NCBI GenBank assembly: GCA_016219965.1
Contig: JACRJM010000015.1
Location: forward strand, 343,857 to 407,856
DNA length: 64,000 nucleotides
Source of the DNA: Candidatus Schekmanbacteria bacterium
Lineage (GTDB): Bacteria; Schekmanbacteria; GWA2-38-11; J061
Direction: 5' to 3'
Positions 1-64,000 of the stretch are shown one piece after another. Made by a program: the position numbers and the translations under genes. Each line of letters begins with the position of its first letter. The first letter of the stretch is position 1. The notes under the pieces are model-generated. The model did no database searches. It saw nothing but the letters and a program-made list of their open reading frames with translations, and was not told the DNA's origin.

Positions 1-295
1 TGACGAGCTTGCTGTGGCTGTCACGAAATTATTACAAAAGAAGTGCAGGGGAATTTATAATGTGACAGCATCAGGGGATTGCACGTGGTATAATTTTGCA
101 CTGAAAATATTTGATGCGGCAAAACTTAAAGCAGAAGTGTTGCCAATAAAGACTTCTCAATCCAACAGGACGGCGTCAAGGCCGACTTATTCAGTCCTTG
201 ATTGTTCAAAGTTTGAGAAAGATACTGGGATGAGGATGAAGAACTGGGATGATGCGCTTCTGTCTTTTTTGAGAGAGGTTAAGATTACATGCTGA
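1..295 (+). CDS. rfbD: dTDP-4-dehydrorhamnose reductase, C-terminal part (cut by window start)
   Basis: About the last 98 codons of an RmlD/RfbD-type NADPH-dependent reductase, which makes dTDP-L-rhamnose in the last step of the cytoplasmic nucleotide-sugar pathway. The reading frame is open from the first bases, so the 5' end lies outside the window and the GTG at 14 is internal. The family's C-terminal pattern is visible: GIYNVTASG, then TWYNFA, then RPTYSVLDCSKFE and a final WDDALLSFL. Its stop codon overlaps the start of the cytochrome gene (ATGCTGA), implying co-transcription. It probably ends an O-antigen or polysaccharide gene set lying to the left. Family assignment is strong; rhamnose specificity is inferred from the family. 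Confidence 0.85.
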   Translation, partial: DELAVAVTKLLQKKCRGIYNVTASGDCTWYNFALKIFDAAKLKAEVLPIKTSQSNRTASRPTYSVLDCSKFEKDTGMRMKNWDDALLSFLREVKITC

Positions 296-1425
296 AGAAA
301 TCGTTTTATAAAATCAGAGGCAAGGCTTTCGTCTGTTTCCTTATTGCTTTTGTCGCGATTATTCTGTCAGCGGACAATTCATCTGCTGTGTCAAGGCTCG
401 TGATGAAACAGTTTCAGCCCCTTTTTGACAAGGGTGCCGAGTTTACAGGAAATAAAGAGTGCCGCACGTGCCACGAAGATATTTCAAAGAGTTTTTCAGA
501 GACAAAGCACCAAAATGCTTTTCTCACACTCACTTCAAGGGGAAAAGAAGATGATACCAAATGCATTGTCTGCCATGTGACAGGAAACAGAGAAAGCGGC
601 GGATTTAAAAGTCTTGATGAGACTCCTGCAATGGCAGGCGTTCAATGTGAATCATGCCACGGTCCTGCAAGCCTTCATGTGGTGAAGATAGAAGTCGCGG
701 ATTTCAGCCTTTCGCTTTGTACGCCCTGTCATACACTTGGGACTGTCGAGGGCATGGCGGGAGAATGCAACAGATGTCATCCTGATTATAAGCGTCATGT
801 CGAGAAATTAAAAAGAAGGGAACGGATAATCAGGAAGCCTGATTCTGCCACCTGCACAGAATGTCACGACAATGATAATGACCCTCAGTTCAACTATGAA
901 AGAAATTTCATTGAAGTAAGCCACAAGCCACCTGCACAGCCTTTGCCTGAAGTTAAGTCAAATGATAATGTCGTACTCCTTCCTTCAAAGCCCAATGTAA
1001 AAGGAGATGTAGATTATGTTGGAAACAACGCCTGCATAAAGTGCCATGCAAGCGCTTACAAAAAATGGGCTTCAACACCTCATGCGAAAAGTTTTGAGAC
1101 TCTCGTTGAAAAAAAAGAAGAGATGACAACAAGATGTCTTAGATGCCACTCAACAGGATACGGGAAGAAAAGCGGTTTCCTCGATGAGAAGAATACGCCT
1201 TCATTAAAAGAAGTAGGATGCGAGACATGTCATGGCCCAGGCAAAGACCATATCGAAGCTGACGATGACAGGAAGATGAAGACTATCTACGGCATTACAA
1301 GCGACTGCCCGTCATGCTCGGCGGCACGCACATGTAAGCGCTGCCACACCATAAGGGAAGATTCCGAGTTCGACACAGCCCGCGACCTTGAACTGATCCG
1401 CTGCGACAGGCCGATAATAAAGTAA
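289..1425 (+). CDS. Secreted decaheme cytochrome c, c554-like with internal duplication
   Basis: A 378-residue exported multiheme cytochrome for periplasmic or surface electron transfer. An N-terminal hydrophobic stretch (about residues 13-28) followed by SSAVS looks like a Sec signal peptide. Ten CXXCH haem sites start at Cys 58, 92, 120, 144, 160, 189, 249, 283, 311 and 349. The spacings 34 and 28 recur in both halves (58/92/120 and 249/283/311), and both halves share a GF...C-E-x-C-H-G-P pattern, so the protein arose by duplication of a cytochrome c554-like unit. An eleventh site at 340 reads CPSCS, a CXXCH with the haem-ligand His replaced. It overlaps the upstream rhamnose gene by 7 bp. 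Redox partners are unknown. Confidence 0.85.
   Translation: MLKKSFYKIRGKAFVCFLIAFVAIILSADNSSAVSRLVMKQFQPLFDKGAEFTGNKECRTCHEDISKSFSETKHQNAFLTLTSRGKEDDTKCIVCHVTGNRESGGFKSLDETPAMAGVQCESCHGPASLHVVKIEVADFSLSLCTPCHTLGTVEGMAGECNRCHPDYKRHVEKLKRRERIIRKPDSATCTECHDNDNDPQFNYERNFIEVSHKPPAQPLPEVKSNDNVVLLPSKPNVKGDVDYVGNNACIKCHASAYKKWASTPHAKSFETLVEKKEEMTTRCLRCHSTGYGKKSGFLDEKNTPSLKEVGCETCHGPGKDHIEADDDRKMKTIYGITSDCPSCSAARTCKRCHTIREDSEFDTARDLELIRCDRPIIK
1320..1413 (+). repeat. Direct repeat copy A: 3' end of the cytochrome gene
   Basis: This 94-bp segment matches 2295-2388 at 91 of 94 positions with no gaps. The differences are at 1332, 1356 and 1368, each a third codon position giving the same amino acid. It lies inside the intact cytochrome gene and encodes its final haem site. 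Confidence 0.9.
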
Positions 1426-1430
1426 TGCCG

Positions 1431-1460
1431 TGTCATTCCTGTACAAACAGGAATCCAGTT
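1431..1460. repeat. Short palindromic element resembling dispersed intergenic repeats
   Basis: ATTCCTGT (1435-1442), a four-base loop, then ACAGGAAT (1447-1454), set in TGTCATTCC...GGAATCCAG. From memory this resembles the dispersed palindrome TCATTCCCGCG...CGGGAATCC found between genes in many proteobacterial and related genomes. It sits just after the cytochrome stop, and could also act as a weak RNA hairpin. No second copy was seen in this window. Confidence 0.5.
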
Positions 1461-1524
1461 TATTGAAATACCTTATTGTTGTGAGATAGTGAAGAAATTA
1501 TGCAGGGAGCGGGAATGGTCTACT

Positions 1525-1971
1525 TTATAAATAATCCTTCAAAACTATAACTTTTATTTCTTTTATCTGCTTTAGTTTTACATCATTAGTAATAAATGCA
1601 TCAGCCCCAGAATTAATTGCAGCTGAAATCTGGATAGCATCAATAGTTCTGAGGGAAGGATATCTCCCCCTTAATTTGCCTGCGGCTTCGGCAATGACCT
1701 CTGAGATTTCAATCATGGTAAGATTTTTTCCATGTTTAAGGAATTCTGCAAATTTACGGGTAAGTTTTTCATCTCCCTGTTCTACCGGTTTTGATAAGAC
1801 CTCTGTAAGGGTTATTACAGAAGAAAAGGCAATCAAATCTCCTGACTGAAAAGCTGAAACGACTTCTTTGGCGAGCGGGCCAAACTGATAATGGGCTTCT
1901 ATGAAATATATAACTGGGGCTGTATCTATGAAGATAGTGTTGGTTTTATCAAGTTCATCAGAAAGAGTCAT
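1525..1971 (-). CDS. vapC: PIN-domain toxin of a VapBC-type toxin-antitoxin pair
   Basis: A 148-residue PIN-domain protein, a family of Mg2+-dependent endoribonucleases that act as toxins when the antitoxin is lost. The acidic metal-binding positions can be placed at D16 (FIDTAP), E57 (LTEVL), D111 (TIDAIQ) and D130 (ITNDVKL), so the active site looks intact. Length is typical. Its start overlaps the stop of the upstream 74-residue gene by four bases (ATGA), the usual translational coupling of such pairs. The pair lies between the two copies of the cytochrome 3' end, in the opposite orientation. RNA target unknown. Confidence 0.85.
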   Translation of the reverse strand: MTLSDELDKTNTIFIDTAPVIYFIEAHYQFGPLAKEVVSAFQSGDLIAFSSVITLTEVLSKPVEQGDEKLTRKFAEFLKHGKNLTMIEISEVIAEAAGKLRGRYPSLRTIDAIQISAAINSGADAFITNDVKLKQIKEIKVIVLKDYL

Positions 1972-2192
1972 GCCCGATCTTCTCTAATTTGGTTAACGTA
2001 TTTCTGGGCATCATCGCCTTTCCATAATCCTTTTCCAATTCCGTAAAGTCCTTTCCAATCGAGTTCCTTTTTGATTCTAATGCCGGTTTTTTGCAGCTTA
2101 TGCGTGAGTTTTTCAACCAGTTTTAGCTGTTCCTTAAGCGAGAGCTTTTCAACCTCTTTTTCAATTTTTCCAAGCATATTTGTTCTTGGCAT
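1968..2192 (-). CDS. vapB: Putative antitoxin partner of the PIN toxin
   Basis: A 74-residue, highly charged protein. The N-terminal half (about residues 8-35) is a predicted amphipathic helix rich in Glu, Lys and Leu, and the C-terminal part carries a LYGIGKGLW segment followed by a DAQKYVNQIRED tail, probably the toxin-binding region. No classical AbrB, RHH or Phd DNA-binding motif is obvious, so antitoxin identity rests mainly on position: directly upstream of, and overlapping, the PIN gene. A clear ribosome site, GGAGG seven bases before the ATG, fixes the start. Confident as a gene, moderate as an antitoxin. Confidence 0.7.
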   Translation of the reverse strand: MPRTNMLGKIEKEVEKLSLKEQLKLVEKLTHKLQKTGIRIKKELDWKGLYGIGKGLWKGDDAQKYVNQIREDRA

Positions 2193-2211
2193 TTCTGAGC
2201 CTCCAATTTAC

Positions 2212-2223
2212 AATTATATAATT
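2212..2223. promoter_or_regulatory. AT-rich palindrome upstream of the toxin-antitoxin genes
   Basis: AATTATATAATT is a perfect 12-base palindrome about 20 bases upstream of the antitoxin start, where an autoregulatory operator would lie. The surroundings are very AT-rich, so chance is a real alternative. Confidence 0.3.
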
Positions 2224-2291
2224 ATCATAATATATGTGCTTTTTTCAACCACCTTTATTAACATGGTGAAAATGGATTGAGAAATAACATG

Positions 2292-2397
2292 TGTGGCGGC
2301 ACGCACCTGTAAGCGCTGCCACACCATAAGAGAAGATTCCGAATTCGACACAGCCCGCGACCTTGAACTGATCCGCTGCGACAGGCCGGTAAAGTAG
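2292..2397 (+). pseudogene. Cytochrome c 3' fragment (paralogous remnant)
   Basis: An open stretch ending at TAG 2395-2397 that encodes the same C-terminal sequence as the decaheme cytochrome, including one haem site (TCKRCHTIRED), ending RPVK instead of RPIIK. There is no start codon with a ribosome site and no upstream cytochrome sequence, so it is a gene fragment. The only three base changes against the intact gene over 94 bp are synonymous, which suggests it came from a once-functional paralogue rather than from recently copied dead DNA. Confidence 0.75.
2295..2388 (+). repeat. Direct repeat copy B of the cytochrome 3' end
   Basis: Second copy of the segment at 1320-1413, offset by 975 bases, 91 of 94 identical. 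Together the copies bracket the toxin-antitoxin genes. No transposase or inverted terminal repeats are present. Around it, 2193-2291 and 2398-2583 hold no gene; the only other feature seen there is the palindrome at 2212. Confidence 0.9.
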
Positions 2398-2583
2398 ATA
2401 CGATTCTGTGAAAGAGTCCAATTAACACCTCAACTCATTACCGTCCTTAAAATATGGGCCGGCAAAAAAAACATCTGTGTTTGTGACTTTAGGCACTCAC
2501 TATTAAATAGCGTTGGTTTATCTTTAAAATCATAACACTGAAATATAAATGATGTTAAGGATTTACTAAGAAGGATTAGACCA

Positions 2584-2790
2584 ATGAAAAGAGATGAGAT
2601 GCTAAAAAATCAGAATACATTGTGCAGTAAGGACTCCGGGAATCTTGATGTTATTCACTGTCCTAATTGTTGTTTCGAACATATCTGCAGCCGTCCACAT
2701 GCTTTAATGTGTGACAGGCCTCAGCATATCTTTGAAGATACAAAAGAACTGATTGAGTTTCCCTTTGTAGCTCTGCATCAAACATTATAA
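2584..2790 (+). CDS. Small Cys-rich hypothetical protein
   Basis: A possible 68-residue protein preceded by an AAGGA ribosome site nine bases before the ATG. It contains CPNCC followed by CSRP and CDRP, so five cysteines lie within about 20 residues, suggesting a small zinc- or iron-binding fold. No family is recognised. It sits alone between the cytochrome fragment and an oppositely oriented glycosyltransferase. It may be a genuine small gene or a remnant; the ribosome site and Cys clustering are the only positive evidence. Confidence 0.35.
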   Translation: MKRDEMLKNQNTLCSKDSGNLDVIHCPNCCFEHICSRPHALMCDRPQHIFEDTKELIEFPFVALHQTL

Positions 2791-2830
2791 AGCGATTCCA
2801 CAACAGCCTCGCCAGCACTAGGAAAACAAA

Positions 2831-4321
2831 TCATTTTTTACCAACGGATTTCAGGATTATATATTTTTGTGAAGTGAAAATTCGTTCGAATTTATTATCT
2901 GATAGGCTGTTGATAGTATTTTCAGGATTGACTCCTGTCCATTTTGAAAGCACACCTCCCGGCTCATATATAACATAGTCCGGATGTTCTTCATTAAAAT
3001 ATTTTTTTATCCCTTCTTCTCTTTTTTTGTAAGTTTTCCTGGATGTAAGTATTACGTTATAAGGCTCTGCATAAACTCTGGCAAGCAGATCAGTGTCAAT
3101 TTCAGCGAGAATTGCAATGTTTGAGTTCCACCAGTTGAATGAGTCAATAAAGACTTTCTCCTGATTGGTTTTCATTGACTTAAACTGAGTGCTGATTTCA
3201 GTTACATAGGATGGTGTGGTCGGAAAAAACTCATCTTTTGCAGAAAGGTAAAAGTAGGAATATGTTGCAAACATTGAAACTACGAAAATACAGATTGTTG
3301 CTATAGATGCTGAGCGCGGTATTTTTTTCAGGAAAGCTCTAATGCTTTGGATACAGAATGGGATTAAAAGTATTGCAACCAAAAGACAATATCTTGGTTT
3401 TGGGAATGCATTTGTCCCGACTATCACAGTGGATATTAGAAACAGCAGTTCAACTGATATAAGCAAGATAAGTTTGCGGTTTACGTTTTTTGCAAATGAC
3501 ATTACTAAGCCAATAAAAGCGAATACGGCTGCCAAAGGGGTTATAGTTTTTACGATCATGTAGGGATATATGAGGAGCTTTCCCAGTATAGTAAATCCTT
3601 CCTGTGCGTGAACATTGATGTTTATGTTTGCCAGAGGGATAAAGACTCCGGTTCCAATGTAATTCCCTGTAATCCAGAAAACAGGGAAGGATAACGAAAT
3701 CACAGTAAAGAGAAAAGTATTAAGAGATATTTTTTTTGAAGCAATGAAGAATATCAAAAATGGTATTAGAATCCATGCTTCGAATCTTGTCATCTCCGCT
3801 GCAAGCAGAAAGGTTGAACTTAGAATTACTGGTTTTGTTTCCCCATGGGCAAGATTTAAGTTCTTAAAAAAATAGAAAATTGATGAAATTACAAGAAAGA
3901 GAAAAGTCGCATCATTCATAGTCTGTGTGCTGTAGAGAATGTGATGGTAGAGGAATGATAGAAAAATTGAACTGTAAATTGCAGTTTTTTTATCAAAGAG
4001 AATGCAAACAAGTGAGTAGAATGGGAATATTGTTAAGGAACCAATAACAAGACTTAAAATCCTTGTTGAAATCATTGGAGAATCAAAAAGATAAATTATA
4101 AGCGATATAAGGTAATGGAAGAATGGGAATGAAAAACCATAGGTAATAAATGAAGGATGTTTTAGCCATTCAAGTGAAACTATTATCTTGCCAGCCGGAT
4201 CTCCGCATGTATTGTCTGTTAATAAAAGAAAAATTGCCCTTATAAAAAAAGAAATTAAAAATATAAGATAAACTTTTCTGTCAATTTTCATTGAACATTC
4301 TGTATTATTAACACTTAGCAA
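2831..4321 (-). CDS. Polytopic membrane glycosyltransferase (GT39/ArnT-like)
   Basis: A 496-residue integral membrane protein with about ten hydrophobic segments and a soluble C-terminal part (from about residue 370). It has the general build of the PMT/ArnT superfamily (GT-C fold), which moves sugars from lipid-phosphate carriers. The first extracytoplasmic loop holds LLLTDNTCGDPAGK, where the family has its catalytic acidic residue. Start: TTG at 4321 has AGGGA seven bases upstream; an in-frame ATG ten codons later lacks a good site. It is probably co-directional with the cyclase gene at 4391-6634, but a hairpin with a T-tract separates them. Substrate unknown. Confidence 0.65.
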   Translation of the reverse strand: MLSVNNTECSMKIDRKVYLIFLISFFIRAIFLLLTDNTCGDPAGKIIVSLEWLKHPSFITYGFSFPFFHYLISLIIYLFDSPMISTRILSLVIGSLTIFPFYSLVCILFDKKTAIYSSIFLSFLYHHILYSTQTMNDATFLFLVISSIFYFFKNLNLAHGETKPVILSSTFLLAAEMTRFEAWILIPFLIFFIASKKISLNTFLFTVISLSFPVFWITGNYIGTGVFIPLANININVHAQEGFTILGKLLIYPYMIVKTITPLAAVFAFIGLVMSFAKNVNRKLILLISVELLFLISTVIVGTNAFPKPRYCLLVAILLIPFCIQSIRAFLKKIPRSASIATICIFVVSMFATYSYFYLSAKDEFFPTTPSYVTEISTQFKSMKTNQEKVFIDSFNWWNSNIAILAEIDTDLLARVYAEPYNVILTSRKTYKKREEGIKKYFNEEHPDYVIYEPGGVLSKWTGVNPENTINSLSDNKFERIFTSQKYIILKSVGKK

Positions 4322-4340
4322 TATTAATTCCCTGAAAAAT

Positions 4341-4375
4341 GGTCTGCTCTGTTTTACCTGCTAATGGAGCAGACC
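4341..4375 (-). terminator. Putative intrinsic terminator after the cyclase gene
   Basis: A perfect 9-bp inverted repeat, GGTCTGCTC and GAGCAGACC, with a 17-base loop. Read on the minus strand it is followed by ATTTTT, as expected for a terminator of the cyclase gene. The ribosome site of the next gene lies only a few bases beyond. Confidence 0.5.
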
Positions 4376-4390
4376 CTACAGTTTATGGCT

Positions 4391-6634
4391 CTATTTTGTC
4401 TTCATCACGAATACGCCGTCCCAGTCGTCGGGAGGAGGGGATTGCATGTAAGCTGTACAGCGCTCTATATAAACCGATGACGGACCATCATCACTGAATT
4501 GTTTTTTTATTTCTTTGAATTTATTTGCTGCTTCCTGCCACTGCCTGTTTCTGTATAAATTGATTCCTTCCTCAAACATCTTGGCCTTAGTAATAAGTTT
4601 TGAATCGTCGTCGCTTTCTCCCATAAGTTCGTAGATTTTTACAGGTTTCAATTTTCCTTTTACTCTCACAAGGTCTATTTCCCTTGTGATGAGCTTATCT
4701 GGAAGCTCGCTCTTTGTAAACTCACTTATTATAATGTTTGTCCCGTATGTTTTGTTAAGTCCTTCAAGGCGCGATGCAAGATTTACCGCGTCACCCATGA
4801 CCGTATAGTCGAATCGCCTGTCTGAGCCCATGTTGCCGACAACGACATCCCCTGTGTTTATCCCTATGCCGATGTTGACAGGAGGCTTTCCTTCGGCGTC
4901 CCATTTTACCCTGAGCTTATGGAGTTTCTCAATCATTCCAAGCGCTGAAAGGCTGGATTTAAGGGCATGGTCTTTCATTTCAACAGGCGCCCCCCAGAAA
5001 GCCATAATTGCGTCTCCTATGAATTTATCCAGTGTCCCGCTGTTCACCTCTGTTATTACATCCGTCATTTCACTGAAGTATTCATTGAGAAGCTGGACAA
5101 GTTGTGCAGGAGTAAGAGATTCTGAGAGAGTGGTAAATCCTCTTATGTCTGAAAATAATATGGAGAGCGTTTTTTCTTCGCCCCCCAGTTTAAGCTTAGA
5201 GGGGTCTTTTGTGATGGCATTTACAACAGACGGGCTTAAATACTGCTGGAAAGCTCCCTTGATTTTTCTCTTCTCACGTTCTTCTGTGAGAAAGCGGTAA
5301 GAGGTGATGGAGATATAAAGAACGAATACGGTGAGCATTGGGAACACCATATTTACCCAGAGGCTTTGTGAAATAAAAAGAATTATCCCTGTTGCAATCA
5401 CAAGCGCCAGCATTGCCGCCGCAAAAAAAGTGCTTTTCATTGGCGCCATCTTTGGAAGGACAAAAGAAAGCATTGTCCCTATTATCAATACTGCAAAGAT
5501 ATCGTAGATGAAAGAAAGCTTCGGATGATAAAGGAACCTCTGGTCTATGAAATTTTTTACAAGCGTTGCCTGTTTTTCAACACCGAACATAATACCGTAG
5601 GGAGTGACCCACTTGTCTCCTAATCCGGTTGCTGCGTAACCAATCAGAACTGCCCTGCCTTTAAGAAGGGAAGGGGATATCTTTCCTTCAAGGATATCTG
5701 AGCATGAGTAATAGCGGAATGTATTCTGTGGTCCGTAATAATTTATAAGATAACTTCCCCTCTCATCTGTTGGGATTAAAAATTTCCCGGTTTCAATGCC
5801 GTTGCCAAAATTTATTTTTATATTTTCAAAAGGAATATTCATATAGAGCCGGGCAACTTCAAATGAAAGAGGCGGATAATATGAATCGCCATATTTTTCA
5901 ATCATCCACTCTTTCCTTACCACACCATCTATGTCAGTGCTCACAGCTTCTGCATTACCTGCTGATGCCGTTGCGTCTAAAAATATATTGAGCGGAATTA
6001 AAGCCTGCCCGGCAGTTATGGGTTTTAGTTCTTCTTTTAGCCCTGCCAAATCGCTTTCAAGGAAATAGGCAAATCTTTTTAGGTTCTCCAAAAGGTCATC
6101 AGAGGGTTTGCGTTGGTTTTCGCTACGTTGCGAATCTTGCGCACTCATTGACAATGCTATCACGGTGTTTCCCGCATTTCTGAAACTCTCTGCGAGAATC
6201 ACGTCACTGTCAAAAGCTTTTATGGCGTTTTCAATTTCACCTTTCAGTGCCGTGAGGTTATCTCCGTTTTTGTCTTTCTCAATTTTATTTAGAACATCAC
6301 TTAGGACTGCTTTTTCAGAGGAAACCTGAGACTCGCTGAAGATTATATCAAGTCCTATTGTCTTTGCCCCTCCCTTGCTCAATATATCTACGACCTTTGC
6401 AACTTGCTTTCTGTCCCAGGGCCATCGTCCCACTTGTTCAATCGATCTGTCATCTATAGCTACTATTACTACATTGTCTCCGGGATTTTGTATACCGCTT
6501 AAGAGAAAGCGATAGTCAAGGCTCATAAGTTCCAGTTTTTCGAGAACTGAAATCTCTCCCTTGGGACCATGGAAGGCAAGAAGGATGATAAATATAAGGG
6601 CAGTGCTTATAATGCCTATTTTTTTTGCTGACAT
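4391..6634 (-). CDS. CHASE2-domain class III adenylate/guanylate cyclase
   Basis: A 747-residue membrane receptor. Order: N-terminal membrane helix (about 6-22), extracytoplasmic CHASE2 sensor (about 28-370; note VVIVAIDDRSIEQVGRWPW), three close membrane helices (about 375-455), class III cyclase domain (about 475-660), and a C-terminal TPR-like helical pair. Catalytic residues are present: metal-binding Asp in FSDIRGF and in FIGDAIMAFWG, Lys in DKFIGD and Asp in FDYTVMGD (the pair usual in adenylate cyclases), and Asn/Arg in NLASRLEG. It should therefore be an active, probably cAMP-making, enzyme driven by an external signal. It neighbours the NHL/FecR/adhesin block and may sense envelope or surface state (inference). 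Confidence 0.9.
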   Translation of the reverse strand: MSAKKIGIISTALIFIILLAFHGPKGEISVLEKLELMSLDYRFLLSGIQNPGDNVVIVAIDDRSIEQVGRWPWDRKQVAKVVDILSKGGAKTIGLDIIFSESQVSSEKAVLSDVLNKIEKDKNGDNLTALKGEIENAIKAFDSDVILAESFRNAGNTVIALSMSAQDSQRSENQRKPSDDLLENLKRFAYFLESDLAGLKEELKPITAGQALIPLNIFLDATASAGNAEAVSTDIDGVVRKEWMIEKYGDSYYPPLSFEVARLYMNIPFENIKINFGNGIETGKFLIPTDERGSYLINYYGPQNTFRYYSCSDILEGKISPSLLKGRAVLIGYAATGLGDKWVTPYGIMFGVEKQATLVKNFIDQRFLYHPKLSFIYDIFAVLIIGTMLSFVLPKMAPMKSTFFAAAMLALVIATGIILFISQSLWVNMVFPMLTVFVLYISITSYRFLTEEREKRKIKGAFQQYLSPSVVNAITKDPSKLKLGGEEKTLSILFSDIRGFTTLSESLTPAQLVQLLNEYFSEMTDVITEVNSGTLDKFIGDAIMAFWGAPVEMKDHALKSSLSALGMIEKLHKLRVKWDAEGKPPVNIGIGINTGDVVVGNMGSDRRFDYTVMGDAVNLASRLEGLNKTYGTNIIISEFTKSELPDKLITREIDLVRVKGKLKPVKIYELMGESDDDSKLITKAKMFEEGINLYRNRQWQEAANKFKEIKKQFSDDGPSSVYIERCTAYMQSPPPDDWDGVFVMKTK

Positions 6635-6689
6635 GACTCAATCATATTTCGACTTGCACTGCATTGTCAAACAGGACGTGAGAGAGGTG

Positions 6690-9600
6690 CTATTTCACGG
6701 TGACCCTTTTAGATGTCACTGCGATGTTATTTCCTTCGTTATACTCGTTCACTGAATTGTCTGCGTCCCAGAAAACCTTCAGATAATATTTCCCTTTTGC
6801 TAAAGATTTTGGGACTTTCCAGTTATAAGTAACAGTTTTTTGTGTATCAGTTGCGAGGCCTGATAATACTTTTTCTTTAATCAATATGTCTCCGTCAAAA
6901 GAGCCGCTGTTATTGGACGAATAATAAAGCCTCACTGTAAAAGCAGAGGCATCCTGACCACCGATGTTCTTTCCCTGTGTTGATAACTTGAATGTTTTCC
7001 CTTTTTTTAAGGCAAGAGGATATCTTATGTTTTTTACACGGATGTCCGGAGCCGAGCTGTCGAGTTTGACGTATGATCCGCTGAAGGTTATGTTTCCTTC
7101 AGGTTCAAGTGTCTTCCCCTCGGAAGGGGGCTTTTTATATCCTTCGACCTGTCCGTAGGTAATGGTGTAATTACCTGAAGGGGCATCCTGCTGCGACCAT
7201 AGCTCACCGGAGCCTTCATAATCAGCGGGGCCTGTAATGCTGAAAGTAGATGTTATGATATTCGTTGTAACTGTAATGACTCCTATAGTGTCTTTCTCAA
7301 TAAATGTTGCTGTACAGGTTGTATCAGAGTCCATTGTCACTGATATGATTTCGTCTTCGCCAGTTACATCTCCGCTCCAGCCTGCAAACTTTGAGTCTGC
7401 TTCAGGCGTTGCCGTAAGAGTAATAACGACCGTCTGCGTGTAAACATGCGAACAGGTTTCACCGCAGGTTATCACTGAATCAGAGCTTGTGACGGTTCCG
7501 CTTCCTGCACCTTCTGTAGAAATGGTAAGAGTTACCGGATCAGGATCTACGGTTGTCTGTACTGTGGCTGTGTTGTTTGAAATATCAGGATCAGATTCTG
7601 CTGAGAATGCTGTTACAGTGTTAAGGAGTTTTCCTTTTTCAGTTGTTGAAATAGTAATTGTAATTGCTGCTTCTTCACCGCTTTCAAGCGTTGCAAGGTC
7701 GCATGTCACATTTACTCCATCAGCGCTGCATGTACCTTTATCAGAGCTTACGGTTCCGAGTGTGATCGTGACCGGAAGGTTATCGGTGAAGCTTACTTCT
7801 GTTGCTGGGTCAGGGCCAATGTTGGCGACAGAGACAGTATATGTTAGTACATCATCAATCATTACTGAGCTAGCAGATGCGTCAATCTCAGTTATAAGGT
7901 CTGCAACAAGGAGACCATAAGGCACGCGCTCGAACTTCTGTATCCTGTGGTTGTATGTATCTGCTACATAAGTATTCTTGGCAGAATCAACAGTGACTCC
8001 GTAAGGATAGTAAAGCTCCCCGTCGCCAAATCCATAACTTCCAACTGTAGCTGTAGAGATAGAATTACCGTTCTTATCAAATTTCTGGATGCGGTGGTTC
8101 GAAGTGTCTGCGACATAAATATAACCCGATGCATCAACTGAGAGTCCTATAGGAGAGCTGAATTTCCCGGTGCTTGTTCCATTACTTCCCCATTTGCCAA
8201 GATAAGTTCCTGATGAATTGAATTTTTCTATCCGGTTATTGCCTGTGTCTGCTACATAGATATTACCTGATGAGTCAATTGCAATTCCCTGAGGATAAGA
8301 AAATTGGCTGTTGCCTGTTCCCGCGCTTCCAATTTTTGAAAGATAAGTACCACTGGAGTCAAATTTCTGGACTCGGTGATTGTATGTATCTGCTACATAA
8401 ATATTCCCAGAGCTGTCTGCTGCAAGTGCTCCGGGATAGCTCAACTGTCCGTTCTCAGAGCCGTATGTCCCGAACTTTATAAGAAAGGTACCGGCTGAAT
8501 CAAATTTTTCTATACGATGGTTGTTTGTGTCAGCCACATAAATATTGCCGCTAGAGTCGACTGCTATACCCTGTGGCTGTGTGAACTCACCGTCGCCTGA
8601 CCCGGAACTGCCAAACTTTGAATCAAAGACTCCGGCTGATGTAAATTTCTCTACACGATTGTTCCGTGTATCAGCGACGTATATATTCCCGTTGCCATCG
8701 GTAGTTATTCCTTTTGGCTCCTGAAACTGCCCGTCATCTTCTCCTGTTGCTGCCCATTTTGCAGTGAGAATTCCGTTTGAATCGAATTTTTGAATTTTAT
8801 GGCTCCATGTAAATGCTGAGGTTGAACCGCCGGAAGCCACATAGATGTTCCCTGTGCCTGCAACTGCCACAGCATTGGTGTTTATGAACTCGCCATCACC
8901 TGAGCCATTTGTTCCGAACTTGGAAATAAAAACTCCGCTTGAGTCAAATTTCTGAATACGGCTGTTGTCTGTGTCAGCTACATAAACATTATTGGAGGAG
9001 TCCACTGATATGGATTGAGGAGAATCAAACTGGCTGTCCCCTGTGCCACTTGTTCCCCATTGGCTTGCATAATTGCCGACTGAATCAAGTTTCTGAATCC
9101 TGTTATTGCCTGTGTCAGCTATGTAACTGTTTCCTGAGGAATCAACTGCAATTGCCTGAGGTTTGTTGAACTGTCCATCACCTGAACCTGAAGTTCCAGT
9201 CTTTCCCAAAAATGTTCCTGATGAAGTGAACTGCTGGATGCGGTTGTTGTCTGTGTCAGCCACATAAACATACCCCGATGTATCTACTGCCACCCCCTGA
9301 GGGTTGTTAAATTGCCCATCTCCTGTTCCGGCGGTTCCCCATTTCTTAATGAAGTTGCCGTTGGAATCGAATTTCTGGATACGGTTATTCCCTGTGTCTG
9401 CTATATAGACATACCCTGATGAATCAACCGCCGCTGCGGAGGGGAGCTTGAACTGTCCGTCGCTTGTGCCATAGGAACCCCATGAGGTAATGAAATTCCC
9501 GTCTGAATCAAACCTGATTATAGTGCTTCCATCCCTGTCAACGACAAAGACGTTCTCTGATGAGTCCGTAGCAATACCCTGAACATAGCTGAAATACCAG

Positions 9601-9722
9601 AACTGTGAAGGCCATCTTAGAACGAACTGATAATACTCGCTGGCTTCAAGAGGAGTGATGTTTAGAAGAATAAATAGAAAGAAAAATATAAAATAAAAGA
9701 ACTTTTTTATAGAGCTTTGCAT
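6690..9722 (-). CDS. Secreted 12-repeat NHL beta-propeller protein with DUF11 and CARDB-like domains
   Basis: A 1010-residue exported protein. After a signal peptide (about residues 1-27, ending LEA) come twelve NHL repeats of about 47 residues (about 40-610) with the theme SSGNIYVADTGNNRIQKF, enough for two six-bladed propellers. Repeat 6 carries an insertion (SGGSTSAFTWSHK). Then follow a DUF11-like domain (about 620-735; NIGPDPATEVSF), a bacterial repeat domain (about 740-800; GWSGDVTG) with a Cys pair, a further beta domain, and a C-terminal CARDB-like domain (about 900-1010; NEYNEGNN). NHL propellers bind proteins, peptides or glycans. No anchor motif is visible. Probable role: surface binding or adhesion. 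Confidence 0.85.
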   Translation of the reverse strand: MQSSIKKFFYFIFFFLFILLNITPLEASEYYQFVLRWPSQFWYFSYVQGIATDSSENVFVVDRDGSTIIRFDSDGNFITSWGSYGTSDGQFKLPSAAAVDSSGYVYIADTGNNRIQKFDSNGNFIKKWGTAGTGDGQFNNPQGVAVDTSGYVYVADTDNNRIQQFTSSGTFLGKTGTSGSGDGQFNKPQAIAVDSSGNSYIADTGNNRIQKLDSVGNYASQWGTSGTGDSQFDSPQSISVDSSNNVYVADTDNSRIQKFDSSGVFISKFGTNGSGDGEFINTNAVAVAGTGNIYVASGGSTSAFTWSHKIQKFDSNGILTAKWAATGEDDGQFQEPKGITTDGNGNIYVADTRNNRVEKFTSAGVFDSKFGSSGSGDGEFTQPQGIAVDSSGNIYVADTNNHRIEKFDSAGTFLIKFGTYGSENGQLSYPGALAADSSGNIYVADTYNHRVQKFDSSGTYLSKIGSAGTGNSQFSYPQGIAIDSSGNIYVADTGNNRIEKFNSSGTYLGKWGSNGTSTGKFSSPIGLSVDASGYIYVADTSNHRIQKFDKNGNSISTATVGSYGFGDGELYYPYGVTVDSAKNTYVADTYNHRIQKFERVPYGLLVADLITEIDASASSVMIDDVLTYTVSVANIGPDPATEVSFTDNLPVTITLGTVSSDKGTCSADGVNVTCDLATLESGEEAAITITISTTEKGKLLNTVTAFSAESDPDISNNTATVQTTVDPDPVTLTISTEGAGSGTVTSSDSVITCGETCSHVYTQTVVITLTATPEADSKFAGWSGDVTGEDEIISVTMDSDTTCTATFIEKDTIGVITVTTNIITSTFSITGPADYEGSGELWSQQDAPSGNYTITYGQVEGYKKPPSEGKTLEPEGNITFSGSYVKLDSSAPDIRVKNIRYPLALKKGKTFKLSTQGKNIGGQDASAFTVRLYYSSNNSGSFDGDILIKEKVLSGLATDTQKTVTYNWKVPKSLAKGKYYLKVFWDADNSVNEYNEGNNIAVTSKRVTVK
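7925..9610 (-). repeat. Tandem approx. 141-bp repeats coding NHL blades
   Basis: About twelve diverged direct repeats, each near 141 bp (47 codons), make up the NHL part of the gene. They are protein-coding repeats under codon constraint, and a likely site for recombination that would gain or lose blades. Confidence 0.8.
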
Positions 9723-9862
9723 GTCAGTATGTCATTAAATTAAATATAATGTATTCAATGAACTTCTTTATATTACCTATAAATTTAAAAATCCAATAAT
9801 TCAACAGATATTGTGTCGCAACTTACGGCAAATGCAATTTAAAATTAATAACCTATAACATC

Positions 9863-9890
9863 TTGACATAAAATAAAACACTCTGATAAA
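9863..9890 (+). promoter_or_regulatory. Putative sigma70-type promoter for the TPR/FecR/adhesin operon
   Basis: TTGACA at 9863-9868, 16-base spacer, then GATAAA at 9885-9890. Predicted transcription start near 9897, about 55 bases ahead of the favoured start codon at 9951. The rest of the divergent gap (9723-9950) is AT-rich with no further feature seen. Confidence 0.5.
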
Positions 9891-9950
9891 TTGAATAAAA
9901 ATAACCTAATAAAATGTATTCTTTATAATTTCCCTTTCGGAGGCATGATA

Positions 9951-11495
9951 ATGATGTTATGGCATAAGGTGCATAAAGCAATGCGGTCTGAATTGTTTTG
10001 TTTTTGTTTGATGTTATTAACCGGAATCCTGATCCTTCCAAGCCTGTCATTCGCTGCTAATGAATCTGAAATTGAATTCTCAAAGGGTCTGCTTGCATTT
10101 GATGAGAGCGATTTTGCAAAAGCGGCAATTCATATTGAAAAGGGGCTTGAAGGGGATCCGAAGAATATGGACATGCTGGTAAAGCTTGGCGAGACTTATA
10201 TTGCGCTTAAAGAATATGAAGAAGCTGCTGATGCGTTGAAAAAAGCCCTTGCCATTTCACCGGAAAAGCCTGAGATCCTTTATCATCTTGGTGTTGCTCA
10301 TTTAAACCTCGGCGAGTACAAAGAAGCTTCAGAGGAACTGGAAGCGGCAGGAAAGGCACTCCCTGATAACGGGAAAATAGTTTATTATAAAGGCGTAATA
10401 CAGTTCAGGCAGGAGAATTTCAAAGAAGCGATACCAACATTTGAGAAATCAATCGAGCTTGATAAATCGCTGGAAATGTCTTCGAAGTATTATATTGGAG
10501 CTTCTTATTTCAAACTTCAGAAGTATGTTGATTCAAAGCCATATTTTCAGTTTGTCATCGATAAAAGTCCGGGCACAAAGCTTGCCGAGACTTCAGCCAA
10601 ATTTATCGATGCCGCAGATGAAAGAGAAAAGGCGAAGAAGCCCTGGTCTCTCTTTGGAAATGTAAGCTGGGAATATGATAACAATGTTACCCTCCAGCCA
10701 TCGGATTCTATATCAGGAGTGAAGATATCTGGGAAGGGGGATTGGAGAGGTGTCTTCTACCTTGGGGGCGAATATAAGGTAGTTAATACTGATGAATTTC
10801 AGGTGTCAGGACGTTATTCATTCTATCAGTCTATTTACAGGCAGTTGCGTCATTATAACATAACCGGCAACCAGGTTGCGGCAAACTTCTCATATAAACC
10901 CGTACAACCTTTAAGGCTCAACCTTCTTTACAGCTTTAATCACTATGACCTTGAATGGACAAGATACCTTGATTCGCACTCTATTATTCCGGGATTCACT
11001 TTTACTTTTTCAAAGAATTCCATTATCCAGGGTTATTTCAGATATCAGAACAAGGATTATTTACAAGATCAGGGGAATATCTCATTCAACCGCGATGCCC
11101 AGAATTTTGCATGGGGTTTGTCTCAATATCTCTTTTTCATGGATAACAATGGTTATATAAACCTCTCGTATTCAATGGATAAGGACAATGCGCGCGGAAG
11201 CGACTGGGATTACAATGGTAACACTATCGGCGCATCATTCCTCGTACCTCTCCCATATAAAATGAAAGGTGAAGGAAGTTTTCAATACGAGAGAAAGATC
11301 TATGAACACATAAACTCGATATTTAATCAGAGAAGGCGTGACAAAGAATATGACTGGTCAGTGGGTCTTATAAAGGAATTGAATAAGAATTTCAGCGTAT
11401 CAGTAAAATTCAACAAAATACGGGATGACTCTTCGCTGGAGCTCTATGACTATGACAGGGAAATAACTTCTTTTAATTTCACTGCACGCTTTTAA
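9951..11495 (+). CDS. TPR protein with C-terminal outer-membrane beta-barrel
   Basis: A 514-residue envelope protein. Start chosen at ATG 9951 because GGAGG lies seven bases upstream; an upstream in-frame TTG at 9891 has no site and overlaps the promoter. A signal peptide ends near SLSFAA (about residue 36). Residues about 40-210 form four to five TPRs (for example KLGETYIALKEYEEAADALK). The remaining 300 residues alternate aromatic and polar positions and end in FNFTARF, the terminal Phe signature of BAM-assembled barrels. The architecture recalls surface-lipoprotein or polysaccharide export porins with periplasmic TPRs. It heads an operon with the FecR and Ig-like genes, so it may export or anchor them (inference). 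Confidence 0.8.
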   Translation: MMLWHKVHKAMRSELFCFCLMLLTGILILPSLSFAANESEIEFSKGLLAFDESDFAKAAIHIEKGLEGDPKNMDMLVKLGETYIALKEYEEAADALKKALAISPEKPEILYHLGVAHLNLGEYKEASEELEAAGKALPDNGKIVYYKGVIQFRQENFKEAIPTFEKSIELDKSLEMSSKYYIGASYFKLQKYVDSKPYFQFVIDKSPGTKLAETSAKFIDAADEREKAKKPWSLFGNVSWEYDNNVTLQPSDSISGVKISGKGDWRGVFYLGGEYKVVNTDEFQVSGRYSFYQSIYRQLRHYNITGNQVAANFSYKPVQPLRLNLLYSFNHYDLEWTRYLDSHSIIPGFTFTFSKNSIIQGYFRYQNKDYLQDQGNISFNRDAQNFAWGLSQYLFFMDNNGYINLSYSMDKDNARGSDWDYNGNTIGASFLVPLPYKMKGEGSFQYERKIYEHINSIFNQRRRDKEYDWSVGLIKELNKNFSVSVKFNKIRDDSSLELYDYDREITSFNFTARF

Positions 11496-11544
11496 ATTGT
11501 TTAATAGAGATTACTCCATAAATTAATTAACTGGGAGTTATATA

Positions 11545-12624
11545 ATGAAAACGAAAATAAAAATAACAACATATCAAATTGTCATACTATTACTGATCAC
11601 GGTGTTTAACGGTGTGTATTTTGCTGCCGCTGCGGATGCGCCTGCATCACCTGTTGCCCCTGTAATAGTTGGAACAGCGATTTCCGTACAGGGGACTGTC
11701 ACAGTAAAGCATATTGGTAAGGAACAGCCTGATACCCTGAAAGCGAGAAGCAGGGTCTATGAGAAAGATGTTATCGAGACAAGCGCAGGCTCCAAGGCAA
11801 AGATACTCTTTCAGGATGAAAGTCTGATGAACATATCAGAGAATTCCCGCGTCGAGGTGGTAGAGCAGACAAAGGATGCACAAACTAAGACAAACAAATC
11901 CGTATATCAGCTTGTCACCGGAAAGATAAGGGTTCTTGCAGGAAAGATAAGCGGTGAGAAATCAGAATATGAGGTAAAGACTCCGACAGCACTTGCAGCT
12001 GTCCGCGGAACACAGTTTTTCGTGTGGGTTGAGACTCCGAAAATATCTAAGGTGTTTGTAGTAGAGGGGGAAGTTGAAGTTGAAAACATAGAGATCCCGG
12101 GCGTGAAAGTTTCTGTTTCAGAGAATTTCTGGACCCTTGTCGAAGCAGGTGCAGCGCCATTGCAGCCGTCTCCGGTAAGCCTTGAAGATTTAAACAAACT
12201 ATTCAGAGATACAAACATTTCAGCAGACAATACGATAAGCCAGCGCGCAAGGAGTGCTTTCAGGGGAGCAGGGGGCGAAGCTGAAGGCGGCGAAACAGCA
12301 GGAACAGGAGAGCAGGGAGGGGGAGGGACAGAAGGTCAGGTTGACATAGTTGGTACAGGAACCGGAGATACTGATTCTACTTCGGGAACTGATTTGCCAC
12401 CTAACGATACAACACCGCCATCAGATACAAATGGAGGAGGAACAACGGGAGACACAGGCGTTACAAATACTCCGGGTGGAGAAGGCACCGGTGGGACTGA
12501 TGTTACGAATGATGTGTTGAAAAACACCCTCACGACTCCAGGTGAAGGGAGCACAGGCGGGCAATCAGGGCCGATCATACCGCCGCAGGACGATAACAAG
12601 GGAAAAATAATTATAAAATTTTAA
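11545..12624 (+). CDS. Secreted FecR-domain protein with Gly/Thr-rich tail
   Basis: A 359-residue exported protein. Signal peptide about residues 1-31; FecR-type beta-helical domain about 40-200, with the family segment TPTALAAVRGTQFFVWV and the preceding VYQLVTGKIRVLAGK. The C-terminal 120 residues are low-complexity Gly, Thr, Asp and Pro, a flexible tail ending in IIIKF. Outside iron sensing, FecR domains occur widely in periplasmic proteins next to TPR porins and CHASE2 proteins, as here. No FecI-type sigma factor or FecA receptor is adjacent, so a classical iron-citrate role is unlikely. Lies 49 bp after the beta-barrel gene and 32 bp before the giant adhesin gene, in one operon. Confidence 0.8.
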   Translation: MKTKIKITTYQIVILLLITVFNGVYFAAAADAPASPVAPVIVGTAISVQGTVTVKHIGKEQPDTLKARSRVYEKDVIETSAGSKAKILFQDESLMNISENSRVEVVEQTKDAQTKTNKSVYQLVTGKIRVLAGKISGEKSEYEVKTPTALAAVRGTQFFVWVETPKISKVFVVEGEVEVENIEIPGVKVSVSENFWTLVEAGAAPLQPSPVSLEDLNKLFRDTNISADNTISQRARSAFRGAGGEAEGGETAGTGEQGGGGTEGQVDIVGTGTGDTDSTSGTDLPPNDTTPPSDTNGGGTTGDTGVTNTPGGEGTGGTDVTNDVLKNTLTTPGEGSTGGQSGPIIPPQDDNKGKIIIKF

Positions 12625-12656
12625 GCCTACAATATAGCATAGCGGAGACAATTAAT

Positions 12657-15600
12657 ATGGTCAGGCATAATAAAATTTCAGATTTAATATTTACGGTATG
12701 CGCTGTTTTCTTTTTACTGGTTCTTTCAGGTTCTGCCTTTTACCATGCTGCTGCGGAGAACAGGAAGGATGGTCCACGTGTTTTAGTCACACCTGGTGAT
12801 TCTTCAATCGGTGCAGGAAAAAGCAGGCATTTCTCTCTTAAATCTGCTGAGAGCAGTGTAAATGTAAATAAAATTTCGAAAAATGGAAAGTGGACTGTAA
12901 ACGGCATTGAAGGGGGTAAGAAATCACTCGGGAAAATAAATAAAAAAGGTGTTTATAAAGCTCCTAAAAAAAATACAGGCGTAGAGAAAGTAACAATAGG
13001 ATTTAACGGAAGTTCAGATAGCAATGTCACAGTTATTCCTGCAATCATAAAGCTTAAAGATAATAAACCAGGAAATGGAAGGCTTAACCTCAGGGTAAAG
13101 TGGAAAAAGAACGGCAGTAGTAAGGCTCAGGAGAAGGCACCTGCTGAGATAAAATCAGTAAAAGGAATAGCAACAAAAGAAGATGATCCTGACAAAGGGA
13201 AAGAATTTTCATCAAATCCAGCGATTGTAAACTTAAGCGAATCAAGAGAGCTTGCATTTAATGTACCAATTGGCTCTTACACGGTTTTTCTACAGGCTTT
13301 TGATGAAGAAAACGGTAAAGGTAACGTGATTTACGAAGGCACAAGGACCGGTGTTGAAGCAGTTGAAACAGGAGCGGGACAACCTGAGCCTAAACCTATA
13401 ACGATATTCCTCATTGAAAAGGATACTACTCCTTCTATTGATATAAGTCCGGTGACAGCGACAGTGCATATTTCCGGCACGCTGCAGTTTTCTTCTCTTG
13501 TTGGCGGCGTTGTAACTGACACAGGAAATCCTGTCCGCTGGCTGATATGTCCTGACTCCTACTCAAAACTGAATGATTTTTTAGAATCCAGTGAAATGAT
13601 CCAGTCAAAATACATGAAAAAATGGAAAAAACTTTATGGCTCTATAGATGACAATGGTCTTTATAGTGCATCAGGCATGTCTTCCAAGAAATTTAATGTG
13701 ATTGGTCTTTTAAAGTCTTCCGTAGATGACGGGGTTTCGGGTAATATATATGATACTGCACTTGTGACAGTAATTCCCCAGATTTCAGTAAGTGTTTTAC
13801 CTAATTCTGCTTATGTAAGTCTTGGTGAAACAAAACAATTCACAGCAGAAGTTAGCAATGTGATAAGCAACAGCACAGTTGCCTGGTCTGTTATTGGAGG
13901 AAACTCAAACGGAACGATAGATTCCAGCGGGCTTTATACTGCGCCGTCAGAAATGCCGGCAAACAGCAGCGTAATGGTCAGGGCAACGAGTGAAGAAGAT
14001 AACAGTGTTTACGGAGAAGCAACTGTTACGCTGGAATCTCCGAGCTATACGATATCACTTGTTGCTCCTGATATACCTAATGGTTCAATCTATAATCTGC
14101 TTGCAATATCAACGACTACTGCTGTTTCAGAAGTTACGGCTGCCGTTGCAGCAGACACCTATGAAGCTGTTTTTATCCCACAGATATCAGAAGGGTGGGA
14201 CCCGGTTACTGGAACAATATTAAATGTGAAAGGGAATATTTTAATCGCAGATATTCCTGACGGACTGCCTTTTGGTGAATGCAATGTAACTCTTAAAAAC
14301 AAGTTGAACAGCGGAAGCTCCAACACTCTGAAGATAACAATATTGCCTCCTTTTGATCAAACGCTTGCTGTTACTGGAATCGGTGAAGATTCAGGTTATT
14401 ATTCTTCTGGAATCTGCACAGATAAACTTTACGACAGCAACGGTGATTTTTATGTTTCATTAGGTGCTTATGGAGATGGCAGTACAACAATGGGAAAAAT
14501 AATAAAAATAAACCCATCGGGAGAGCAGTCTCTTGTTACTGACAATGTCGGTTATGTTAGAGGGATTGACATGGACAGCAACGGAGATATTTTTGCAGGC
14601 GAAACATATTATGATTTAGATACAACTACATACTATGACAGACTCATACGTGTACCGTCAGGTTCAGATACGCCTCTCAGGGATTTTACTTCAACAGATT
14701 TCTTATATGATATGTATGGAGTTGCCGTAGGACCTGATGGTAATATTTATGCGACAAATGATGTGTCAAACGAATCTATTTACCAATATCCTCCTTCAGG
14801 CGGTGAGGGGACAATATATACCACGCCAGGAGACGAAACAATTGGACTCGCTTTTAACAGCGAAGGCTATCTGTTCATGGCTGAGGATGATGATTCCAGG
14901 ATTTTCAGGGCACCTCCGGGCGGTGGAGAAAGCGAAACTTTCATAGACTCCAGTTTTTATGCAAGCAGTCTGGAAATAGATTATCAGGATAATATATTGA
15001 TAGGAACCTATGGTAACTATGTTGTGATCTATGATAGGGCGGGTAATAATCTCGGCGATTGGTTTAAATTAAACTTAGATGAAATTATAGGTGTAAAGAC
15101 AGACCTTAACAATAATCTTTATATCCTTGACATAAATAATAAAGCCTTCAGATTTACGGCTCCTCAGCTTCCGGATTTTAAGCCCACCATAGGAGGATTT
15201 GAAATTAAGGATGTGTACTATGACGGCAATGTTTATGCGACTATTGCAATAAATGCATACTATATACCCTGTGAATGCACATGGACTGCAAATATTGACG
15301 GGACAGAATACGAATTGTCACAAGTGGCTGACAATACACTTCAGGGCACAGTACCTTTAAGCATTCTTCTTAAATCAGGGAAGATATCTGTTTACATCTT
15401 TAGCGGTGACAACTCATCAAATACTATAAACTTCCCAATACCCAAAGAGATTTTCATACTGCCGGATAAAGTCTTTTTGAATCCCGGGGAAACTAATTCT
15501 TTTACCGCTTATTATACAGGCACAGACAGCGGGGCTGTAAACTGGAGTGTTGAGGGAGGTGCCGGCTTAGGTTCAATAGATTCAACCGGACTTTATACAG

Positions 15601-16964
15601 CACCATTAAGTATTCCTTCAGTTGGCAAGATAACTGTAACTGCAACATCTGTGTCAGAGCCGTCAATCTCAGGTACTGCTGAGGTTATTATGGCTAATAT
15701 TTATGGCACTGTAACTGATAACCAGACGCAGGAACCGGTCGAAGGTGCAGGGGTTGTTATAAGCGGCACATTGTATAGCTTGGAGCCGTTTACATATACG
15801 ACTAATACTGATATATCGGGGAATTATACAGCAGTAGTCCCTCCAGGTGAGTTTAGTGTTGAGATAAGCAAAATGGATTATCAGGATTATTTTGATTCGG
15901 CTTTTATAGGTTCCTCGACAGATTCTGTGCAGATTAATGTCGAGCTTTCATCTGATGCATCAACGGTTCCTGTCGGAAGCGTTTCAGGAAAAGTCTTAAC
16001 ATCTGTAGGCGAGCCAATCGATGGGGCAGTTGTGACAATAGACGGAGGAACTCAGACAAACGGTGTGTTTGCAGCCACCAGTTCAGGCTCTGATGGCTTC
16101 TATGAAATAAAGTCAATTCCAATAAATGGCACAGATGGAAATCCGATTGCAGGGTTTACTGTGTCAGCAATAAAGGATGGCTTTGACAAGTATTCATCTA
16201 CAGGTATCCAGCTTATTACAAACACCAATACAGCCAATGTTGATTTATACCTTACGGTATCTTCAGGCGAAACTGTTTATTTCAGCGATGATTTTGAGAC
16301 TGATAAAGGATGGAACGTCAGCAATGATGTAATTACAGATACAGTTCGGTGGCAAAGGATTCAAAACCCGGAGGTAATTACAAATACCGCCTATCCATTA
16401 TATGTAACACTTCCGCCCGACGATATCTCAGGAGGGGCTTTGCCGTCACCGCACTCGAGTGAGTGGTGCCTGTGGTTTGGCGACCCGGCTTATGGCAATT
16501 TTATGGGAACACCTTCTTCTTTAAACACATCAAAGAACGGCGGGACTTCAGAGATAACTCATTTAGGTTCTATTACCTCTTCTTCAACATCACTTATAAA
16601 TATTCCATCTAATGCGATATCTCCAAAGCTTAGATTCTGGGCATGGTGGGAGGTTGAAGGGGAAAATCCTAATGGATTTGATGTGATGGATATTTATATT
16701 CTTAGCAGCGAAGTTGAAACACAGATTCTCAGTCTTAACCCGCTTGTAGACCCGGTTGTTCAAGACAGAATTGACAAACCATATACTTCTGCAGGTTTTT
16801 TCAGGGTTCCAATTTGGGTGCCTTATGAGATAGATCTCTCTCCCTCCTATATAGGACAAAACATACAGATTATTTTCAGGTTCAACACAGCTGATGAATC
16901 ATATAACGGCTTCAGGGGATGGCTGATTGATGATGTGAAGGTTGTTGATACAGGGATAGAATAA
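12657..16964 (+). CDS. Giant secreted Ig-like/carboxypeptidase-regulatory repeat protein
   Basis: A 1435-residue exported surface protein, probably an adhesin. Signal segment about residues 8-33. Several Ig-like domains share a common pattern (SLGETKQFTAEV ... VAWSV ... GTIDSSGLYTAP): clear copies near 375-465 and 935-1015, degenerate ones near 40-125 and 260-370. The middle (about 565-840) is beta-propeller-like, with periodic SNGDIFAGE and PDGNIYATND motifs. Two carboxypeptidase-regulatory-like domains follow (about 1017-1100 and 1105-1190). The C-terminal 220 residues contain FSDDFETDKGW and GWLIDDVKV, typical of MAM-like jelly-roll domains of secreted proteins. No sorting signal or lipobox. 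Last gene of the beta-barrel/FecR operon; the next gene starts 10 bp downstream. Confidence 0.8.
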   Translation: MVRHNKISDLIFTVCAVFFLLVLSGSAFYHAAAENRKDGPRVLVTPGDSSIGAGKSRHFSLKSAESSVNVNKISKNGKWTVNGIEGGKKSLGKINKKGVYKAPKKNTGVEKVTIGFNGSSDSNVTVIPAIIKLKDNKPGNGRLNLRVKWKKNGSSKAQEKAPAEIKSVKGIATKEDDPDKGKEFSSNPAIVNLSESRELAFNVPIGSYTVFLQAFDEENGKGNVIYEGTRTGVEAVETGAGQPEPKPITIFLIEKDTTPSIDISPVTATVHISGTLQFSSLVGGVVTDTGNPVRWLICPDSYSKLNDFLESSEMIQSKYMKKWKKLYGSIDDNGLYSASGMSSKKFNVIGLLKSSVDDGVSGNIYDTALVTVIPQISVSVLPNSAYVSLGETKQFTAEVSNVISNSTVAWSVIGGNSNGTIDSSGLYTAPSEMPANSSVMVRATSEEDNSVYGEATVTLESPSYTISLVAPDIPNGSIYNLLAISTTTAVSEVTAAVAADTYEAVFIPQISEGWDPVTGTILNVKGNILIADIPDGLPFGECNVTLKNKLNSGSSNTLKITILPPFDQTLAVTGIGEDSGYYSSGICTDKLYDSNGDFYVSLGAYGDGSTTMGKIIKINPSGEQSLVTDNVGYVRGIDMDSNGDIFAGETYYDLDTTTYYDRLIRVPSGSDTPLRDFTSTDFLYDMYGVAVGPDGNIYATNDVSNESIYQYPPSGGEGTIYTTPGDETIGLAFNSEGYLFMAEDDDSRIFRAPPGGGESETFIDSSFYASSLEIDYQDNILIGTYGNYVVIYDRAGNNLGDWFKLNLDEIIGVKTDLNNNLYILDINNKAFRFTAPQLPDFKPTIGGFEIKDVYYDGNVYATIAINAYYIPCECTWTANIDGTEYELSQVADNTLQGTVPLSILLKSGKISVYIFSGDNSSNTINFPIPKEIFILPDKVFLNPGETNSFTAYYTGTDSGAVNWSVEGGAGLGSIDSTGLYTAPLSIPSVGKITVTATSVSEPSISGTAEVIMANIYGTVTDNQTQEPVEGAGVVISGTLYSLEPFTYTTNTDISGNYTAVVPPGEFSVEISKMDYQDYFDSAFIGSSTDSVQINVELSSDASTVPVGSVSGKVLTSVGEPIDGAVVTIDGGTQTNGVFAATSSGSDGFYEIKSIPINGTDGNPIAGFTVSAIKDGFDKYSSTGIQLITNTNTANVDLYLTVSSGETVYFSDDFETDKGWNVSNDVITDTVRWQRIQNPEVITNTAYPLYVTLPPDDISGGALPSPHSSEWCLWFGDPAYGNFMGTPSSLNTSKNGGTSEITHLGSITSSSTSLINIPSNAISPKLRFWAWWEVEGENPNGFDVMDIYILSSEVETQILSLNPLVDPVVQDRIDKPYTSAGFFRVPIWVPYEIDLSPSYIGQNIQIIFRFNTADESYNGFRGWLIDDVKVVDTGIE

Positions 16965-16974
16965 GCGTCTGACC

Positions 16975-17934
16975 ATGCATGGCGTCAGCATAGGGCATTA
17001 CAGCGATTTTAAAGGGATTACAGGATGCACGGTTTTTCTTTTTAAAGATGGTGCATCCTGCTCTGCAAGTATAACAGGCGGTGCCGCAGGCACAAAAGAG
17101 TTCTCGCCACTTTCACCTTCCCATATCGTAGAAAAGATAAATGCCATCTGCATTGCCGGCGGGAGCGCTTACGGGCTGGATGCCTCCTCAGGTGTTATGC
17201 GGTATCTCGAAGAGAAAAAAAAAGGATTTCCTGCCGGAAAGTCATTGGTTCCAATAGTTCCTTCAGCGATTCTTTTTGATCTCCATGTCGGAGACCAGTC
17301 TGCAAGGCCTGATGCAGAGGCAGGTTACATTGCTTGCCGGAATGCGAATGAAGGTGAAGCTCAAACTGGAAGTATCGGTGCTGGCACAGGGGCAACGGTT
17401 GGTAAGCTTTTCGGGATTTCCAGAGCAATGAAAGGTGGAGTTGGTTTTTCAAGAAAAAAAATATGCGGTGATGTTAATGTAGAGACATATGTTTTTGTAA
17501 ATGCCTTTGGTGATGTTTTGGCTTCCGACCGCAGAGCAATCCTTGCCGGATGTCTTGATAAAAATAAAAAAGGTTTTGTGCGTACGTCGGATATAATGTT
17601 GAAAAAAGATATCGGGACCGGATTTACATCAAACACAACTATTGCAGTAATACTGACTGATGCGCATCTTAACAAGGTTGAATGCAGGATTGTATCGAGC
17701 CTTGCTCATAACGGGATGGCAAGGGCTATTGATCCGGTTGGAACGGTGTATGATGGTGACGTGATTTTCACTGCCTCTGTCGGAGAAAAAAAGGTTGACG
17801 TCAATGTCGCCGGCATTGCAGCGGCTGAAGTTTTAGAGGATGCCATAAGGGATGCTGTCATTAAATCTAAGAGTCTTGGAGGAGTTTCGGCGGCATGTGA
17901 CATTGAGTGGAATAAGACAAATCTTAATCTTTAA
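16975..17934 (+). CDS. P1-family (S58/DmpA-NylC type) self-processing N-terminal-nucleophile hydrolase
   Basis: A 319-residue protein of the P1 peptidase family, which cleaves itself to expose an N-terminal Ser or Thr nucleophile. The N-terminal family signature GCTVFLFKDGASCSASITGGAAGT is split here by its hallmark turn GGAAGTKE; the Gly-rich AGGSAYGLDA follows. The likely processing site is Asn220-Thr221 in TSNTTIAVI; a Thr at this position matches NylC-type amidohydrolases more than the Ser of DmpA aminopeptidase. No signal peptide, so cytoplasmic. It begins 10 bp after the giant adhesin gene. Its last 11 bases overlap the end of the convergent rdgB gene. Substrate unknown. Confidence 0.85.
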   Translation: MHGVSIGHYSDFKGITGCTVFLFKDGASCSASITGGAAGTKEFSPLSPSHIVEKINAICIAGGSAYGLDASSGVMRYLEEKKKGFPAGKSLVPIVPSAILFDLHVGDQSARPDAEAGYIACRNANEGEAQTGSIGAGTGATVGKLFGISRAMKGGVGFSRKKICGDVNVETYVFVNAFGDVLASDRRAILAGCLDKNKKGFVRTSDIMLKKDIGTGFTSNTTIAVILTDAHLNKVECRIVSSLAHNGMARAIDPVGTVYDGDVIFTASVGEKKVDVNVAGIAAAEVLEDAIRDAVIKSKSLGGVSAACDIEWNKTNLNL

Positions 17935-18535
17935 AATCAAATATCTTTTTCAGTAATTCTTTCATCTCGCGCAGGGCTTTTCCGCGGTGGCTTATGCGGT
18001 TTTTAACATCCTTGTCAATCTCTGCAAAAGTTTTATCCAGTTCAGGGATGTAAAAAACAGGGTCATAGCCAAAGCCGTTATCTCCTCTGATTTCTTGAGC
18101 TATCACTCCTTCGCATGTTGCTTCAATTGTCATTGTTTTCTTACCTGGGATGGAAAGAGCAATCATGCATCTGAACTTTGCTGTGCGTTTTGCCTGCGGT
18201 ATACCTTGAAGTTGCCGGAGAAGAAGTTTATTCCTGTCAGTATCTGAGATTTCTTCTCCGCCGAATCTGGCAGACAGAGGCCCGGGGCATCCGTCTAAAA
18301 AGTCCACCTCAAGGCCTGAGTCATCTGCAATGGCAGGCAGGTTAAATGCAGATGATACCGCTTCCGCTTTATGACAGGCGTTTTTAAAGTAATCATTTCC
18401 TTCTTCAGGAAGAGCAAAATCTGGCATATCCTTGAGAGATAAAACTTCAATAGAAAGGTCTTTAAGAAGGGCCTTTATCTCCCTTAACTTTCCTTCATTT
18501 TTTGTGGCTATCAGAAGTTTGTTGATTTTTTCCAT
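17924..18535 (-). CDS. rdgB: XTP/dITP diphosphatase (RdgB/HAM1)
   Basis: A 203-residue cytoplasmic housekeeping pyrophosphatase that removes non-canonical purine nucleotides (XTP, dITP, ITP) from the pool. Family motifs: ATKNEGKLREI at the N-terminus (substrate-binding), ADDSGLEVDFL near residue 70 (metal-binding Asp), PGPLSARFGG, and the C-terminal NRISHRGKALREM. Length is typical. Gene ends overlap the convergent P1 hydrolase gene by 11 bp. It is the only gene on this strand between two plus-strand groups, with its own promoter presumably in the 18536-18640 gap. Confidence 0.95.
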   Translation of the reverse strand: MEKINKLLIATKNEGKLREIKALLKDLSIEVLSLKDMPDFALPEEGNDYFKNACHKAEAVSSAFNLPAIADDSGLEVDFLDGCPGPLSARFGGEEISDTDRNKLLLRQLQGIPQAKRTAKFRCMIALSIPGKKTMTIEATCEGVIAQEIRGDNGFGYDPVFYIPELDKTFAEIDKDVKNRISHRGKALREMKELLKKIFDFKD

Positions 18536-18587
18536 AACGCCTGTAAGTTATCACATTTCACAAAGAAAGAATATTTTTCGTTTTCAT

Positions 18588-18616
18588 TTTACTCATTTTC
18601 GCAGCTGAGCTATAAT
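18588..18616 (+). promoter_or_regulatory. Putative sigma70-type promoter for the DUF3467/MoeB/ABC operon
   Basis: TTTACT at 18588-18593, 17-base spacer, TATAAT at 18611-18616. Predicted start near 18623, just upstream of the GGAGG ribosome site of the DUF3467 gene. Confidence 0.55.
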
Positions 18617-18644
18617 CACTCTACATTCAAATGGAGGCATGGAA

Positions 18645-18953
18645 ATGAAAGATGATAAGGGCGGAGGACAAAAGCAGATTCAGCTTAATATCAGATGTGA
18701 TGAGGAAACATCCAAGGGGCTCTATTCTAACCTTGCAAAGATATCTCACACTTTCGATGAATTCTCTCTGGATTTTATTTATGTGAATCCTGATCCTCCT
18801 TTTGGCAGACTTCAGTCAAGGATAATCCTTTCACCGTCTCATGCAAAAAGAGTTCTCGAGGCTTTGACCCAGCAGGTCGAGAAATATGAAAGGAGCTTCG
18901 GGGAGATTAAACTGCCTCCCGCCACACCGGATAATTTTGGTTATGTCCAGTGA
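18645..18953 (+). CDS. DUF3467 family protein
   Basis: A small (102-residue) protein matching the DUF3467 family: IRCDEETSKGLYSNLAKISHT, then EFSLDFIY, then LQSRIILSPSHAKRVLEAL. The family has no established function. Start set at ATG 18645, seven bases after GGAGG; an ATG two codons earlier is too close to that site. It opens a plus-strand operon whose next gene (MoeB-like) begins 24 bp downstream. Confidence 0.8.
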   Translation: MKDDKGGGQKQIQLNIRCDEETSKGLYSNLAKISHTFDEFSLDFIYVNPDPPFGRLQSRIILSPSHAKRVLEALTQQVEKYERSFGEIKLPPATPDNFGYVQ

Positions 18954-18977
18954 CACTGCATTATTATTTTAAATGAT

Positions 18978-19787
18978 ATGTATAATTACTCTGAAGAAGA
19001 ACTTGAAAGGTACAGCCGGCAGATAATCCTTCCTGAAATAGGTGGCAAGGGACAGGAGAAACTTCTGTCATCAAAGGTGCTTATCGTCGGCACGGGGGGA
19101 CTCGGTTCATCCTGCGCGCTATATCTTGCAGCGAGCGGCATAGGAACCATTGGGATAGTTGACTGCGACAAGGTTGACCTCAGTAACCTGCAAAGGCAGA
19201 TAATCCACAGCATGGATACACTGGGTAAGGAGAAGGTCTATTCTGCCTCTGGAAGACTTTCTGCAATAAATCCCGGTATAAAAATAGAGACATACAATAC
19301 AAGGGTAACTTCAATAAATATTCTGGAAATAATGGATGGGTATGATGTTGTCGTTGACGGCAGTGATAATTTCCCTACAAAATTTTTAATCAATGATGCC
19401 TGTGTGATGAAGGGAAAACCACTCAGCATGGCTGGTATTCTTCGTTTCATGGGACAGGTATTCACAATAATACCGGGAAAGACGCCATGTTACCGGTGCA
19501 TATTTGAGCATCCGCCTGAACCTGGTATGGTGCCTACATGCCGTGAAGCGGGAGTCATTGGCGCAATAGCCGGGCTTGTAGGTATAATACAGGGGACAGA
19601 GGTTATAAAACTTCTCCTGGGTCTTGGTTCTACAATCAATGGCATAATGATAATTGATACTTTGTCCATGACTCTCAGGAATATAGAAATCGGGAGAAAG
19701 AAAGATTGTCTGGTCTGCGGTGATTCGCCGGTCATAAAAGAACTTATAGATTACCCTCTTACGTGTGAAGCGAAAAAAGAGAGTTGA
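18978..19787 (+). CDS. MoeB/ThiF-family E1-like adenylyltransferase
   Basis: A 269-residue E1-like enzyme that adenylates the C-terminal Gly of a ubiquitin-like sulfur carrier (MoaD or ThiS) or another small protein. Nucleotide-binding GTGGLGSS at 38-45, DCDKVDLSNLQRQ at 62-74 (Asp and Arg finger), catalytic-loop Cys188 in PTCREAG, and a four-Cys zinc site, C171/C174 and C244/C247. There is no C-terminal rhodanese domain. All active residues are present. No moaD, thiS or mec gene is nearby; instead its stop overlaps the start of an ABC ATPase gene. It may be the cell's general MoeB/ThiF or a dedicated enzyme for an exported product (see findings). Confidence 0.85.
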   Translation: MYNYSEEELERYSRQIILPEIGGKGQEKLLSSKVLIVGTGGLGSSCALYLAASGIGTIGIVDCDKVDLSNLQRQIIHSMDTLGKEKVYSASGRLSAINPGIKIETYNTRVTSINILEIMDGYDVVVDGSDNFPTKFLINDACVMKGKPLSMAGILRFMGQVFTIIPGKTPCYRCIFEHPPEPGMVPTCREAGVIGAIAGLVGIIQGTEVIKLLLGLGSTINGIMIIDTLSMTLRNIEIGRKKDCLVCGDSPVIKELIDYPLTCEAKKES

Positions 19788-20530
19788 TACTTTTTGAAAA
19801 TGTAACAAAAAAATATGGCGACACCTACGCGATTAAAGGGCTTTCTTTTGAGGTGGAAAAAGGAGAGGTCTTTGGATTTATAGGACCTAACGGAGCCGGG
19901 AAAACAACTACGATAAAGATAATGGCAGGCATAGCAAGGCCTACCTTTGGCAAAGTATTGGTCAGCGGGAATGACATTTCAGTTGATCCGGTAGCTGTAA
20001 AAAAGAACATTGGGCTTATCCCAGAGCATCCGTACATATATGAGAAACTTACAGGCAGGGAAGTCCTCTGGTTTGTTGGAAAGATGTTTGGCATGGATAA
20101 CAGGGAAATAAAACTACGTTGCGATGAGATTCTATCCTATTTCAATCTATCCACTAAAGCTGATGATGTTGTTGGGAACTATTCCCATGGGATGAAGCAG
20201 AAACTTGTTATTGCCTCCTCTCTTATTCATTCTCCTGAACTTTTAATCATTGATGAACCAATGGTGGGACTTGATCCAAAGAGCGCAAGGCAGATAAAGA
20301 ATATCATCAGAACAATGGCTGATGGAGGTGGTACAGTTTTTATGTCAACGCACACACTTGAACTTGCTGAATCAATATGTGACAGGATAGCTGTGATAAA
20401 CCGGGGCGAAATAATTGCTACAGGAACCATGAATGAACTTCAGGAGCTTTCAGGGAGCACCGGAGAAAGGCTTGAGGAAATATATCTTACTCTTACAGAA
20501 GAGTCTTCAGATGACAAAATAGAAAGCTGA
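19784..20530 (+). CDS. ABC transporter ATP-binding subunit
   Basis: A 248-residue ABC ATPase with Walker A GPNGAGKTT (34-42), Q-loop region, signature YSHGMKQK (about 134) and Walker B LLIIDEP, followed by H-loop STHTLE. It groups by appearance with NatA/CcmA-type exporters. The start is TTG at 19784, overlapping the stop of the MoeB-like gene, a tight translational coupling. It should energise the membrane protein encoded next (start one base after its stop). Confidence 0.9.
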   Translation: MILFENVTKKYGDTYAIKGLSFEVEKGEVFGFIGPNGAGKTTTIKIMAGIARPTFGKVLVSGNDISVDPVAVKKNIGLIPEHPYIYEKLTGREVLWFVGKMFGMDNREIKLRCDEILSYFNLSTKADDVVGNYSHGMKQKLVIASSLIHSPELLIIDEPMVGLDPKSARQIKNIIRTMADGGGTVFMSTHTLELAESICDRIAVINRGEIIATGTMNELQELSGSTGERLEEIYLTLTEESSDDKIES

Positions 20531-20531
20531 T

Positions 20532-22214
20532 ATGAGCTTTATTCGAAACCTTTATTATATCTTTCATCTTAAGGCTTCTGCCTTCAGGAACGGGATAGTG
20601 AATCTGGGAGTCAAGGATATCCCGCATATCATTGTTTTCTCTTTAATCACTTTGCTTTTTATCCTTTTTGACTACCTCTTTTTTCTGAAAGTTGTGAACT
20701 ATATTTTTAACCTTAACGAGGGGATCGGCAATGTCATTATTGTAGAATTATTCAGAATAATATTTGTCTCTTTTTTTACAATGGTGCTCTTTTCATCTCT
20801 TATCCTTTCAGTCTCAAACCTCTATATTTCATCAGACCTTCCATATCTTGTGTCGCTGCCTGTTAAGGGGATAAGCATTGCCTCTGTTAAGACATTTCAA
20901 TCAATCTTCCAGGCCGCATGGATGCCTGTTATATTTACCATTCCGGTATTTGTCGCTATGGGGAGGGTCTATGGCCTTGAACCAATGTTTTATGTTTTTT
21001 CCATGATATTTCTTGTATCACTTCTTGCTATTGCCGGAGGACTGGGCTGTGCGCTGACGCAGCTGCTTGTCAGGCTTTTAAAACCGGAAAGGGTATATCA
21101 GGCGGCATGTATCGCAGGTGCGATCATTATAGTCTTAATGCTGTTTTTTTTGAGAGCTATTGAACCTGAAAGGCTTGTAGGTAACGTACCGGATGAAATG
21201 GCAGCATCATTCCTTGAAAAGATTAAAGTCCCTGATTATTCTTTTCTGCCTACAACATGGGGGGCGCTGATAATAAAAGAGATGATGAATGGAAGTTATT
21301 CCCCGGCAATGAATTTTATATTTCTCTCATTAGCGGCGGGAATTGTTTCAATCGCTTTTTCGTTAATCCTGTCACTTTTTTTCTATGAGGATTCTCTTTA
21401 TTTGTCTTTGGATGGTTTAAGAAGAATGAAGAAAAAATCAGGAAGTTCATCGGAAAGATATATTTACAAGGGGGAGCGTTTAAAGAATTTCATTGTTATG
21501 TGGGAGAAAGATACAAAGATTTTCCTTCGCGACCCATCTCAATGGACACAGATGCTTCTGCTTGGCGCACTTATGGTCATATATCTTTTCAATATCTATA
21601 AACTTCCGCTTGATAATTATTATCTGAAAAACCTTGTAGCATTCATCAACATGGGAATGGCGGGTTTTGTACTTTCCGCGCTTTGTACAAGGTTTGTTTA
21701 TCCGTCCATCAGCATGGAAGGGTACAGTCTTTGGATGATCCGCTCTATGCCTGTTGCATCAGGAAAATATATATTATCCAAATACATTTTCTATCTTTTG
21801 CCGCTCCTTTTATTTACAGAAGCATTAACTTTTGCTTCTAACAGGCTGTTAAGCGTGAGCAGTTTCATGATGGTTTTGTCGCTTGTAACTATAGCAGTCA
21901 TAACTGCGACTATGGTTGCCTTATCTGTCGGGTTCGGTGCTGTTTATCCGGTTTTTAAGTTTGAAAATATTGCCCAGGTCTCAGCCTCTTATGGCGGCAT
22001 AATCTTTATGATTGTCTCTTTAAGCTATGTAGGTATTGTTATAACCATTGAGGCATTCCCGGTTTATGCTTACTTCCAGAGAGAGATGTTTCTTAGGGAA
22101 GTGGGAGGTGTTGGAATATACGTTGCATACGGTTCAGCATTTCTTCTTAGTCTGATCATTGCAGTGTTATCTCTTTTAAAAGCCGTAAGAGCCTTTTCTG
22201 CCCAGGAAGTATGA
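20532..22214 (+). CDS. Large ABC exporter membrane subunit
   Basis: A 560-residue polytopic protein with about twelve predicted membrane segments in two blocks (about 30-290 and 350-555) separated by a charged loop (RRMKKKSGSSSER). It resembles the putative ABC exporter family of large permeases rather than short ABC-2 permeases. Motifs such as DLPYLVSLPV and the ATPase partner directly upstream support this. It starts one base after the ATPase stop and overlaps the next gene by four bases. Cargo unknown. Confidence 0.75.
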   Translation: MSFIRNLYYIFHLKASAFRNGIVNLGVKDIPHIIVFSLITLLFILFDYLFFLKVVNYIFNLNEGIGNVIIVELFRIIFVSFFTMVLFSSLILSVSNLYISSDLPYLVSLPVKGISIASVKTFQSIFQAAWMPVIFTIPVFVAMGRVYGLEPMFYVFSMIFLVSLLAIAGGLGCALTQLLVRLLKPERVYQAACIAGAIIIVLMLFFLRAIEPERLVGNVPDEMAASFLEKIKVPDYSFLPTTWGALIIKEMMNGSYSPAMNFIFLSLAAGIVSIAFSLILSLFFYEDSLYLSLDGLRRMKKKSGSSSERYIYKGERLKNFIVMWEKDTKIFLRDPSQWTQMLLLGALMVIYLFNIYKLPLDNYYLKNLVAFINMGMAGFVLSALCTRFVYPSISMEGYSLWMIRSMPVASGKYILSKYIFYLLPLLLFTEALTFASNRLLSVSSFMMVLSLVTIAVITATMVALSVGFGAVYPVFKFENIAQVSASYGGIIFMIVSLSYVGIVITIEAFPVYAYFQREMFLREVGGVGIYVAYGSAFLLSLIIAVLSLLKAVRAFSAQEV

Positions 22215-23470
22215 AGAAGGTCGAAAAGATGTACAATGAGAATCATGATAAGTCTGAAGCAGTGAGACGCTTTGTTTATCTTTTATCCAGTCAAATTACA
22301 TCTGATAAAATAAAAAAAGAGGAGGCATATCTTCTGGATTGCTTACCTGAAGAAGATACATTAGCAGATTGCCTGATAAAGCATAAGATGGCTCCGCTAG
22401 TTTTAAAAAACATAAAAGATAGTCGGCTCGAGGGTAAAGTAAACGGGAAGGTTTATGACCTAATAAAGGATCTGGCATACAGGTTAGCCGCAAAAAACAT
22501 TATGTCTATCGAGAGATTCCGGAGTATTGCCTCTTCCTTAAAAAATACTGGCATTGATTTTATCCCCCTTAAAGGACTTTCTCTTTGTTCACGGGTTTAC
22601 AAGGATGACGGGCTTCGTCCAATGGACGATATAGACATACTGATAAAAGAAGAGGATTTGCAAAAAACCAAGGATATACTATTCACATGCGGACTTGAAC
22701 CTGAAAGAACAGAGTACCAGTCAGTGATCCATGCTGCTCTTGAGGCGTATTCATCCAAGGAATGGATTGAAAGTGCAGGCGAGAGAACTGATGAGGTTCA
22801 TTTCAGGGATTTCAATAATGGTTTCATGATTGACCTCCACTGGAACCTGATGGTCATTGGAAGCTCAAGGCAGTTTGACATGAAAAAGATATGGAGCAGG
22901 GGAGTAGAAGGAAATGTAAGCGGTATACCGTGCCGCTTCCTTTCGCCGGAAGATGAATTACTGCATCTCATTTTCCATCTTATTGAGAAGCATCTGGTGA
23001 AAGGGAATGCCGGGGTAAGGCTTATCTGGTTTGTTGACATCGTTCATTTCCTGACAGTTTTTCAAGATAAGCTTGACTGGAGCTATATAGAAAGGGAGAT
23101 AGAACTTTTTAAGCCAGATAAGGAATTTTATAGAGTCATCAATTTCCTCTACAGGAATTATCATGTTTTCTTTCCTGATAAAATTATTTCTCATAAGGAT
23201 TCGTCAATGACGGAGATTACCCCTGATGACATTATGGCTTCATTTATTGAGTCAATTATTGAGTCAATGACGAGCGGACAAAGCAAAAATGATAATACAG
23301 GAGGATCACATCTGTTTCCGCAGATTAATGAATTAAAGGGGTTTCAAAATAAGATTAAATACATCTTTTATACTTTATTTCCGGTTCCTGCATATATGAG
23401 GGCAAGGTACGGGTCTAACAGAGGCTTTAGTCTTTTAAAAAGTTACATAAAAAGATTGAAATTAATTTAG
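22211..23470 (+). CDS. NTP_transf_5-type nucleotidyltransferase family protein
   Basis: A 419-residue protein with the nucleotidyltransferase core FIPLKGLSLCSRVY (118-130) followed by RPMDDIDILI (136-144), whose Asp residues would bind metal, and FMIDLHWNL and LLHLIFHLIEKH further on. This matches the uncharacterised NTP_transf_5 family, often found with polysaccharide or natural-product genes. It is coupled to the exporter permease by an ATGA overlap, so a role in making or modifying the exported product is plausible but unproven. The gap after it (23471-23521) has no feature. Confidence 0.75.
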   Translation: MKKVEKMYNENHDKSEAVRRFVYLLSSQITSDKIKKEEAYLLDCLPEEDTLADCLIKHKMAPLVLKNIKDSRLEGKVNGKVYDLIKDLAYRLAAKNIMSIERFRSIASSLKNTGIDFIPLKGLSLCSRVYKDDGLRPMDDIDILIKEEDLQKTKDILFTCGLEPERTEYQSVIHAALEAYSSKEWIESAGERTDEVHFRDFNNGFMIDLHWNLMVIGSSRQFDMKKIWSRGVEGNVSGIPCRFLSPEDELLHLIFHLIEKHLVKGNAGVRLIWFVDIVHFLTVFQDKLDWSYIEREIELFKPDKEFYRVINFLYRNYHVFFPDKIISHKDSSMTEITPDDIMASFIESIIESMTSGQSKNDNTGGSHLFPQINELKGFQNKIKYIFYTLFPVPAYMRARYGSNRGFSLLKSYIKRLKLI

Positions 23471-23521
23471 CAAAATATCTTATTCAATCTTAGGTGTTCC
23501 TGAAAAAAAGAGATTTGAAAA

Positions 23522-24340
23522 TCAATAATGAGTAAGGCTTCCGTCTCTCTTTGCTTTTTTTACGGCATACTTGAATATGACTATGCTCAGGGGGAGCATG
23601 AAAACAGAGAAAAGAAGAAGTGCAATGAGATTCGGTGCCAATTGGGATAGAGAATATCCCTGTATGAGAGCCATCCTCATTCCTTCAAGTGAATATGTTA
23701 TCGGGAGAAGGTAAGAAAAATTTCTTAACCAGTCGGGAAGAACACTTATCGGGTAATAGACGCCTCCGAGGAACCATGAAACACTGCCGAATATCCATGT
23801 GAATGGATCCCCCTTTTTCAGTATCATAATGAAGCTTGCTGAGATAATCCCGATGCTTGAAAAAGCAACGATTGTAAGGATAAGGATTAACAACGCCCCG
23901 AAATAATTTGCATTCCCAATCTGCATACCAAAAAACAGTGAGCCCAGAAGTATGTAAAGAACCACTCTCACGGAAGTAATTATAAAACTGTAAAGAGATG
24001 AATAGATTATTATTGCAGGGACTTCTGTTTGCGTCACAAGCAGTGCTTCAAGAGTGCCGCTGACCTGAGCGCCGGAGATGATTGCTGAAAAGGAGCTTAG
24101 GGAGATACCGAGATAGTTTGAAAAGGCAATACCAATCAGAACAAAGGAAAAATAATTTCCGCCATATGGCGCGAGGTATGGCGTTGCTGCTGCACCGAGA
24201 AGTTTGGAAAGGAAATAGAATAATATTATTGTGAAAACAATGCCTATAAACTGTGTAATGAAAGCAAACTTGTAACTTGCAGACTCTATAAAATCTTTTT
24301 TAATAAATGCCAGCGGCTTATAAATTGATACTGGAATCAT
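23522..24340 (-). CDS. ABC-2 type transporter permease
   Basis: A 272-residue membrane protein with six predicted helices, of the ABC-2 permease type used for export of drugs, lipids or polysaccharides. The conserved stretch SWFLGGVYYPISVLPDWL before helix five is characteristic, as is the preceding region with ISGAQVSGTLEALL. Its start lies inside the end of the partner ATPase gene (23-bp overlap), so the two are translated together. No substrate-specific gene is adjacent. Confidence 0.85.
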   Translation of the reverse strand: MIPVSIYKPLAFIKKDFIESASYKFAFITQFIGIVFTIILFYFLSKLLGAAATPYLAPYGGNYFSFVLIGIAFSNYLGISLSSFSAIISGAQVSGTLEALLVTQTEVPAIIIYSSLYSFIITSVRVVLYILLGSLFFGMQIGNANYFGALLILILTIVAFSSIGIISASFIMILKKGDPFTWIFGSVSWFLGGVYYPISVLPDWLRNFSYLLPITYSLEGMRMALIQGYSLSQLAPNLIALLLFSVFMLPLSIVIFKYAVKKAKRDGSLTHY

Positions 24341-25370
24341 GATATTCTGTCAGCCTCGCAAAAATTTCTTCAAGACTCGGTTCAAGACAATGGAAAGAAT
24401 GGATTATTATGGCATTCTTTATGAGTTCGCTTAAGGCGAAGTCTGCTTTTTCATGGTCTGTAGTCAAAGTAATTGCCGTTCCATGAGATGATTTGTCATC
24501 TTCTGATATTACATTTGATGGTCCGACAATAATTCTTATTTTGTCAATTACGTTTTGAGAAACCGCAACTTTTGTCTTTATCAAGAACTGGAGCCTTGAG
24601 CTGTAAGAAGATTTGATTTCACGAATGTTCCCGATTGTCTTTATATTTCCGCCTCCGATAATCGCTAAGCGATCGCAAATATCTTCCGCTTCATTGAGAT
24701 TGTGTGTGCAGAAAATAACAGTTTTCCGGGCATTCAAAACTATTTCATTTCTGATGAAGTTTCTTAGATGTCTGGCTGCATTCGGGTCAAGGCTTTTGGT
24801 GGGCTCATCAAGGAATATTATGTCAGGCCCTGCAAGAAGCCCCCGCGCGATGGCAAGTTTCTGTCTCATCCCTGTCGAATATTCTTTGCATGCTCTGTCA
24901 GCTGCGTCTGTTAGTTCAAGCATGTCAAGGAGCTTCTCTATCTGCCGGCGTGCAACATCTTTTGGCATATTGTTCATGACTGCAAAAAACTCGAGATTCT
25001 GTCTCCCAGTAAGTCTCCAGAAACAGGAACGCTCTTCACCTATTACATAACCAATGGACCGTCTTACTTTATCTCCGTCCTGTTCCGCATCAAAACCATT
25101 TATTATGGCTTTCCCTGAATCCGGAAGTACCAGGGTGCTTAATATTTTTATTATTGTAGTTTTCCCAGCGCCATTTGGTCCAAGAAGCCCGAAAATCTCT
25201 CCTCTGTTGACAGTGAATGATATGTCTTTAATCGCAGGGATAAGCTCTTTTTTTAAAGGATGGAGTAGAAGATCCCTATAATTTTTTGTCAGCGGATAAC
25301 TTTTGGTAAGTCTTATAACTTCTACTGCTGGTGGCAAATTTTGGTAACACTCCTGTTTTTTCTTTTTCAT
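24318..25370 (-). CDS. ABC transporter ATP-binding protein
   Basis: A 350-residue ABC ATPase partnered with the permease at 23522-24340. Walker A GPNGAGKTT (about 69-77), signature YSTGMRQKLAIA, Walker B IIFLDEPTKSLDP and H-loop CTHNLNEAE are all intact. An N-terminal extension with YPLTKNYRDLLLHPL precedes the core, as in exporters of the DrrA/polysaccharide type, and a C-terminal regulatory domain of about 100 residues follows. Transcribed divergently from the TPR lipoprotein. Confidence 0.9.
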   Translation of the reverse strand: MKKKKQECYQNLPPAVEVIRLTKSYPLTKNYRDLLLHPLKKELIPAIKDISFTVNRGEIFGLLGPNGAGKTTIIKILSTLVLPDSGKAIINGFDAEQDGDKVRRSIGYVIGEERSCFWRLTGRQNLEFFAVMNNMPKDVARRQIEKLLDMLELTDAADRACKEYSTGMRQKLAIARGLLAGPDIIFLDEPTKSLDPNAARHLRNFIRNEIVLNARKTVIFCTHNLNEAEDICDRLAIIGGGNIKTIGNIREIKSSYSSRLQFLIKTKVAVSQNVIDKIRIIVGPSNVISEDDKSSHGTAITLTTDHEKADFALSELIKNAIIIHSFHCLEPSLEEIFARLTEYHDSSINL

Positions 25371-25490
25371 AACATAACGCCTGTTTACTTTGCAATATCC
25401 AAAAAATATTTATGAATTTTGCTTGACAGGTAAGGATAATTGATAAAAATACAACCATAACTTTTAAGGTTCAATAATAGGGAGAATTGT

Positions 25491-26231
25491 ATGAAAAGAA
25501 TTTCTGTTTTAATGTCTTTGATGTTGTTGGTTGCTGTGATTTTTGTTGGATGCAGTTCGACATCCATGTCGCCCTCTCAAAAATATCTAAATGAACTGAA
25601 TTCAGCCTATATGAGTCAGGACAAAGCAAAAATCGAACAGGCAACCAATAGCCTGTCAGGCTTGATTGTCGCAGGTAAGAGCAGTGAACTTGATTATTAT
25701 AATGCAGCGCTGGCACAGTATAAGCTGGCAGATTATCTTGACCTGCAAGCAGCAGGCGGAGTTGACAAAAGCGGACCGGCAGAGAAGGCTGATGATATGG
25801 CCAGAGATTATCTTAAAAAAGCAATAGAATTAAGGCCTGACTTTTATGATGCATACAGCCTGAAGTACAAAGTTCTCCTGAAAAAATTCGGGTATGTAGG
25901 TTTCCCGCGTTTAATGCAGTATGTTGGAGAGATAAGCCAGGATCTTGAAAAAATAAAAGAGCTTAAACCAAATGATGCTAATACAAAATTGATTGAAGGC
26001 ATAGCATCGGCAAACAATTTTCCTCAGCCTGAGCCGGAGGAAACAATTGCTATATTTAACGAAGCATTGAAGCTTGACCCGAAAATGGCAGATGCTTATT
26101 ACCAGATAGCAGTGGTACAGCTTAAAAATAATAAAAAAGATGAAGCAGTAACAAGTCTTAAAAAGGCTTTGGAATTAAACCCTAATTGTTTCTGGGCAAA
26201 GAAAAAGTTAGCAGAACTTGAAGGCAAATAA
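25491..26231 (+). CDS. TPR lipoprotein
   Basis: A 246-residue predicted lipoprotein: a Lys/Arg start, a hydrophobic segment, and lipobox IFVGC with Cys about residue 21, followed by Ser-rich linker residues that favour outer-membrane sorting. The rest is helical, with TPR pairs; the clearest are near 90-130 and 180-240 (MADAYYQIAVVQLKNNKKDE then LKKALELNP). GGGAG seven bases upstream fixes the start. It has its own terminator downstream. It probably scaffolds an envelope complex; the partner is not identifiable. Confidence 0.8.
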   Translation: MKRISVLMSLMLLVAVIFVGCSSTSMSPSQKYLNELNSAYMSQDKAKIEQATNSLSGLIVAGKSSELDYYNAALAQYKLADYLDLQAAGGVDKSGPAEKADDMARDYLKKAIELRPDFYDAYSLKYKVLLKKFGYVGFPRLMQYVGEISQDLEKIKELKPNDANTKLIEGIASANNFPQPEPEETIAIFNEALKLDPKMADAYYQIAVVQLKNNKKDEAVTSLKKALELNPNCFWAKKKLAELEGK

Positions 26232-26251
26232 CATTTAATTAGCAGTTTCAG

Positions 26252-26284
26252 GGGGGAAGAATAAATATCTTCCCCCTTTTTTAT
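26252..26284 (+). terminator. Intrinsic terminator after the TPR lipoprotein gene
   Basis: Perfect 9-bp stem GGGGGAAGA / TCTTCCCCC with a 7-base loop, then TTTTTTATTTT. A strong rho-independent terminator. The next gene's start codon is only a few bases beyond it. Confidence 0.9.
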
Positions 26285-26290
26285 TTTGCT

Positions 26291-27808
26291 ATGCATATGG
26301 ATATATTGGAAATACTGAAAACTCACGCTGAAACAAAGGGGAATAGAGTATTCCTGAAGCATGAGGGAGTGGAATATAGTTTTAAAAGGACTTTTGAGAA
26401 CGTTCTTAAAGTTGCAGTCTATCTTAAACAGGAAGGAATATGCGCAGAAGATAGAGTTGCAATCATATTACCTAATTCTCCTGAATTTGTTTTTTTCTAC
26501 TATGGTTGTGCCATTGCAGGGGTTGTTTCTATACCTATAGATACCCGGTACAGGAAGAAAGAGATAGAAATAATCCTGAATAGTTGCAAACCTAAAATTA
26601 TCGTTGCTTTAAAAAGTTATCATGGTACGGATTACACCCATCTGCTTGGTAAGATAATAGCAGGTATCGGCTCAGGGATAAGAACCATATTTCTCGATGA
26701 ACTCGATATCATCGATAAAAATGTCAGTAGTAAATCATTCCAGTCTTTTATTTCTTTAAGCAAAGACAATATTCCAATGACTATAATGTATACCTCTGGA
26801 AGTACCGGAGAGCCTAAAGGCGCTGTACTGACACAGATGAACCTAATAACTAATGCCGCAGCTGTGAATGAACGTCTTTCTATCTCAGAAAAGGATGTGT
26901 TCCTGCTTATGGTTCCTTTTTCTCATGCCTTTGGATCGAGCGTATTGCTTAATGAAGCTCTCGTTGCCGGAGCATCGGTTGTCATAACGGACTTATTCGA
27001 TCCGGAGCATGTTCTTTCAATTATAGCTACAGAGAAAATTACTTTGCTATATGCAGTTCCTACACAAGTTATTCAGCTTATTGAGGCTAAGAAGCGTTTG
27101 AATATTGAAGTTTCATCGCTGAGAACCGGATATATCTCAGGAGCTGCTTGTACGCCTGAGTTAATGAAACAGATAAAATCTGAGTTTAACTGTGATGCCT
27201 GCATTGCTTATGGCATGACTGAGGCCTCATGCATATCAATTTCTGACTGGAAAGACAGCTGTGATATTAGAGAGAATTCAGCCGGAAGGCCGGTGAGGGG
27301 AATGGAATTAAAAATCGTAGATGACAGGGGATGCGATGTTCATCCCGGGCAACCGGGAGAAATTCTTATCAGAGGGACAAGTCTTATGAATGAATATTTT
27401 TCCGGTAATGCATTGGGGGATAGATGGTTTGATACGGGAGATATAGGAACTAAGGATACGAATGGATCTCTGATGATCCTTGGCAGAAAAAAAGAAACTA
27501 TAATAAGAGGTGGTTTCAATATTTATCCTGCAGAAATAGAGCGTCATCTTCTTTTACATGAAAAGATAAAGTTTGCAGCAGTGGTTGGTGTTCCTGACAC
27601 ATTTTATGGTGAAAAAACTGCTGCATGCATCATTCCATGCGATGGCGAAATAATATTAGACGATGATATCCGGGCATTTTGCAAAAAGCATCTGGCATCA
27701 TACAAGGTGCCTGACTACATAATAACCTATGAATCAATGCCATTTACAGTTAGCCGGAAGATAAGAAAAGATATACTTAAAATAGATGTTGAAAAAAAAA
27801 TCAAATGA
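26291..27808 (+). CDS. AMP-forming acyl-CoA ligase family enzyme
   Basis: A 505-residue ANL-superfamily enzyme that activates a carboxylic acid as an acyl-AMP and usually transfers it to CoA. The P-loop motif YTSGSTGEPKGA (about 164-175), the core motif AYGMTEAS, the WFDTGDIG motif with its Asp, the hinge GRKKETIIRGG, and the C-terminal catalytic Lys region SRKIRKDI are all present. Length fits the family. There is no recognisable ribosome site before either candidate ATG (26291 or 26297), and the start follows directly on a terminator, which is odd. Fatty or aromatic acid substrate cannot be decided. Confidence 0.85.
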   Translation: MHMDILEILKTHAETKGNRVFLKHEGVEYSFKRTFENVLKVAVYLKQEGICAEDRVAIILPNSPEFVFFYYGCAIAGVVSIPIDTRYRKKEIEIILNSCKPKIIVALKSYHGTDYTHLLGKIIAGIGSGIRTIFLDELDIIDKNVSSKSFQSFISLSKDNIPMTIMYTSGSTGEPKGAVLTQMNLITNAAAVNERLSISEKDVFLLMVPFSHAFGSSVLLNEALVAGASVVITDLFDPEHVLSIIATEKITLLYAVPTQVIQLIEAKKRLNIEVSSLRTGYISGAACTPELMKQIKSEFNCDACIAYGMTEASCISISDWKDSCDIRENSAGRPVRGMELKIVDDRGCDVHPGQPGEILIRGTSLMNEYFSGNALGDRWFDTGDIGTKDTNGSLMILGRKKETIIRGGFNIYPAEIERHLLLHEKIKFAAVVGVPDTFYGEKTAACIIPCDGEIILDDDIRAFCKKHLASYKVPDYIITYESMPFTVSRKIRKDILKIDVEKKIK

Positions 27809-27877
27809 TGGTCAACAAAGGAATTGACATTGAACAGAAATGAGAGAAAATGTAGAAAACTTCAAGGAGGCTTTGTG

Positions 27878-28969
27878 ATGATAAGAGGAAAGAGAAGGGC
27901 ATTATTCTATAATTCATTATGTCTATTTATTGTTGCAGTGATATGTGTGGGAGTTACAGGAGGATGCTCTAAAAATGAAGGTCCCAAGCAAGGTTCGTTA
28001 ATGATAGCTACCAAGAAAAGCGATGGGCAACCAGTAGATTGTAGAATTGTGGCTTATGCTCAGGACAACCACTTAAAGGCAGTTAATGAAGGAGTATCCG
28101 GACTTGAAATGTATCTCCCGGAAGGCAAATATGATATCAAAATAGATTGGCGCGGAAACCTGAAATGGCTCGAGGGTATCGACATATCTGAAGCTAAGAA
28201 ATTTACGGATACCGTTATTTTCCCAGCGGGAAAAATAAAAGTGAAGTCAGTTAACAATGACGGTTCAGTGGCAGATGCATCTATTCTTATAGTGCCAGCG
28301 CGCGACAGACAAAATGGTATTGAAGCAGTTGCAGATAACGATGGAAAAATAACAGAGTTTTACATAAATGGACAGAAGATTGCCCTTGGTAATACCCTCG
28401 AAGAAATTGACAAGGTTTTAAAGCCTGAGATGCTTAGAACAGATGTGGTATCGGAGAAAGAGGGTTCAAAAACATATGAAACAAGATACTATAAAGTTTT
28501 TGGAGCGAACTTAGACCTTTCGTTTTTGAAGGATGGGGAAGGTCCATTAGCTCTTCAAAAAATAAACTACACCGAAAAAGTTGCTGCAGGTATTGCTGGA
28601 GAAGCGATTGAAGTTTCTCCCGGGTTGTATGATATGAAGGTTGAACATCAGGGAGTAGCAAAATGGAGTAACAAAATTAAGATAGCTGACAAGGAAACCA
28701 GAGAAGAGGAAGTAGTTTTTGATCAAGGTTGGATTGTTGTCAATGCAACGAACTACTCATCTGATAAAGGAACAGTACCTGTACAGATTTATTTTAAAGG
28801 TGACAGTTCCAATGCAATCAAGAATGGAAAGCTTGGAGAGAAAATTCCCCTTGTTCCCGGTACTTATGATGTAATGGTAGAATATAAGAGCAAATATATT
28901 TGGATACGTGAGATAAACTTAAAGGTTAAAGAAACTGTCCAGAAGACAATAAAACTGCCTGAAGGCTGA
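27878..28969 (+). CDS. Lipoprotein with three repeated beta-rich domains
   Basis: A 363-residue predicted lipoprotein. The start is ATG 27878, seven bases after AAGGAGG; an upstream in-frame codon at 27824 has no such site. Signal segment with lipobox-like VTGGC (Cys about residue 30). The body holds three diverged copies of a motif: P-E/G-K/L/T-Y-D followed by a V-x-hydrophobic stretch, then K-W/IW and an I-K tail (KYDIKIDWRGNLKWLEGIDI; LYDMKVEHQGVAKWSNKIKI; TYDVMVEYKSKYIWIREINL). These look like carboxypeptidase-regulatory or PEGA-like beta-sandwiches. Function unknown. Seven bases before the Fur-family gene, so probably co-transcribed. Confidence 0.75.
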   Translation: MIRGKRRALFYNSLCLFIVAVICVGVTGGCSKNEGPKQGSLMIATKKSDGQPVDCRIVAYAQDNHLKAVNEGVSGLEMYLPEGKYDIKIDWRGNLKWLEGIDISEAKKFTDTVIFPAGKIKVKSVNNDGSVADASILIVPARDRQNGIEAVADNDGKITEFYINGQKIALGNTLEEIDKVLKPEMLRTDVVSEKEGSKTYETRYYKVFGANLDLSFLKDGEGPLALQKINYTEKVAAGIAGEAIEVSPGLYDMKVEHQGVAKWSNKIKIADKETREEEVVFDQGWIVVNATNYSSDKGTVPVQIYFKGDSSNAIKNGKLGEKIPLVPGTYDVMVEYKSKYIWIREINLKVKETVQKTIKLPEG

Positions 28970-28975
28970 TTAATA

Positions 28976-29428
28976 ATGGAAAATTATGAGAAGGTTTTTA
29001 AAGACTTCTTAAAGATAAGAAAGTTAAAGTATACAAGAGAGAGAGAAACAATAATAAAAGCTATTTTCAGCACACATGACCATTTTGATGCTGAAGATCT
29101 TGAATGGCGATTGAGAAAAAATAAGCAAAAGATTTCAAAGGCAACAATATATAGAACACTTGATATACTTATAAAAAGCAAGCTCATAACTGAACATGAG
29201 ATAGGCACAGATAGAAGGATTTTTGAACATATTCATGGACACCGGCATCATGACCATTTAGTTTGTCTCTCGTGTGGAATATTTATTGAATTTGATGATG
29301 AAAGAATAGAGAAAATGCAGGATGAAGTATGCAAAAAATTGCATTTTTATCCTGATAGACATAGCTTAAAAATATTCGGTTTGTGCAGAAAATGTAAAAC
29401 AAAAATAAATGATTCAGATAAGAATTAG
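28976..29428 (+). CDS. Fur-family metal-dependent transcription regulator
   Basis: A 150-residue member of the Fur family. Winged-helix DNA-binding part (about 1-85) with ATIYRTLDILIKSKLI as recognition helix; metal and dimer part with HGHRHHDHLVCLSCG and C-terminal CRKC. The two CxxC pairs are the structural zinc site and the His cluster is the regulatory site. Whether it senses iron, zinc or peroxide cannot be told from motifs alone. It follows the triple-repeat lipoprotein by six bases. Confidence 0.9.
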   Translation: MENYEKVFKDFLKIRKLKYTRERETIIKAIFSTHDHFDAEDLEWRLRKNKQKISKATIYRTLDILIKSKLITEHEIGTDRRIFEHIHGHRHHDHLVCLSCGIFIEFDDERIEKMQDEVCKKLHFYPDRHSLKIFGLCRKCKTKINDSDKN

Positions 29429-29581
29429 ACAGTTATGATCCTTTAAGGATGTGATTATTTGTTTTCCCTCAAGCAAATATGTGTTTCGGATACTCTGACT
29501 ATCTTCTCCGTGATTTTATCCTTAGTTTCTCAATGTATGATTATTAGTGAAATCTAAAAAAGATATATGGATAATGTATTA

Positions 29582-29610
29582 TTGACTTATGGGAAAAATA
29601 TTTTTATGAG
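29582..29610 (+). promoter_or_regulatory. Putative promoter for the c-di-GMP gene pair
   Basis: TTGACT at 29582-29587, 17-base spacer, TATGAG at 29605-29610, about 60 bases before the diguanylate cyclase start. The remaining 240-base gap has no hairpin followed by a T-tract that would clearly terminate the Fur gene. Confidence 0.4.
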
Positions 29611-29668
29611 TTCAATATAACAACCGATAGTTCAACATAAATATTAATGGAAAAATCGGAGCACTGTA

Positions 29669-30649
29669 ATGATAGGAAATAATAAGGTATTGCCAGAATC
29701 TGAAGAGGAAGATGGCCTGTCAAGTATTATAAAATATAAAATACTTGTTATTGATGATGAAGAGATAATGCGAAGTATGCTAAATGATGTCCTTTGTGAT
29801 GAAGGATATGATGTAGATGTGGCTTCAAACGGATTTGAAGGGATAAACAAGATAAAGTCTAAATACTATGATTTGATAATTACAGATATAATAATGCCTG
29901 AACTTGACGGTATGGAAGTACTTAAAAAGGCAAAAGAAATATCACCTCAGTCAGATGTTCTTGTTATGACAGGATATGCTTCTGTTGAGACAGCTGTAAA
30001 ATCAATGCGATTAGGTGCAGCCGACTACATTGTTAAACCCTTTAACATCGATCAGATACAGATAGTTATTTCAAGAACAATTGAAAAAAGAAATCTTCAG
30101 AAAAAAGCTAATGAAGGAGAATTTTATAAAGAGCTCTCGCAAATAGATGGTTTAACAGAGGTATACAATCACCGTTTTTTCCACCAGTTGCTTGAGGCTG
30201 AAATTAACAGATCAAAAAGATACAACCGTCCGGTTTCAGTTTCTATGCTCGATATAGATAATTTCAAGGAATATAATGATGTTAATGGGCATCCTGCTGG
30301 TGATATTTTATTGAAACAGCTTGCGTGGGTATTAACACGTTCATGCAGAGATTGTGATTATGTTTCACGCTATGGTGGAGATGAATTTGCGATAATATTT
30401 CCTGAAACTGATGAAAGAGAAGCTGCTGTAATAATAAAAAGGCTTAAACAAATAGTTGAGGAAAGCCACTTCGATAAACAGGAAGAGTTAAGTGCAAAAA
30501 AACTTACAGTCAGCATAGGGTTAGCTTCTTTCCCGGGTAGTGCAAGCAATAAAAATGAACTTGTAGAATGCGCGGATAAAGCGCTTTATACAGCTAAGCG
30601 CAATGGCAGAAACCTTCTTGTTCTGGCGTCAGATAATATCAAGGATTAA
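29669..30649 (+). CDS. Response regulator with diguanylate cyclase (GGDEF) output
   Basis: A 326-residue cytoplasmic protein: receiver domain (about 23-140) with acidic pair DD29-30, phospho-acceptor D73 (ITDIIMP) and Lys123 (VKPF), then GGDEF domain (about 160-322). The catalytic loop reads GGDEF at 236-240 and the inhibitory I-site RDCD is at 227-230, exactly five residues before it, so the enzyme should make c-di-GMP from GTP and be product-inhibited. Phosphorylation by an unidentified kinase should control it. It lies three bases from an HD-GYP gene that would degrade the same messenger. Confidence 0.95.
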   Translation: MIGNNKVLPESEEEDGLSSIIKYKILVIDDEEIMRSMLNDVLCDEGYDVDVASNGFEGINKIKSKYYDLIITDIIMPELDGMEVLKKAKEISPQSDVLVMTGYASVETAVKSMRLGAADYIVKPFNIDQIQIVISRTIEKRNLQKKANEGEFYKELSQIDGLTEVYNHRFFHQLLEAEINRSKRYNRPVSVSMLDIDNFKEYNDVNGHPAGDILLKQLAWVLTRSCRDCDYVSRYGGDEFAIIFPETDEREAAVIIKRLKQIVEESHFDKQEELSAKKLTVSIGLASFPGSASNKNELVECADKALYTAKRNGRNLLVLASDNIKD

Positions 30650-30652
30650 TCA

Positions 30653-32194
30653 TTGGTAACCTCAATAAAAATACTTGTTGTAGACGATTCAGAGATAATG
30701 CGTAATTTTCTCAAGGATTCGTTATCTGATTCCAATTATGAAGTTGATACAGCTGAAGATGGATTAGAAGCTCTGGATAAGCTGAAATCTCAGATATATG
30801 ATATTCTTCTCACTGATCTTAAAATGCCAAGGATGGATGGAATCTCTCTTATACAAGAACTGGGGAAAACAGAAAATTGCCAAATGTCAGTGGTAGTTAT
30901 GACATCACATGGAACTCTCGATTCGGCAAGGCAAGCACTTCAGGAAGGTGTTTCTAATTATATTCTTAAGCCTTTTGATTATAAGGATCTGCTAAAAATA
31001 ATAAACAACACTATAGAAAGAAAACGGATTAAAGAGGAAAAAATAAAAATTAATCTTTTTTCAGAGTTATTTTCAATCAATGAAAAGATAAATTTAAATA
31101 CTGAAGAAAAAAATATTCTCACTATGGTATTTCAAGCGGCCGTAACTTCCACTCCAGTAGATCGTTGTTTTGCCATAATTCAGGATGTATATAAGGAAAA
31201 CGAATTTAGTGCTGTCTCAAGTGACGACAAAACAGAAGATACAGTAAATTTAAATCTAGTCAAATTTCTGAGGGATTTCAGGTCTAATAGTACAAAGTTG
31301 AGACCGGTTGTTTTAAAAAAAGAATATAAGCTTACTGAGGACTCAACAAACAATTATTATGTTTCTTCTACTAAGTCATATATTGGACATGATGAAGGAA
31401 TTAATGTTGTAATATTTGCACCTCTAAAAGCTGCAGGTCGCTATAGAGGAGAGATAGTTTTCATAAAGAACTCTCAGAGCTTACCTTTAATGAGTGAAGC
31501 TGACATCCAGTTTTTAAGCTTTCTATCCATACAGGCATCAATGTCGATAGAAAATTCACGCCTTTTTGCTGATTTAAATGAGGCATATTTGAGCGCAATA
31601 AATTCGCTTATTTTAGGCATGGAGGCAAAAGATACATATACTTCAGGCCATAGCGACAGGGTAACAAGGATAAGCATTTTCCTTGGCAAAAAACTTGGTC
31701 TTTCTGAAAAAGAGCTTAATATTATAGCTAACGGAGCAAAGCTTCATGATATAGGGAAAATAGGGATTCCTGAAGCAATCCTGAATAAGCCGGGACCACT
31801 CAGTAGTGAGGAGTTTGAAATAATAAGAAAACATGTGGTTATTGGTTTCGACATGATAAAGCCTATAAAAGCTCTCAAAGATATAAGGGGTATTGTAAGA
31901 AGTCACCATGAAAGAGAAGATGGAAAAGGCTATCCTGATGGTTTGCTCGGCAAAAATATTCCAATGGTCGTTAAAGTTGTAATAGCTGCCGATGCATATG
32001 ATGCAATGCATTCCAAGAGAGTTTACCGGGATGAATTACCTGTTCAGAAAATAGTGAGTGAATTTATTTCTCAGCGCGGACGGCAGTTCGATCCTTTAAT
32101 CAGTGATATTATGGTTAAGTTGATTAACAGTCATGCCATGGAAGAAATACTTAAAGATAGCTCAACTACTCTTATTCGATTACCAGCAGCATAG
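30653..32194 (+). CDS. Response regulator with GAF and HD-GYP c-di-GMP phosphodiesterase
   Basis: A 513-residue protein: receiver (about 5-125; phospho-acceptor D55 in LLTDLKMP), a GAF-like sensory domain (about 145-320), then HD-GYP phosphodiesterase (about 325-505) with HDIGKIGIP and HHEREDGKGYPDGL both intact, so it should hydrolyse c-di-GMP. The start is TTG at 30653, with AAGGA seven bases upstream. It is three bases after the diguanylate cyclase gene, so maker and breaker are co-expressed. Its 3' end overlaps the end of the convergent biotin-carrier gene by 23 bp. Confidence 0.95.
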   Translation: MVTSIKILVVDDSEIMRNFLKDSLSDSNYEVDTAEDGLEALDKLKSQIYDILLTDLKMPRMDGISLIQELGKTENCQMSVVVMTSHGTLDSARQALQEGVSNYILKPFDYKDLLKIINNTIERKRIKEEKIKINLFSELFSINEKINLNTEEKNILTMVFQAAVTSTPVDRCFAIIQDVYKENEFSAVSSDDKTEDTVNLNLVKFLRDFRSNSTKLRPVVLKKEYKLTEDSTNNYYVSSTKSYIGHDEGINVVIFAPLKAAGRYRGEIVFIKNSQSLPLMSEADIQFLSFLSIQASMSIENSRLFADLNEAYLSAINSLILGMEAKDTYTSGHSDRVTRISIFLGKKLGLSEKELNIIANGAKLHDIGKIGIPEAILNKPGPLSSEEFEIIRKHVVIGFDMIKPIKALKDIRGIVRSHHEREDGKGYPDGLLGKNIPMVVKVVIAADAYDAMHSKRVYRDELPVQKIVSEFISQRGRQFDPLISDIMVKLINSHAMEEILKDSSTTLIRLPAA

Positions 32195-32675
32195 AATTAT
32201 TGTCGACTGTATCTCCTTCTCTAACACCAACTGCTGTGACTTTCCCAGATTTCGGAGCACATATCTCATTTTCCATTTTCATTGCTTCAATTATTATTAT
32301 CCCCTGATTTTCCTTAACTTCATCATTAAGAGCAACAAGTACTTTTTTTACCTTACCGCACATTGAGGCTTTGATTTCCTGTTTGCCGGCAACTATGTGG
32401 TTTTTTGTCTCACGAAGTTTTGCTTTTTTCTTCTCATTTACCACTTCTATTACATAATACTCCCCGTTTATGTATATTGAACAACTCCCGTTCTTTGCCT
32501 CAAGGTCAATTTCATAAGTTCGTTCGTTTAGAAGCATCGAATAAAGGGAATGCTCTGTATTGACCATGTCCACTACATACTCTTTATCATCTAATTTTAT
32601 GATAAACTTTGAATCATCAAGCTGTCTGACGTCAACAGAATGTTCAATATCTTTATAGACCGCTATATAGCCCAT
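32172..32675 (-). CDS. Biotin carboxyl carrier protein of acyl-CoA carboxylase
   Basis: A 167-residue protein. The C-terminal biotinyl domain (about 98-167) carries EAMKMEN with the biotin-accepting Lys133; the N-terminal 95 residues are a beta-rich region like the biotin-carboxylase-contacting part of other acyl-CoA carboxylases. It ferries carboxyl groups between the two catalytic subunits encoded just upstream in the same operon. It is distinct from the AccB of fatty-acid synthesis in lacking the Pro/Ala-rich linker. Confidence 0.9.
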   Translation of the reverse strand: MGYIAVYKDIEHSVDVRQLDDSKFIIKLDDKEYVVDMVNTEHSLYSMLLNERTYEIDLEAKNGSCSIYINGEYYVIEVVNEKKKAKLRETKNHIVAGKQEIKASMCGKVKKVLVALNDEVKENQGIIIIEAMKMENEICAPKSGKVTAVGVREGDTVDNNSMLLVIE

Positions 32676-32685
32676 CTGTTTTCAC

Positions 32686-34173
32686 CTATCTTCCTTTCCA
32701 CGGATTAAATGAGCTTTCATGTTTTACATCTACATTGTTCTTGGATTTCTTATTATCTTCCATGTATGCCCAGAGCGCTGCTGATAAAATAGCTTGCGTA
32801 GAATATTCATTATTCCTATCTGCGGAGTTCTCTCTTTCAAATTTAGTATCTATGAAGCTGGTGTCAAAGTCTCCTGCAATGAAATGTTTGTTTTTCATTA
32901 CCTGCTCATGAAATGGAATCGTTGTTTTGATTCCCTTTATATAATATTCTTTTAATGCCCTTCTCATCTTCTCTATAGCTTCAGTTCTGTCGCGTCCCCA
33001 GCTTACGAGTTTAGATATCATAGGGTCATAATAGATAGGAACATCGTATCCCTCAAAAACTCCGGAATCATCCCTTATCCCTGGTCCTCCCGGCGTTCTT
33101 ATATTTAAAATTTTTCCTGGTGATGGCATGAACCTATTGTCAGGATCCTCCGCATAAATTCTGCATTCAATGGCATGTCCGTTCACCTTTATATCGTTTT
33201 GCGTGATGCTGAGTTTTTCTCCTGCGGCTATTTTTATCATTTCTTTTACGATATCAATGCCGGTTACCATCTCAGTTACCGGATGTTCGACCTGAAGCCT
33301 TGTGTTCATCTCCAGAAAATAGAATTCTTTGTTTTTATCGACGAGAAACTCTACTGTTCCTGCACTGTAATATCCTGCTGCCTTTGCAGCCTTTATTGCG
33401 GCTTTACCCATTTTTACTCTCATTTCAGGAGAAACTATAGGTGAAGGACTTTCTTCAATTACTTTTTGATGTCTTCTTTGTATTGAGCATTCTCTTTCAT
33501 TAAGGTGAATCGTGTTGCCATACTTGTCTGCAAGAATCTGTACTTCGATATGGCGAGGATTCTCGACGAATTTTTCAATATATATGGCACTATCTCCAAA
33601 AGCTGTGGCAGCTTCTGAACGCGTAGCTCTTATGGAAGATTTCATATCCTCCGGATTTTTTACAAGCCGCATTCCTTTTCCGCCACCACCTGCGCTTGCC
33701 TTCAGCATAACAGGGTATCCTATCTCAAGAGCGATCTTTTCCAGTTCATTGTCATCCGAAATGTCCTCTTTGGCTCCAGGTGTTATGGGAACTCCTGCCT
33801 TGGACATAAGATTCCGTGCCAGAGTTTTTATTCCCATGTTTTTTATGGCTTCACATGACGGGCCAATAAACACGATTCCATTTTCTTCACAGGTTTTGGC
33901 AAATTGTGAGTTTTCTGCTAAAAAGCCGTATCCGGGATGAATTGCATCTGCGCCGCTTCTTTTTGCAACATCGATGATTTTATCAATATTGAGGTAGCTC
34001 TCACGCGGGGAAGGTTGGCCTATATTGAAAGCTTCAGATGCATAGCGCACATGTAGCGCATTTCTGTCAGCATCTGAGAAAACTGCGACAGTATCTATTT
34101 CCATTTCCCTGCAAGCCCTTATTATCCTGACTGCGATTTCACCTCTGTTGGCTATAAGGATTTTCTTAAACAT
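32686..34173 (-). CDS. Biotin carboxylase subunit (acyl-CoA carboxylase)
   Basis: A 495-residue ATP-grasp enzyme that carboxylates biotin with bicarbonate and ATP. N-terminal KILIANRGEIAVRI, ATP-grasp loop KASAGGGGKGMR, the biotin carboxylase motif ERECSIQRRHQK, and FLEMNTRLQVEHPVTE are all present. It is about 45 residues longer than E. coli AccC, the extra part being a charged C-terminal tail. It lies 10 bp from the carrier gene and 20 bp from the carboxyltransferase gene, forming a complete three-subunit enzyme. Confidence 0.95.
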   Translation of the reverse strand: MFKKILIANRGEIAVRIIRACREMEIDTVAVFSDADRNALHVRYASEAFNIGQPSPRESYLNIDKIIDVAKRSGADAIHPGYGFLAENSQFAKTCEENGIVFIGPSCEAIKNMGIKTLARNLMSKAGVPITPGAKEDISDDNELEKIALEIGYPVMLKASAGGGGKGMRLVKNPEDMKSSIRATRSEAATAFGDSAIYIEKFVENPRHIEVQILADKYGNTIHLNERECSIQRRHQKVIEESPSPIVSPEMRVKMGKAAIKAAKAAGYYSAGTVEFLVDKNKEFYFLEMNTRLQVEHPVTEMVTGIDIVKEMIKIAAGEKLSITQNDIKVNGHAIECRIYAEDPDNRFMPSPGKILNIRTPGGPGIRDDSGVFEGYDVPIYYDPMISKLVSWGRDRTEAIEKMRRALKEYYIKGIKTTIPFHEQVMKNKHFIAGDFDTSFIDTKFERENSADRNNEYSTQAILSAALWAYMEDNKKSKNNVDVKHESSFNPWKGR

Positions 34174-34193
34174 TTTCTGAATTACTCCAATTG

Positions 34194-35744
34194 TTAAAAC
34201 GGTAAGTTGCTGTGTTTTTTGGGCGGCATTTCATCTACCTTGTTTTCAAGCATGAGGAGGGCATTTATCAGTTTACTTCTGGTTTGTTTAGGTTCGATGA
34301 TTTCATCAATATAACCGAGTTCTGCTGCAACATAAGGGTTTGCAAATCTTTTCTTATATTCATCAACAAGTTCTGTTTTTCTTTTTTCAGGGTCTTTAGC
34401 TTTTTCGATTTCCTTCCTAAAGATGATATTTACCGCACCGTCCGGTCCCATAACTGCAATCTCCGCGGTAGGATAGGCAAAGCTTATATCTCCATGAATG
34501 TGTTTACTTGACATAACATCATAGGCACCACCATAAGCTTTTCTCGTTATTACTGTAAGTTTTGGTACGGTCGCTTCGCAGTAAGCGTAAAGAAGTTTGG
34601 CGCCATGTTTTATTATACCTCCGTGCTCCTGGGAAATACCCGGCAAAAATCCTGGGACATCCTCAAAAGTTATTAATGGAATGTTAAAACAGTCGCAAAA
34701 CCTTACGAATCTTCCAGCTTTTAATGAAGCATTGATGTCAAGTGTACCTGCAAGAACAGCAGGTTGGTTTGCAATTATTCCTACAGACCGTCCTCCGAGC
34801 CTTGCAAAACCTATTAGTATATTTTTTGCCCAGTGTTCCTGAACTTCAAAAAAGTGATTGTTGTCTACGACCGCTTTTATTAAATGTTTCATGTCGTAAG
34901 GCTTGGAAGAATTATCAGGTACTAATGTCTGGAGGCTTTCGTCTTCCCTGTTGGGATCATCTTCGCATGGGATTACAGCAGGGTCCTCTTTATAGTTCTG
35001 AGGTATATAGGATAAAAGTTCGCGGGCTGCAAGGAGTGCATCTTCATCATTTTCGCATGCAAAATGAGCTACTCCGCTTTTAGAATTATGCGCCATTGCT
35101 CCGCCTAAGTCGTCTTTTGTAACGTCTTCATGTGTTACAGTTTTTATTACATCGGGCCCGGTAATGAACATGTAGCTCGTATTTTTTGCCATTATGATAA
35201 AGTCTGTCAGGGCAGGGCTGTAGACCGCACCACCGGCACACGGTCCGAGGATGAGCGATATCTGAGGAATAACACCTGAGCATGTTACATTCCTCATGAA
35301 AATTTCTGCATAACCGCCAAGGCTCAGTACGCCTTCCTGGATCCTTGCACCTCCCGAATCATTGATTCCGATTACGGGACATCCAGTTTTTGCTGCCATG
35401 TCCTGAATCTTGGAAATCTTCCTCGCATAAGTTTCGCTGAGTGAGCCGCCAAATACTGTGAAATCCTGAGAAAATAGAAAAACCTGTCTTCCATCAATTT
35501 TCCCGTATCCGGTTATTACTCCGTCTCCATATATCTTTTGTTTATCCATTCCAAAGTCATGGCAGCGGTGCGTAACAAATTTGTCAAGTTCAACAAATGT
35601 TCCTTCATCCAGAAGAATATTTATACGTTCTCTTGCCGTCAATTTTCCGGCTTGGTGTTGTTTCTCTATCTTGTCTTTTCCGCCTCCGAGTTCGGCAAGG
35701 GCATTCTTATCTCTAAGCTCCTGAAGCAAAGTTTCTATTGACAT
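34194..35744 (-). CDS. Carboxyltransferase subunit, propionyl-CoA carboxylase beta type
   Basis: A 516-residue carboxyltransferase (crotonase-like, two repeats) of the PccB/MmdA family. It keeps [13 protein letters not shown] and [13 protein letters not shown] (CoA oxyanion-hole region) in the first half and the matching [17 protein letters not shown] in the second. The Asp in [10 protein letters not shown] is the position linked in actinobacterial PccB/AccD5 to preference for propionyl-CoA, so propionyl-CoA to methylmalonyl-CoA is the likely reaction; a reverse decarboxylase role is possible. No methylmalonyl-CoA mutase or epimerase is in the window. First gene of its operon, divergent from ilvB. 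Confidence 0.9.
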
Positions 35745-35809
35745 TTAACCCCCCTCTGGACTTGTTAGATTAAGCTCCAAACATATTAATTTTATTATGT
35801 ATTCCGCTG

Positions 35810-35837
35810 GTCCATGCTTATTAAGAAAGCTATGGAC
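35810..35837. other. Imperfect inverted repeat between the carboxylase operon and ilvB
   Basis: GTCCATGCTT (35810-35819), a seven-base loop, then AAGC, one bulged T and ATGGAC (to 35837): ten pairs with one bulge. It lies upstream of both divergent genes, so it could be an operator or a leader hairpin of the carboxylase mRNA. No T-tract follows on either strand. Confidence 0.35.
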
Positions 35838-35914
35838 TGATATTATAAGAACCATATGTTGTCAAGTGCCATTTCTATGCCGTTGATGCAGGAATGTTAA
35901 TGGAAAAATAGTGT

Positions 35915-35943
35915 TTGACTATTGGCAGAATCATACTTAATAT
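35915..35943 (+). promoter_or_regulatory. Strong sigma70-type promoter of ilvB
   Basis: TTGACT (35915-35920), 17-base spacer, TAATAT (35938-35943); predicted start near 35950, giving a leader of about 75 bases to the GTG at 36025. No T-box stem, leucine/valine-rich leader peptide or terminator was recognised in that leader. Confidence 0.6.
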
Positions 35944-36024
35944 TTTAAATTCTAATTCTTTGATAGGGATATGATAAGTTAGATTTAGTTTATAAAATAA
36001 CAGTAGAAAAGGATATTTGATAAA

Positions 36025-37692
36025 GTGAAGAAAAATGGTGCATCAATAATAATAGAATCTCTCATCCAGAATGGAGTTAACACTGTTTTTGGTTATCCCG
36101 GTGGTGCAAATATTCCCATTTATGATGCACTTTACGGACATCAGGGGATAAGGCATATACTTACAAGGCATGAGCAGGGAGCAATCCACGCTGCAGACGG
36201 ATTTGCGAGAGCCACAGGGAAATTAGGAGTAGTCTTTGCAACATCCGGTCCTGGTGCAACGAATCTGGTTACAGGTCTTGCCAATGCATATATGGATTCC
36301 GTGCCTTTGGTTGCCATAACAGGGCAGGTTCCTACTCATATGATAGGTAATGACAGTTTTCAGGAGGCTGATATATACGGTATTACTGTTCCAATAACAA
36401 AATATAATTATCTTGTTAAAGATGTATCAAAGATGGGACAGATCATGGCTGAAGCAATTCATATTGCTACTACCGGAAGACCCGGACCAGTACTCATTGA
36501 CGTGCCTAAAGACATACAGGACATGTCAGCGGTTTATGGGAAATATGATGTGAGACTTCCAAGCTATAAGCCCAATGTTAAGGGTAATACGATGCAGATA
36601 AACGAAGCAATAAAGGCAATAGATACCGCTCGTCGGCCTGTAATATATGCCGGAGGCGGGATTATTACTTCATCTGCTGTTAAGGAACTTGTTTCCCTTT
36701 CAAGGAAAGGAAATATCCCTGTTGTCCTTACGCTTATGGCTCTTGGCTCCATGCCATCTGAGGAAGATCTTAATTTGGGAATGGTAGGTATGCATGGAAC
36801 AAAATATGCAAACCTTGCTGTCAGGGAATGTGACCTTCTTATCGCTGTTGGAGCAAGGTTTGACGACCGTGTAACAGGGAATCCTGACAATTTTGCACAA
36901 GATGCAAAAATAATTCATATCGATATAGATCCTGCAGAAATAGGTAAGATTAAGCAGGTTGAAATTCCAATTGTAGGTGACGCGAAAACTGTCCTTGGCA
37001 TAATTGCTGAAAAAGTCAAGTCACAACCTCGCAAAGAATGGGTTGAAAAAATTAAAAAATACAAGAAAGATTACCCGCTTAAGTATAAACATTCTGATAA
37101 GAAGGTCATAAAACCCCAGCAGGTAATTGAAGCTGTAAATGATGTTATTGACGGTGATGCCATATTTGTAACTGATGTCGGACAGCACCAGATGTGGGCA
37201 GCACAGTATCTAAAACTTAAGGAATCGCGTACATTCATTTCATCCGGAGGACTTGGCACAATGGGATTTGGATTTCCCGCTTCAATCGGAGCTGTCATAG
37301 GAAGACCGGACAAGACAGTTATAAACATTACCGGAGATGGCAGCTTTCAGATGACAATACAGGAAATGGCTACGGCTGCGCACTACAAACTTCCCATAAA
37401 GGTTGTTCTGATAAATAACGGGTTTTTAGGTATGGTCAGGCAGTGGCAGCAGCTTTTCTTGGGAAAGAGATATTCCTACACCGATTTAGGTGAAAGTCCG
37501 GATTTCGTAAAAATCGCTGAAGGGTATGGTGTGAAAGGGATAAAGATTGAAAAACCGGATGAGGTTAAACCAGCTATTGAAAAAGCGTTGAAACATGACG
37601 GGATGGTGCTGCTTGATTTCAGGGTTGAACGTGAGGAGAATGTAATGCCCATGATTCCGGCAGGCGGATCTATAGAAACAATTATGGAGTGA
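36025..37692 (+). CDS. ilvB: Acetolactate synthase, large catalytic subunit
   Basis: A 555-residue thiamine-diphosphate enzyme that condenses two pyruvates (or pyruvate and 2-oxobutyrate), the first shared step of valine, leucine and isoleucine synthesis. Visible are the catalytic Glu50 in TRHEQGAIHAADG, the ThDP-Mg motif starting GDGSFQMT (about residue 435) and NNGFLGMVRQWQ, and the acetohydroxyacid-synthase-type C-terminus. Length is typical. The start is GTG with AAGGA upstream. It overlaps or abuts the regulatory subunit gene. ilvC and ilvD are not nearby. Confidence 0.95.
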   Translation: MKKNGASIIIESLIQNGVNTVFGYPGGANIPIYDALYGHQGIRHILTRHEQGAIHAADGFARATGKLGVVFATSGPGATNLVTGLANAYMDSVPLVAITGQVPTHMIGNDSFQEADIYGITVPITKYNYLVKDVSKMGQIMAEAIHIATTGRPGPVLIDVPKDIQDMSAVYGKYDVRLPSYKPNVKGNTMQINEAIKAIDTARRPVIYAGGGIITSSAVKELVSLSRKGNIPVVLTLMALGSMPSEEDLNLGMVGMHGTKYANLAVRECDLLIAVGARFDDRVTGNPDNFAQDAKIIHIDIDPAEIGKIKQVEIPIVGDAKTVLGIIAEKVKSQPRKEWVEKIKKYKKDYPLKYKHSDKKVIKPQQVIEAVNDVIDGDAIFVTDVGQHQMWAAQYLKLKESRTFISSGGLGTMGFGFPASIGAVIGRPDKTVINITGDGSFQMTIQEMATAAHYKLPIKVVLINNGFLGMVRQWQQLFLGKRYSYTDLGESPDFVKIAEGYGVKGIKIEKPDEVKPAIEKALKHDGMVLLDFRVEREENVMPMIPAGGSIETIME

Positions 37693-37697
37693 TACTA

Positions 37698-38186
37698 ATG
37701 GAAAGACGTACTTTATCGATTCTTGTCAGGAATCACCCGGGTGTTCTTTCTCATATTGCAGGTCTTTTTGCACGTCGTGCTTACAACATTGAAAGTATTG
37801 CTGCAGGTATTACTGAAAAACCTGATGTTACAAGAATAACCATAGTTGTCAAAGGGGACGAAAGGGTAATTGAACAGGTCGTAAAACAAGTTCGTAAACT
37901 TATAGACGTAATTAAAGTGGTGGAACTTGATTATGCTGATTCAGTTACACGCGAACTGGCTATAATAACTGTGAACTGCAGCAAAGAAACCCGCGGAGAG
38001 ATAATAGAAATAAGCGATGTTTTCAATGGAACTATAGTGGATATGTCTGAGAAAACACTGACTGTACAGGTTGTCGGAAACGAGCGACAGATAAAGGGTA
38101 TTATTAAACTTCTTTCATTTTTTGGAATAGAGGAGATGGCGAGGACAGGCCTTATCGCTCTTCCTTACAGAAGCACTAGGGATTGA
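37698..38186 (+). CDS. ilvH: Acetolactate synthase, small regulatory subunit
   Basis: A 162-residue regulatory partner of IlvB. The N-terminal ACT domain (about 1-75; ILVRNHPGVLSHIAGLFARR and YNIESIAAG) binds valine for feedback inhibition, and the C-terminal domain (about 80-160; RELAIITVNC) contacts the large subunit. The start is ATG 37698, with GGAG eight bases upstream; a GTG three codons earlier overlaps that site. Five bases separate it from the ilvB stop. Confidence 0.95.
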   Translation: MERRTLSILVRNHPGVLSHIAGLFARRAYNIESIAAGITEKPDVTRITIVVKGDERVIEQVVKQVRKLIDVIKVVELDYADSVTRELAIITVNCSKETRGEIIEISDVFNGTIVDMSEKTLTVQVVGNERQIKGIIKLLSFFGIEEMARTGLIALPYRSTRD

Positions 38187-38195
38187 TTTAATGAT

Positions 38196-38224
38196 TTGAC
38201 AAAGATATACCCCTCTTATAGTAT
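38196..38224 (+). promoter_or_regulatory. Putative promoter of khpA
   Basis: TTGACA at 38196-38201, with TATAGT at 38217 (15-base spacer) or TAGTAT at 38219 (17-base spacer), about 75 bases before the start codon. No terminator is evident between ilvH and this promoter, so read-through is possible. Confidence 0.45.
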
Positions 38225-38297
38225 TTTATTAATGATGGAATAGTTTTGAAAGTGATAAGGAAATTTTAAAATTGGTACAGAAGAAAAGGAGAGATGA

Positions 38298-38528
38298 ATG
38301 AAGGAACTAACTGAATTGATTGTTCAGAAACTCGTTGACAAGCCTGAAGCAGTGAGCGTTACAGAAACGAAAAGTGAAACTACGGTAATTCTTGAAATTG
38401 CTGTGGCAAAGGAAGAGATTGGTCTTGTAATAGGCAAGAAGGGTAAAATTATAAATTCTATCAGGAATATAATTAACGCTGTCGGTAGAAAAAACGGAAA
38501 GAAAGTTATTGTCGGTATTAAAGAATAA
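38298..38528 (+). CDS. khpA: KH-domain RNA-binding protein KhpA
   Basis: A 76-residue single KH-domain protein (YlqC/KhpA family) with the GxxG loop as GKKGKI in LVIGKKGKIINSIRNII, the nucleic-acid binding signature. Family members bind RNA, often with KhpB, and affect cell-size control and translation. A good ribosome site (AAGGAGAG) precedes the start. It usually lies between rpsP and rimM; here it stands between ilvH and a convergent GAF gene next to dnaA. Confidence 0.9.
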   Translation: MKELTELIVQKLVDKPEAVSVTETKSETTVILEIAVAKEEIGLVIGKKGKIINSIRNIINAVGRKNGKKVIVGIKE

Positions 38529-38550
38529 TTAAGCTTTATTTTTAAAAAAA

Positions 38551-39093
38551 TCAGATTGAGTGAGGTTTAGTTTTAATTAATGATGGAAGGAATGAGGGGA
38601 CAAGGGATAATAACTTTTGTACGTCAGCTTCCGAGAAATCTTGTCCCGCTTCATTTGGAGATAATCCTTTTCGACTTATCTGAATAACTCCTACTGCCTT
38701 ATCTTCGTGGATGAGAGGAACGGTAAGCATTTTTTGTATTGGTTTTGGTTTCTCTTCTGAAGTTTTTACCTGCTCATAAATGCTCAGATGTTTTATATTT
38801 ATAACATCATTTTTTATGTCGCTTTTTTTAGTAAGCATAACCTTAGTAGAAAGGCTTTCCCTTTTTGAGAGCGGGAATGTGGCACCGCCTTTATAGAGTT
38901 TTTTTGGTGCAATGAATCGAAGAAACTTTTCATTGTTTGTAAGTATGATAATGGCGACCTCTGTTTGGTCAACCTCAAATAAATCAGCAAGGTATTCACA
39001 GGTTTTATCTACTATATTTTCAAATATGTCTTTTTGATGTTCATCCGTACATTGGGCTTCGAGTGAGATTATCAGCGATTTAAAATCTTCCAT
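38551..39093 (-). CDS. GAF-domain protein
   Basis: A 180-residue protein that appears to be a single GAF domain (about 10-170): KTCEYLADLFEVDQTEVAII near the start, then LTVPLIHEDKAVGVIQISRKG, the usual small-ligand-binding beta-strand, and a SEADVQKLLSLV helix. No catalytic or DNA-binding domain is attached, so it would act by binding a partner. It lies 27 bp downstream of dnaA and may be co-transcribed with it. Ligand unknown. Confidence 0.7.
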   Translation of the reverse strand: MEDFKSLIISLEAQCTDEHQKDIFENIVDKTCEYLADLFEVDQTEVAIIILTNNEKFLRFIAPKKLYKGGATFPLSKRESLSTKVMLTKKSDIKNDVINIKHLSIYEQVKTSEEKPKPIQKMLTVPLIHEDKAVGVIQISRKGLSPNEAGQDFSEADVQKLLSLVPSFLPSLIKTKPHSI

Positions 39094-39119
39094 ATTTGGG
39101 CTCCGGGGTTATTTAATTC

Positions 39120-40445
39120 TCAGGAAAGCTTTTCTTTAAGTTCTTCTATGTCTTTCGCAAGTTTTTTGTTTTGTTTCATTTCTTCTTCAATTTTTCTTAT
39201 TGAATGAATAACTGTAGTATGGTCTTTCCCGCCAAACTTTCTGCCGATTTGTGGAAGTGAATCCTGTGTCAGTTTCTTGGAGAGATACATTGCAATCTGC
39301 CTTGGCGTAACCAGTTCTCTTCTTCTTATCTTTGATTTCAAGTCGATTACTTTTAGGCCATACTTATTTGCGACCTCCAACTGTATCTCTTCAGTAGAGA
39401 AAAATCTGACCTTTGATTTGATGTAATTCTTGAGTATCTCTTCAACAAGGTCAATAGTGATGCTGTTTTTAGAAATATGTGCAAACATATTTACTCTTTT
39501 TAAAGCGCCTTCTATTTCTCTTACGTTTGAACCCAGGTTTGCTGCCATATACATGGTGACTTCATCAGAAATCTTAATATCCCATAAATCTGCTTTTTTC
39601 TTTATTATGGCTGCTTTTGTCTCAATATCTGGTTCCTGTATATCAGCAATTAAGCCCCATTCAAATCTTGATTTAAGTCTTTCCTCAAGACTTGAAATAT
39701 CCTTTGGAGACCTGTCACTGGTTACGACTATCTGTTTGTTTGAGTCATAAAGATCATTAAAGGTAAAGAAGAACTCTTCCATTGTTCTTACTTTACCTCC
39801 AATGAACTGGATATCATCAATGAGGAGAAGGTCAGCTTTCCTGTATCTTGATCTGAAGCTTTCCATTCTGCCGAAACGTATGGAATTAACGAGGTCATTT
39901 ACAAAATTCTCAGATGACATATATATTATAATTGTGTTTCCGCTGTGTCTTAGCACATAGTTTCCTATTGCATGCAGGAGATGTGTTTTACCCAGACCGA
40001 CTCCGCCATATATAAATAATGGATTATATCTCTTCCCGGGTTCTTCTGCTACAGCATGTGATGCTGCATTAGCTAACTGATTTGAACCTCCAACAACAAA
40101 GTTTTCAAATGTGTAATATGAATTGATTGGAATTTGTTTAGATTCATTATTTACAGGGGAAGGTTTCCGCACTTCAGCGGGAGTTCCATCGCCTCTGTTT
40201 TTTGTTATTATAAATTTTATACTTATGTCTGAGCCATTAGTTATTTCGCAGAGTGTATCCTTAATAAGCTCTAAATGGTTTTTCCGAAGCCACGTCTCGA
40301 AATAGGGATTTGGGATTTCTAGCTGTATTTCATTATCGTCCAAAGAATAATCAAAGAGCGAGGTAGGCTTAAACCATGTTTCAAATGACTTCTGGTTAAC
40401 CTTTGCCGATATTAAATCAAGAGCCTGAGACCATATATCTGTCAT
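39120..40445 (-). CDS. dnaA: Chromosomal replication initiator DnaA
   Basis: A 441-residue initiator that binds oriC and opens it. Domain I (1-80), a short linker (about 82-110), AAA+ domain III with Walker A GGVGLGKTH (147-155), Walker B LLIDDIQFIGG and a conserved FNDLYDSNKQIVVTSDR, then domain IV with the DnaA-box signature FGGKDHTTVIHSI. Length is typical. It is not next to dnaN, recF or gyrB, and no DnaA box (TTATNCACA) was found in the 111-base upstream gap or just downstream, so the origin is probably elsewhere. Confidence 0.97.
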   Translation of the reverse strand: MTDIWSQALDLISAKVNQKSFETWFKPTSLFDYSLDDNEIQLEIPNPYFETWLRKNHLELIKDTLCEITNGSDISIKFIITKNRGDGTPAEVRKPSPVNNESKQIPINSYYTFENFVVGGSNQLANAASHAVAEEPGKRYNPLFIYGGVGLGKTHLLHAIGNYVLRHSGNTIIIYMSSENFVNDLVNSIRFGRMESFRSRYRKADLLLIDDIQFIGGKVRTMEEFFFTFNDLYDSNKQIVVTSDRSPKDISSLEERLKSRFEWGLIADIQEPDIETKAAIIKKKADLWDIKISDEVTMYMAANLGSNVREIEGALKRVNMFAHISKNSITIDLVEEILKNYIKSKVRFFSTEEIQLEVANKYGLKVIDLKSKIRRRELVTPRQIAMYLSKKLTQDSLPQIGRKFGGKDHTTVIHSIRKIEEEMKQNKKLAKDIEELKEKLS

Positions 40446-40556
40446 AAAAAAATACCCGGATAAAAAATATTGGTATGTATTAAGATGCTACAGAGAAATC
40501 AAACGTAATAATAGAAAGTAAATATTTTTTTGCAACTGTTTTCTGAAAGAATTTAT

Positions 40557-40778
40557 TCAGGTCAAATAATGCAGGAGTGCAAAACTAAGAATATTCAGGC
40601 CGATGAGAAAACCAAAATAGAGTATCAGGAAAAGAGGTTCCTCTATAAGCAGCGTCACTACCGTCTTTGCGCATTCTCTGAACCCCTTTACATTGGCATT
40701 AATTATTACGAGCCGTACATACTTAACAAAAAAGTATGTACATGCGCTGAAGATTGTAAGAAATATTAATGCTTCCAT
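40557..40778 (-). CDS. Small two-helix membrane protein
   Basis: A 73-residue hypothetical with two predicted membrane helices (about 3-27 and 45-72), joined by a short charged loop (NVKGFRECAK). Its ATG overlaps the stop of the receiver gene (TAATG), which supports a real, translationally coupled gene. No family recognised. The 40446-40556 gap to dnaA has no other feature. Confidence 0.65.
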   Translation of the reverse strand: MEALIFLTIFSACTYFFVKYVRLVIINANVKGFRECAKTVVTLLIEEPLFLILYFGFLIGLNILSFALLHYLT

Positions 40779-41128
40779 TAATGGATTAATTCCTTTATTT
40801 TATTTTTTAATTCTGTCAGGTCTGATGATTTGACAATGTATCCATCCGATGCCCATACTCCAAAATCCTGCTTATATTCATCGTAAGCTGTGCACATAAT
40901 GACAGGCAACTGCCTGTTTATTTCTTTTATTTTTCGCAGTAACTCTACACCATTCATGTCCGGAAGCTTTATATCTACTGTAATGAGGTCAGGCGTCTGT
41001 TTTGAAAGGATTACCAATGCTTCTTCAGCTGTTTCCGCAGTTAACACGGTATATCCCTCGTCGGTGAGTTCTACTCTGAATAATGTTCTGATATTTTCTT
41101 CATCATCTACTACTAAAATTGTTTTCAT
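40778..41128 (-). CDS. Single-domain response regulator (CheY-like)
   Basis: A 116-residue receiver with no output domain. Acidic pocket D8-D9, phospho-acceptor D52 (ITVDIKLP), Thr in MCTAYDEY and a Lys in YIVKSSD are all present, so it should be phosphorylated. Its start overlaps the stop of the GAF histidine kinase gene by four bases, which makes that kinase the likely donor. It must act through protein contact; the small membrane protein translated directly after it is a candidate partner (inference). Confidence 0.9.
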   Translation of the reverse strand: MKTILVVDDEENIRTLFRVELTDEGYTVLTAETAEEALVILSKQTPDLITVDIKLPDMNGVELLRKIKEINRQLPVIMCTAYDEYKQDFGVWASDGYIVKSSDLTELKNKIKELIH

Positions 41129-43557
41129 AGCCTGTTACCTCCATTAAGTTCCTGGTTTTGGGTGAGAGTAACCTGCTTGCCATTTTGATTTAAAGGAAGA
41201 TTAATCTCAAATATTATCCCCTCTCCAACCTTGTTTGTAATATCTATGTTTCCTCTGTGGTTTTCTACTATTTTCTTTGTAATTGCCAACCCTAATCCTA
41301 TGCCGTAGTTTTTTGTTGTGAAAAAGGGACTGAAGATGTTGTCAAGCACCTGTGGCGGAATACCACCTCCTGTATCTGATATTTCAATTACGACAATATC
41401 TTCTTCAGGGGTAAAATGGGTTTTTATAGTGATTGCCCCATTTCTGTTTATTGCCTGAGCCGAGTTGGATAATACATTTATTATAGCTTGTTTCATTTGC
41501 AGAATATCAAACCTGAATGGCGGTATATCCTGGTCAAATTCAGTTATAATATCAATATGCTTTTCCTTAAACTCGGAACTGAACATTATTATTATGTCCT
41601 GCAGAAGGTCATTTATGTTGTTCTCCGTCATTTCAAGGGAAGATTCCCTGGAAAAGTTAAGTATGTCCTTCAGGATTTTTTCCAGCCTCTGAACTTCTTT
41701 TATGATTATATCAAGGTACGCAGATTCATCACCGGCACCGCTCATTATTGACTTAAGTCTCCTTGCAAAACCGCCAATCGAGACGAGAGGGTTCCGAATC
41801 TCATGAGCTACGGTTGCCGCCATTTCACCCAATGCAGCGAGTTTCTCAGATTCTATCAGTCGTTGCTGCATTTTTTTTAGTTCTTCATTTGTTTCTTCAA
41901 GGTAAGAATATAACCTTGTAGTTTCTATAGCGAGTCCTGCCTGATTTGCGAAGACACTCAGAAATCTTATTTCATCTTCAGTAATGGGTTTTCTATTGAA
42001 TATGTTGTCGACAAGCAGGATTCCTATAACTTTATCCCTGGCAAGCAGCGGGACAGAGGCAAAGTTATCTGTCTGCATTTTTTCGAGAATTTCCTTATTC
42101 ACAGTGCTGTCTCCAACTAATTCTGCAATATTAAAAGGTCTCTTCTCTTTCACTGTGCGTGCAAGAATACAGTTCGACTTTGATATATCGATCCTGATAG
42201 ACCTTGCAATCCTGTTTACCTGTGATTGGGTGAGATTTGCCAGGTAATCTGCAGATGTCAGGGCTTCCTGCAGGGTAAAGTGTCTGGCAACCATTGAATT
42301 CCAAATCCTTCCTGCATCCTGCGCGCTGTCAGGTCCTACGCCCAGCATTCCCTGAAGGACATTTGTTCTTTCATTTAACATAAGAATGAAAGCCCTGTTG
42401 AATCCAAGTCCGTCCTGTATGGTTACTGCTGTCAGGACCATATAAAGCCGTCTTGTCAGGTTTGTTGTAAGGCGCATTGCATTCGATATTTCATGGAGTA
42501 TTGTAAGTTCCCTCAGTTTCTTCTGATTGTCTTCAGCAAGCTTTTGCATATTGTGATAGGTATTCGTTTTTTCTACAGCAACAGCAGCCTGGCTTGCAAG
42601 GGTTGAAAGGAGTCTCATATCATTTTCAGTGAAATTTGAAAACTTTCCTTTAAAGACAGGGTATTTGTCAACGAGTCCAAGAGTCCCTATAACCTTGTCT
42701 TCAGCTTTAAGAGGAACACATAATACCGAAGTTATTGGTATGTCGCGCAACGGAGTTGGTATGTTGGCATTCCTGATATCGTTTATAAGTAGAGGAGTAC
42801 CGCTTTCCACAACTCTGCCGGTTATGAATTCACCTGTTTTGACAGATGGGAAGCGCTTAACTACTTCATCTGCACCATAGTTTGCTTTTACTTCAAGAAT
42901 ATTATTCTGTGTATTAAGGATACGAAGCACGGAACCCTTAGACGGGATTAATTCAACGGATGTTTTCACGACTAAATCAAGCAGGTTTTGCAGGGATGTT
43001 TCTGAGTTGAGAACAGTCCCTATTTCATTAAGACTCTGAAGTTTAAGGAGGTTGTGTTTAGCGTTACGGATAATATCAGCTGTAGTTATTTTGTTTGCAA
43101 TATAGGTTGAAGCAGTATCCAGATCTTTTAGAAAGGAATCATCCTTTTCTAAGGCAGTATTGCATCCCATGAGAATCATAACACTGCGTTTCTCTTCTAT
43201 TTTTTGAGTCTTAAGTATCAGTGTTTTGATTCTTTTTAGTTCGTCTGGTATGTAAGTGAAAAAGTTTTCAAGTTCTTCCGGGTTGTTTATAATTGAAAAA
43301 GTCCCAGCTAAAGCTAATGGTTTATCTTCTGATATTCTGCAGGATAGATAAACTTCATTGTCTTCCTTTATTTCAGCACAATCACTGGCTTTCAGAATAA
43401 GACGTTCACCTAAATCATCAGCAAGAAAAACCGTATTGATAGGGAGTTGAAAGTATTTTTTCAGAGTAATGATTGACCTATGCAGAGTTGTGTCAAAATC
43501 AGGCACTGCATTGGTTATATCAAGTATATCTTTATAAAACTCTATCCAGTCGATCAT
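41125..43557 (-). CDS. Soluble multi-GAF histidine kinase
   Basis: An 810-residue sensor kinase without membrane helices. Two clear GAF domains (about 180-335, 360-555) follow a diverged N-terminal GAF-like region (about 15-150); then comes a DHp domain with the phospho-accepting H585 in VAHEIRNPLVSIGG, and a HATPase domain (about 690-805) with N box NVLSNSAQAI, EISDTGGGIPP, and GIGLGLAITKKIVE. All catalytic boxes are intact. It should sense cytoplasmic signals and phosphorylate the receiver overlapping its 3' end. Its start overlaps galT by four bases. Confidence 0.93.
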   Translation of the reverse strand: MIDWIEFYKDILDITNAVPDFDTTLHRSIITLKKYFQLPINTVFLADDLGERLILKASDCAEIKEDNEVYLSCRISEDKPLALAGTFSIINNPEELENFFTYIPDELKRIKTLILKTQKIEEKRSVMILMGCNTALEKDDSFLKDLDTASTYIANKITTADIIRNAKHNLLKLQSLNEIGTVLNSETSLQNLLDLVVKTSVELIPSKGSVLRILNTQNNILEVKANYGADEVVKRFPSVKTGEFITGRVVESGTPLLINDIRNANIPTPLRDIPITSVLCVPLKAEDKVIGTLGLVDKYPVFKGKFSNFTENDMRLLSTLASQAAVAVEKTNTYHNMQKLAEDNQKKLRELTILHEISNAMRLTTNLTRRLYMVLTAVTIQDGLGFNRAFILMLNERTNVLQGMLGVGPDSAQDAGRIWNSMVARHFTLQEALTSADYLANLTQSQVNRIARSIRIDISKSNCILARTVKEKRPFNIAELVGDSTVNKEILEKMQTDNFASVPLLARDKVIGILLVDNIFNRKPITEDEIRFLSVFANQAGLAIETTRLYSYLEETNEELKKMQQRLIESEKLAALGEMAATVAHEIRNPLVSIGGFARRLKSIMSGAGDESAYLDIIIKEVQRLEKILKDILNFSRESSLEMTENNINDLLQDIIIMFSSEFKEKHIDIITEFDQDIPPFRFDILQMKQAIINVLSNSAQAINRNGAITIKTHFTPEEDIVVIEISDTGGGIPPQVLDNIFSPFFTTKNYGIGLGLAITKKIVENHRGNIDITNKVGEGIIFEINLPLNQNGKQVTLTQNQELNGGNRL

Positions 43558-44594
43558 TGTATGTCAATTAAATCAGCCTGTTCATATCTTGGTGTTTCCA
43601 GAATGCATTCTCTTAGAAAAGTTGCTGCTACTTCAGGAAGCACAGGGTTGATGTAGAATCCTGTGCCCCATTCGAATCCGGCGACTTTTGTGAGCTTGGG
43701 CATAATTTCTATGTGCCAGTGAAAAGATTCGCTTTCGCTGTCACCGAACGGCGAAGTATGCATTACAAAATTGTAAGAAGGATTTTTAAGAGTGATATCA
43801 AGTCTCATAAGTGCATGTTTCAATATTTCGGCCAGATCTGAAAGCTCTGTGTCGGTAATGCTCTCAAACGCAGCCATATGCCTTTTAGGAACAATGCATA
43901 ATTCAAAAGGGAATCTTGGTGCAAATGGGACCATTGTCAGGAATGAGTCATTTTCCTCTATCATCCTGATACCTCTTTCCATTTCCTGCCTCGCGATATC
44001 GCAGAAAATACACCTTTCCTTGTAATCAAAATATTTCTGTGCTCCAAATTGTTCCTCGCGTACCAGCTTTGGAATAATGGGGAGAGCGATAAGCTGTGTG
44101 TGCGGATGTTCAAGTGATGCACCTGCAGATTCTCCATGGTTTTTAAAGATCATTGCATATTTAAATCTTTTGTCTTTTTTGAGATGCAGGACTCTTTCCC
44201 TGTAACATGAAACTAAGAGCCTTACTTTGTTGATAGGCAGGGTCGCAATACTAAGCTCATGATTTGGAGTCTCAATTATAACTTCGTGCGTTCCTATTCC
44301 GGCAATTTTGTCATATATGCCGTCTCCGGTTCTTATCAGCTTTCCCTCATCTAACAAAGCAGGAAACTTATTGTTTACTACCCTTGTGTGCCAGCCGGCA
44401 GTATTAGGCTTTGTTCCTTTTTCCCTGTATGCCATTATTTCAGGCGGTGTTTTATCCTCGTTACCGGAACAAAAAGGACAAAATCCTCCTTTTTTTGTAT
44501 CCGCCGCCAAAGCAAAATCTGTAGGTCTTTTGCTTCGTTCCGTTGCTATTATTACCCATCTTCCAATGATTGGATCTTTTCTTAATTCAGGCAT
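43554..44594 (-). CDS. galT: Galactose-1-phosphate uridylyltransferase
   Basis: A 346-residue HIT-superfamily enzyme of the Leloir pathway that swaps UMP between UDP-glucose and galactose-1-phosphate. The catalytic HPHTQ (163-167, nucleophile His165), the zinc CPFC (39-42), and the FHWHIEIMP stretch are present. It is coupled upstream to the phosphatase (8-bp overlap) and downstream to the GAF kinase (4-bp overlap). No galK or galE is adjacent, so a role in nucleotide-sugar or glycogen-type metabolism rather than galactose catabolism is possible. Confidence 0.93.
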   Translation of the reverse strand: MPELRKDPIIGRWVIIATERSKRPTDFALAADTKKGGFCPFCSGNEDKTPPEIMAYREKGTKPNTAGWHTRVVNNKFPALLDEGKLIRTGDGIYDKIAGIGTHEVIIETPNHELSIATLPINKVRLLVSCYRERVLHLKKDKRFKYAMIFKNHGESAGASLEHPHTQLIALPIIPKLVREEQFGAQKYFDYKERCIFCDIARQEMERGIRMIEENDSFLTMVPFAPRFPFELCIVPKRHMAAFESITDTELSDLAEILKHALMRLDITLKNPSYNFVMHTSPFGDSESESFHWHIEIMPKLTKVAGFEWGTGFYINPVLPEVAATFLRECILETPRYEQADLIDIQ

Positions 44595-45246
44595 TGCTTT
44601 CTCCCTTTGAGAATCCTGCTCCCAGTTTCAATCCTCTGAGGTCGTCGGTTAAATGTGTTGTATCGTTAATTTTCATTACTCGTGCACTGTTTCCATTAAA
44701 AAATATTTCACATAAAGAACTATTCTCAGTTTTAAACCTCCAAAGACTGTTCATGTCCTGTCCAAGTACATAACAGAGAATAGTGTTTATAACTCCAGCA
44801 TGCGTTACTAATGCGACTGTATTGTCACTCATTTGAAGTATTTTATCAAGCCATTCTATTATTCTGTTACGGAAATTTATTATTTTTTCTCCTCCCGGTA
44901 TTTTAACGTTTGCAGGACATTGGACAAACATCTTGAAAAGCTCAGGATCCTGAGACATAAAAGTCTGAAACGATATTCCCTCCCATTCACCCATATTTAT
45001 TTCCATAATATTATTATCTGTCACTATTTCCTTTCCGGAAGCTGTTGAGACTATCTCAGCCGTTTCTATAGTCCGTTTCAGAGGACTTGAATATAGTTTG
45101 TCGATTTTTAAATCCATAATCTTAGACGACAAACGTCTTACCTGTTCCCTGCCGCGTTCAGTAAGGTTTGAATCGAGCTGACCCTGAATCCGTCTCTCAA
45201 GATTTAAAACTGATTCACCATGTCTTATGAGAAATAATGTTTTCAA
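44587..45246 (-). CDS. Histidine phosphatase family protein (phosphoglycerate-mutase-like)
   Basis: A 219-residue cytoplasmic phosphatase. The phospho-accepting His is in LIRHGESVLN (about residue 9); YSSPLKRTIETAEIV carries the second Arg, and INMGEWEGISF and VTHAGVINTILC supply the remaining catalytic residues. It could be a broad-specificity phosphatase, a cofactor-dependent phosphoglycerate mutase or a CobC-like phosphatase; length and motifs fit the first best. First gene of the overlapping chain through galT and the GAF kinase. Confidence 0.88.
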   Translation of the reverse strand: MKTLFLIRHGESVLNLERRIQGQLDSNLTERGREQVRRLSSKIMDLKIDKLYSSPLKRTIETAEIVSTASGKEIVTDNNIMEINMGEWEGISFQTFMSQDPELFKMFVQCPANVKIPGGEKIINFRNRIIEWLDKILQMSDNTVALVTHAGVINTILCYVLGQDMNSLWRFKTENSSLCEIFFNGNSARVMKINDTTHLTDDLRGLKLGAGFSKGESNA

Positions 45247-45324
45247 TATATGCGAACCTTCCTTGCAAGTATTTTTTAATTACAAAAAGAATAATATCAT
45301 TTATCGTCAAAAATGTAAAAACAT

Positions 45325-45389
45325 GCGGCGTAAGATTGATATATTCCAATCTCTGTGTTAGGAGAGCCGCAACAAAGGGGTGCCCTAAA
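45325..45389 (+). promoter_or_regulatory. Possible structured leader of the AIR-synthase-like gene
   Basis: Outer pairing GCGGC (45325-45329) with GCCGC (45366-45370) encloses a 6-bp hairpin AGATTG / CAATCT (45333-45338 and 45347-45352). The outer stem ends just before the AAGGGG ribosome site. It matches no riboswitch class that I recognise. Confidence 0.3.
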
Positions 45390-46352
45390 ATGCTCAAGGA
45401 AATAATTGAAGACCTCAGGCAATTCGACGGAATCAGGCGGAAAAAGGACATTAAGATTGTCAGTGAGGTATTAAAAGGTGCGTTCTGGCCTGATGATGTT
45501 GTAATTGGATTAGGCGATGATGCAGGGGTGATAAAATCGAAGTCAGACGATGAATATCTTCTCCTTGCATGCGACGGGATTCATCCTTACCTTGTTAAAA
45601 ATGAGCCCTATGCAGCGGGTAAAGCTTCGGTAATGGTGAACGTGAGCGACATATACGCAATGGGCGGAACCCCGATTGCCGCTGTGAACGTAATCTCATA
45701 CAGGTCAGAAGATGTTTTGAGAAAAATAATTGAGGGAATGAAGAATGCGTCCCTTAAGTTTAGGGTTCCTATGATAGGAGGACATATTCATCCAGGGGCT
45801 GATGAGGATGCGGTATCAGTTGCCATACTGGGACGTGCGACAAAGTTTATAACAAGCTTTGGCGCAAATCCCGGTGATGATATTATCCTTGCAGTTGACC
45901 TTAATGGAAAACAGGGATGCAAGTCCGTTAGCAGCTGGGATTCTAATTCCGGCAAGGAGTCAGCGGTTGTGCTAAGTCAACTGGGTGTTATGAACCAGCT
46001 TGCTGAAAAAGGGATAGTTACCGCGGCTAAGGACGTGAGTATGGGCGGAATTGCAGGAACTATAGCAATGCTTTTAGAATCTTCTAAAAAAGGGGGGATT
46101 ATATACCTTGATAGAATACCTGCTCCCCAGGATATGGAGTTCAATAAGTGGATAAAAAGTTTTTTAAGCTACGGTTTCATAATTTCCTGTTTACCATCTA
46201 ACAGCGATAGAGTTATATCGATGTTCAATACAGTTGGAATTACAGCAACGACAATTGGAAACATAGATGACTCAAAACAGTTTGTTCTTAACTGGCATGG
46301 AGAAAAAGAACTACTTTTTGATTTTAATAAGGATTATATTGCCTGCCCATGA
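45390..46352 (+). CDS. AIR-synthase-like (PurM/ThiL superfamily) protein
   Basis: A 320-residue protein of the AIR synthase/selenophosphate synthetase/ThiL fold, which uses ATP. N-terminal domain VIGLGDDAGVIK (metal/ATP Asp), MVNVSDIYAMGGTPIAAVNV and VPMIGGHIHPGADEDAVSVAILG; C-terminal domain with KDVSMGGIAGTIAMLLE. It resembles the uncharacterised sll0787-type subfamily more than PurM, ThiL or HypE. Start set at ATG 45390 with AAGGGG nine bases upstream; 51 codons of open frame before it are not family-like. Overlaps the DedA gene by four bases. Confidence 0.75.
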   Translation: MLKEIIEDLRQFDGIRRKKDIKIVSEVLKGAFWPDDVVIGLGDDAGVIKSKSDDEYLLLACDGIHPYLVKNEPYAAGKASVMVNVSDIYAMGGTPIAAVNVISYRSEDVLRKIIEGMKNASLKFRVPMIGGHIHPGADEDAVSVAILGRATKFITSFGANPGDDIILAVDLNGKQGCKSVSSWDSNSGKESAVVLSQLGVMNQLAEKGIVTAAKDVSMGGIAGTIAMLLESSKKGGIIYLDRIPAPQDMEFNKWIKSFLSYGFIISCLPSNSDRVISMFNTVGITATTIGNIDDSKQFVLNWHGEKELLFDFNKDYIACP

Positions 46353-46969
46353 CAGATAAATTAATTGCCTTTCTTCTTTCCAATGAGAATGTGCTTGGCT
46401 ACAGCGTACTTTTAGCGAGCTCGGTAATAGAGTATGTTTTTCCTCCATTTCCAGGTGACACTGTAACACTTTTTGGGGCCTTTCTTATTGCAACAAGGGG
46501 ATGGAACTTTACTGCAGTCCTTGCAAGCGTTACACTTGGAAGCATAACCGGTTCATGTATAGATTATTATCTTGGCAGGAAGATTGGCGGCGCTTTTGTT
46601 AAGGATAACGGCAAGACAATAGCAGCCGGTAGCTACGGGGTTTTGACAGTCGAGCGCTATAATTATGTGAAAGAAAAGTTCGACAAATACGGCGCTCTTA
46701 TCATTGTGATGAACAGGTTCATGCCCGGTGTCAGGGCCTTTTTCTTCATTGTCGCAGGCATTACGGGAATGAGCATCTGGAGCGTCCAGGCATATAACCT
46801 AATAAGCGTAATCCTCTGGAATGTTCTTATAATATGGGCAGGGATGCTGATTGGTAATAATTGGGAAAGACTTTTAAGTCTATCTCAAGCCTATTCTACC
46901 ATTCTTGGTATTTTGGTAGTCATTTTCATTGTTGTTTTTGTAGTGAAATACTTCCGTAAAAAAAATTGA
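46349..46969 (+). CDS. DedA/VTT-family membrane protein
   Basis: A 206-residue inner-membrane protein with the VTT (DedA) core: an N-terminal VIEYVFPPFPGDTVTLFGAFL, the re-entrant GSITGSCIDYYLGRKIG and the FMPGVRAFFFIVAG motif with its conserved Arg. DedA proteins support membrane lipid (undecaprenyl-phosphate or phospholipid) translocation. ATGA overlap with the AIR-synthase-like gene. The gap to argD (46970-47136) contains a promoter. Confidence 0.88.
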   Translation: MTDKLIAFLLSNENVLGYSVLLASSVIEYVFPPFPGDTVTLFGAFLIATRGWNFTAVLASVTLGSITGSCIDYYLGRKIGGAFVKDNGKTIAAGSYGVLTVERYNYVKEKFDKYGALIIVMNRFMPGVRAFFFIVAGITGMSIWSVQAYNLISVILWNVLIIWAGMLIGNNWERLLSLSQAYSTILGILVVIFIVVFVVKYFRKKN

Positions 46970-47054
46970 ATAACTGATAATCCCTTACACCTAATTTGTT
47001 TAGCCTGTTTATTTAATAAAATAGTTTTTAAAAAAGTTAGATTTTAACAGAGAT

Positions 47055-47083
47055 TTTACATAATTGAGATTTCTCTTGATAAT
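47055..47083 (+). promoter_or_regulatory. Putative sigma70-type promoter of the arg-lys-dap operon
   Basis: TTTACA (47055-47060), 17-base spacer, GATAAT (47078-47083); predicted start near 47090. This places the in-frame GTG at 47086 outside the message and supports ATG 47137 as the argD start. No ARG-box operator is clear. Confidence 0.55.
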
Positions 47084-47136
47084 AGGTGAATTCTGATATA
47101 AAAATTTGCCTTTACCTCAAAAAAAATGGCGTAAAA

Positions 47137-48324
47137 ATGAACAAAGAAAATATAAAAGATGATGTATCTAAATATCTCATGAATACATACAAGAGATATC
47201 CTTTATGTTTTACTCACGGCGATGGGGTATATCTTTATGATTTATCCGGGAAAAAATATCTTGATTGTATAAGCGGCATAGGGGTTAATGCTCTGGGTTA
47301 CGGGAATAGACAGATTACAGAAAGGATGAAAACCTGGGGGAATAAACCTCTCCACACTTCGAACCTTTTCTGTATAGAAAGCCAGGTTGAATTGGCAAGA
47401 ATACTGATTGAAGAAAGTTTCCCGGGGAAGGTGTTTTTTGCAAACAGCGGAGCTGAGGCAAATGAAGCTGCAATAAAACTTGCACGAAAGTATTCTCTCC
47501 AAAAATATGGGAGTGAAAACAGGTATGAGATAATAACAATGAAAAATTCTTTCCACGGAAGGACATTTGCCACCATGTCAGCAACAGGACAGGATAAAAT
47601 AAAGGCAGGTTATTCTCCGCTTCTTCCGGGTTTCAGGCATGTAGACTTCAATGACGGAGAGGGTCTTCTATCTGCAATTGATAAAAACACCTGCGCCGTT
47701 ATGGTTGAGCCTGTTCAGGGCGAGGGCGGGGTGGTAGTTGCAAACAATGATTACCTCAAAGAACTAAGGCAGATATGCAATGAATGGGGTATCCTTCTTA
47801 TTTATGATGAAGTCCAGACAGGTATAGGCCGGACCGGAAAAATGTTTGCCTATTCGCATTTCGATATTGAGCCTGATATTATTGCACTCGCAAAGGGGCT
47901 TGGCGGAGGGTTGCCTCTTGGTGCCATTGTTGCAAAGGATGATGTGGCTGCCGCGTTTTCACCGGGTGATCATGCAAGCACTTTCGGTGGAAACCCGCTT
48001 TCATGTGCTCTGGGTGTTGAAGTTTTAAATCAGTTGAGAGGTGGCATCCTTGAAAACTGCAAGACAATGGGTGTCTATTTCAAGGAAAAACTCAATGGGC
48101 TTATGAGCAAGCACAAAGGGATAAAACAAGTAAGAGGTCTTGGCCTTATGCTTGGTGTTGAATTTCAGGATGAGGCGACGGAGATAGTAAATAAATGTTT
48201 AAATGACGGACTTCTGGTAAACTGCACCAAGGGGAATGTAATAAGATTTCTGCCTCCTCTTATTATTAAAGAAGAAGAAATAGAAGAAGCCATGATTATA
48301 TTTGAGAATCATATATTCTCTTAA
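47137..48324 (+). CDS. argD: Acetylornithine aminotransferase
   Basis: A 395-residue PLP aminotransferase (class III) that converts N-acetylglutamate semialdehyde to acetylornithine in arginine synthesis; members may also serve in lysine synthesis. Visible are the N-terminal LYDLSGKKYLDCISGIGVNA, PLP-phosphate site NSGAEANEAAIKLAR, catalytic motif LIYDEVQTGIGRTG and the PLP-Lys in ALAKGLGGGLPLGA. Length matches the family when started at ATG 47137. It has no clear ribosome site and is preceded by a two-codon ORF (see findings). First gene of a long amino-acid operon. Confidence 0.93.
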   Translation: MNKENIKDDVSKYLMNTYKRYPLCFTHGDGVYLYDLSGKKYLDCISGIGVNALGYGNRQITERMKTWGNKPLHTSNLFCIESQVELARILIEESFPGKVFFANSGAEANEAAIKLARKYSLQKYGSENRYEIITMKNSFHGRTFATMSATGQDKIKAGYSPLLPGFRHVDFNDGEGLLSAIDKNTCAVMVEPVQGEGGVVVANNDYLKELRQICNEWGILLIYDEVQTGIGRTGKMFAYSHFDIEPDIIALAKGLGGGLPLGAIVAKDDVAAAFSPGDHASTFGGNPLSCALGVEVLNQLRGGILENCKTMGVYFKEKLNGLMSKHKGIKQVRGLGLMLGVEFQDEATEIVNKCLNDGLLVNCTKGNVIRFLPPLIIKEEEIEEAMIIFENHIFS

Positions 48325-48354
48325 TGGATATTAATCTTGTGGATGATTGTGTGA

Positions 48355-49293
48355 ATGAAAATGGGAAAACGTGATTTACTTACCATAGCTAATCTTACAG
48401 CGGATGAGGTAAGACACCTGCTTGACAGGGCAAAGCTTCTTAAGCAATGGAGGCTGCAGGGGATAGCCCACAAGCCGCTTGATGGTAAAACATTAGGGAT
48501 GATATTCCATAAGCCATCAACGAGGACAAGAGTGACTTTTGAAGTAGGCATGTATCAGCTTGGAGGTCTTGCACTTTTTTTAAGCGAAAAAGAAATACAG
48601 CTCGGCCGCGGTGAAACTGTTGCAGACACATCGCAGGTTTTATCCCGTTACCTTGACAGTGTTGTCATAAGGACTTACAAACAGTCCGACCTTGAGGAGT
48701 TTGCATCTAAGGCGACAATCCCGGTAATTAACGGACTTTCGGATTCCTTCCATCCATGCCAGGTCCTCTCAGACATGATGACCATCGAAGAATATTTTAG
48801 CGGTCTCGACGGGATAAAAATGACTTACGTCGGTGATTTCAACAATGTTACTAATTCGCTTATTCTCGGAGCGCTCATGATGGGGATATCACTTACGGTA
48901 GCGTGTCCGGAAGGATATGTCGTGTCTGACGAGCTAAAAGAGAAACTGGCTTTGGTTGAAAAGAATGCCAAAGGGACATACAAGGTAATGACAGACCCAT
49001 TCGAAGCTGTTAAGGGAGCGGATATAATATATACCGATGTCTGGGTAAGCATGGGGCAGGAGGATCAACATGATGAGAAACTGAAATATTTTGCTCCATA
49101 CCAGGTTAACAGCAAGCTTGTTGCGAGTGCCCCTGAAGGAGTAAAGATAATGCATTGTTTGCCAGCTCACAGGGATGAAGAGATAACTTCTGATGTCCTT
49201 GACAGCGCAAATTCCATAATATTTGACCAGGCTGAGAATCGTCTGCATCTGCAAAAAGCAGTGCTTGAATTCCTGATGGCAGAGACATTTTAA
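48355..49293 (+). CDS. argF: Ornithine carbamoyltransferase
   Basis: A 312-residue cytoplasmic enzyme that makes citrulline from ornithine and carbamoyl phosphate. Signature residues: carbamoyl-phosphate site HKPSTRTRVTFE, FHPCQVLSD, the ornithine-site Asp/Ser-Met in TDVWVSMGQE, and MHCLPAHRDEE. Length typical. It lies 30 bp after argD and 25 bp before argG. Confidence 0.96.
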   Translation: MKMGKRDLLTIANLTADEVRHLLDRAKLLKQWRLQGIAHKPLDGKTLGMIFHKPSTRTRVTFEVGMYQLGGLALFLSEKEIQLGRGETVADTSQVLSRYLDSVVIRTYKQSDLEEFASKATIPVINGLSDSFHPCQVLSDMMTIEEYFSGLDGIKMTYVGDFNNVTNSLILGALMMGISLTVACPEGYVVSDELKEKLALVEKNAKGTYKVMTDPFEAVKGADIIYTDVWVSMGQEDQHDEKLKYFAPYQVNSKLVASAPEGVKIMHCLPAHRDEEITSDVLDSANSIIFDQAENRLHLQKAVLEFLMAETF

Positions 49294-49318
49294 TAATCAG
49301 ATTTAAGGAGATATCAAG

Positions 49319-50524
49319 ATGGGAAAGAAGATAGTCCTTGCTTATTCCGGTGGTCTCGACACATCCGTAATTTTAAGGTGGCTTAAAGAAAATTACATGT
49401 GCGATGTTATAGCGTTCATAGCCGATCTAGGACAAGGGGAGGAGCTTGAAGAAGCAAGGGAGAAGGCAATAAAAACCGGTGCAAGCAAAGTTTATGTTGA
49501 AGATCTAAAAGAAGAGTTCGTAAAGGATTTCGTTTTCCCCATGCTTAGAGGGAATGCAATATACGAGGGGAGCTATCTACTTGGTACATCAATTGCCCGT
49601 CCTCTTATTGCAAAGAAGCAAATAGAAATAGCTAAAAAAGAAAAAGCAGAATATGTTTCACATGGGGCTACAGGCAAAGGCAATGATCAGGTAAGATTTG
49701 AGCTTAGTTATTATGCCCTAAATCCGTCTATAAATGTTATCGCGCCGTGGCGTGAATGGGAGCTTGATTCGCGGGAAGCGCTGATAACATATGCAAAAAA
49801 ATGGAATATCCCTGTTCCTGTTACAGCGGCTAAACCTTATTCTTCAGACCGGAATATCCTTCACATAAGCTTTGAGGGAGGAATATTAGAAGACCCCTGG
49901 AATGAGCCTCCTTCAAACATGTTTGCTCTTTCTGTTTCGCCTGAAAAAGCGCCTGATAAACCCAAATATATTGAGATAACATTCGAAAAAGGAAATCCGG
50001 TAGCCATTGATGGTAAAAAAATGAAATCTCATGAGCTTTTAAAGGAGTTAAACAAGATAGGCGGTGAGAACGGCATAGGAAGGGTTGACCTTGTTGAAAA
50101 CAGGTGTGTAGGCATGAAATCCAGAGGTGTATATGAAACACCAGGAGGAACAATAATTTACGTTGCTCATCGAGCACTTGAATCAATAACGCTTGACCGT
50201 GAGGTAATGCATCTCAGAGATTCGCTGATACCGGATTATGCCAGGATGATATATTACGGATACTGGTTCAGTCCTGAACGCAGATTGATGCAGCAGATGA
50301 TAGATGAGTCGCAGCAGCATGTCTCTGGTGTTGTGAGGCTTAAGCTGTACAAGGGAAACTGTATTGTATGCGGCAGAAAATCCCCCAACTCCCTCTACAG
50401 AGAAGAGATTGTTACCTTTGAAAAGGGGAAGGGTTACAGACAAGCGGATGCAACGGGATTTATAAACCTTAATTCGCTCAGGCTTAAAATCAACTCAAAA
50501 GTGCAGGGAAAGAAAAAAGGCTGA
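49319..50524 (+). CDS. argG: Argininosuccinate synthase
   Basis: A 401-residue enzyme that joins citrulline and aspartate with ATP. The ATP-binding AYSGGLDTS lies at residues 8-16; further signature elements are [15 protein letters not shown] and the C-terminal LKLYKGNC. Strong ribosome site (AAGGAG) before ATG. Only two bases separate its stop from argH, so the last two arginine steps are tightly co-expressed. Confidence 0.97.
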
Positions 50525-50526
50525 AG

Positions 50527-51915
50527 ATGAAAAAACTTTGGGGCGGGAGGTTCGAGGCTGCTACTGACAGGATTGTCGATGAATTCACTGCATCGATAGA
50601 CTTTGATAAGCGCCTTTACAGGCATGATATAGAAGGGAACATCGCCCACTGCAAAATGCTTCAAAAAGTTGGAATAATTTCAGCTTCCGAATGCAGAAAG
50701 ATTACCTCCACGCTCAAAGAGATAGAAAACGAGATAGCATCAGGCAAGGCGAAGTTTACTCCTGAAGTTGAAGATATCCATATGTACATTGAAGGAAAAC
50801 TTATCGAAAAAGCAGGAGAAACAGGGAAGAAACTCCATACAGGAAGAAGCCGCAACGACCAGGTTGCCCTTGATACAAGAATGTATCTTAAGGATGAGAT
50901 AAAGGAGATATTTACTCTCCTTAAGCAATTCATCAGCGAGATTGCAGCAGCAGCTGAAAAACAGATCGATGTTGTAATGCCGGGCTATACGCATATGCAG
51001 CATGCGCAGTCTGTTCTACTTTCACATCACCTTCATGCTTATACGGAGATGCTGCTGCGCGATATCGGAAGGCTTAAACAATGTTATAAGAGCGCAGACG
51101 TAATGCCCCTTGGCGCTGGAGCGCTTGCAGGTTCAAGTTTTCCGCTTGACCGGGAATATGTTGCGAAGCTTTTGGGTTTTTCATCTGTTACGGCAAACAG
51201 CATGGATACAGTGAGTGATAGGGACTATCAACTGGAATTTATTTTCTTTTCTTCCCTGCTCTTTATGCATTTAAGCAGAATGTGTGAGGAATTAATACTC
51301 TGGAACGGGACAGAATTTTCCTTTGTTGAGCTTCCCGATGAATTTACCACAGGAAGCAGCATGATGCCGCAGAAGAAGAATCCGGATGTACTCGAACTTG
51401 TCCGCGGCAAGACCGGAAGAGTTTACGGAAGTCTTATATCTGTTCTTACGCTTCTTAAGGCACAACCTCTTACCTATAACAGAGATATGCAGGAGGACAA
51501 GGAAGCTCTCTTTGATACAGCAGATACAGTAAAGAAGTCTCTTTTAGTGCTTGGGAAATTCTTTGGTAAGATTAAGTTCAACCGTGCCAGACTCGAGTAC
51601 GAGGCAGGAGAGGGGTTCATGGAAGCAACAGATTTGGCTGACTACCTTGTTATGAAGTTAGTTCCTTTCAGGCAGGCACATGAAGTTTCCGGAAAGATTG
51701 TCATCTATTGTTTGAATAAGAAAAAGAAACTGAGAGATCTTTCCATGAATGAACTTATGAGTTTTCATAAGGGATTTTGCGAAGACGTATTGGGAATACT
51801 TGATCCAAAAAGCTCTGTAAAAAGAAAAAAAACTTCCGGGAGTACATCTCCTGCGGAAGTTAAAAAGAACATTAAGCGTCTATATGGTATCCTCGGGAAA
51901 CTCAAACTTTCCTGA
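50527..51915 (+). CDS. argH: Argininosuccinate lyase
   Basis: A 462-residue fumarase-superfamily lyase that splits argininosuccinate to arginine and fumarate. Evidence: N-terminal KKLWGGRFE, EDIHMYIE, TGRSRNDQVALD, YTHMQHAQSV (catalytic His), and the superfamily signature GSSMMPQKKNPD whose first Ser is catalytic. Length is typical. It is followed after 39 bp by an LptM-like lipoprotein and lysA, a gene order also seen in proteobacteria. Confidence 0.97.
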   Translation: MKKLWGGRFEAATDRIVDEFTASIDFDKRLYRHDIEGNIAHCKMLQKVGIISASECRKITSTLKEIENEIASGKAKFTPEVEDIHMYIEGKLIEKAGETGKKLHTGRSRNDQVALDTRMYLKDEIKEIFTLLKQFISEIAAAAEKQIDVVMPGYTHMQHAQSVLLSHHLHAYTEMLLRDIGRLKQCYKSADVMPLGAGALAGSSFPLDREYVAKLLGFSSVTANSMDTVSDRDYQLEFIFFSSLLFMHLSRMCEELILWNGTEFSFVELPDEFTTGSSMMPQKKNPDVLELVRGKTGRVYGSLISVLTLLKAQPLTYNRDMQEDKEALFDTADTVKKSLLVLGKFFGKIKFNRARLEYEAGEGFMEATDLADYLVMKLVPFRQAHEVSGKIVIYCLNKKKKLRDLSMNELMSFHKGFCEDVLGILDPKSSVKRKKTSGSTSPAEVKKNIKRLYGILGKLKLS

Positions 51916-51954
51916 TTTGTGAAAAGTTTTTTAATTAATATATCCGGTTTGCTA

Positions 51955-52953
51955 ATGAAAAAGATTTTGTTCCCCATATTGCTTGTTGCTGTGCTCACAA
52001 TTCTGTCATGCGGCAAAAAAGCACCTCCTAAACTTTTCGATACAGGAAAGATTTCAAAAATGACTGTTAATAAAGCGGAGGTATCTGAAGGTAAAATAAG
52101 CTTTTCATGGGAGCCTGTTGTGGATGTCGTAGAGCCGGCTTATTATGACATTTACCGAAGTGCCGGGGATGAAAAATTCACTAAAATATCTACGCTTGAT
52201 TCAGGCAAGAAGGATAGCGAGGGTTCCTATGTATTTAGTGAGACTTCGGGTATGAAAGAAGGAGAATGGTACCACTATATCGTGGCATCAATGGATAAGG
52301 ATGGTAATATCATAAGGATAAGCGATACGATTGATATTTATTATTCCGTTGAACCGTCGCCACCTTCAGACGTTAAGGCTGTCCTGGTAAATAATTATGT
52401 ACGTCTTATGTGGTTGTCGCCTACGACCAAGGTTGATGGTACACCTATTAAAGAAGTTACTGGTTATAATGTTTACAGGAAAAAAGAAGATCAAAAATAT
52501 TTCAGACCTATTAATGCAACTCTTATAACCAAGAACAGCTTCATTGATATGTCCGTTCAAAAGGATAATACTTATTATTATATTGTCAGGGCGGTTGATA
52601 ATTATATTCCTCCATGGCATGAAAGCCGCACGTCAGATGTAGCAGAGGCGGATTTTCCTGATCTCATACCTCCGGAACCGCCAGCCTTGAAGGTTATTGG
52701 AGCTGCCGGAAGAATAAGCCTGAGCTGGCAGAAGAGCAGTTCTGACGATGTGCTTGGATATAAAATATACAGAAGCACTTCAGCGGAGGGAGAGTACGAA
52801 AATCTCAATCAGGATATAGCCTCCAATGAATATTATGATGATATGAATGTTGAAATCGGGAAGGAATATTTCTATAAAATAAAGGCAGTTGACAATTCAA
52901 AGAGGAAAAATGAAAGTGCTTTTTCAAATATCGTATCGGATAAGGCTTTTTAG
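51955..52953 (+). CDS. LptM-like lipoprotein with fibronectin type III domains
   Basis: A 332-residue predicted lipoprotein. The start is ATG 51955 (MKKILFP); a GTG twelve codons earlier would bury the signal peptide. Lipobox TILSC puts the lipid Cys at about residue 19, followed directly by GKKAPPK. That CGxKxP pattern recalls the N-terminus of LptM/YifL, whose gene also precedes lysA in proteobacteria. The remaining sequence forms three FN3-like beta-sandwiches (about 40-140, 145-235, 240-330) with repeated AVDNYIPPW- and AVDNSKRK-type endings. Probably outer-membrane anchored in the periplasm; a link to LPS assembly is inference. Confidence 0.8.
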   Translation: MKKILFPILLVAVLTILSCGKKAPPKLFDTGKISKMTVNKAEVSEGKISFSWEPVVDVVEPAYYDIYRSAGDEKFTKISTLDSGKKDSEGSYVFSETSGMKEGEWYHYIVASMDKDGNIIRISDTIDIYYSVEPSPPSDVKAVLVNNYVRLMWLSPTTKVDGTPIKEVTGYNVYRKKEDQKYFRPINATLITKNSFIDMSVQKDNTYYYIVRAVDNYIPPWHESRTSDVAEADFPDLIPPEPPALKVIGAAGRISLSWQKSSSDDVLGYKIYRSTSAEGEYENLNQDIASNEYYDDMNVEIGKEYFYKIKAVDNSKRKNESAFSNIVSDKAF

Positions 52954-52967
52954 GGGAGATTTTGATA

Positions 52968-54215
52968 ATGAATGAATTCAAGTACCGCAAAGGCAAACTT
53001 TATTGTGAAGATGTTCCTGTTGAGGAAATAGCAGAAAAGGTCGGAACACCATTTTATCTCTACAGCAAAGAAACAATCCTCAGACATTATAAGGCAATTG
53101 ATGGGGCATTTAAAAAAATAAAGCATATTACCTGCTTTGCCATGAAAGCCAATTCGAATCTCTCCATTCTTTCGCTGCTTGCAGGGTGCGGGGCCGGAGC
53201 TGATATCGTGTCGGGCGGTGAACTTTACAGGGCAAGAAAGGCAGGAGTACCGGCAAATAAAATACTTTTTTCAGGGGTAGGAAAGTCAACTGGAGAAATT
53301 GAATATGCGCTTCGCTCAGGGATTCTGATGTTCAATATCGAGTCATCTGAAGAGGCTGAGGTCATAAATGATATAGCAGGAAGACTCAGGAAGAAAGCTC
53401 CGGTGTCTTTCAGGATAAATCCTGATGTTGATCCAAAAACTCATCCATATATTTCAACGGGTCTTAAGAAAAACAAGTTTGGGATAAACATCAATGATGC
53501 TGTTGCTGAATACAGGAAAGCGAAGATAATGAAGTGGCTTGATGTTGTAGGCATTCATTACCATATAGGATCACAGCTTACTTCGGTTTCACCATTTGTT
53601 GATTCATTGAAAAGGACAAAAGTCCTCCTTCAAAACCTGAGAAAAGAAGGAATAGATATAAGGTATTTTGACATGGGTGGAGGTCTTGGAATAACATATA
53701 AGGATGAAGAGCCGCCGCATCCGAAAAATTATGCTGCAGCATTGATGCCGTATCTTGCTGATCTTGGCTGCACCGTTCTTCTGGAGCCAGGAAGGGTGAT
53801 AGTCGGTAATGCCGGTATACTGGTTACAAAGGTTATGTTTACAAAGACAAATGGTATAAAGAATTTTGTAATAGTAGATGCAGGAATGAATGACCTTGTA
53901 AGGCCAAGTCTTTACGGCGCGTATCAGGAAATAGTTCCTGTGAAAAAGGTTAAATCTGAAAAGATTGAGGCTGATGTTGTAGGTCCGATATGCGAGTCAG
54001 GAGATTTTCTTGCAAAGGACAGGATGATAGCTCCGGCCAAAAGAGGAGATCTGCTGGCTGTAATGAGTGCAGGTGCTTATGGTTTCACCATGAGTTCAAA
54101 TTATAATTCAAGGCCGCGTGTCGCTGAGGTTTTGGTAGATAAGAAGAAGGTTTCAGTGGTTAGAAAGAGAGAGAACTATGGTGACCTTGTAAGGGGAGAG
54201 AAGGTTTCAGATTAA
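52968..54215 (+). CDS. lysA: Diaminopimelate decarboxylase
   Basis: A 415-residue PLP enzyme that makes L-lysine from meso-diaminopimelate. PLP Lys in CFAMKANSN (about residue 63), HYHIGSQ, the phosphate-binding GGGLGITY and the C-terminal CESGDFLAKDR and MSAGAYGFTMSSNYN. Start set at ATG 52968, nine bases after GGGGAG; the upstream in-frame TTG is too close to that site. Heads the lysine part of the operon. Confidence 0.96.
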   Translation: MNEFKYRKGKLYCEDVPVEEIAEKVGTPFYLYSKETILRHYKAIDGAFKKIKHITCFAMKANSNLSILSLLAGCGAGADIVSGGELYRARKAGVPANKILFSGVGKSTGEIEYALRSGILMFNIESSEEAEVINDIAGRLRKKAPVSFRINPDVDPKTHPYISTGLKKNKFGININDAVAEYRKAKIMKWLDVVGIHYHIGSQLTSVSPFVDSLKRTKVLLQNLRKEGIDIRYFDMGGGLGITYKDEEPPHPKNYAAALMPYLADLGCTVLLEPGRVIVGNAGILVTKVMFTKTNGIKNFVIVDAGMNDLVRPSLYGAYQEIVPVKKVKSEKIEADVVGPICESGDFLAKDRMIAPAKRGDLLAVMSAGAYGFTMSSNYNSRPRVAEVLVDKKKVSVVRKRENYGDLVRGEKVSD

Positions 54216-54244
54216 CAACCTAGTGATATAGCAGGTTAGAAATT

Positions 54245-55078
54245 ATGACAGACAGAATAAAATTTACAAAGATGACAGGAAGCGGGAATGATTTCATATT
54301 GATAGATATTATGAGCCAGAAACTTCCTGCGAACGATCTTTCAGCTTTTACGAGAAAGATCTGCCACAGATCTCTTTCTCTTGGAGCAGATGGCGCAATT
54401 TTCTTAGAACACTCAGACAAGGCTGATTTTAAGTGGCGCTTTTATAATTCTGACGGAAGTGAAGCTGAAATGTGCGGTAACGGCAGCAGGTGTGCGGCAA
54501 GGTTTGCGTTTATTAATAAGATTGCAGGCTCCCGTGTGACCTTTGAAACAAAAGCAGGCATAATAAAGGCTGAAGTAAATGGCTCTGAAGTAAAGACAGA
54601 GCTTACAAAGCCAAAAAATTTGAAGAAGGATATACATGTCAATGTTTTTGGAAATGATATGTCTGTCCAGTTTATTAATACTGGTGTTCCACATGCTGTG
54701 ATATTCATTGATGATATTGAGAAATGTGAGGTTGAAAAAATAGGACGCGAAATCAGATTCCACCAGGAATTTAAACCGGCGGGGACAAACGTAAATTTTG
54801 TAAAACCTATTGATGGAAATATGATAAGAGTGAGGACTTATGAAAGAGGAGTTGAAGGGGAAACACTGGCTTGCGGAACCGGCTCTGTTGCTTCTTCGAT
54901 ATTTCACAGTATAAATACAGGTGCAAGTTCGCCAATTTCAGTTAAAACACAGGGTGGCGAGATACTTAAAGTTTTTGTTGTAAGAAATGGTGATAGCATA
55001 AGCAATGTTTCCCTTCAGGGGATGACTCGCATAATTTGTGATGGAGAACTTGACAGGGAATCTTGGGAGTATTTATGA
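54245..55078 (+). CDS. dapF: Diaminopimelate epimerase
   Basis: A 277-residue cofactor-free epimerase converting LL- to meso-diaminopimelate, needed for lysine and peptidoglycan. N-terminal FTKMTGSGNDFILID; the catalytic Cys pair is in EMCGNGSRCAARF and TLACGTGSVASS. Length typical. Spaced 29 bp from lysA and 14 bp from the favoured dapA start. Confidence 0.96.
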   Translation: MTDRIKFTKMTGSGNDFILIDIMSQKLPANDLSAFTRKICHRSLSLGADGAIFLEHSDKADFKWRFYNSDGSEAEMCGNGSRCAARFAFINKIAGSRVTFETKAGIIKAEVNGSEVKTELTKPKNLKKDIHVNVFGNDMSVQFINTGVPHAVIFIDDIEKCEVEKIGREIRFHQEFKPAGTNVNFVKPIDGNMIRVRTYERGVEGETLACGTGSVASSIFHSINTGASSPISVKTQGGEILKVFVVRNGDSISNVSLQGMTRIICDGELDRESWEYL

Positions 55079-55092
55079 AAGGAGAGAGGAAA

Positions 55093-55971
55093 ATGTTTAC
55101 AGGTAGTCTTGTCGCAATAGTTACTCCTTTTAAAGATGACGGGTTTGACAGGAAAGCTTATGCGGGTCTGATAGAATTCCATGCAAAGAATGGTACGAAC
55201 GGCATTGTTCCATGCGGGACTACCGGGGAATCTGCCACTCTTACCCCTGAGGAGCACAAAGAGGTAATAGAGTTTACTATAGATAAGGTTTCAGGAAGGA
55301 TGCCTGTGGTAGCCGGCACAGGTTCCAACTCGACTAAAGAGGCGATACACCTTACAAAACATGCTGAAAAAAACGGTGCGGATGCTGCACTTCTTATAGC
55401 TCCATATTATAATAGACCAACTCAGGATGGTTTATATGCCCACTTCAAGGCTATAGCTGATGAGGTTTCAATCCCACTCATTTTATATAATATCCCGTCA
55501 CGTACCGGGGTGAATATGGAACCATCAACAATAGCAAGACTTGCAGAACATAAGAATATTGTCGGGATAAAAGAAGCATCAGGTTCGCTGGGACAGATGC
55601 AGGATATAATTGCGTTATGTCCTGATGATTTTATTCTGCTTTCTGGTGACGACGGATTGTTGTTGCCTGTACTTTCCATTGGAGGGAAGGGTGTTATCTC
55701 TGTCGTTGCCAATATAGTTCCTGCAATGGTTATTGATCTCATAAAGACATATGAAAAAGGTGACATGAAGAGAGCACTGAAATTAAACTATGGACTTCTC
55801 TCTCTTACGAAATCCATGTTCCTTGAAACAAATCCTGTACCGGTAAAAACAGCACTTTCCATGATGGGGATGATGAAGAATGAAATAAGGCTTCCGCTCG
55901 CTCCTATGAGAAAAGAAAATATTACTAAATTAGCGGCATGTCTCAGGCAAGCTAAATTAATTAAGAAATAA
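55093..55971 (+). CDS. dapA: 4-hydroxy-tetrahydrodipicolinate synthase
   Basis: A 292-residue TIM-barrel lyase/aldolase that condenses pyruvate with aspartate semialdehyde, the committed lysine/DAP step. GTTGESATLTPEEH carries the Thr pair, LYNIPSRTGVN the catalytic Tyr and Arg, and GIKEASGSLGQM the Schiff-base Lys. Start set at ATG 55093, which has GGAGAGG upstream and gives the standard length; ATG 55075 and TTG 55063 are also in frame. Confidence 0.96.
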   Translation: MFTGSLVAIVTPFKDDGFDRKAYAGLIEFHAKNGTNGIVPCGTTGESATLTPEEHKEVIEFTIDKVSGRMPVVAGTGSNSTKEAIHLTKHAEKNGADAALLIAPYYNRPTQDGLYAHFKAIADEVSIPLILYNIPSRTGVNMEPSTIARLAEHKNIVGIKEASGSLGQMQDIIALCPDDFILLSGDDGLLLPVLSIGGKGVISVVANIVPAMVIDLIKTYEKGDMKRALKLNYGLLSLTKSMFLETNPVPVKTALSMMGMMKNEIRLPLAPMRKENITKLAACLRQAKLIKK

Positions 55972-55985
55972 AGGTGGTAAATAAA

Positions 55986-56786
55986 ATGATAAGAGTAGTA
56001 GTTGCAGGTGCACTTGGCAGGATGGGTCAGAGGATCATAGAGGCAATAAGGGATACTGGTGGTGTGACCCTTGTTGGCGGGACTGAATTACCTGAGCACA
56101 GAAAATGTGGTGTGGAAATAGAATTTGAAAAAGACGGAGTGAAGAGCGCAGTAAAAATAACAGGGAAGATAGAAGATGTACTGGATAAATCTGATGTTGT
56201 AATAGATTTCACGCGGCCGCTTGCAACCATGCAGACCCTTAAAATCGCCCAGGAGCTGGGGAAAGCAGTTGTCATAGGTACAACGGGTTTTGATGAAAGG
56301 CAAAAAAAGACAATTGAAGAGGCAGGTAAAAATATTCCAATTGTAATCTCTCCGAATATGAGCATTGGTGTTAATCTTCTTTTTGAGCTTACAGCAAAAG
56401 CAGCACGAATATTGCGGGATGAGTATGATGTTGAAATATATGAGGCTCACCACCGTAATAAGGTTGATGCCCCGAGCGGTACAGCCATGCGTTTGGCAGA
56501 GATACTAGCAGATGAGCTTGGGCGTGATCTCAGGGAGTCAGGAATTTACGGCAGAAAAGGAATCGTAGGCGAAAGGACACGGGAAGAAATAGGTATCCAC
56601 AGCATAAGAGGTGGGGATATCGTAGGGGATCATACAGTTCTCTTTGCAGGAATGGGTGAAAGGGTAGAGCTTATTCATCGAGCACATACCAGAGATACAT
56701 TTGCAAGAGGTGCTGTTCGCGCCGCAATCTTTGTTGCTGGGAAAGAACCTGGAGTCTACTCCATGAGAGATGTACTGGGGTTCTGA
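55986..56786 (+). CDS. dapB: 4-hydroxy-tetrahydrodipicolinate reductase
   Basis: A 266-residue NAD(P)H-dependent reductase, the next step after DapA. N-terminal dinucleotide-binding VVVAGALGRMGQRI, IDFTRP, the catalytic EAHHRNKVDAPSGTA, and a C-terminal GMGERVELIHRAHTRDTFA. Start ATG 55986 has AAGGTGG eight bases upstream. Last recognisable lysine gene of the operon; the succinylase, acetylase or DapL branch that follows biochemically is not in this window. No terminator is evident in 56787-56919. Confidence 0.96.
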   Translation: MIRVVVAGALGRMGQRIIEAIRDTGGVTLVGGTELPEHRKCGVEIEFEKDGVKSAVKITGKIEDVLDKSDVVIDFTRPLATMQTLKIAQELGKAVVIGTTGFDERQKKTIEEAGKNIPIVISPNMSIGVNLLFELTAKAARILRDEYDVEIYEAHHRNKVDAPSGTAMRLAEILADELGRDLRESGIYGRKGIVGERTREEIGIHSIRGGDIVGDHTVLFAGMGERVELIHRAHTRDTFARGAVRAAIFVAGKEPGVYSMRDVLGF

Positions 56787-56919
56787 CGGATAGTTTGTCA
56801 AATCATTCTATATTTAAATATTGCCTCTTTTCTGATATCTATTGTCCGGGTCTTCTCAATGTGTTATATCTTTATTGCTTTTTATATACAGTAATAAATT
56901 ATTCTCGGGGATAACGGGG

Positions 56920-57444
56920 GTGAACGGGGAAACTATTCTATTCATAATATTCATTGTGTTCATGTCAGTGCAAAGATTGATTGAAACTTTTTCTAAAAGA
57001 GAAAAGACTGAAGGTTCAATCTATTATTCATGGACATTCAGAGCGCTTCAGATAACACACATGATGATAGTTGCAGGATGTATTGTAGAATTTTTTGTTC
57101 TCAGGAGAGAGATTAATATAGTAATAACTGTGGTAGGTTTCTCTCTTTATCTGGTCGGAATCGCCGGAAGAAATATTTCTATATCCCAATTGGGCAGGTA
57201 TCATAGTGTACATATAGAGTTGAGAGAACCCCATCCGCTTATTAAGAAAGGCCTATACCGATTTACAAGGCATCCATATTATTTCTCAGTTATATGCGAG
57301 ATGCTCGGATTCCCACTTGTTGGCAATACGTATTTTACTCTCATCGCTGTAATAGTAATTTATTTACCTCTTATGATAATGCGAATTGTTCTTGAAGAAA
57401 AAGTTATGCATGAAAAATTTGGAGTTGATTATATTGTGTGGTAA
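56920..57444 (+). CDS. Isoprenylcysteine-methyltransferase-like membrane protein
   Basis: A membrane protein of about 174 residues (about 200 if started at 56842) with five predicted helices. The C-terminal half has the ICMT/PEMT-type SAM-binding pattern: LGRYHSVHIELREPHPLIKKG, then YRFTRHPYYFS and a final EEKVMHEKFG. Bacterial members methylate small isoprenoid or lipid-like substrates; the target here is unknown. Start uncertain: GTG 56920 follows a GGGG-rich site and begins just before the first strong helix; the longer form begins with TTG and has an extra hydrophobic run. Confidence 0.75.
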   Translation: MNGETILFIIFIVFMSVQRLIETFSKREKTEGSIYYSWTFRALQITHMMIVAGCIVEFFVLRREINIVITVVGFSLYLVGIAGRNISISQLGRYHSVHIELREPHPLIKKGLYRFTRHPYYFSVICEMLGFPLVGNTYFTLIAVIVIYLPLMIMRIVLEEKVMHEKFGVDYIVW

Positions 57445-57509
57445 AATAGAAATGATTGATTTAGGCAATAAAATGCAATTAAATAAGAATCCATCATGGA
57501 GGAGAGTTG

Positions 57510-58745
57510 TTGAAGAAAAGGGCAGTTATTACGGGTTTAGGAATTGTTTCGGCCATTGGTATAGGGAAGGATGATTTCTGGAAGTCGTTAAAGAACGGGG
57601 TTTCCGGAATTGATGTAATAAAAAGTTTTGATGCCTCGACATTTCCCTGCAAATTAGCAGCGGAAGCTAATGACTTTAATCCTGAAGATTATATGTCTAG
57701 TCAGGATTCAAGGAGAATTGACCGCTTTGCGCAGTTTGGTATTGCCGCTGCTAAAATGGCTGTAGCAGATGCCGGAATTAATCTTGAACATGAAGACAAG
57801 AACCGGATAGGTGTGATTGTCGGTACTTCTGTTGGAGCACTTGCTATAGGTGAGAGACAGCATGCCATATTTATGGAAAAGGGATACAAGCGTATCAATC
57901 CTTTTTTTGCGACATCCATAATACCAAGCTCATGTACCAGCCAGATCATGATAAACCTCGGACTTACAGGACCATGTTATACAATAACTACAGCCTGTGC
58001 CTCATCAACTTCAGCTGTTGGAGAAGCATTGGAATTAATACGTTCAGGAAGGACTGATATAGTTATTGCCGGGGGTTCAGAAACACCAATAACCCCATTT
58101 GCTTTAGGAACTTTTGCCAATGTTAATCTACTAAGCACAGGAACTGGAGATCCAAAAAAAGTTTACAAACCTTTTGATGCTAAAAGAGATGGCATTATCT
58201 TTGGTGAAGGATCAGGATTATTTGTGATAGAAGAATATGAAAGGGCTAAAAAAAGGGGGGCAAGGATTTATTCTGAACTGACTGGATATGGATATTCTTC
58301 AGATGCATATCATGTAATGACACCTCTGCCTGATTCAGCACAGGCTGAAAGAGCGCTCGGAATGGCTCTGAATGATGCAGGAATTACAGCAGAGAAAATA
58401 GATTACATTAACCCGCATGCAAGCGGGACAATCTTTAATGACAGAGCCGAATCATTGGCCATTAAAAAAATATTTGGGGAACTTTCGAACAAAATTATTG
58501 TTAGTGCCACAAAACCATATGTTGGTCATGCAATGGGAGGATGCGGTGGGATCGAAATTGCTGCGTGTCTTCTTATGATGCAAAATGATTTTATACACCC
58601 GACTCTTAACCTTACAGAACCTGATTGCGAATGCGATCTTTGTTTTGCTTCTCCGTTAGGAGAAAATAAGAAGTTAAACTATATTTTGAAAATCTCTTTT
58701 GGTTTTGGTGGGTATAATGCTGCCTGTATTTTTAAAAAGATATAA
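57510..58745 (+). CDS. fabF: Beta-ketoacyl-ACP synthase II family protein (FabF-like)
   Basis: A 411-residue condensing enzyme that elongates acyl-ACP with malonyl-ACP. The Cys-His-His-Lys set is present: nucleophile Cys163 in TTACASSTSA, His in INPHASGT, and Lys and His in ATKPYVGHAMGG. N-terminal RAVITGLGIVSAIG is typical. TTG 57510 lies five bases after GGAGGAG; a TTG one codon earlier is an alternative. No acyl-carrier protein or other fatty-acid gene is adjacent, so a specialised or secondary ketosynthase role is possible; the PHASGT and GHAMGG variants are mildly unlike FabF of E. coli. Confidence 0.88.
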   Translation: MKKRAVITGLGIVSAIGIGKDDFWKSLKNGVSGIDVIKSFDASTFPCKLAAEANDFNPEDYMSSQDSRRIDRFAQFGIAAAKMAVADAGINLEHEDKNRIGVIVGTSVGALAIGERQHAIFMEKGYKRINPFFATSIIPSSCTSQIMINLGLTGPCYTITTACASSTSAVGEALELIRSGRTDIVIAGGSETPITPFALGTFANVNLLSTGTGDPKKVYKPFDAKRDGIIFGEGSGLFVIEEYERAKKRGARIYSELTGYGYSSDAYHVMTPLPDSAQAERALGMALNDAGITAEKIDYINPHASGTIFNDRAESLAIKKIFGELSNKIIVSATKPYVGHAMGGCGGIEIAACLLMMQNDFIHPTLNLTEPDCECDLCFASPLGENKKLNYILKISFGFGGYNAACIFKKI

Positions 58746-58754
58746 ACTCAGGCA

Positions 58755-60908
58755 ATGAACATCTATTCTTTAGGCTTCCTCTTCGGGACAGCTTTTACTC
58801 TTTCCTCTGGATTTTTTGTCTATAGAAAAAATAGACGCAGTATAACCAACATTACCTGGCTTTTACTCTGCATCAGCGTATCTATCTGGCAATTCGGCAG
58901 ATTTTATATGTCTATTGCTGAAACGGCAGAAGGTGCTTTGCAATGGTGCAGAATCCTTTATGTAGGCGCCATATTTATACCTATTTTCAGCATACATTTT
59001 ATATTGGCTTTCATAAATAAACTTGAAAAGAGAAAGGCTATACTTGTTGGAGCATATGTTACCGGATTTATAGAGCTGATTTTAAGTTTTACTCCTTATT
59101 TTATAACGGGTGTTGAGGTACGAACAGATTTAGGTTTTTACGAAATTCCTGGAAAGATTTATATAGCCCATTTTGTTGCTTTTATGGCTGCTGCATTGCT
59201 CATAATTTATGATCTTTTTTCGGAATTTCTTTCAACGCAGATGGCAATAAGAAAAAACCAGATAAAGTTTCTTTTTATTGCCTCTTTCTTTGGTTATTTA
59301 AGCGGACTGACATCTTTTTTCCCGCTGGTATGGAAAAATATTCCGCTCATTGCATCTCCTTTTACAGCCATATATGTTTTCATTGTAAGCTATGCCATAA
59401 TAAAGTACAGCCTCCTTGATATAACCGTAGTTATAAAAAGAAGTATTATTTACTCGATAATTATTCTGATTCTCGTTGTTCCATGTTATATAATTGTGAT
59501 CTGGACTCAGAAGATTGTATTTGGGGAAGTAAGTCTACCGTTCAGCTTTATAGTGCTTGCACTTTTTATGTTAGTTGGTTTGATTTTTCCGCGTGCGAAA
59601 GTTGGTACTGAAAAAACACTAGAACAGATTCTCTTTAAGCGTGAGAAATCTATTGAGGAGACTATACATAATCTCAGTAATGCCATGGCTAATATGCTTG
59701 ATATGGCACCGTTGATTAATATTATGGTTGAAACAATAGTAAAAAAACTTGATATTGAGCGCGCACTTGTACTTCTTCTTGATGAGGAAAGAAAAGAATT
59801 TAGGATTACAGCATCATGTGGGACTGGTGAGGAACCCGCTGAAAAGAACTACGAAGCAAGTGATTTCTTTTTTCAATGGCTTGCACGCAGAGGTTCTACC
59901 GTAATAAAAGAAGAAATTATGGAGAACAGAAATGAACCAAGATCTGATACAATAATTCAAAGGATGAACAGCATTCTTGCTGAAGTATTAGTGCCAATTA
60001 TTTCCAGATCAAAAATGATAGGAGTGCTCTGTCTAGGTAAGAAGGCAAGCTCAGAGATTTACAATGAAAACGAATTAAAGCTTTTCCAGACACTTACAAA
60101 TCAATTTGCGGTTTATGTTGAGAATGCCAAGCTTTACGAGAATTTGAAAGAGTCTAAGAACCTAATGCGCAGATCTGACCGTTTAGCTTCCTTGGGCCAA
60201 CTTGCTGCAGGTCTTGCGCATGAAATACGCAACCCACTTGTTTCAATTAAAACTTTTTTACAGCTTCTTCCGGAAAGGATTGACGACGAGGAATTCAGAA
60301 CATCTTTTCTTGGTCTTACAGTAGATGAGGTCGATCGGATTGGAAGGCTTTTAAGCGAATTATTGGATTTTTCAAAACCATCAAAACCTAATTTTACTGA
60401 AGAAAATCTTAATGAGATAGTAGACAAAATAATAATGCTTGTAGTAAATGAAGCGAAAAAGAAACATATTGAGATCGAAAGAAACTATCATGACTCATTA
60501 AAAAGGGTATTTATAGATAAAGAGCAAATAAAGCAAGTATTCCTAAACATTGCGTTAAATGCTATACAGTCAACTCCGGAAAATGGTAAAATAAGAATTG
60601 AAACAAGAAATATTTCTCCAAATGGAAAAACATATGTTCAGGTTGAAGTGTCAGATACTGGAGAAGGTATACCTCCAGATGATTTGGAGAATATTTTCAA
60701 TCCCTTTTTTACAAAAAAGCATGGAGGATCTGGGTTGGGTTTATCTATTAGCCACCAGATAATACAAGAACATATGGGGGTTATAAAAGTAGAAAGTGAA
60801 GTTGGAGTGGGCAGCTCATTTTATGTGAATTTGCCAGTAGATCCATTGTCACTTAATCGAAGGAAGTATGAAAACAGACAATATGAAGAAGAAAATACTG
60901 ATAATTGA
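58755..60908 (+). CDS. Membrane GAF histidine kinase
   Basis: A 717-residue sensor kinase. The N-terminal part (about 1-285) has about nine membrane helices and looks like an expanded 7TM sensory region; GAF domain about 315-460; DHp with phospho-accepting H489 in GLAHEIRNPLVSIKTFL; HATPase about 590-705 with N box LNIALNAIQS, DTGEGIPPDD and GSGLGLSISHQII, all intact. It should autophosphorylate. It overlaps the next gene (the pseudo-kinase chimera) by 41 bp and is the likely phosphate donor of the NtrC-type regulator beyond. Confidence 0.93.
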   Translation: MNIYSLGFLFGTAFTLSSGFFVYRKNRRSITNITWLLLCISVSIWQFGRFYMSIAETAEGALQWCRILYVGAIFIPIFSIHFILAFINKLEKRKAILVGAYVTGFIELILSFTPYFITGVEVRTDLGFYEIPGKIYIAHFVAFMAAALLIIYDLFSEFLSTQMAIRKNQIKFLFIASFFGYLSGLTSFFPLVWKNIPLIASPFTAIYVFIVSYAIIKYSLLDITVVIKRSIIYSIIILILVVPCYIIVIWTQKIVFGEVSLPFSFIVLALFMLVGLIFPRAKVGTEKTLEQILFKREKSIEETIHNLSNAMANMLDMAPLINIMVETIVKKLDIERALVLLLDEERKEFRITASCGTGEEPAEKNYEASDFFFQWLARRGSTVIKEEIMENRNEPRSDTIIQRMNSILAEVLVPIISRSKMIGVLCLGKKASSEIYNENELKLFQTLTNQFAVYVENAKLYENLKESKNLMRRSDRLASLGQLAAGLAHEIRNPLVSIKTFLQLLPERIDDEEFRTSFLGLTVDEVDRIGRLLSELLDFSKPSKPNFTEENLNEIVDKIIMLVVNEAKKKHIEIERNYHDSLKRVFIDKEQIKQVFLNIALNAIQSTPENGKIRIETRNISPNGKTYVQVEVSDTGEGIPPDDLENIFNPFFTKKHGGSGLGLSISHQIIQEHMGVIKVESEVGVGSSFYVNLPVDPLSLNRRKYENRQYEEENTDN

Positions 60909-62763
60909 TGATTCTCCTGCATTTAGAGAATCTTTAAAGATTATCCTTAAGAATACATATGATGTAACAACATATGATGCTTTTGATAGAATTGATGAAA
61001 TCCTTACTGATAGTGATGCTGATCTCTTTATTCTGGGTTCAAACTTCCAGTATCCTTCAAAAAATTTAGATTTAAAAAAAATTCATTTTCATGTTCAAGG
61101 TAGACCTGTTATTCTTATGTTCGGGGACGAACCGAGTGTTATCTCTCAAATACCTTCATTCAGAAATAATGAAGTCATTCCAAGAGATGCCAAGTCTATT
61201 CTCAATATTTTAGATTTAGTTGAAAAGATGTTGCTGAGAAATGTTCAGCAGATAAATTACCACTCTGATGATAATGGCAAGGCTCTAGATAATGAATTTA
61301 ATTTACTTTCCTTGATTGATAACGGGTTGACAGATACGCTTATGCAGTTAGCGGGGAATACAGTTCCTGTTTTCATAGGTGGTGAAACTGGTACACCAAA
61401 GGAGATAATAGCGAGGGTTATACATGACAACTCACCTCTACGAAGTAAAACTTTTTTAAAAATATCCGGAAGAGATTTATCAGAGAATGGTCTCTATGAG
61501 CGTCTTGTTGGTTCTCTTCGTCAAGGCAATATATTGGCAGGAACTATCTACATTGAAGAGCTTTCCTACCTCCAGTATGCTGTTCAAGGGAAACTTGTAA
61601 GCCTTATTGATGGTATAATTGAAGATGAATTGAAAAGTTACGGGATAGACTCAATAAAAATTATGGTAATTGGTTCATCTCAAAATGAGTTAAGAACTAT
61701 TTTAAAGGAAGGAAAACTTTCTGACGAGTTTTACTACAAAATTTCATCCATCCCATTTTTTATTCCTCCGTTGAGAGAAAGAACATCTGAAATTAAAAAG
61801 ATTGCTGAAGAAATCGCTTTGCAAACAACTTACATCTACTCATTGCGGTTAAAAAGTTTTACAACTGATGCCATTAAGCTGATGGAAACTTATCTTTGGC
61901 CTGGGAATTTAGATGAATTTAAAAGTGTAATTGTAAGGAGTATTGCCTTTTCAAAAAAGAATATTATTGATGTTGATGATGTTAAATTCTTTTTTGGGAG
62001 TCGTGAGTTAAATTTTGTTTCTTCAATATTTGAAAATAATAATTCTTTAGTAAAAGAAGAAGTAAAATCATCAGAAGAATCTGATTTAAAGTCTGTTGAA
62101 AATGATATTAAACATAATGATATTATTATGAACCTTGCCCATGAAATAAAAAACCCACTTGTTGGAATAAAGACTTTTGCTAGCCTGCTTCCGCATAAAT
62201 ATAGTGATGAAGAATTCAGAAATGATTTTTACAAAATAGTTACTGCTGATGTTAATAGGATAGATAGCCTTGTTGAGAGGATAATCGAATTTAAAAATGC
62301 CAGTCTTGGGTTTGAAGAAAGATGTAATATCAATGAACTTATAAAAGAAGTTGCAGAGGAATCTGTAGAAATAATAGCTGAGAAAAATTTAAGCATTGAG
62401 GTGAAACTAGGGGATGATGTCCCTACTGTTGTTGGGTTGAGGAATGCCTTTAAATATGCACTTGATAATCTTATAAGAGTTGTAGCTGAAGATTGCAAAA
62501 GAGGAGGAAAGCTAAGGTTTACAGCTAGACGTTACAATGCTAATGGAGAAGGACCTATGGTTGAAGTCCAACTGTTAGGTGAAATGGAACAAGATAAGCC
62601 AATTGAAAACTCTCTAAAAATGGATGGCACTGCATTTCTTTTGGCAAAGAGAGCTATAGAGAGATATGATACAGCAGTTATAAGACACAATGAAGAAAAA
62701 GAAGGGTATTCAGGTTTTATACTTAAACTAAAACAGATTACTGATCCTCTTCTTGGAGAGTAA
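60868..62763 (+). CDS. Chimeric pseudo-receiver / pseudo-AAA+ / histidine-kinase-core protein
   Basis: A 631-residue soluble protein with an unusual order. (1) Receiver, about 7-120: acidic pair DD14-15 kept, but the phospho-acceptor position is Gly57 (LFILGSNF). (2) NtrC-type AAA+, about 145-385: Walker A GETGTPKE (172-179) with Pro in place of Gly, the GAFTGA loop deleted (VGSLRQGNILAGTIY), Walker B Asp replaced (IYIEEL) and both arginine fingers changed (SDEFYYKI against RSDLFYRI); WPGN is kept. (3) DHp, about 415-480, with H425 in LAHEIKNPLVGIKTF. (4) A diverged HATPase with an N-box-like LDNLIRVV but no DxGxG box. No DNA-binding helix. It resembles parts of both neighbours and overlaps the kinase gene. 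Role unknown: phosphotransfer, scaffold or inhibitor are possibilities. Confidence 0.85.
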   Translation: MKTDNMKKKILIIDDSPAFRESLKIILKNTYDVTTYDAFDRIDEILTDSDADLFILGSNFQYPSKNLDLKKIHFHVQGRPVILMFGDEPSVISQIPSFRNNEVIPRDAKSILNILDLVEKMLLRNVQQINYHSDDNGKALDNEFNLLSLIDNGLTDTLMQLAGNTVPVFIGGETGTPKEIIARVIHDNSPLRSKTFLKISGRDLSENGLYERLVGSLRQGNILAGTIYIEELSYLQYAVQGKLVSLIDGIIEDELKSYGIDSIKIMVIGSSQNELRTILKEGKLSDEFYYKISSIPFFIPPLRERTSEIKKIAEEIALQTTYIYSLRLKSFTTDAIKLMETYLWPGNLDEFKSVIVRSIAFSKKNIIDVDDVKFFFGSRELNFVSSIFENNNSLVKEEVKSSEESDLKSVENDIKHNDIIMNLAHEIKNPLVGIKTFASLLPHKYSDEEFRNDFYKIVTADVNRIDSLVERIIEFKNASLGFEERCNINELIKEVAEESVEIIAEKNLSIEVKLGDDVPTVVGLRNAFKYALDNLIRVVAEDCKRGGKLRFTARRYNANGEGPMVEVQLLGEMEQDKPIENSLKMDGTAFLLAKRAIERYDTAVIRHNEEKEGYSGFILKLKQITDPLLGE

Positions 62764-62768
62764 AGTAG

Positions 62769-64000
62769 ATGAAAAAAATTCTTATAGTAGATGATGAGCT
62801 TAGCGTTAGAGAGTCTCTCAGGATTATATTCAAAAATGATTATAAAATTATTTTAGCAAATAACGGCGAAGAAGCAGTGAAAATCGTTGAAGGCGAATCT
62901 CCTGATGTTATGCTCCTCGATATTATCATGCCAGGGATAGATGGGATAGAAGTATTAAAAAGAATTAAGACAATAAATCCAAGTATAAATGTCATAATGT
63001 TGACAGCTACAAAAACATTAAAAACAGCTGTTTCTGCTATGAAGATAGGTGCTCATGACTATATCACAAAACCATTTGATATTGATGAGATAAAAGCTAT
63101 TGTCAGCAAAGCCTGTATTATTAAGCGACATTCATTATATAGTGAATCTTCTGAGGATAGTATAGATCCTTTTAAAAACATAATAGGTGATTCCTTGAAG
63201 ATGAAGCAGATTTCTGAAACTGTTGGAAAAATTGCTTCAACGGAATCAACTGTTCTAATAACAGGTGAAAGTGGAACAGGAAAAGAATTGATAGCAAAGG
63301 TTATTCATAGATTAAGTTCGAGAGAAAAAGGTCCATTTGTTGCGATAAACTGTGCTGCCATACCTGAAATGCTAATAGAAAGTGAATTGTTTGGTGCAGA
63401 AAAAGGTGCCTATACCAGCTCAGTTTCCATGAGAATAGGTAAATTTGAGCAGGCAAATGGCGGTACGCTTTTTCTCGATGAAATTGCCGATATTCCTCTC
63501 TCGATGCAGGCGAAAATTCTCAGGGCAATACAGGAGAGAGAATTTAACCGTATTGGGGGAGTGAGGACAATAAGTGTGGATATTAGGCTGATAGCAGCTA
63601 CAAACAAAGACCTTGAAGAGGAAGTTGCAAAAAAGAATTTTCGTTCAGATCTTTTTTATAGAATTAATGTTGTGCCAATTAACATGCCTTCACTTGCAGA
63701 AAGAAAAGAAGACATTCCCCTGATTATTGACTATTTTATAAAAAAGAAGTCGGCAGAGCTTGGAATAGAGTGTAAAACCATAAGTGATGAGGCTGTGCAG
63801 GTTCTTAAGGAATATACATGGCCAGGAAACGTAAGGGAACTTGAAAATACCATTGAACGACTTATGGTTCTTGTACAAAACAAAGAAATCTTAAGGAGTG
63901 ATTTGCCTGAACATCTTTCTAAACAAAATTTGCTTATGGAACTAAAAAGAAATGTAATTACAAAAAATATGCTTTTTTACGATGCTGAAAAGGAATTGGA
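62769..64000 (+). CDS. NtrC-family sigma54-dependent response regulator (cut by window end)
   Basis: 411 codons are seen and the frame is open to the window end, so the C-terminal DNA-binding HTH lies beyond. Receiver (about 1-115): D8-D9, phospho-acceptor D51 (LLDIIMP), T79, K101. AAA+ domain (about 138-375): Walker A GESGTGKE (166-173), Walker B TLFLDEI, arginine fingers in FRSDLFYR and WPGNVREL. The sigma54-contact loop reads GAYTSS (213-218) instead of GAFTGA, with the last Gly-Ala replaced by Ser-Ser. It starts six bases after the chimera gene, so the kinase, chimera and regulator form one operon. Probably activates sigma54 promoters, but the altered loop makes that uncertain. Confidence 0.9.
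   Translation, partial: MKKILIVDDELSVRESLRIIFKNDYKIILANNGEEAVKIVEGESPDVMLLDIIMPGIDGIEVLKRIKTINPSINVIMLTATKTLKTAVSAMKIGAHDYITKPFDIDEIKAIVSKACIIKRHSLYSESSEDSIDPFKNIIGDSLKMKQISETVGKIASTESTVLITGESGTGKELIAKVIHRLSSREKGPFVAINCAAIPEMLIESELFGAEKGAYTSSVSMRIGKFEQANGGTLFLDEIADIPLSMQAKILRAIQEREFNRIGGVRTISVDIRLIAATNKDLEEEVAKKNFRSDLFYRINVVPINMPSLAERKEDIPLIIDYFIKKKSAELGIECKTISDEAVQVLKEYTWPGNVRELENTIERLMVLVQNKEILRSDLPEHLSKQNLLMELKRNVITKNMLFYDAEKEL

Follow-up and report, generated by a model that had tools for sequence, protein, structure and literature searches.

A lipoprotein with FN3-like domains and an LptM-like N-terminus encoded between argH and lysA in Candidatus Schekmanbacteria

Introduction

The junction of argH and lysA in Candidatus Schekmanbacteria raises the question of what a lipoprotein is doing in the middle of a metabolic operon, and whether its N-terminus links it to LptM. 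LptM (YifL) is likewise a lipoprotein with a C-G-x-K-x-P start at the lysA/dapF locus, and its gene immediately precedes dapF in E. coli K-12. The part of LptM behind the motif is reported to be generally shorter than 70 residues and LptM-like genes to be virtually absent outside Proteobacteria (PMC10567701), and residues 20-29 of E. coli LptM are the part resolved inside LptD (PMC12644819). The latter source states that E. coli LptM without residues 44-67 still co-purifies, that LptM without residues 22-30 is strongly impaired, and that the N-terminal part suffices for retention in LptD (PMC12644819). Within open-licence PMC papers, we found neither an FN3 lipoprotein at argH-lysA nor an FN3 form of LptM. 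Here we analysed a 64,000-nucleotide stretch (contig positions 343857-407856, hereafter the window) together with related loci, and we weighed four readings of the protein.

Results and discussion

The lipoprotein gene and its locus

The lipoprotein gene occupies positions 51955-52953 of the forward strand and its translation, MKKILFPILLVAVLTILS followed by CGKKAPPKLF..., comprises 332 aa. The mechanical open reading frame starts at GTG 51919; we preferred ATG 51955, which gives a usual signal peptide. This peptide has 18 residues and ends in a lipobox (LTILS before the cysteine; 51955-52008, forward strand), as read from the translation and by a lipobox rule script, and it is followed by Cys19 and a mature protein of 314 residues. 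After Cys19 the mature protein reads GKKAPPKLFDTGK. The lipid-bearing cysteine and the LptM-like tail CGKKAPPKLF are encoded at 52009-52038 (forward strand) and were identified by a pattern scan, the lipobox rule and the consensus over 35 loci. The original prediction had placed a lipoprotein with GKKAPPK after its lipid cysteine at the argH-lysA junction, and this is what the gene encodes.

Upstream lies argH (argininosuccinate lyase; 50527-51915, forward strand; Pfam Lyase_1 1.9e-72, ASL_C2 2.4e-24), which ends 39 bases before the lipoprotein gene. Downstream, the ATG of lysA (diaminopimelate decarboxylase; 52962-54215, forward strand; Pfam Orn_Arg_deC_N 4e-60) follows after 14 bases; its frame is listed from TTG 52962 and the in-frame ATG stands at 52968. 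The next gene is dapF (54245-55078, forward strand). One strand carries argF, argG, argH, the lipoprotein gene, lysA, dapF, dapA and dapB, and a search of 51700-53100 for terminator-like sites was negative. The assignments of argH, lysA, dapF, dapA and dapB come from Pfam, while argF and argG are what we take two further genes to be by recognition of their sequences, without a family search. NCBIfam gave no family name for the lipoprotein.

Among 60 genomes, full-length relatives with 39-43% identity were found in three of the same family or order, and the orthologues in these three nearest relatives also sit at the argH-lysA locus. A scan with four close sequences found, as one locus, that of Candidatus Schekmanbacteria bacterium GWA2_38_11, with the order argF-argG-argH-lipoprotein-lysA-dapF-dapA. 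Weaker relatives from unrelated families (19-28% identity over the alignment) lie between argH and lysA or adjoin one of them, with the exception of G037, which adjoins neither in the stretch read. The idea of a single chimeric gene was dropped because relatives occur in many genomes. Separately, an FN3 lipoprotein starting CGVKQPPIPP adjoins argH in locus L039 of genome G043 (6491-7462, forward strand) and in L092, with lysA on another contig.

The FN3-like arm

About 300 residues of FN3-like domains had been predicted behind the tail, and three such domains were recovered, with approximate boundaries and all on the forward strand. The first spans about residues 34-131 (52054-52347), where a two-sequence AlphaFold model places strands at 34-130. 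The second spans about residues 132-233 (52348-52653) and is drawn from the same model and from Pfam Ig/FN3 matches at 134-223 below the cut-off. The third, at about residues 236-332 (52660-52950), is likewise modelled and was matched by phmmer to a fibronectin FN3 domain at 238-316. All Pfam FN3/Ig matches of the window protein are weak and sub-threshold, and several relatives exceed the cut-off. The phmmer search matched titin and fibronectin FN3 chains with E values of 1.2e-5 and weaker.

A single-sequence model was unusable (pLDDT 37.5). The two-sequence model contains three beta-sandwich stretches at moderate quality (mean pLDDT 62.1), and its best Foldseek match is a titin tandem of three FN3 domains, 8bnq (E 1.3e-12, TM only 0.35). 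As modelled, the arm has the FN3 fold, the same as that of the fibronectin and titin tandems (Pfam PF00041); unlike those, the window protein is bacterial, lipid-anchored and encoded at a fixed metabolic locus.

Survey of lysA loci

To obtain a broad sample that did not depend on the lipoprotein itself, we searched for lysA in 290 genomes. A lysA match at E<=1e-60 was present in 162 of them and 132 loci were read upstream; loci outside the 132 had weaker lysA matches, ended with the contig or were unfetched. A lipoprotein starting C-G-x-[K/R/M] lies directly upstream of lysA at 35 of the 132 loci (G089 included, which is cut at the locus edge). The prediction had pictured one enlarged protein, and what emerged instead is a widespread form. 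FN3 was detected in 18 of the 35 lipoproteins, 17 of which match the whole arm of the window protein and one of which (G153) has a single FN3 domain. The remaining 17 have no detected FN3 and range from 18 to 163 residues in mature length; at 18 residues, the mature products of G140 and G277 are hardly more than the tail.

Both forms agree over the first ten residues, C-G-x-K-[G/A]-P-P-x-P-P. Lysine stands at +4 in 16/18 FN3 forms and 15/17 short forms, and proline at +10 in 14/18 and 11/17; the survey pattern had fixed the +4 residue and a nearby proline and left positions +5, +9 and +10 open, and the two further scans that follow did not depend on it. A profile built from the 18 motif-bearing FN3 forms, with the motif cut off, picked 19 open reading frames in the 132 loci, and 18 of these have CGx[KR], the other (G100) being cut at the edge. 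A motif-blind lipobox scan returned 24 lipoproteins upstream of lysA, 20 of them with CGx[KR], and 12 elsewhere in the loci, none of them with this start. The short forms of G285 (CGNKGPLY) and G148 (CGQKGPLY) resemble E. coli LptM (CGLKGPLY).

Two individual loci were recorded on the way. Before lysA in G100 (L057), a frame open over 481 residues extends to the locus edge and scores E 1e-64 against the FN3 profile. In G026 (L073, 2489-2968, forward strand) a lipoprotein of 127 mature residues starting CGKREWP precedes lysA and has no significant FN3 match; it has perhaps decayed or carries a different domain.

Relation to LptM

The window protein has the glycine at +2, lysine at +4 and proline at +6 of LptM in a lipoprotein (CGKKAP), and its gene lies at lysA/dapF, so the motif and position said to be common to both proteins are indeed shared. 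Its genome also encodes LptD (PF04453, E 1e-10) and LptE (1.1e-14), with two LptF/G matches; the candidate explanation that the FN3 protein replaces LptE was dropped because LptE is present. E. coli LptM has 67 aa and no FN3 domain, whereas the mature window protein runs to 314 residues, carries three FN3-like domains and gave no match to Pfam PF13627 (LptM_cons, curated cut-off 27.3 bits); nothing in the window's genome exceeded that cut-off. By Pfam's cut-off and by size, the window protein is no member of LptM.

Partial recognition by LptM_cons was seen in other members. The FN3 form L045, from a genome of the window's order, reached 24.3 bits (E=2.7e-5), below the cut-off, and E. coli LptM itself 33.9 bits. 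At E<=0.1 the model matched 11 of 35 proteins (E. coli LptM and 34 survey proteins). At E<=10, seven of ten FN3 forms, a set that includes L009 and L039, neither of them upstream of lysA, were matched at the lipobox with E 2.7e-5 to 0.27, all below the cut-off, and three were unmatched; six of ten short proteins or controls were matched, and two, G285 and E. coli LptM, passed the cut-off.

We propose, at about even chances of being right, that the window lipoprotein is an LptM equivalent whose tail docks at the lateral gate of LptD and whose FN3 arm lies in the periplasm. It would be an outer-membrane lipoprotein that does the job of LptM in a bulkier form. The lipid-bearing cysteine and the next ten or so residues (C-G-K-K-A-P-P-K) would occupy the LptD lateral gate, as in E. 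coli LptM, and the docked tail would help LptD fold and open, while the three FN3 domains would form an arm beside the LptD beta-taco. We infer the outer-membrane location, the docking and the role of the arm alike, and by analogy the window protein probably works like LptM. The tail is most readily understood as the functional part, since the N-terminus of E. coli LptM suffices in LptD and since the tail is conserved at the locus and survives alone.

For the arm, a similar part to that of LptY, a second accessory lipoprotein of LptDE, could be conceived by analogy. LptY (YedD) is described as an outer-membrane lipoprotein whose folded domain, a lipocalin-like eight-stranded barrel, binds the periplasmic LptD beta-taco (PMC12644819); this fold differs from the FN3 fold of the window protein.

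The tail among other lipoproteins

Binding of partners and spacing of other domains are common roles of FN3 domains, and MexA and other unrelated lipoproteins begin in a similar, CGK-like way. The tail could accordingly be a generic anchor or a sorting and linker segment, being small, basic and proline-rich, and the protein a periplasmic FN3 lipoprotein of an ordinary kind, perhaps one that binds glycans or peptidoglycan, whose gene is a passenger in the arginine-lysine operon. The shortness and proline content of the tail fit this reading, which we nevertheless think somewhat unlikely in view of where the motif occurs. A codon pattern for C-G-x-K-x-P (the K form only; CGxRxP falls outside) has 17 sites in the whole 3.6-Mb genome, and only the one at argH-lysA follows a lipobox in frame; the tail is therefore not due to chance, and its K form is unique among the lipobox proteins of the genome. 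In 20 genomes taken as motif-free at lysA (G159 and G270 of which are unread there, and G089 of which was later found to have a motif lipoprotein), [GA]-C-G-x-K-x-P occurs at 59 sites, and the 50 sites read yielded one closely related pair of possible lipoproteins. A mere anchor for FN3 domains would also not be expected to persist alone, as this tail does.

That pair, L246 (G253) and L247 (G116), comes from two related genomes and consists of a small putative lipoprotein with the tail CGLKDPDRAVQ..., 34 residues from the cysteine. It may be a further LptM-like protein, encoded elsewhere than at lysA. Neither G253 nor G116 has an LptD of the E. coli-like type.

LptD in the genome and across the sample

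The LptD of the window's genome (G000:C3 298444-301056; sequence taken from L035, 6445-9057) was compared with that of E. coli. At the position of Glu275, the presumed partner of LptM Lys23, it has Asn286, which counts against docking and agrees with a tail that only anchors. Cys173 and Cys725 have counterparts (Cys186 and Cys821), Cys31 and Cys724 have none, and an extra Cys136 stands 50 residues before Cys186. Other LptDs with a cysteine at this spacing from their Cys173 counterpart come mostly from genomes that encode the FN3 form. An oxidative role for E. coli LptM is described in PMC10567701. Since Cys31 and Cys724 have no equivalents, the disulfide exchange assisted by LptM in E. coli cannot be the same here, and with the full cysteine set missing the oxidative role would need to differ.

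Across the sample, PF04453 detected LptD in 25/35 genomes with the lipoprotein and 24/97 without; when PF19838 was added the difference became smaller (29/35 against 44/97). LptE followed a weaker trend, 29/34 with and 57/98 without the lipoprotein (G089 counted among the latter). For the comparison of LptD sequences we used 22 of the 25 motif genomes with a PF04453 match, four more via PF19838, and 17 of the 24 non-motif genomes with PF04453, G159 and G270 being excluded for their unread lysA loci. The barrel start and strand region touched by LptM is E. coli-like in 25/26 genomes with the lipoprotein and 6/17 without (p 2e-5), by a criterion picked after the alignment was viewed and with a p-value that ignores relatedness. 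Pro246 (18/26 against 2/17) and Glu275 (19/26 against 3/17) are distributed similarly, again ignoring relatedness. Independent-pair tests gave no effect, with eight supported pairs for LptD presence and one for LptD subtype, too few for power. The claim of an LptD link independent of ancestry was dropped, as these tests did not support it, and the loss of co-occurrence under this control is a further point for a generic anchor.

It is also conceivable, and in our judgement improbable, that some other outer-membrane machine, be it BAM, Lol or a partner yet to be found, recognises the tail, with E. coli LptM as one specialised user of an older signal. Such a machine would suit the six of 35 motif genomes that have no LptD match with PF04453 or PF19838, but the G229 genome among them is 68% complete and the LptD models are of incomplete sensitivity. 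The E. coli-like region in nearly all motif genomes read speaks for LptD itself.

Short and FN3 forms at the same locus

On a quick LysA tree, the distribution of FN3 and short forms among the 35 loci needs at least 11 changes between them by an unrooted count, and one supported group holds the FN3 forms of G024 and G171 together with the 18-residue forms of G140 and G277. Separate recruitment of the two forms before lysA, with tails alike by chance or common sorting rules, is improbable: beyond the tail there is no evident similarity, only one of 11 short-set proteins scored (G153) passed the FN3 profile inclusion threshold and the tree gives no direction of change, but the forms share their locus, agree at positions free of the search pattern (proline at +10) and switch repeatedly, and G153 with its one FN3 domain is an intermediate.

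The original prediction further suggested that the protein is LptM-derived or LptM-equivalent. Membership by Pfam did not stand, as described above. What makes a lineage link plausible is that forms with and without FN3 share an N-terminal consensus and alternate at the locus, and that LptM_cons partly recognises the FN3 forms. The wording "enlarged with FN3" presumes a direction that an unrooted count does not give, so that the arm may be either an addition or an original part and LptM could be a shortened form. A bolder version, which we regard as unlikely, is that an old and widely held family of outer-membrane lipoproteins, seen at 35 of the 132 lysA loci, has been trimmed down to LptM, its full form combining an LptM-like gate plug with a folded periplasmic arm that braces the LptD beta-taco, the two jobs being split in E. 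coli between LptM and LptY.

Conclusion

Compared with LptM as described so far, the protein encoded at the argH-lysA junction may be a version of it that is both bulkier and more widely distributed, as its tail is found before lysA in diverse bacteria, whether or not FN3 domains follow. The LPS exporter is an antibiotic target. If these lipoproteins are counterparts of LptM, an accessory subunit of the exporter would be far more widespread than reported, and the tail alone, with 18 mature residues in two genomes, would mark the minimal working part. The gene before lysA would then be a simple genomic handle for exporter accessories in uncultured phyla.
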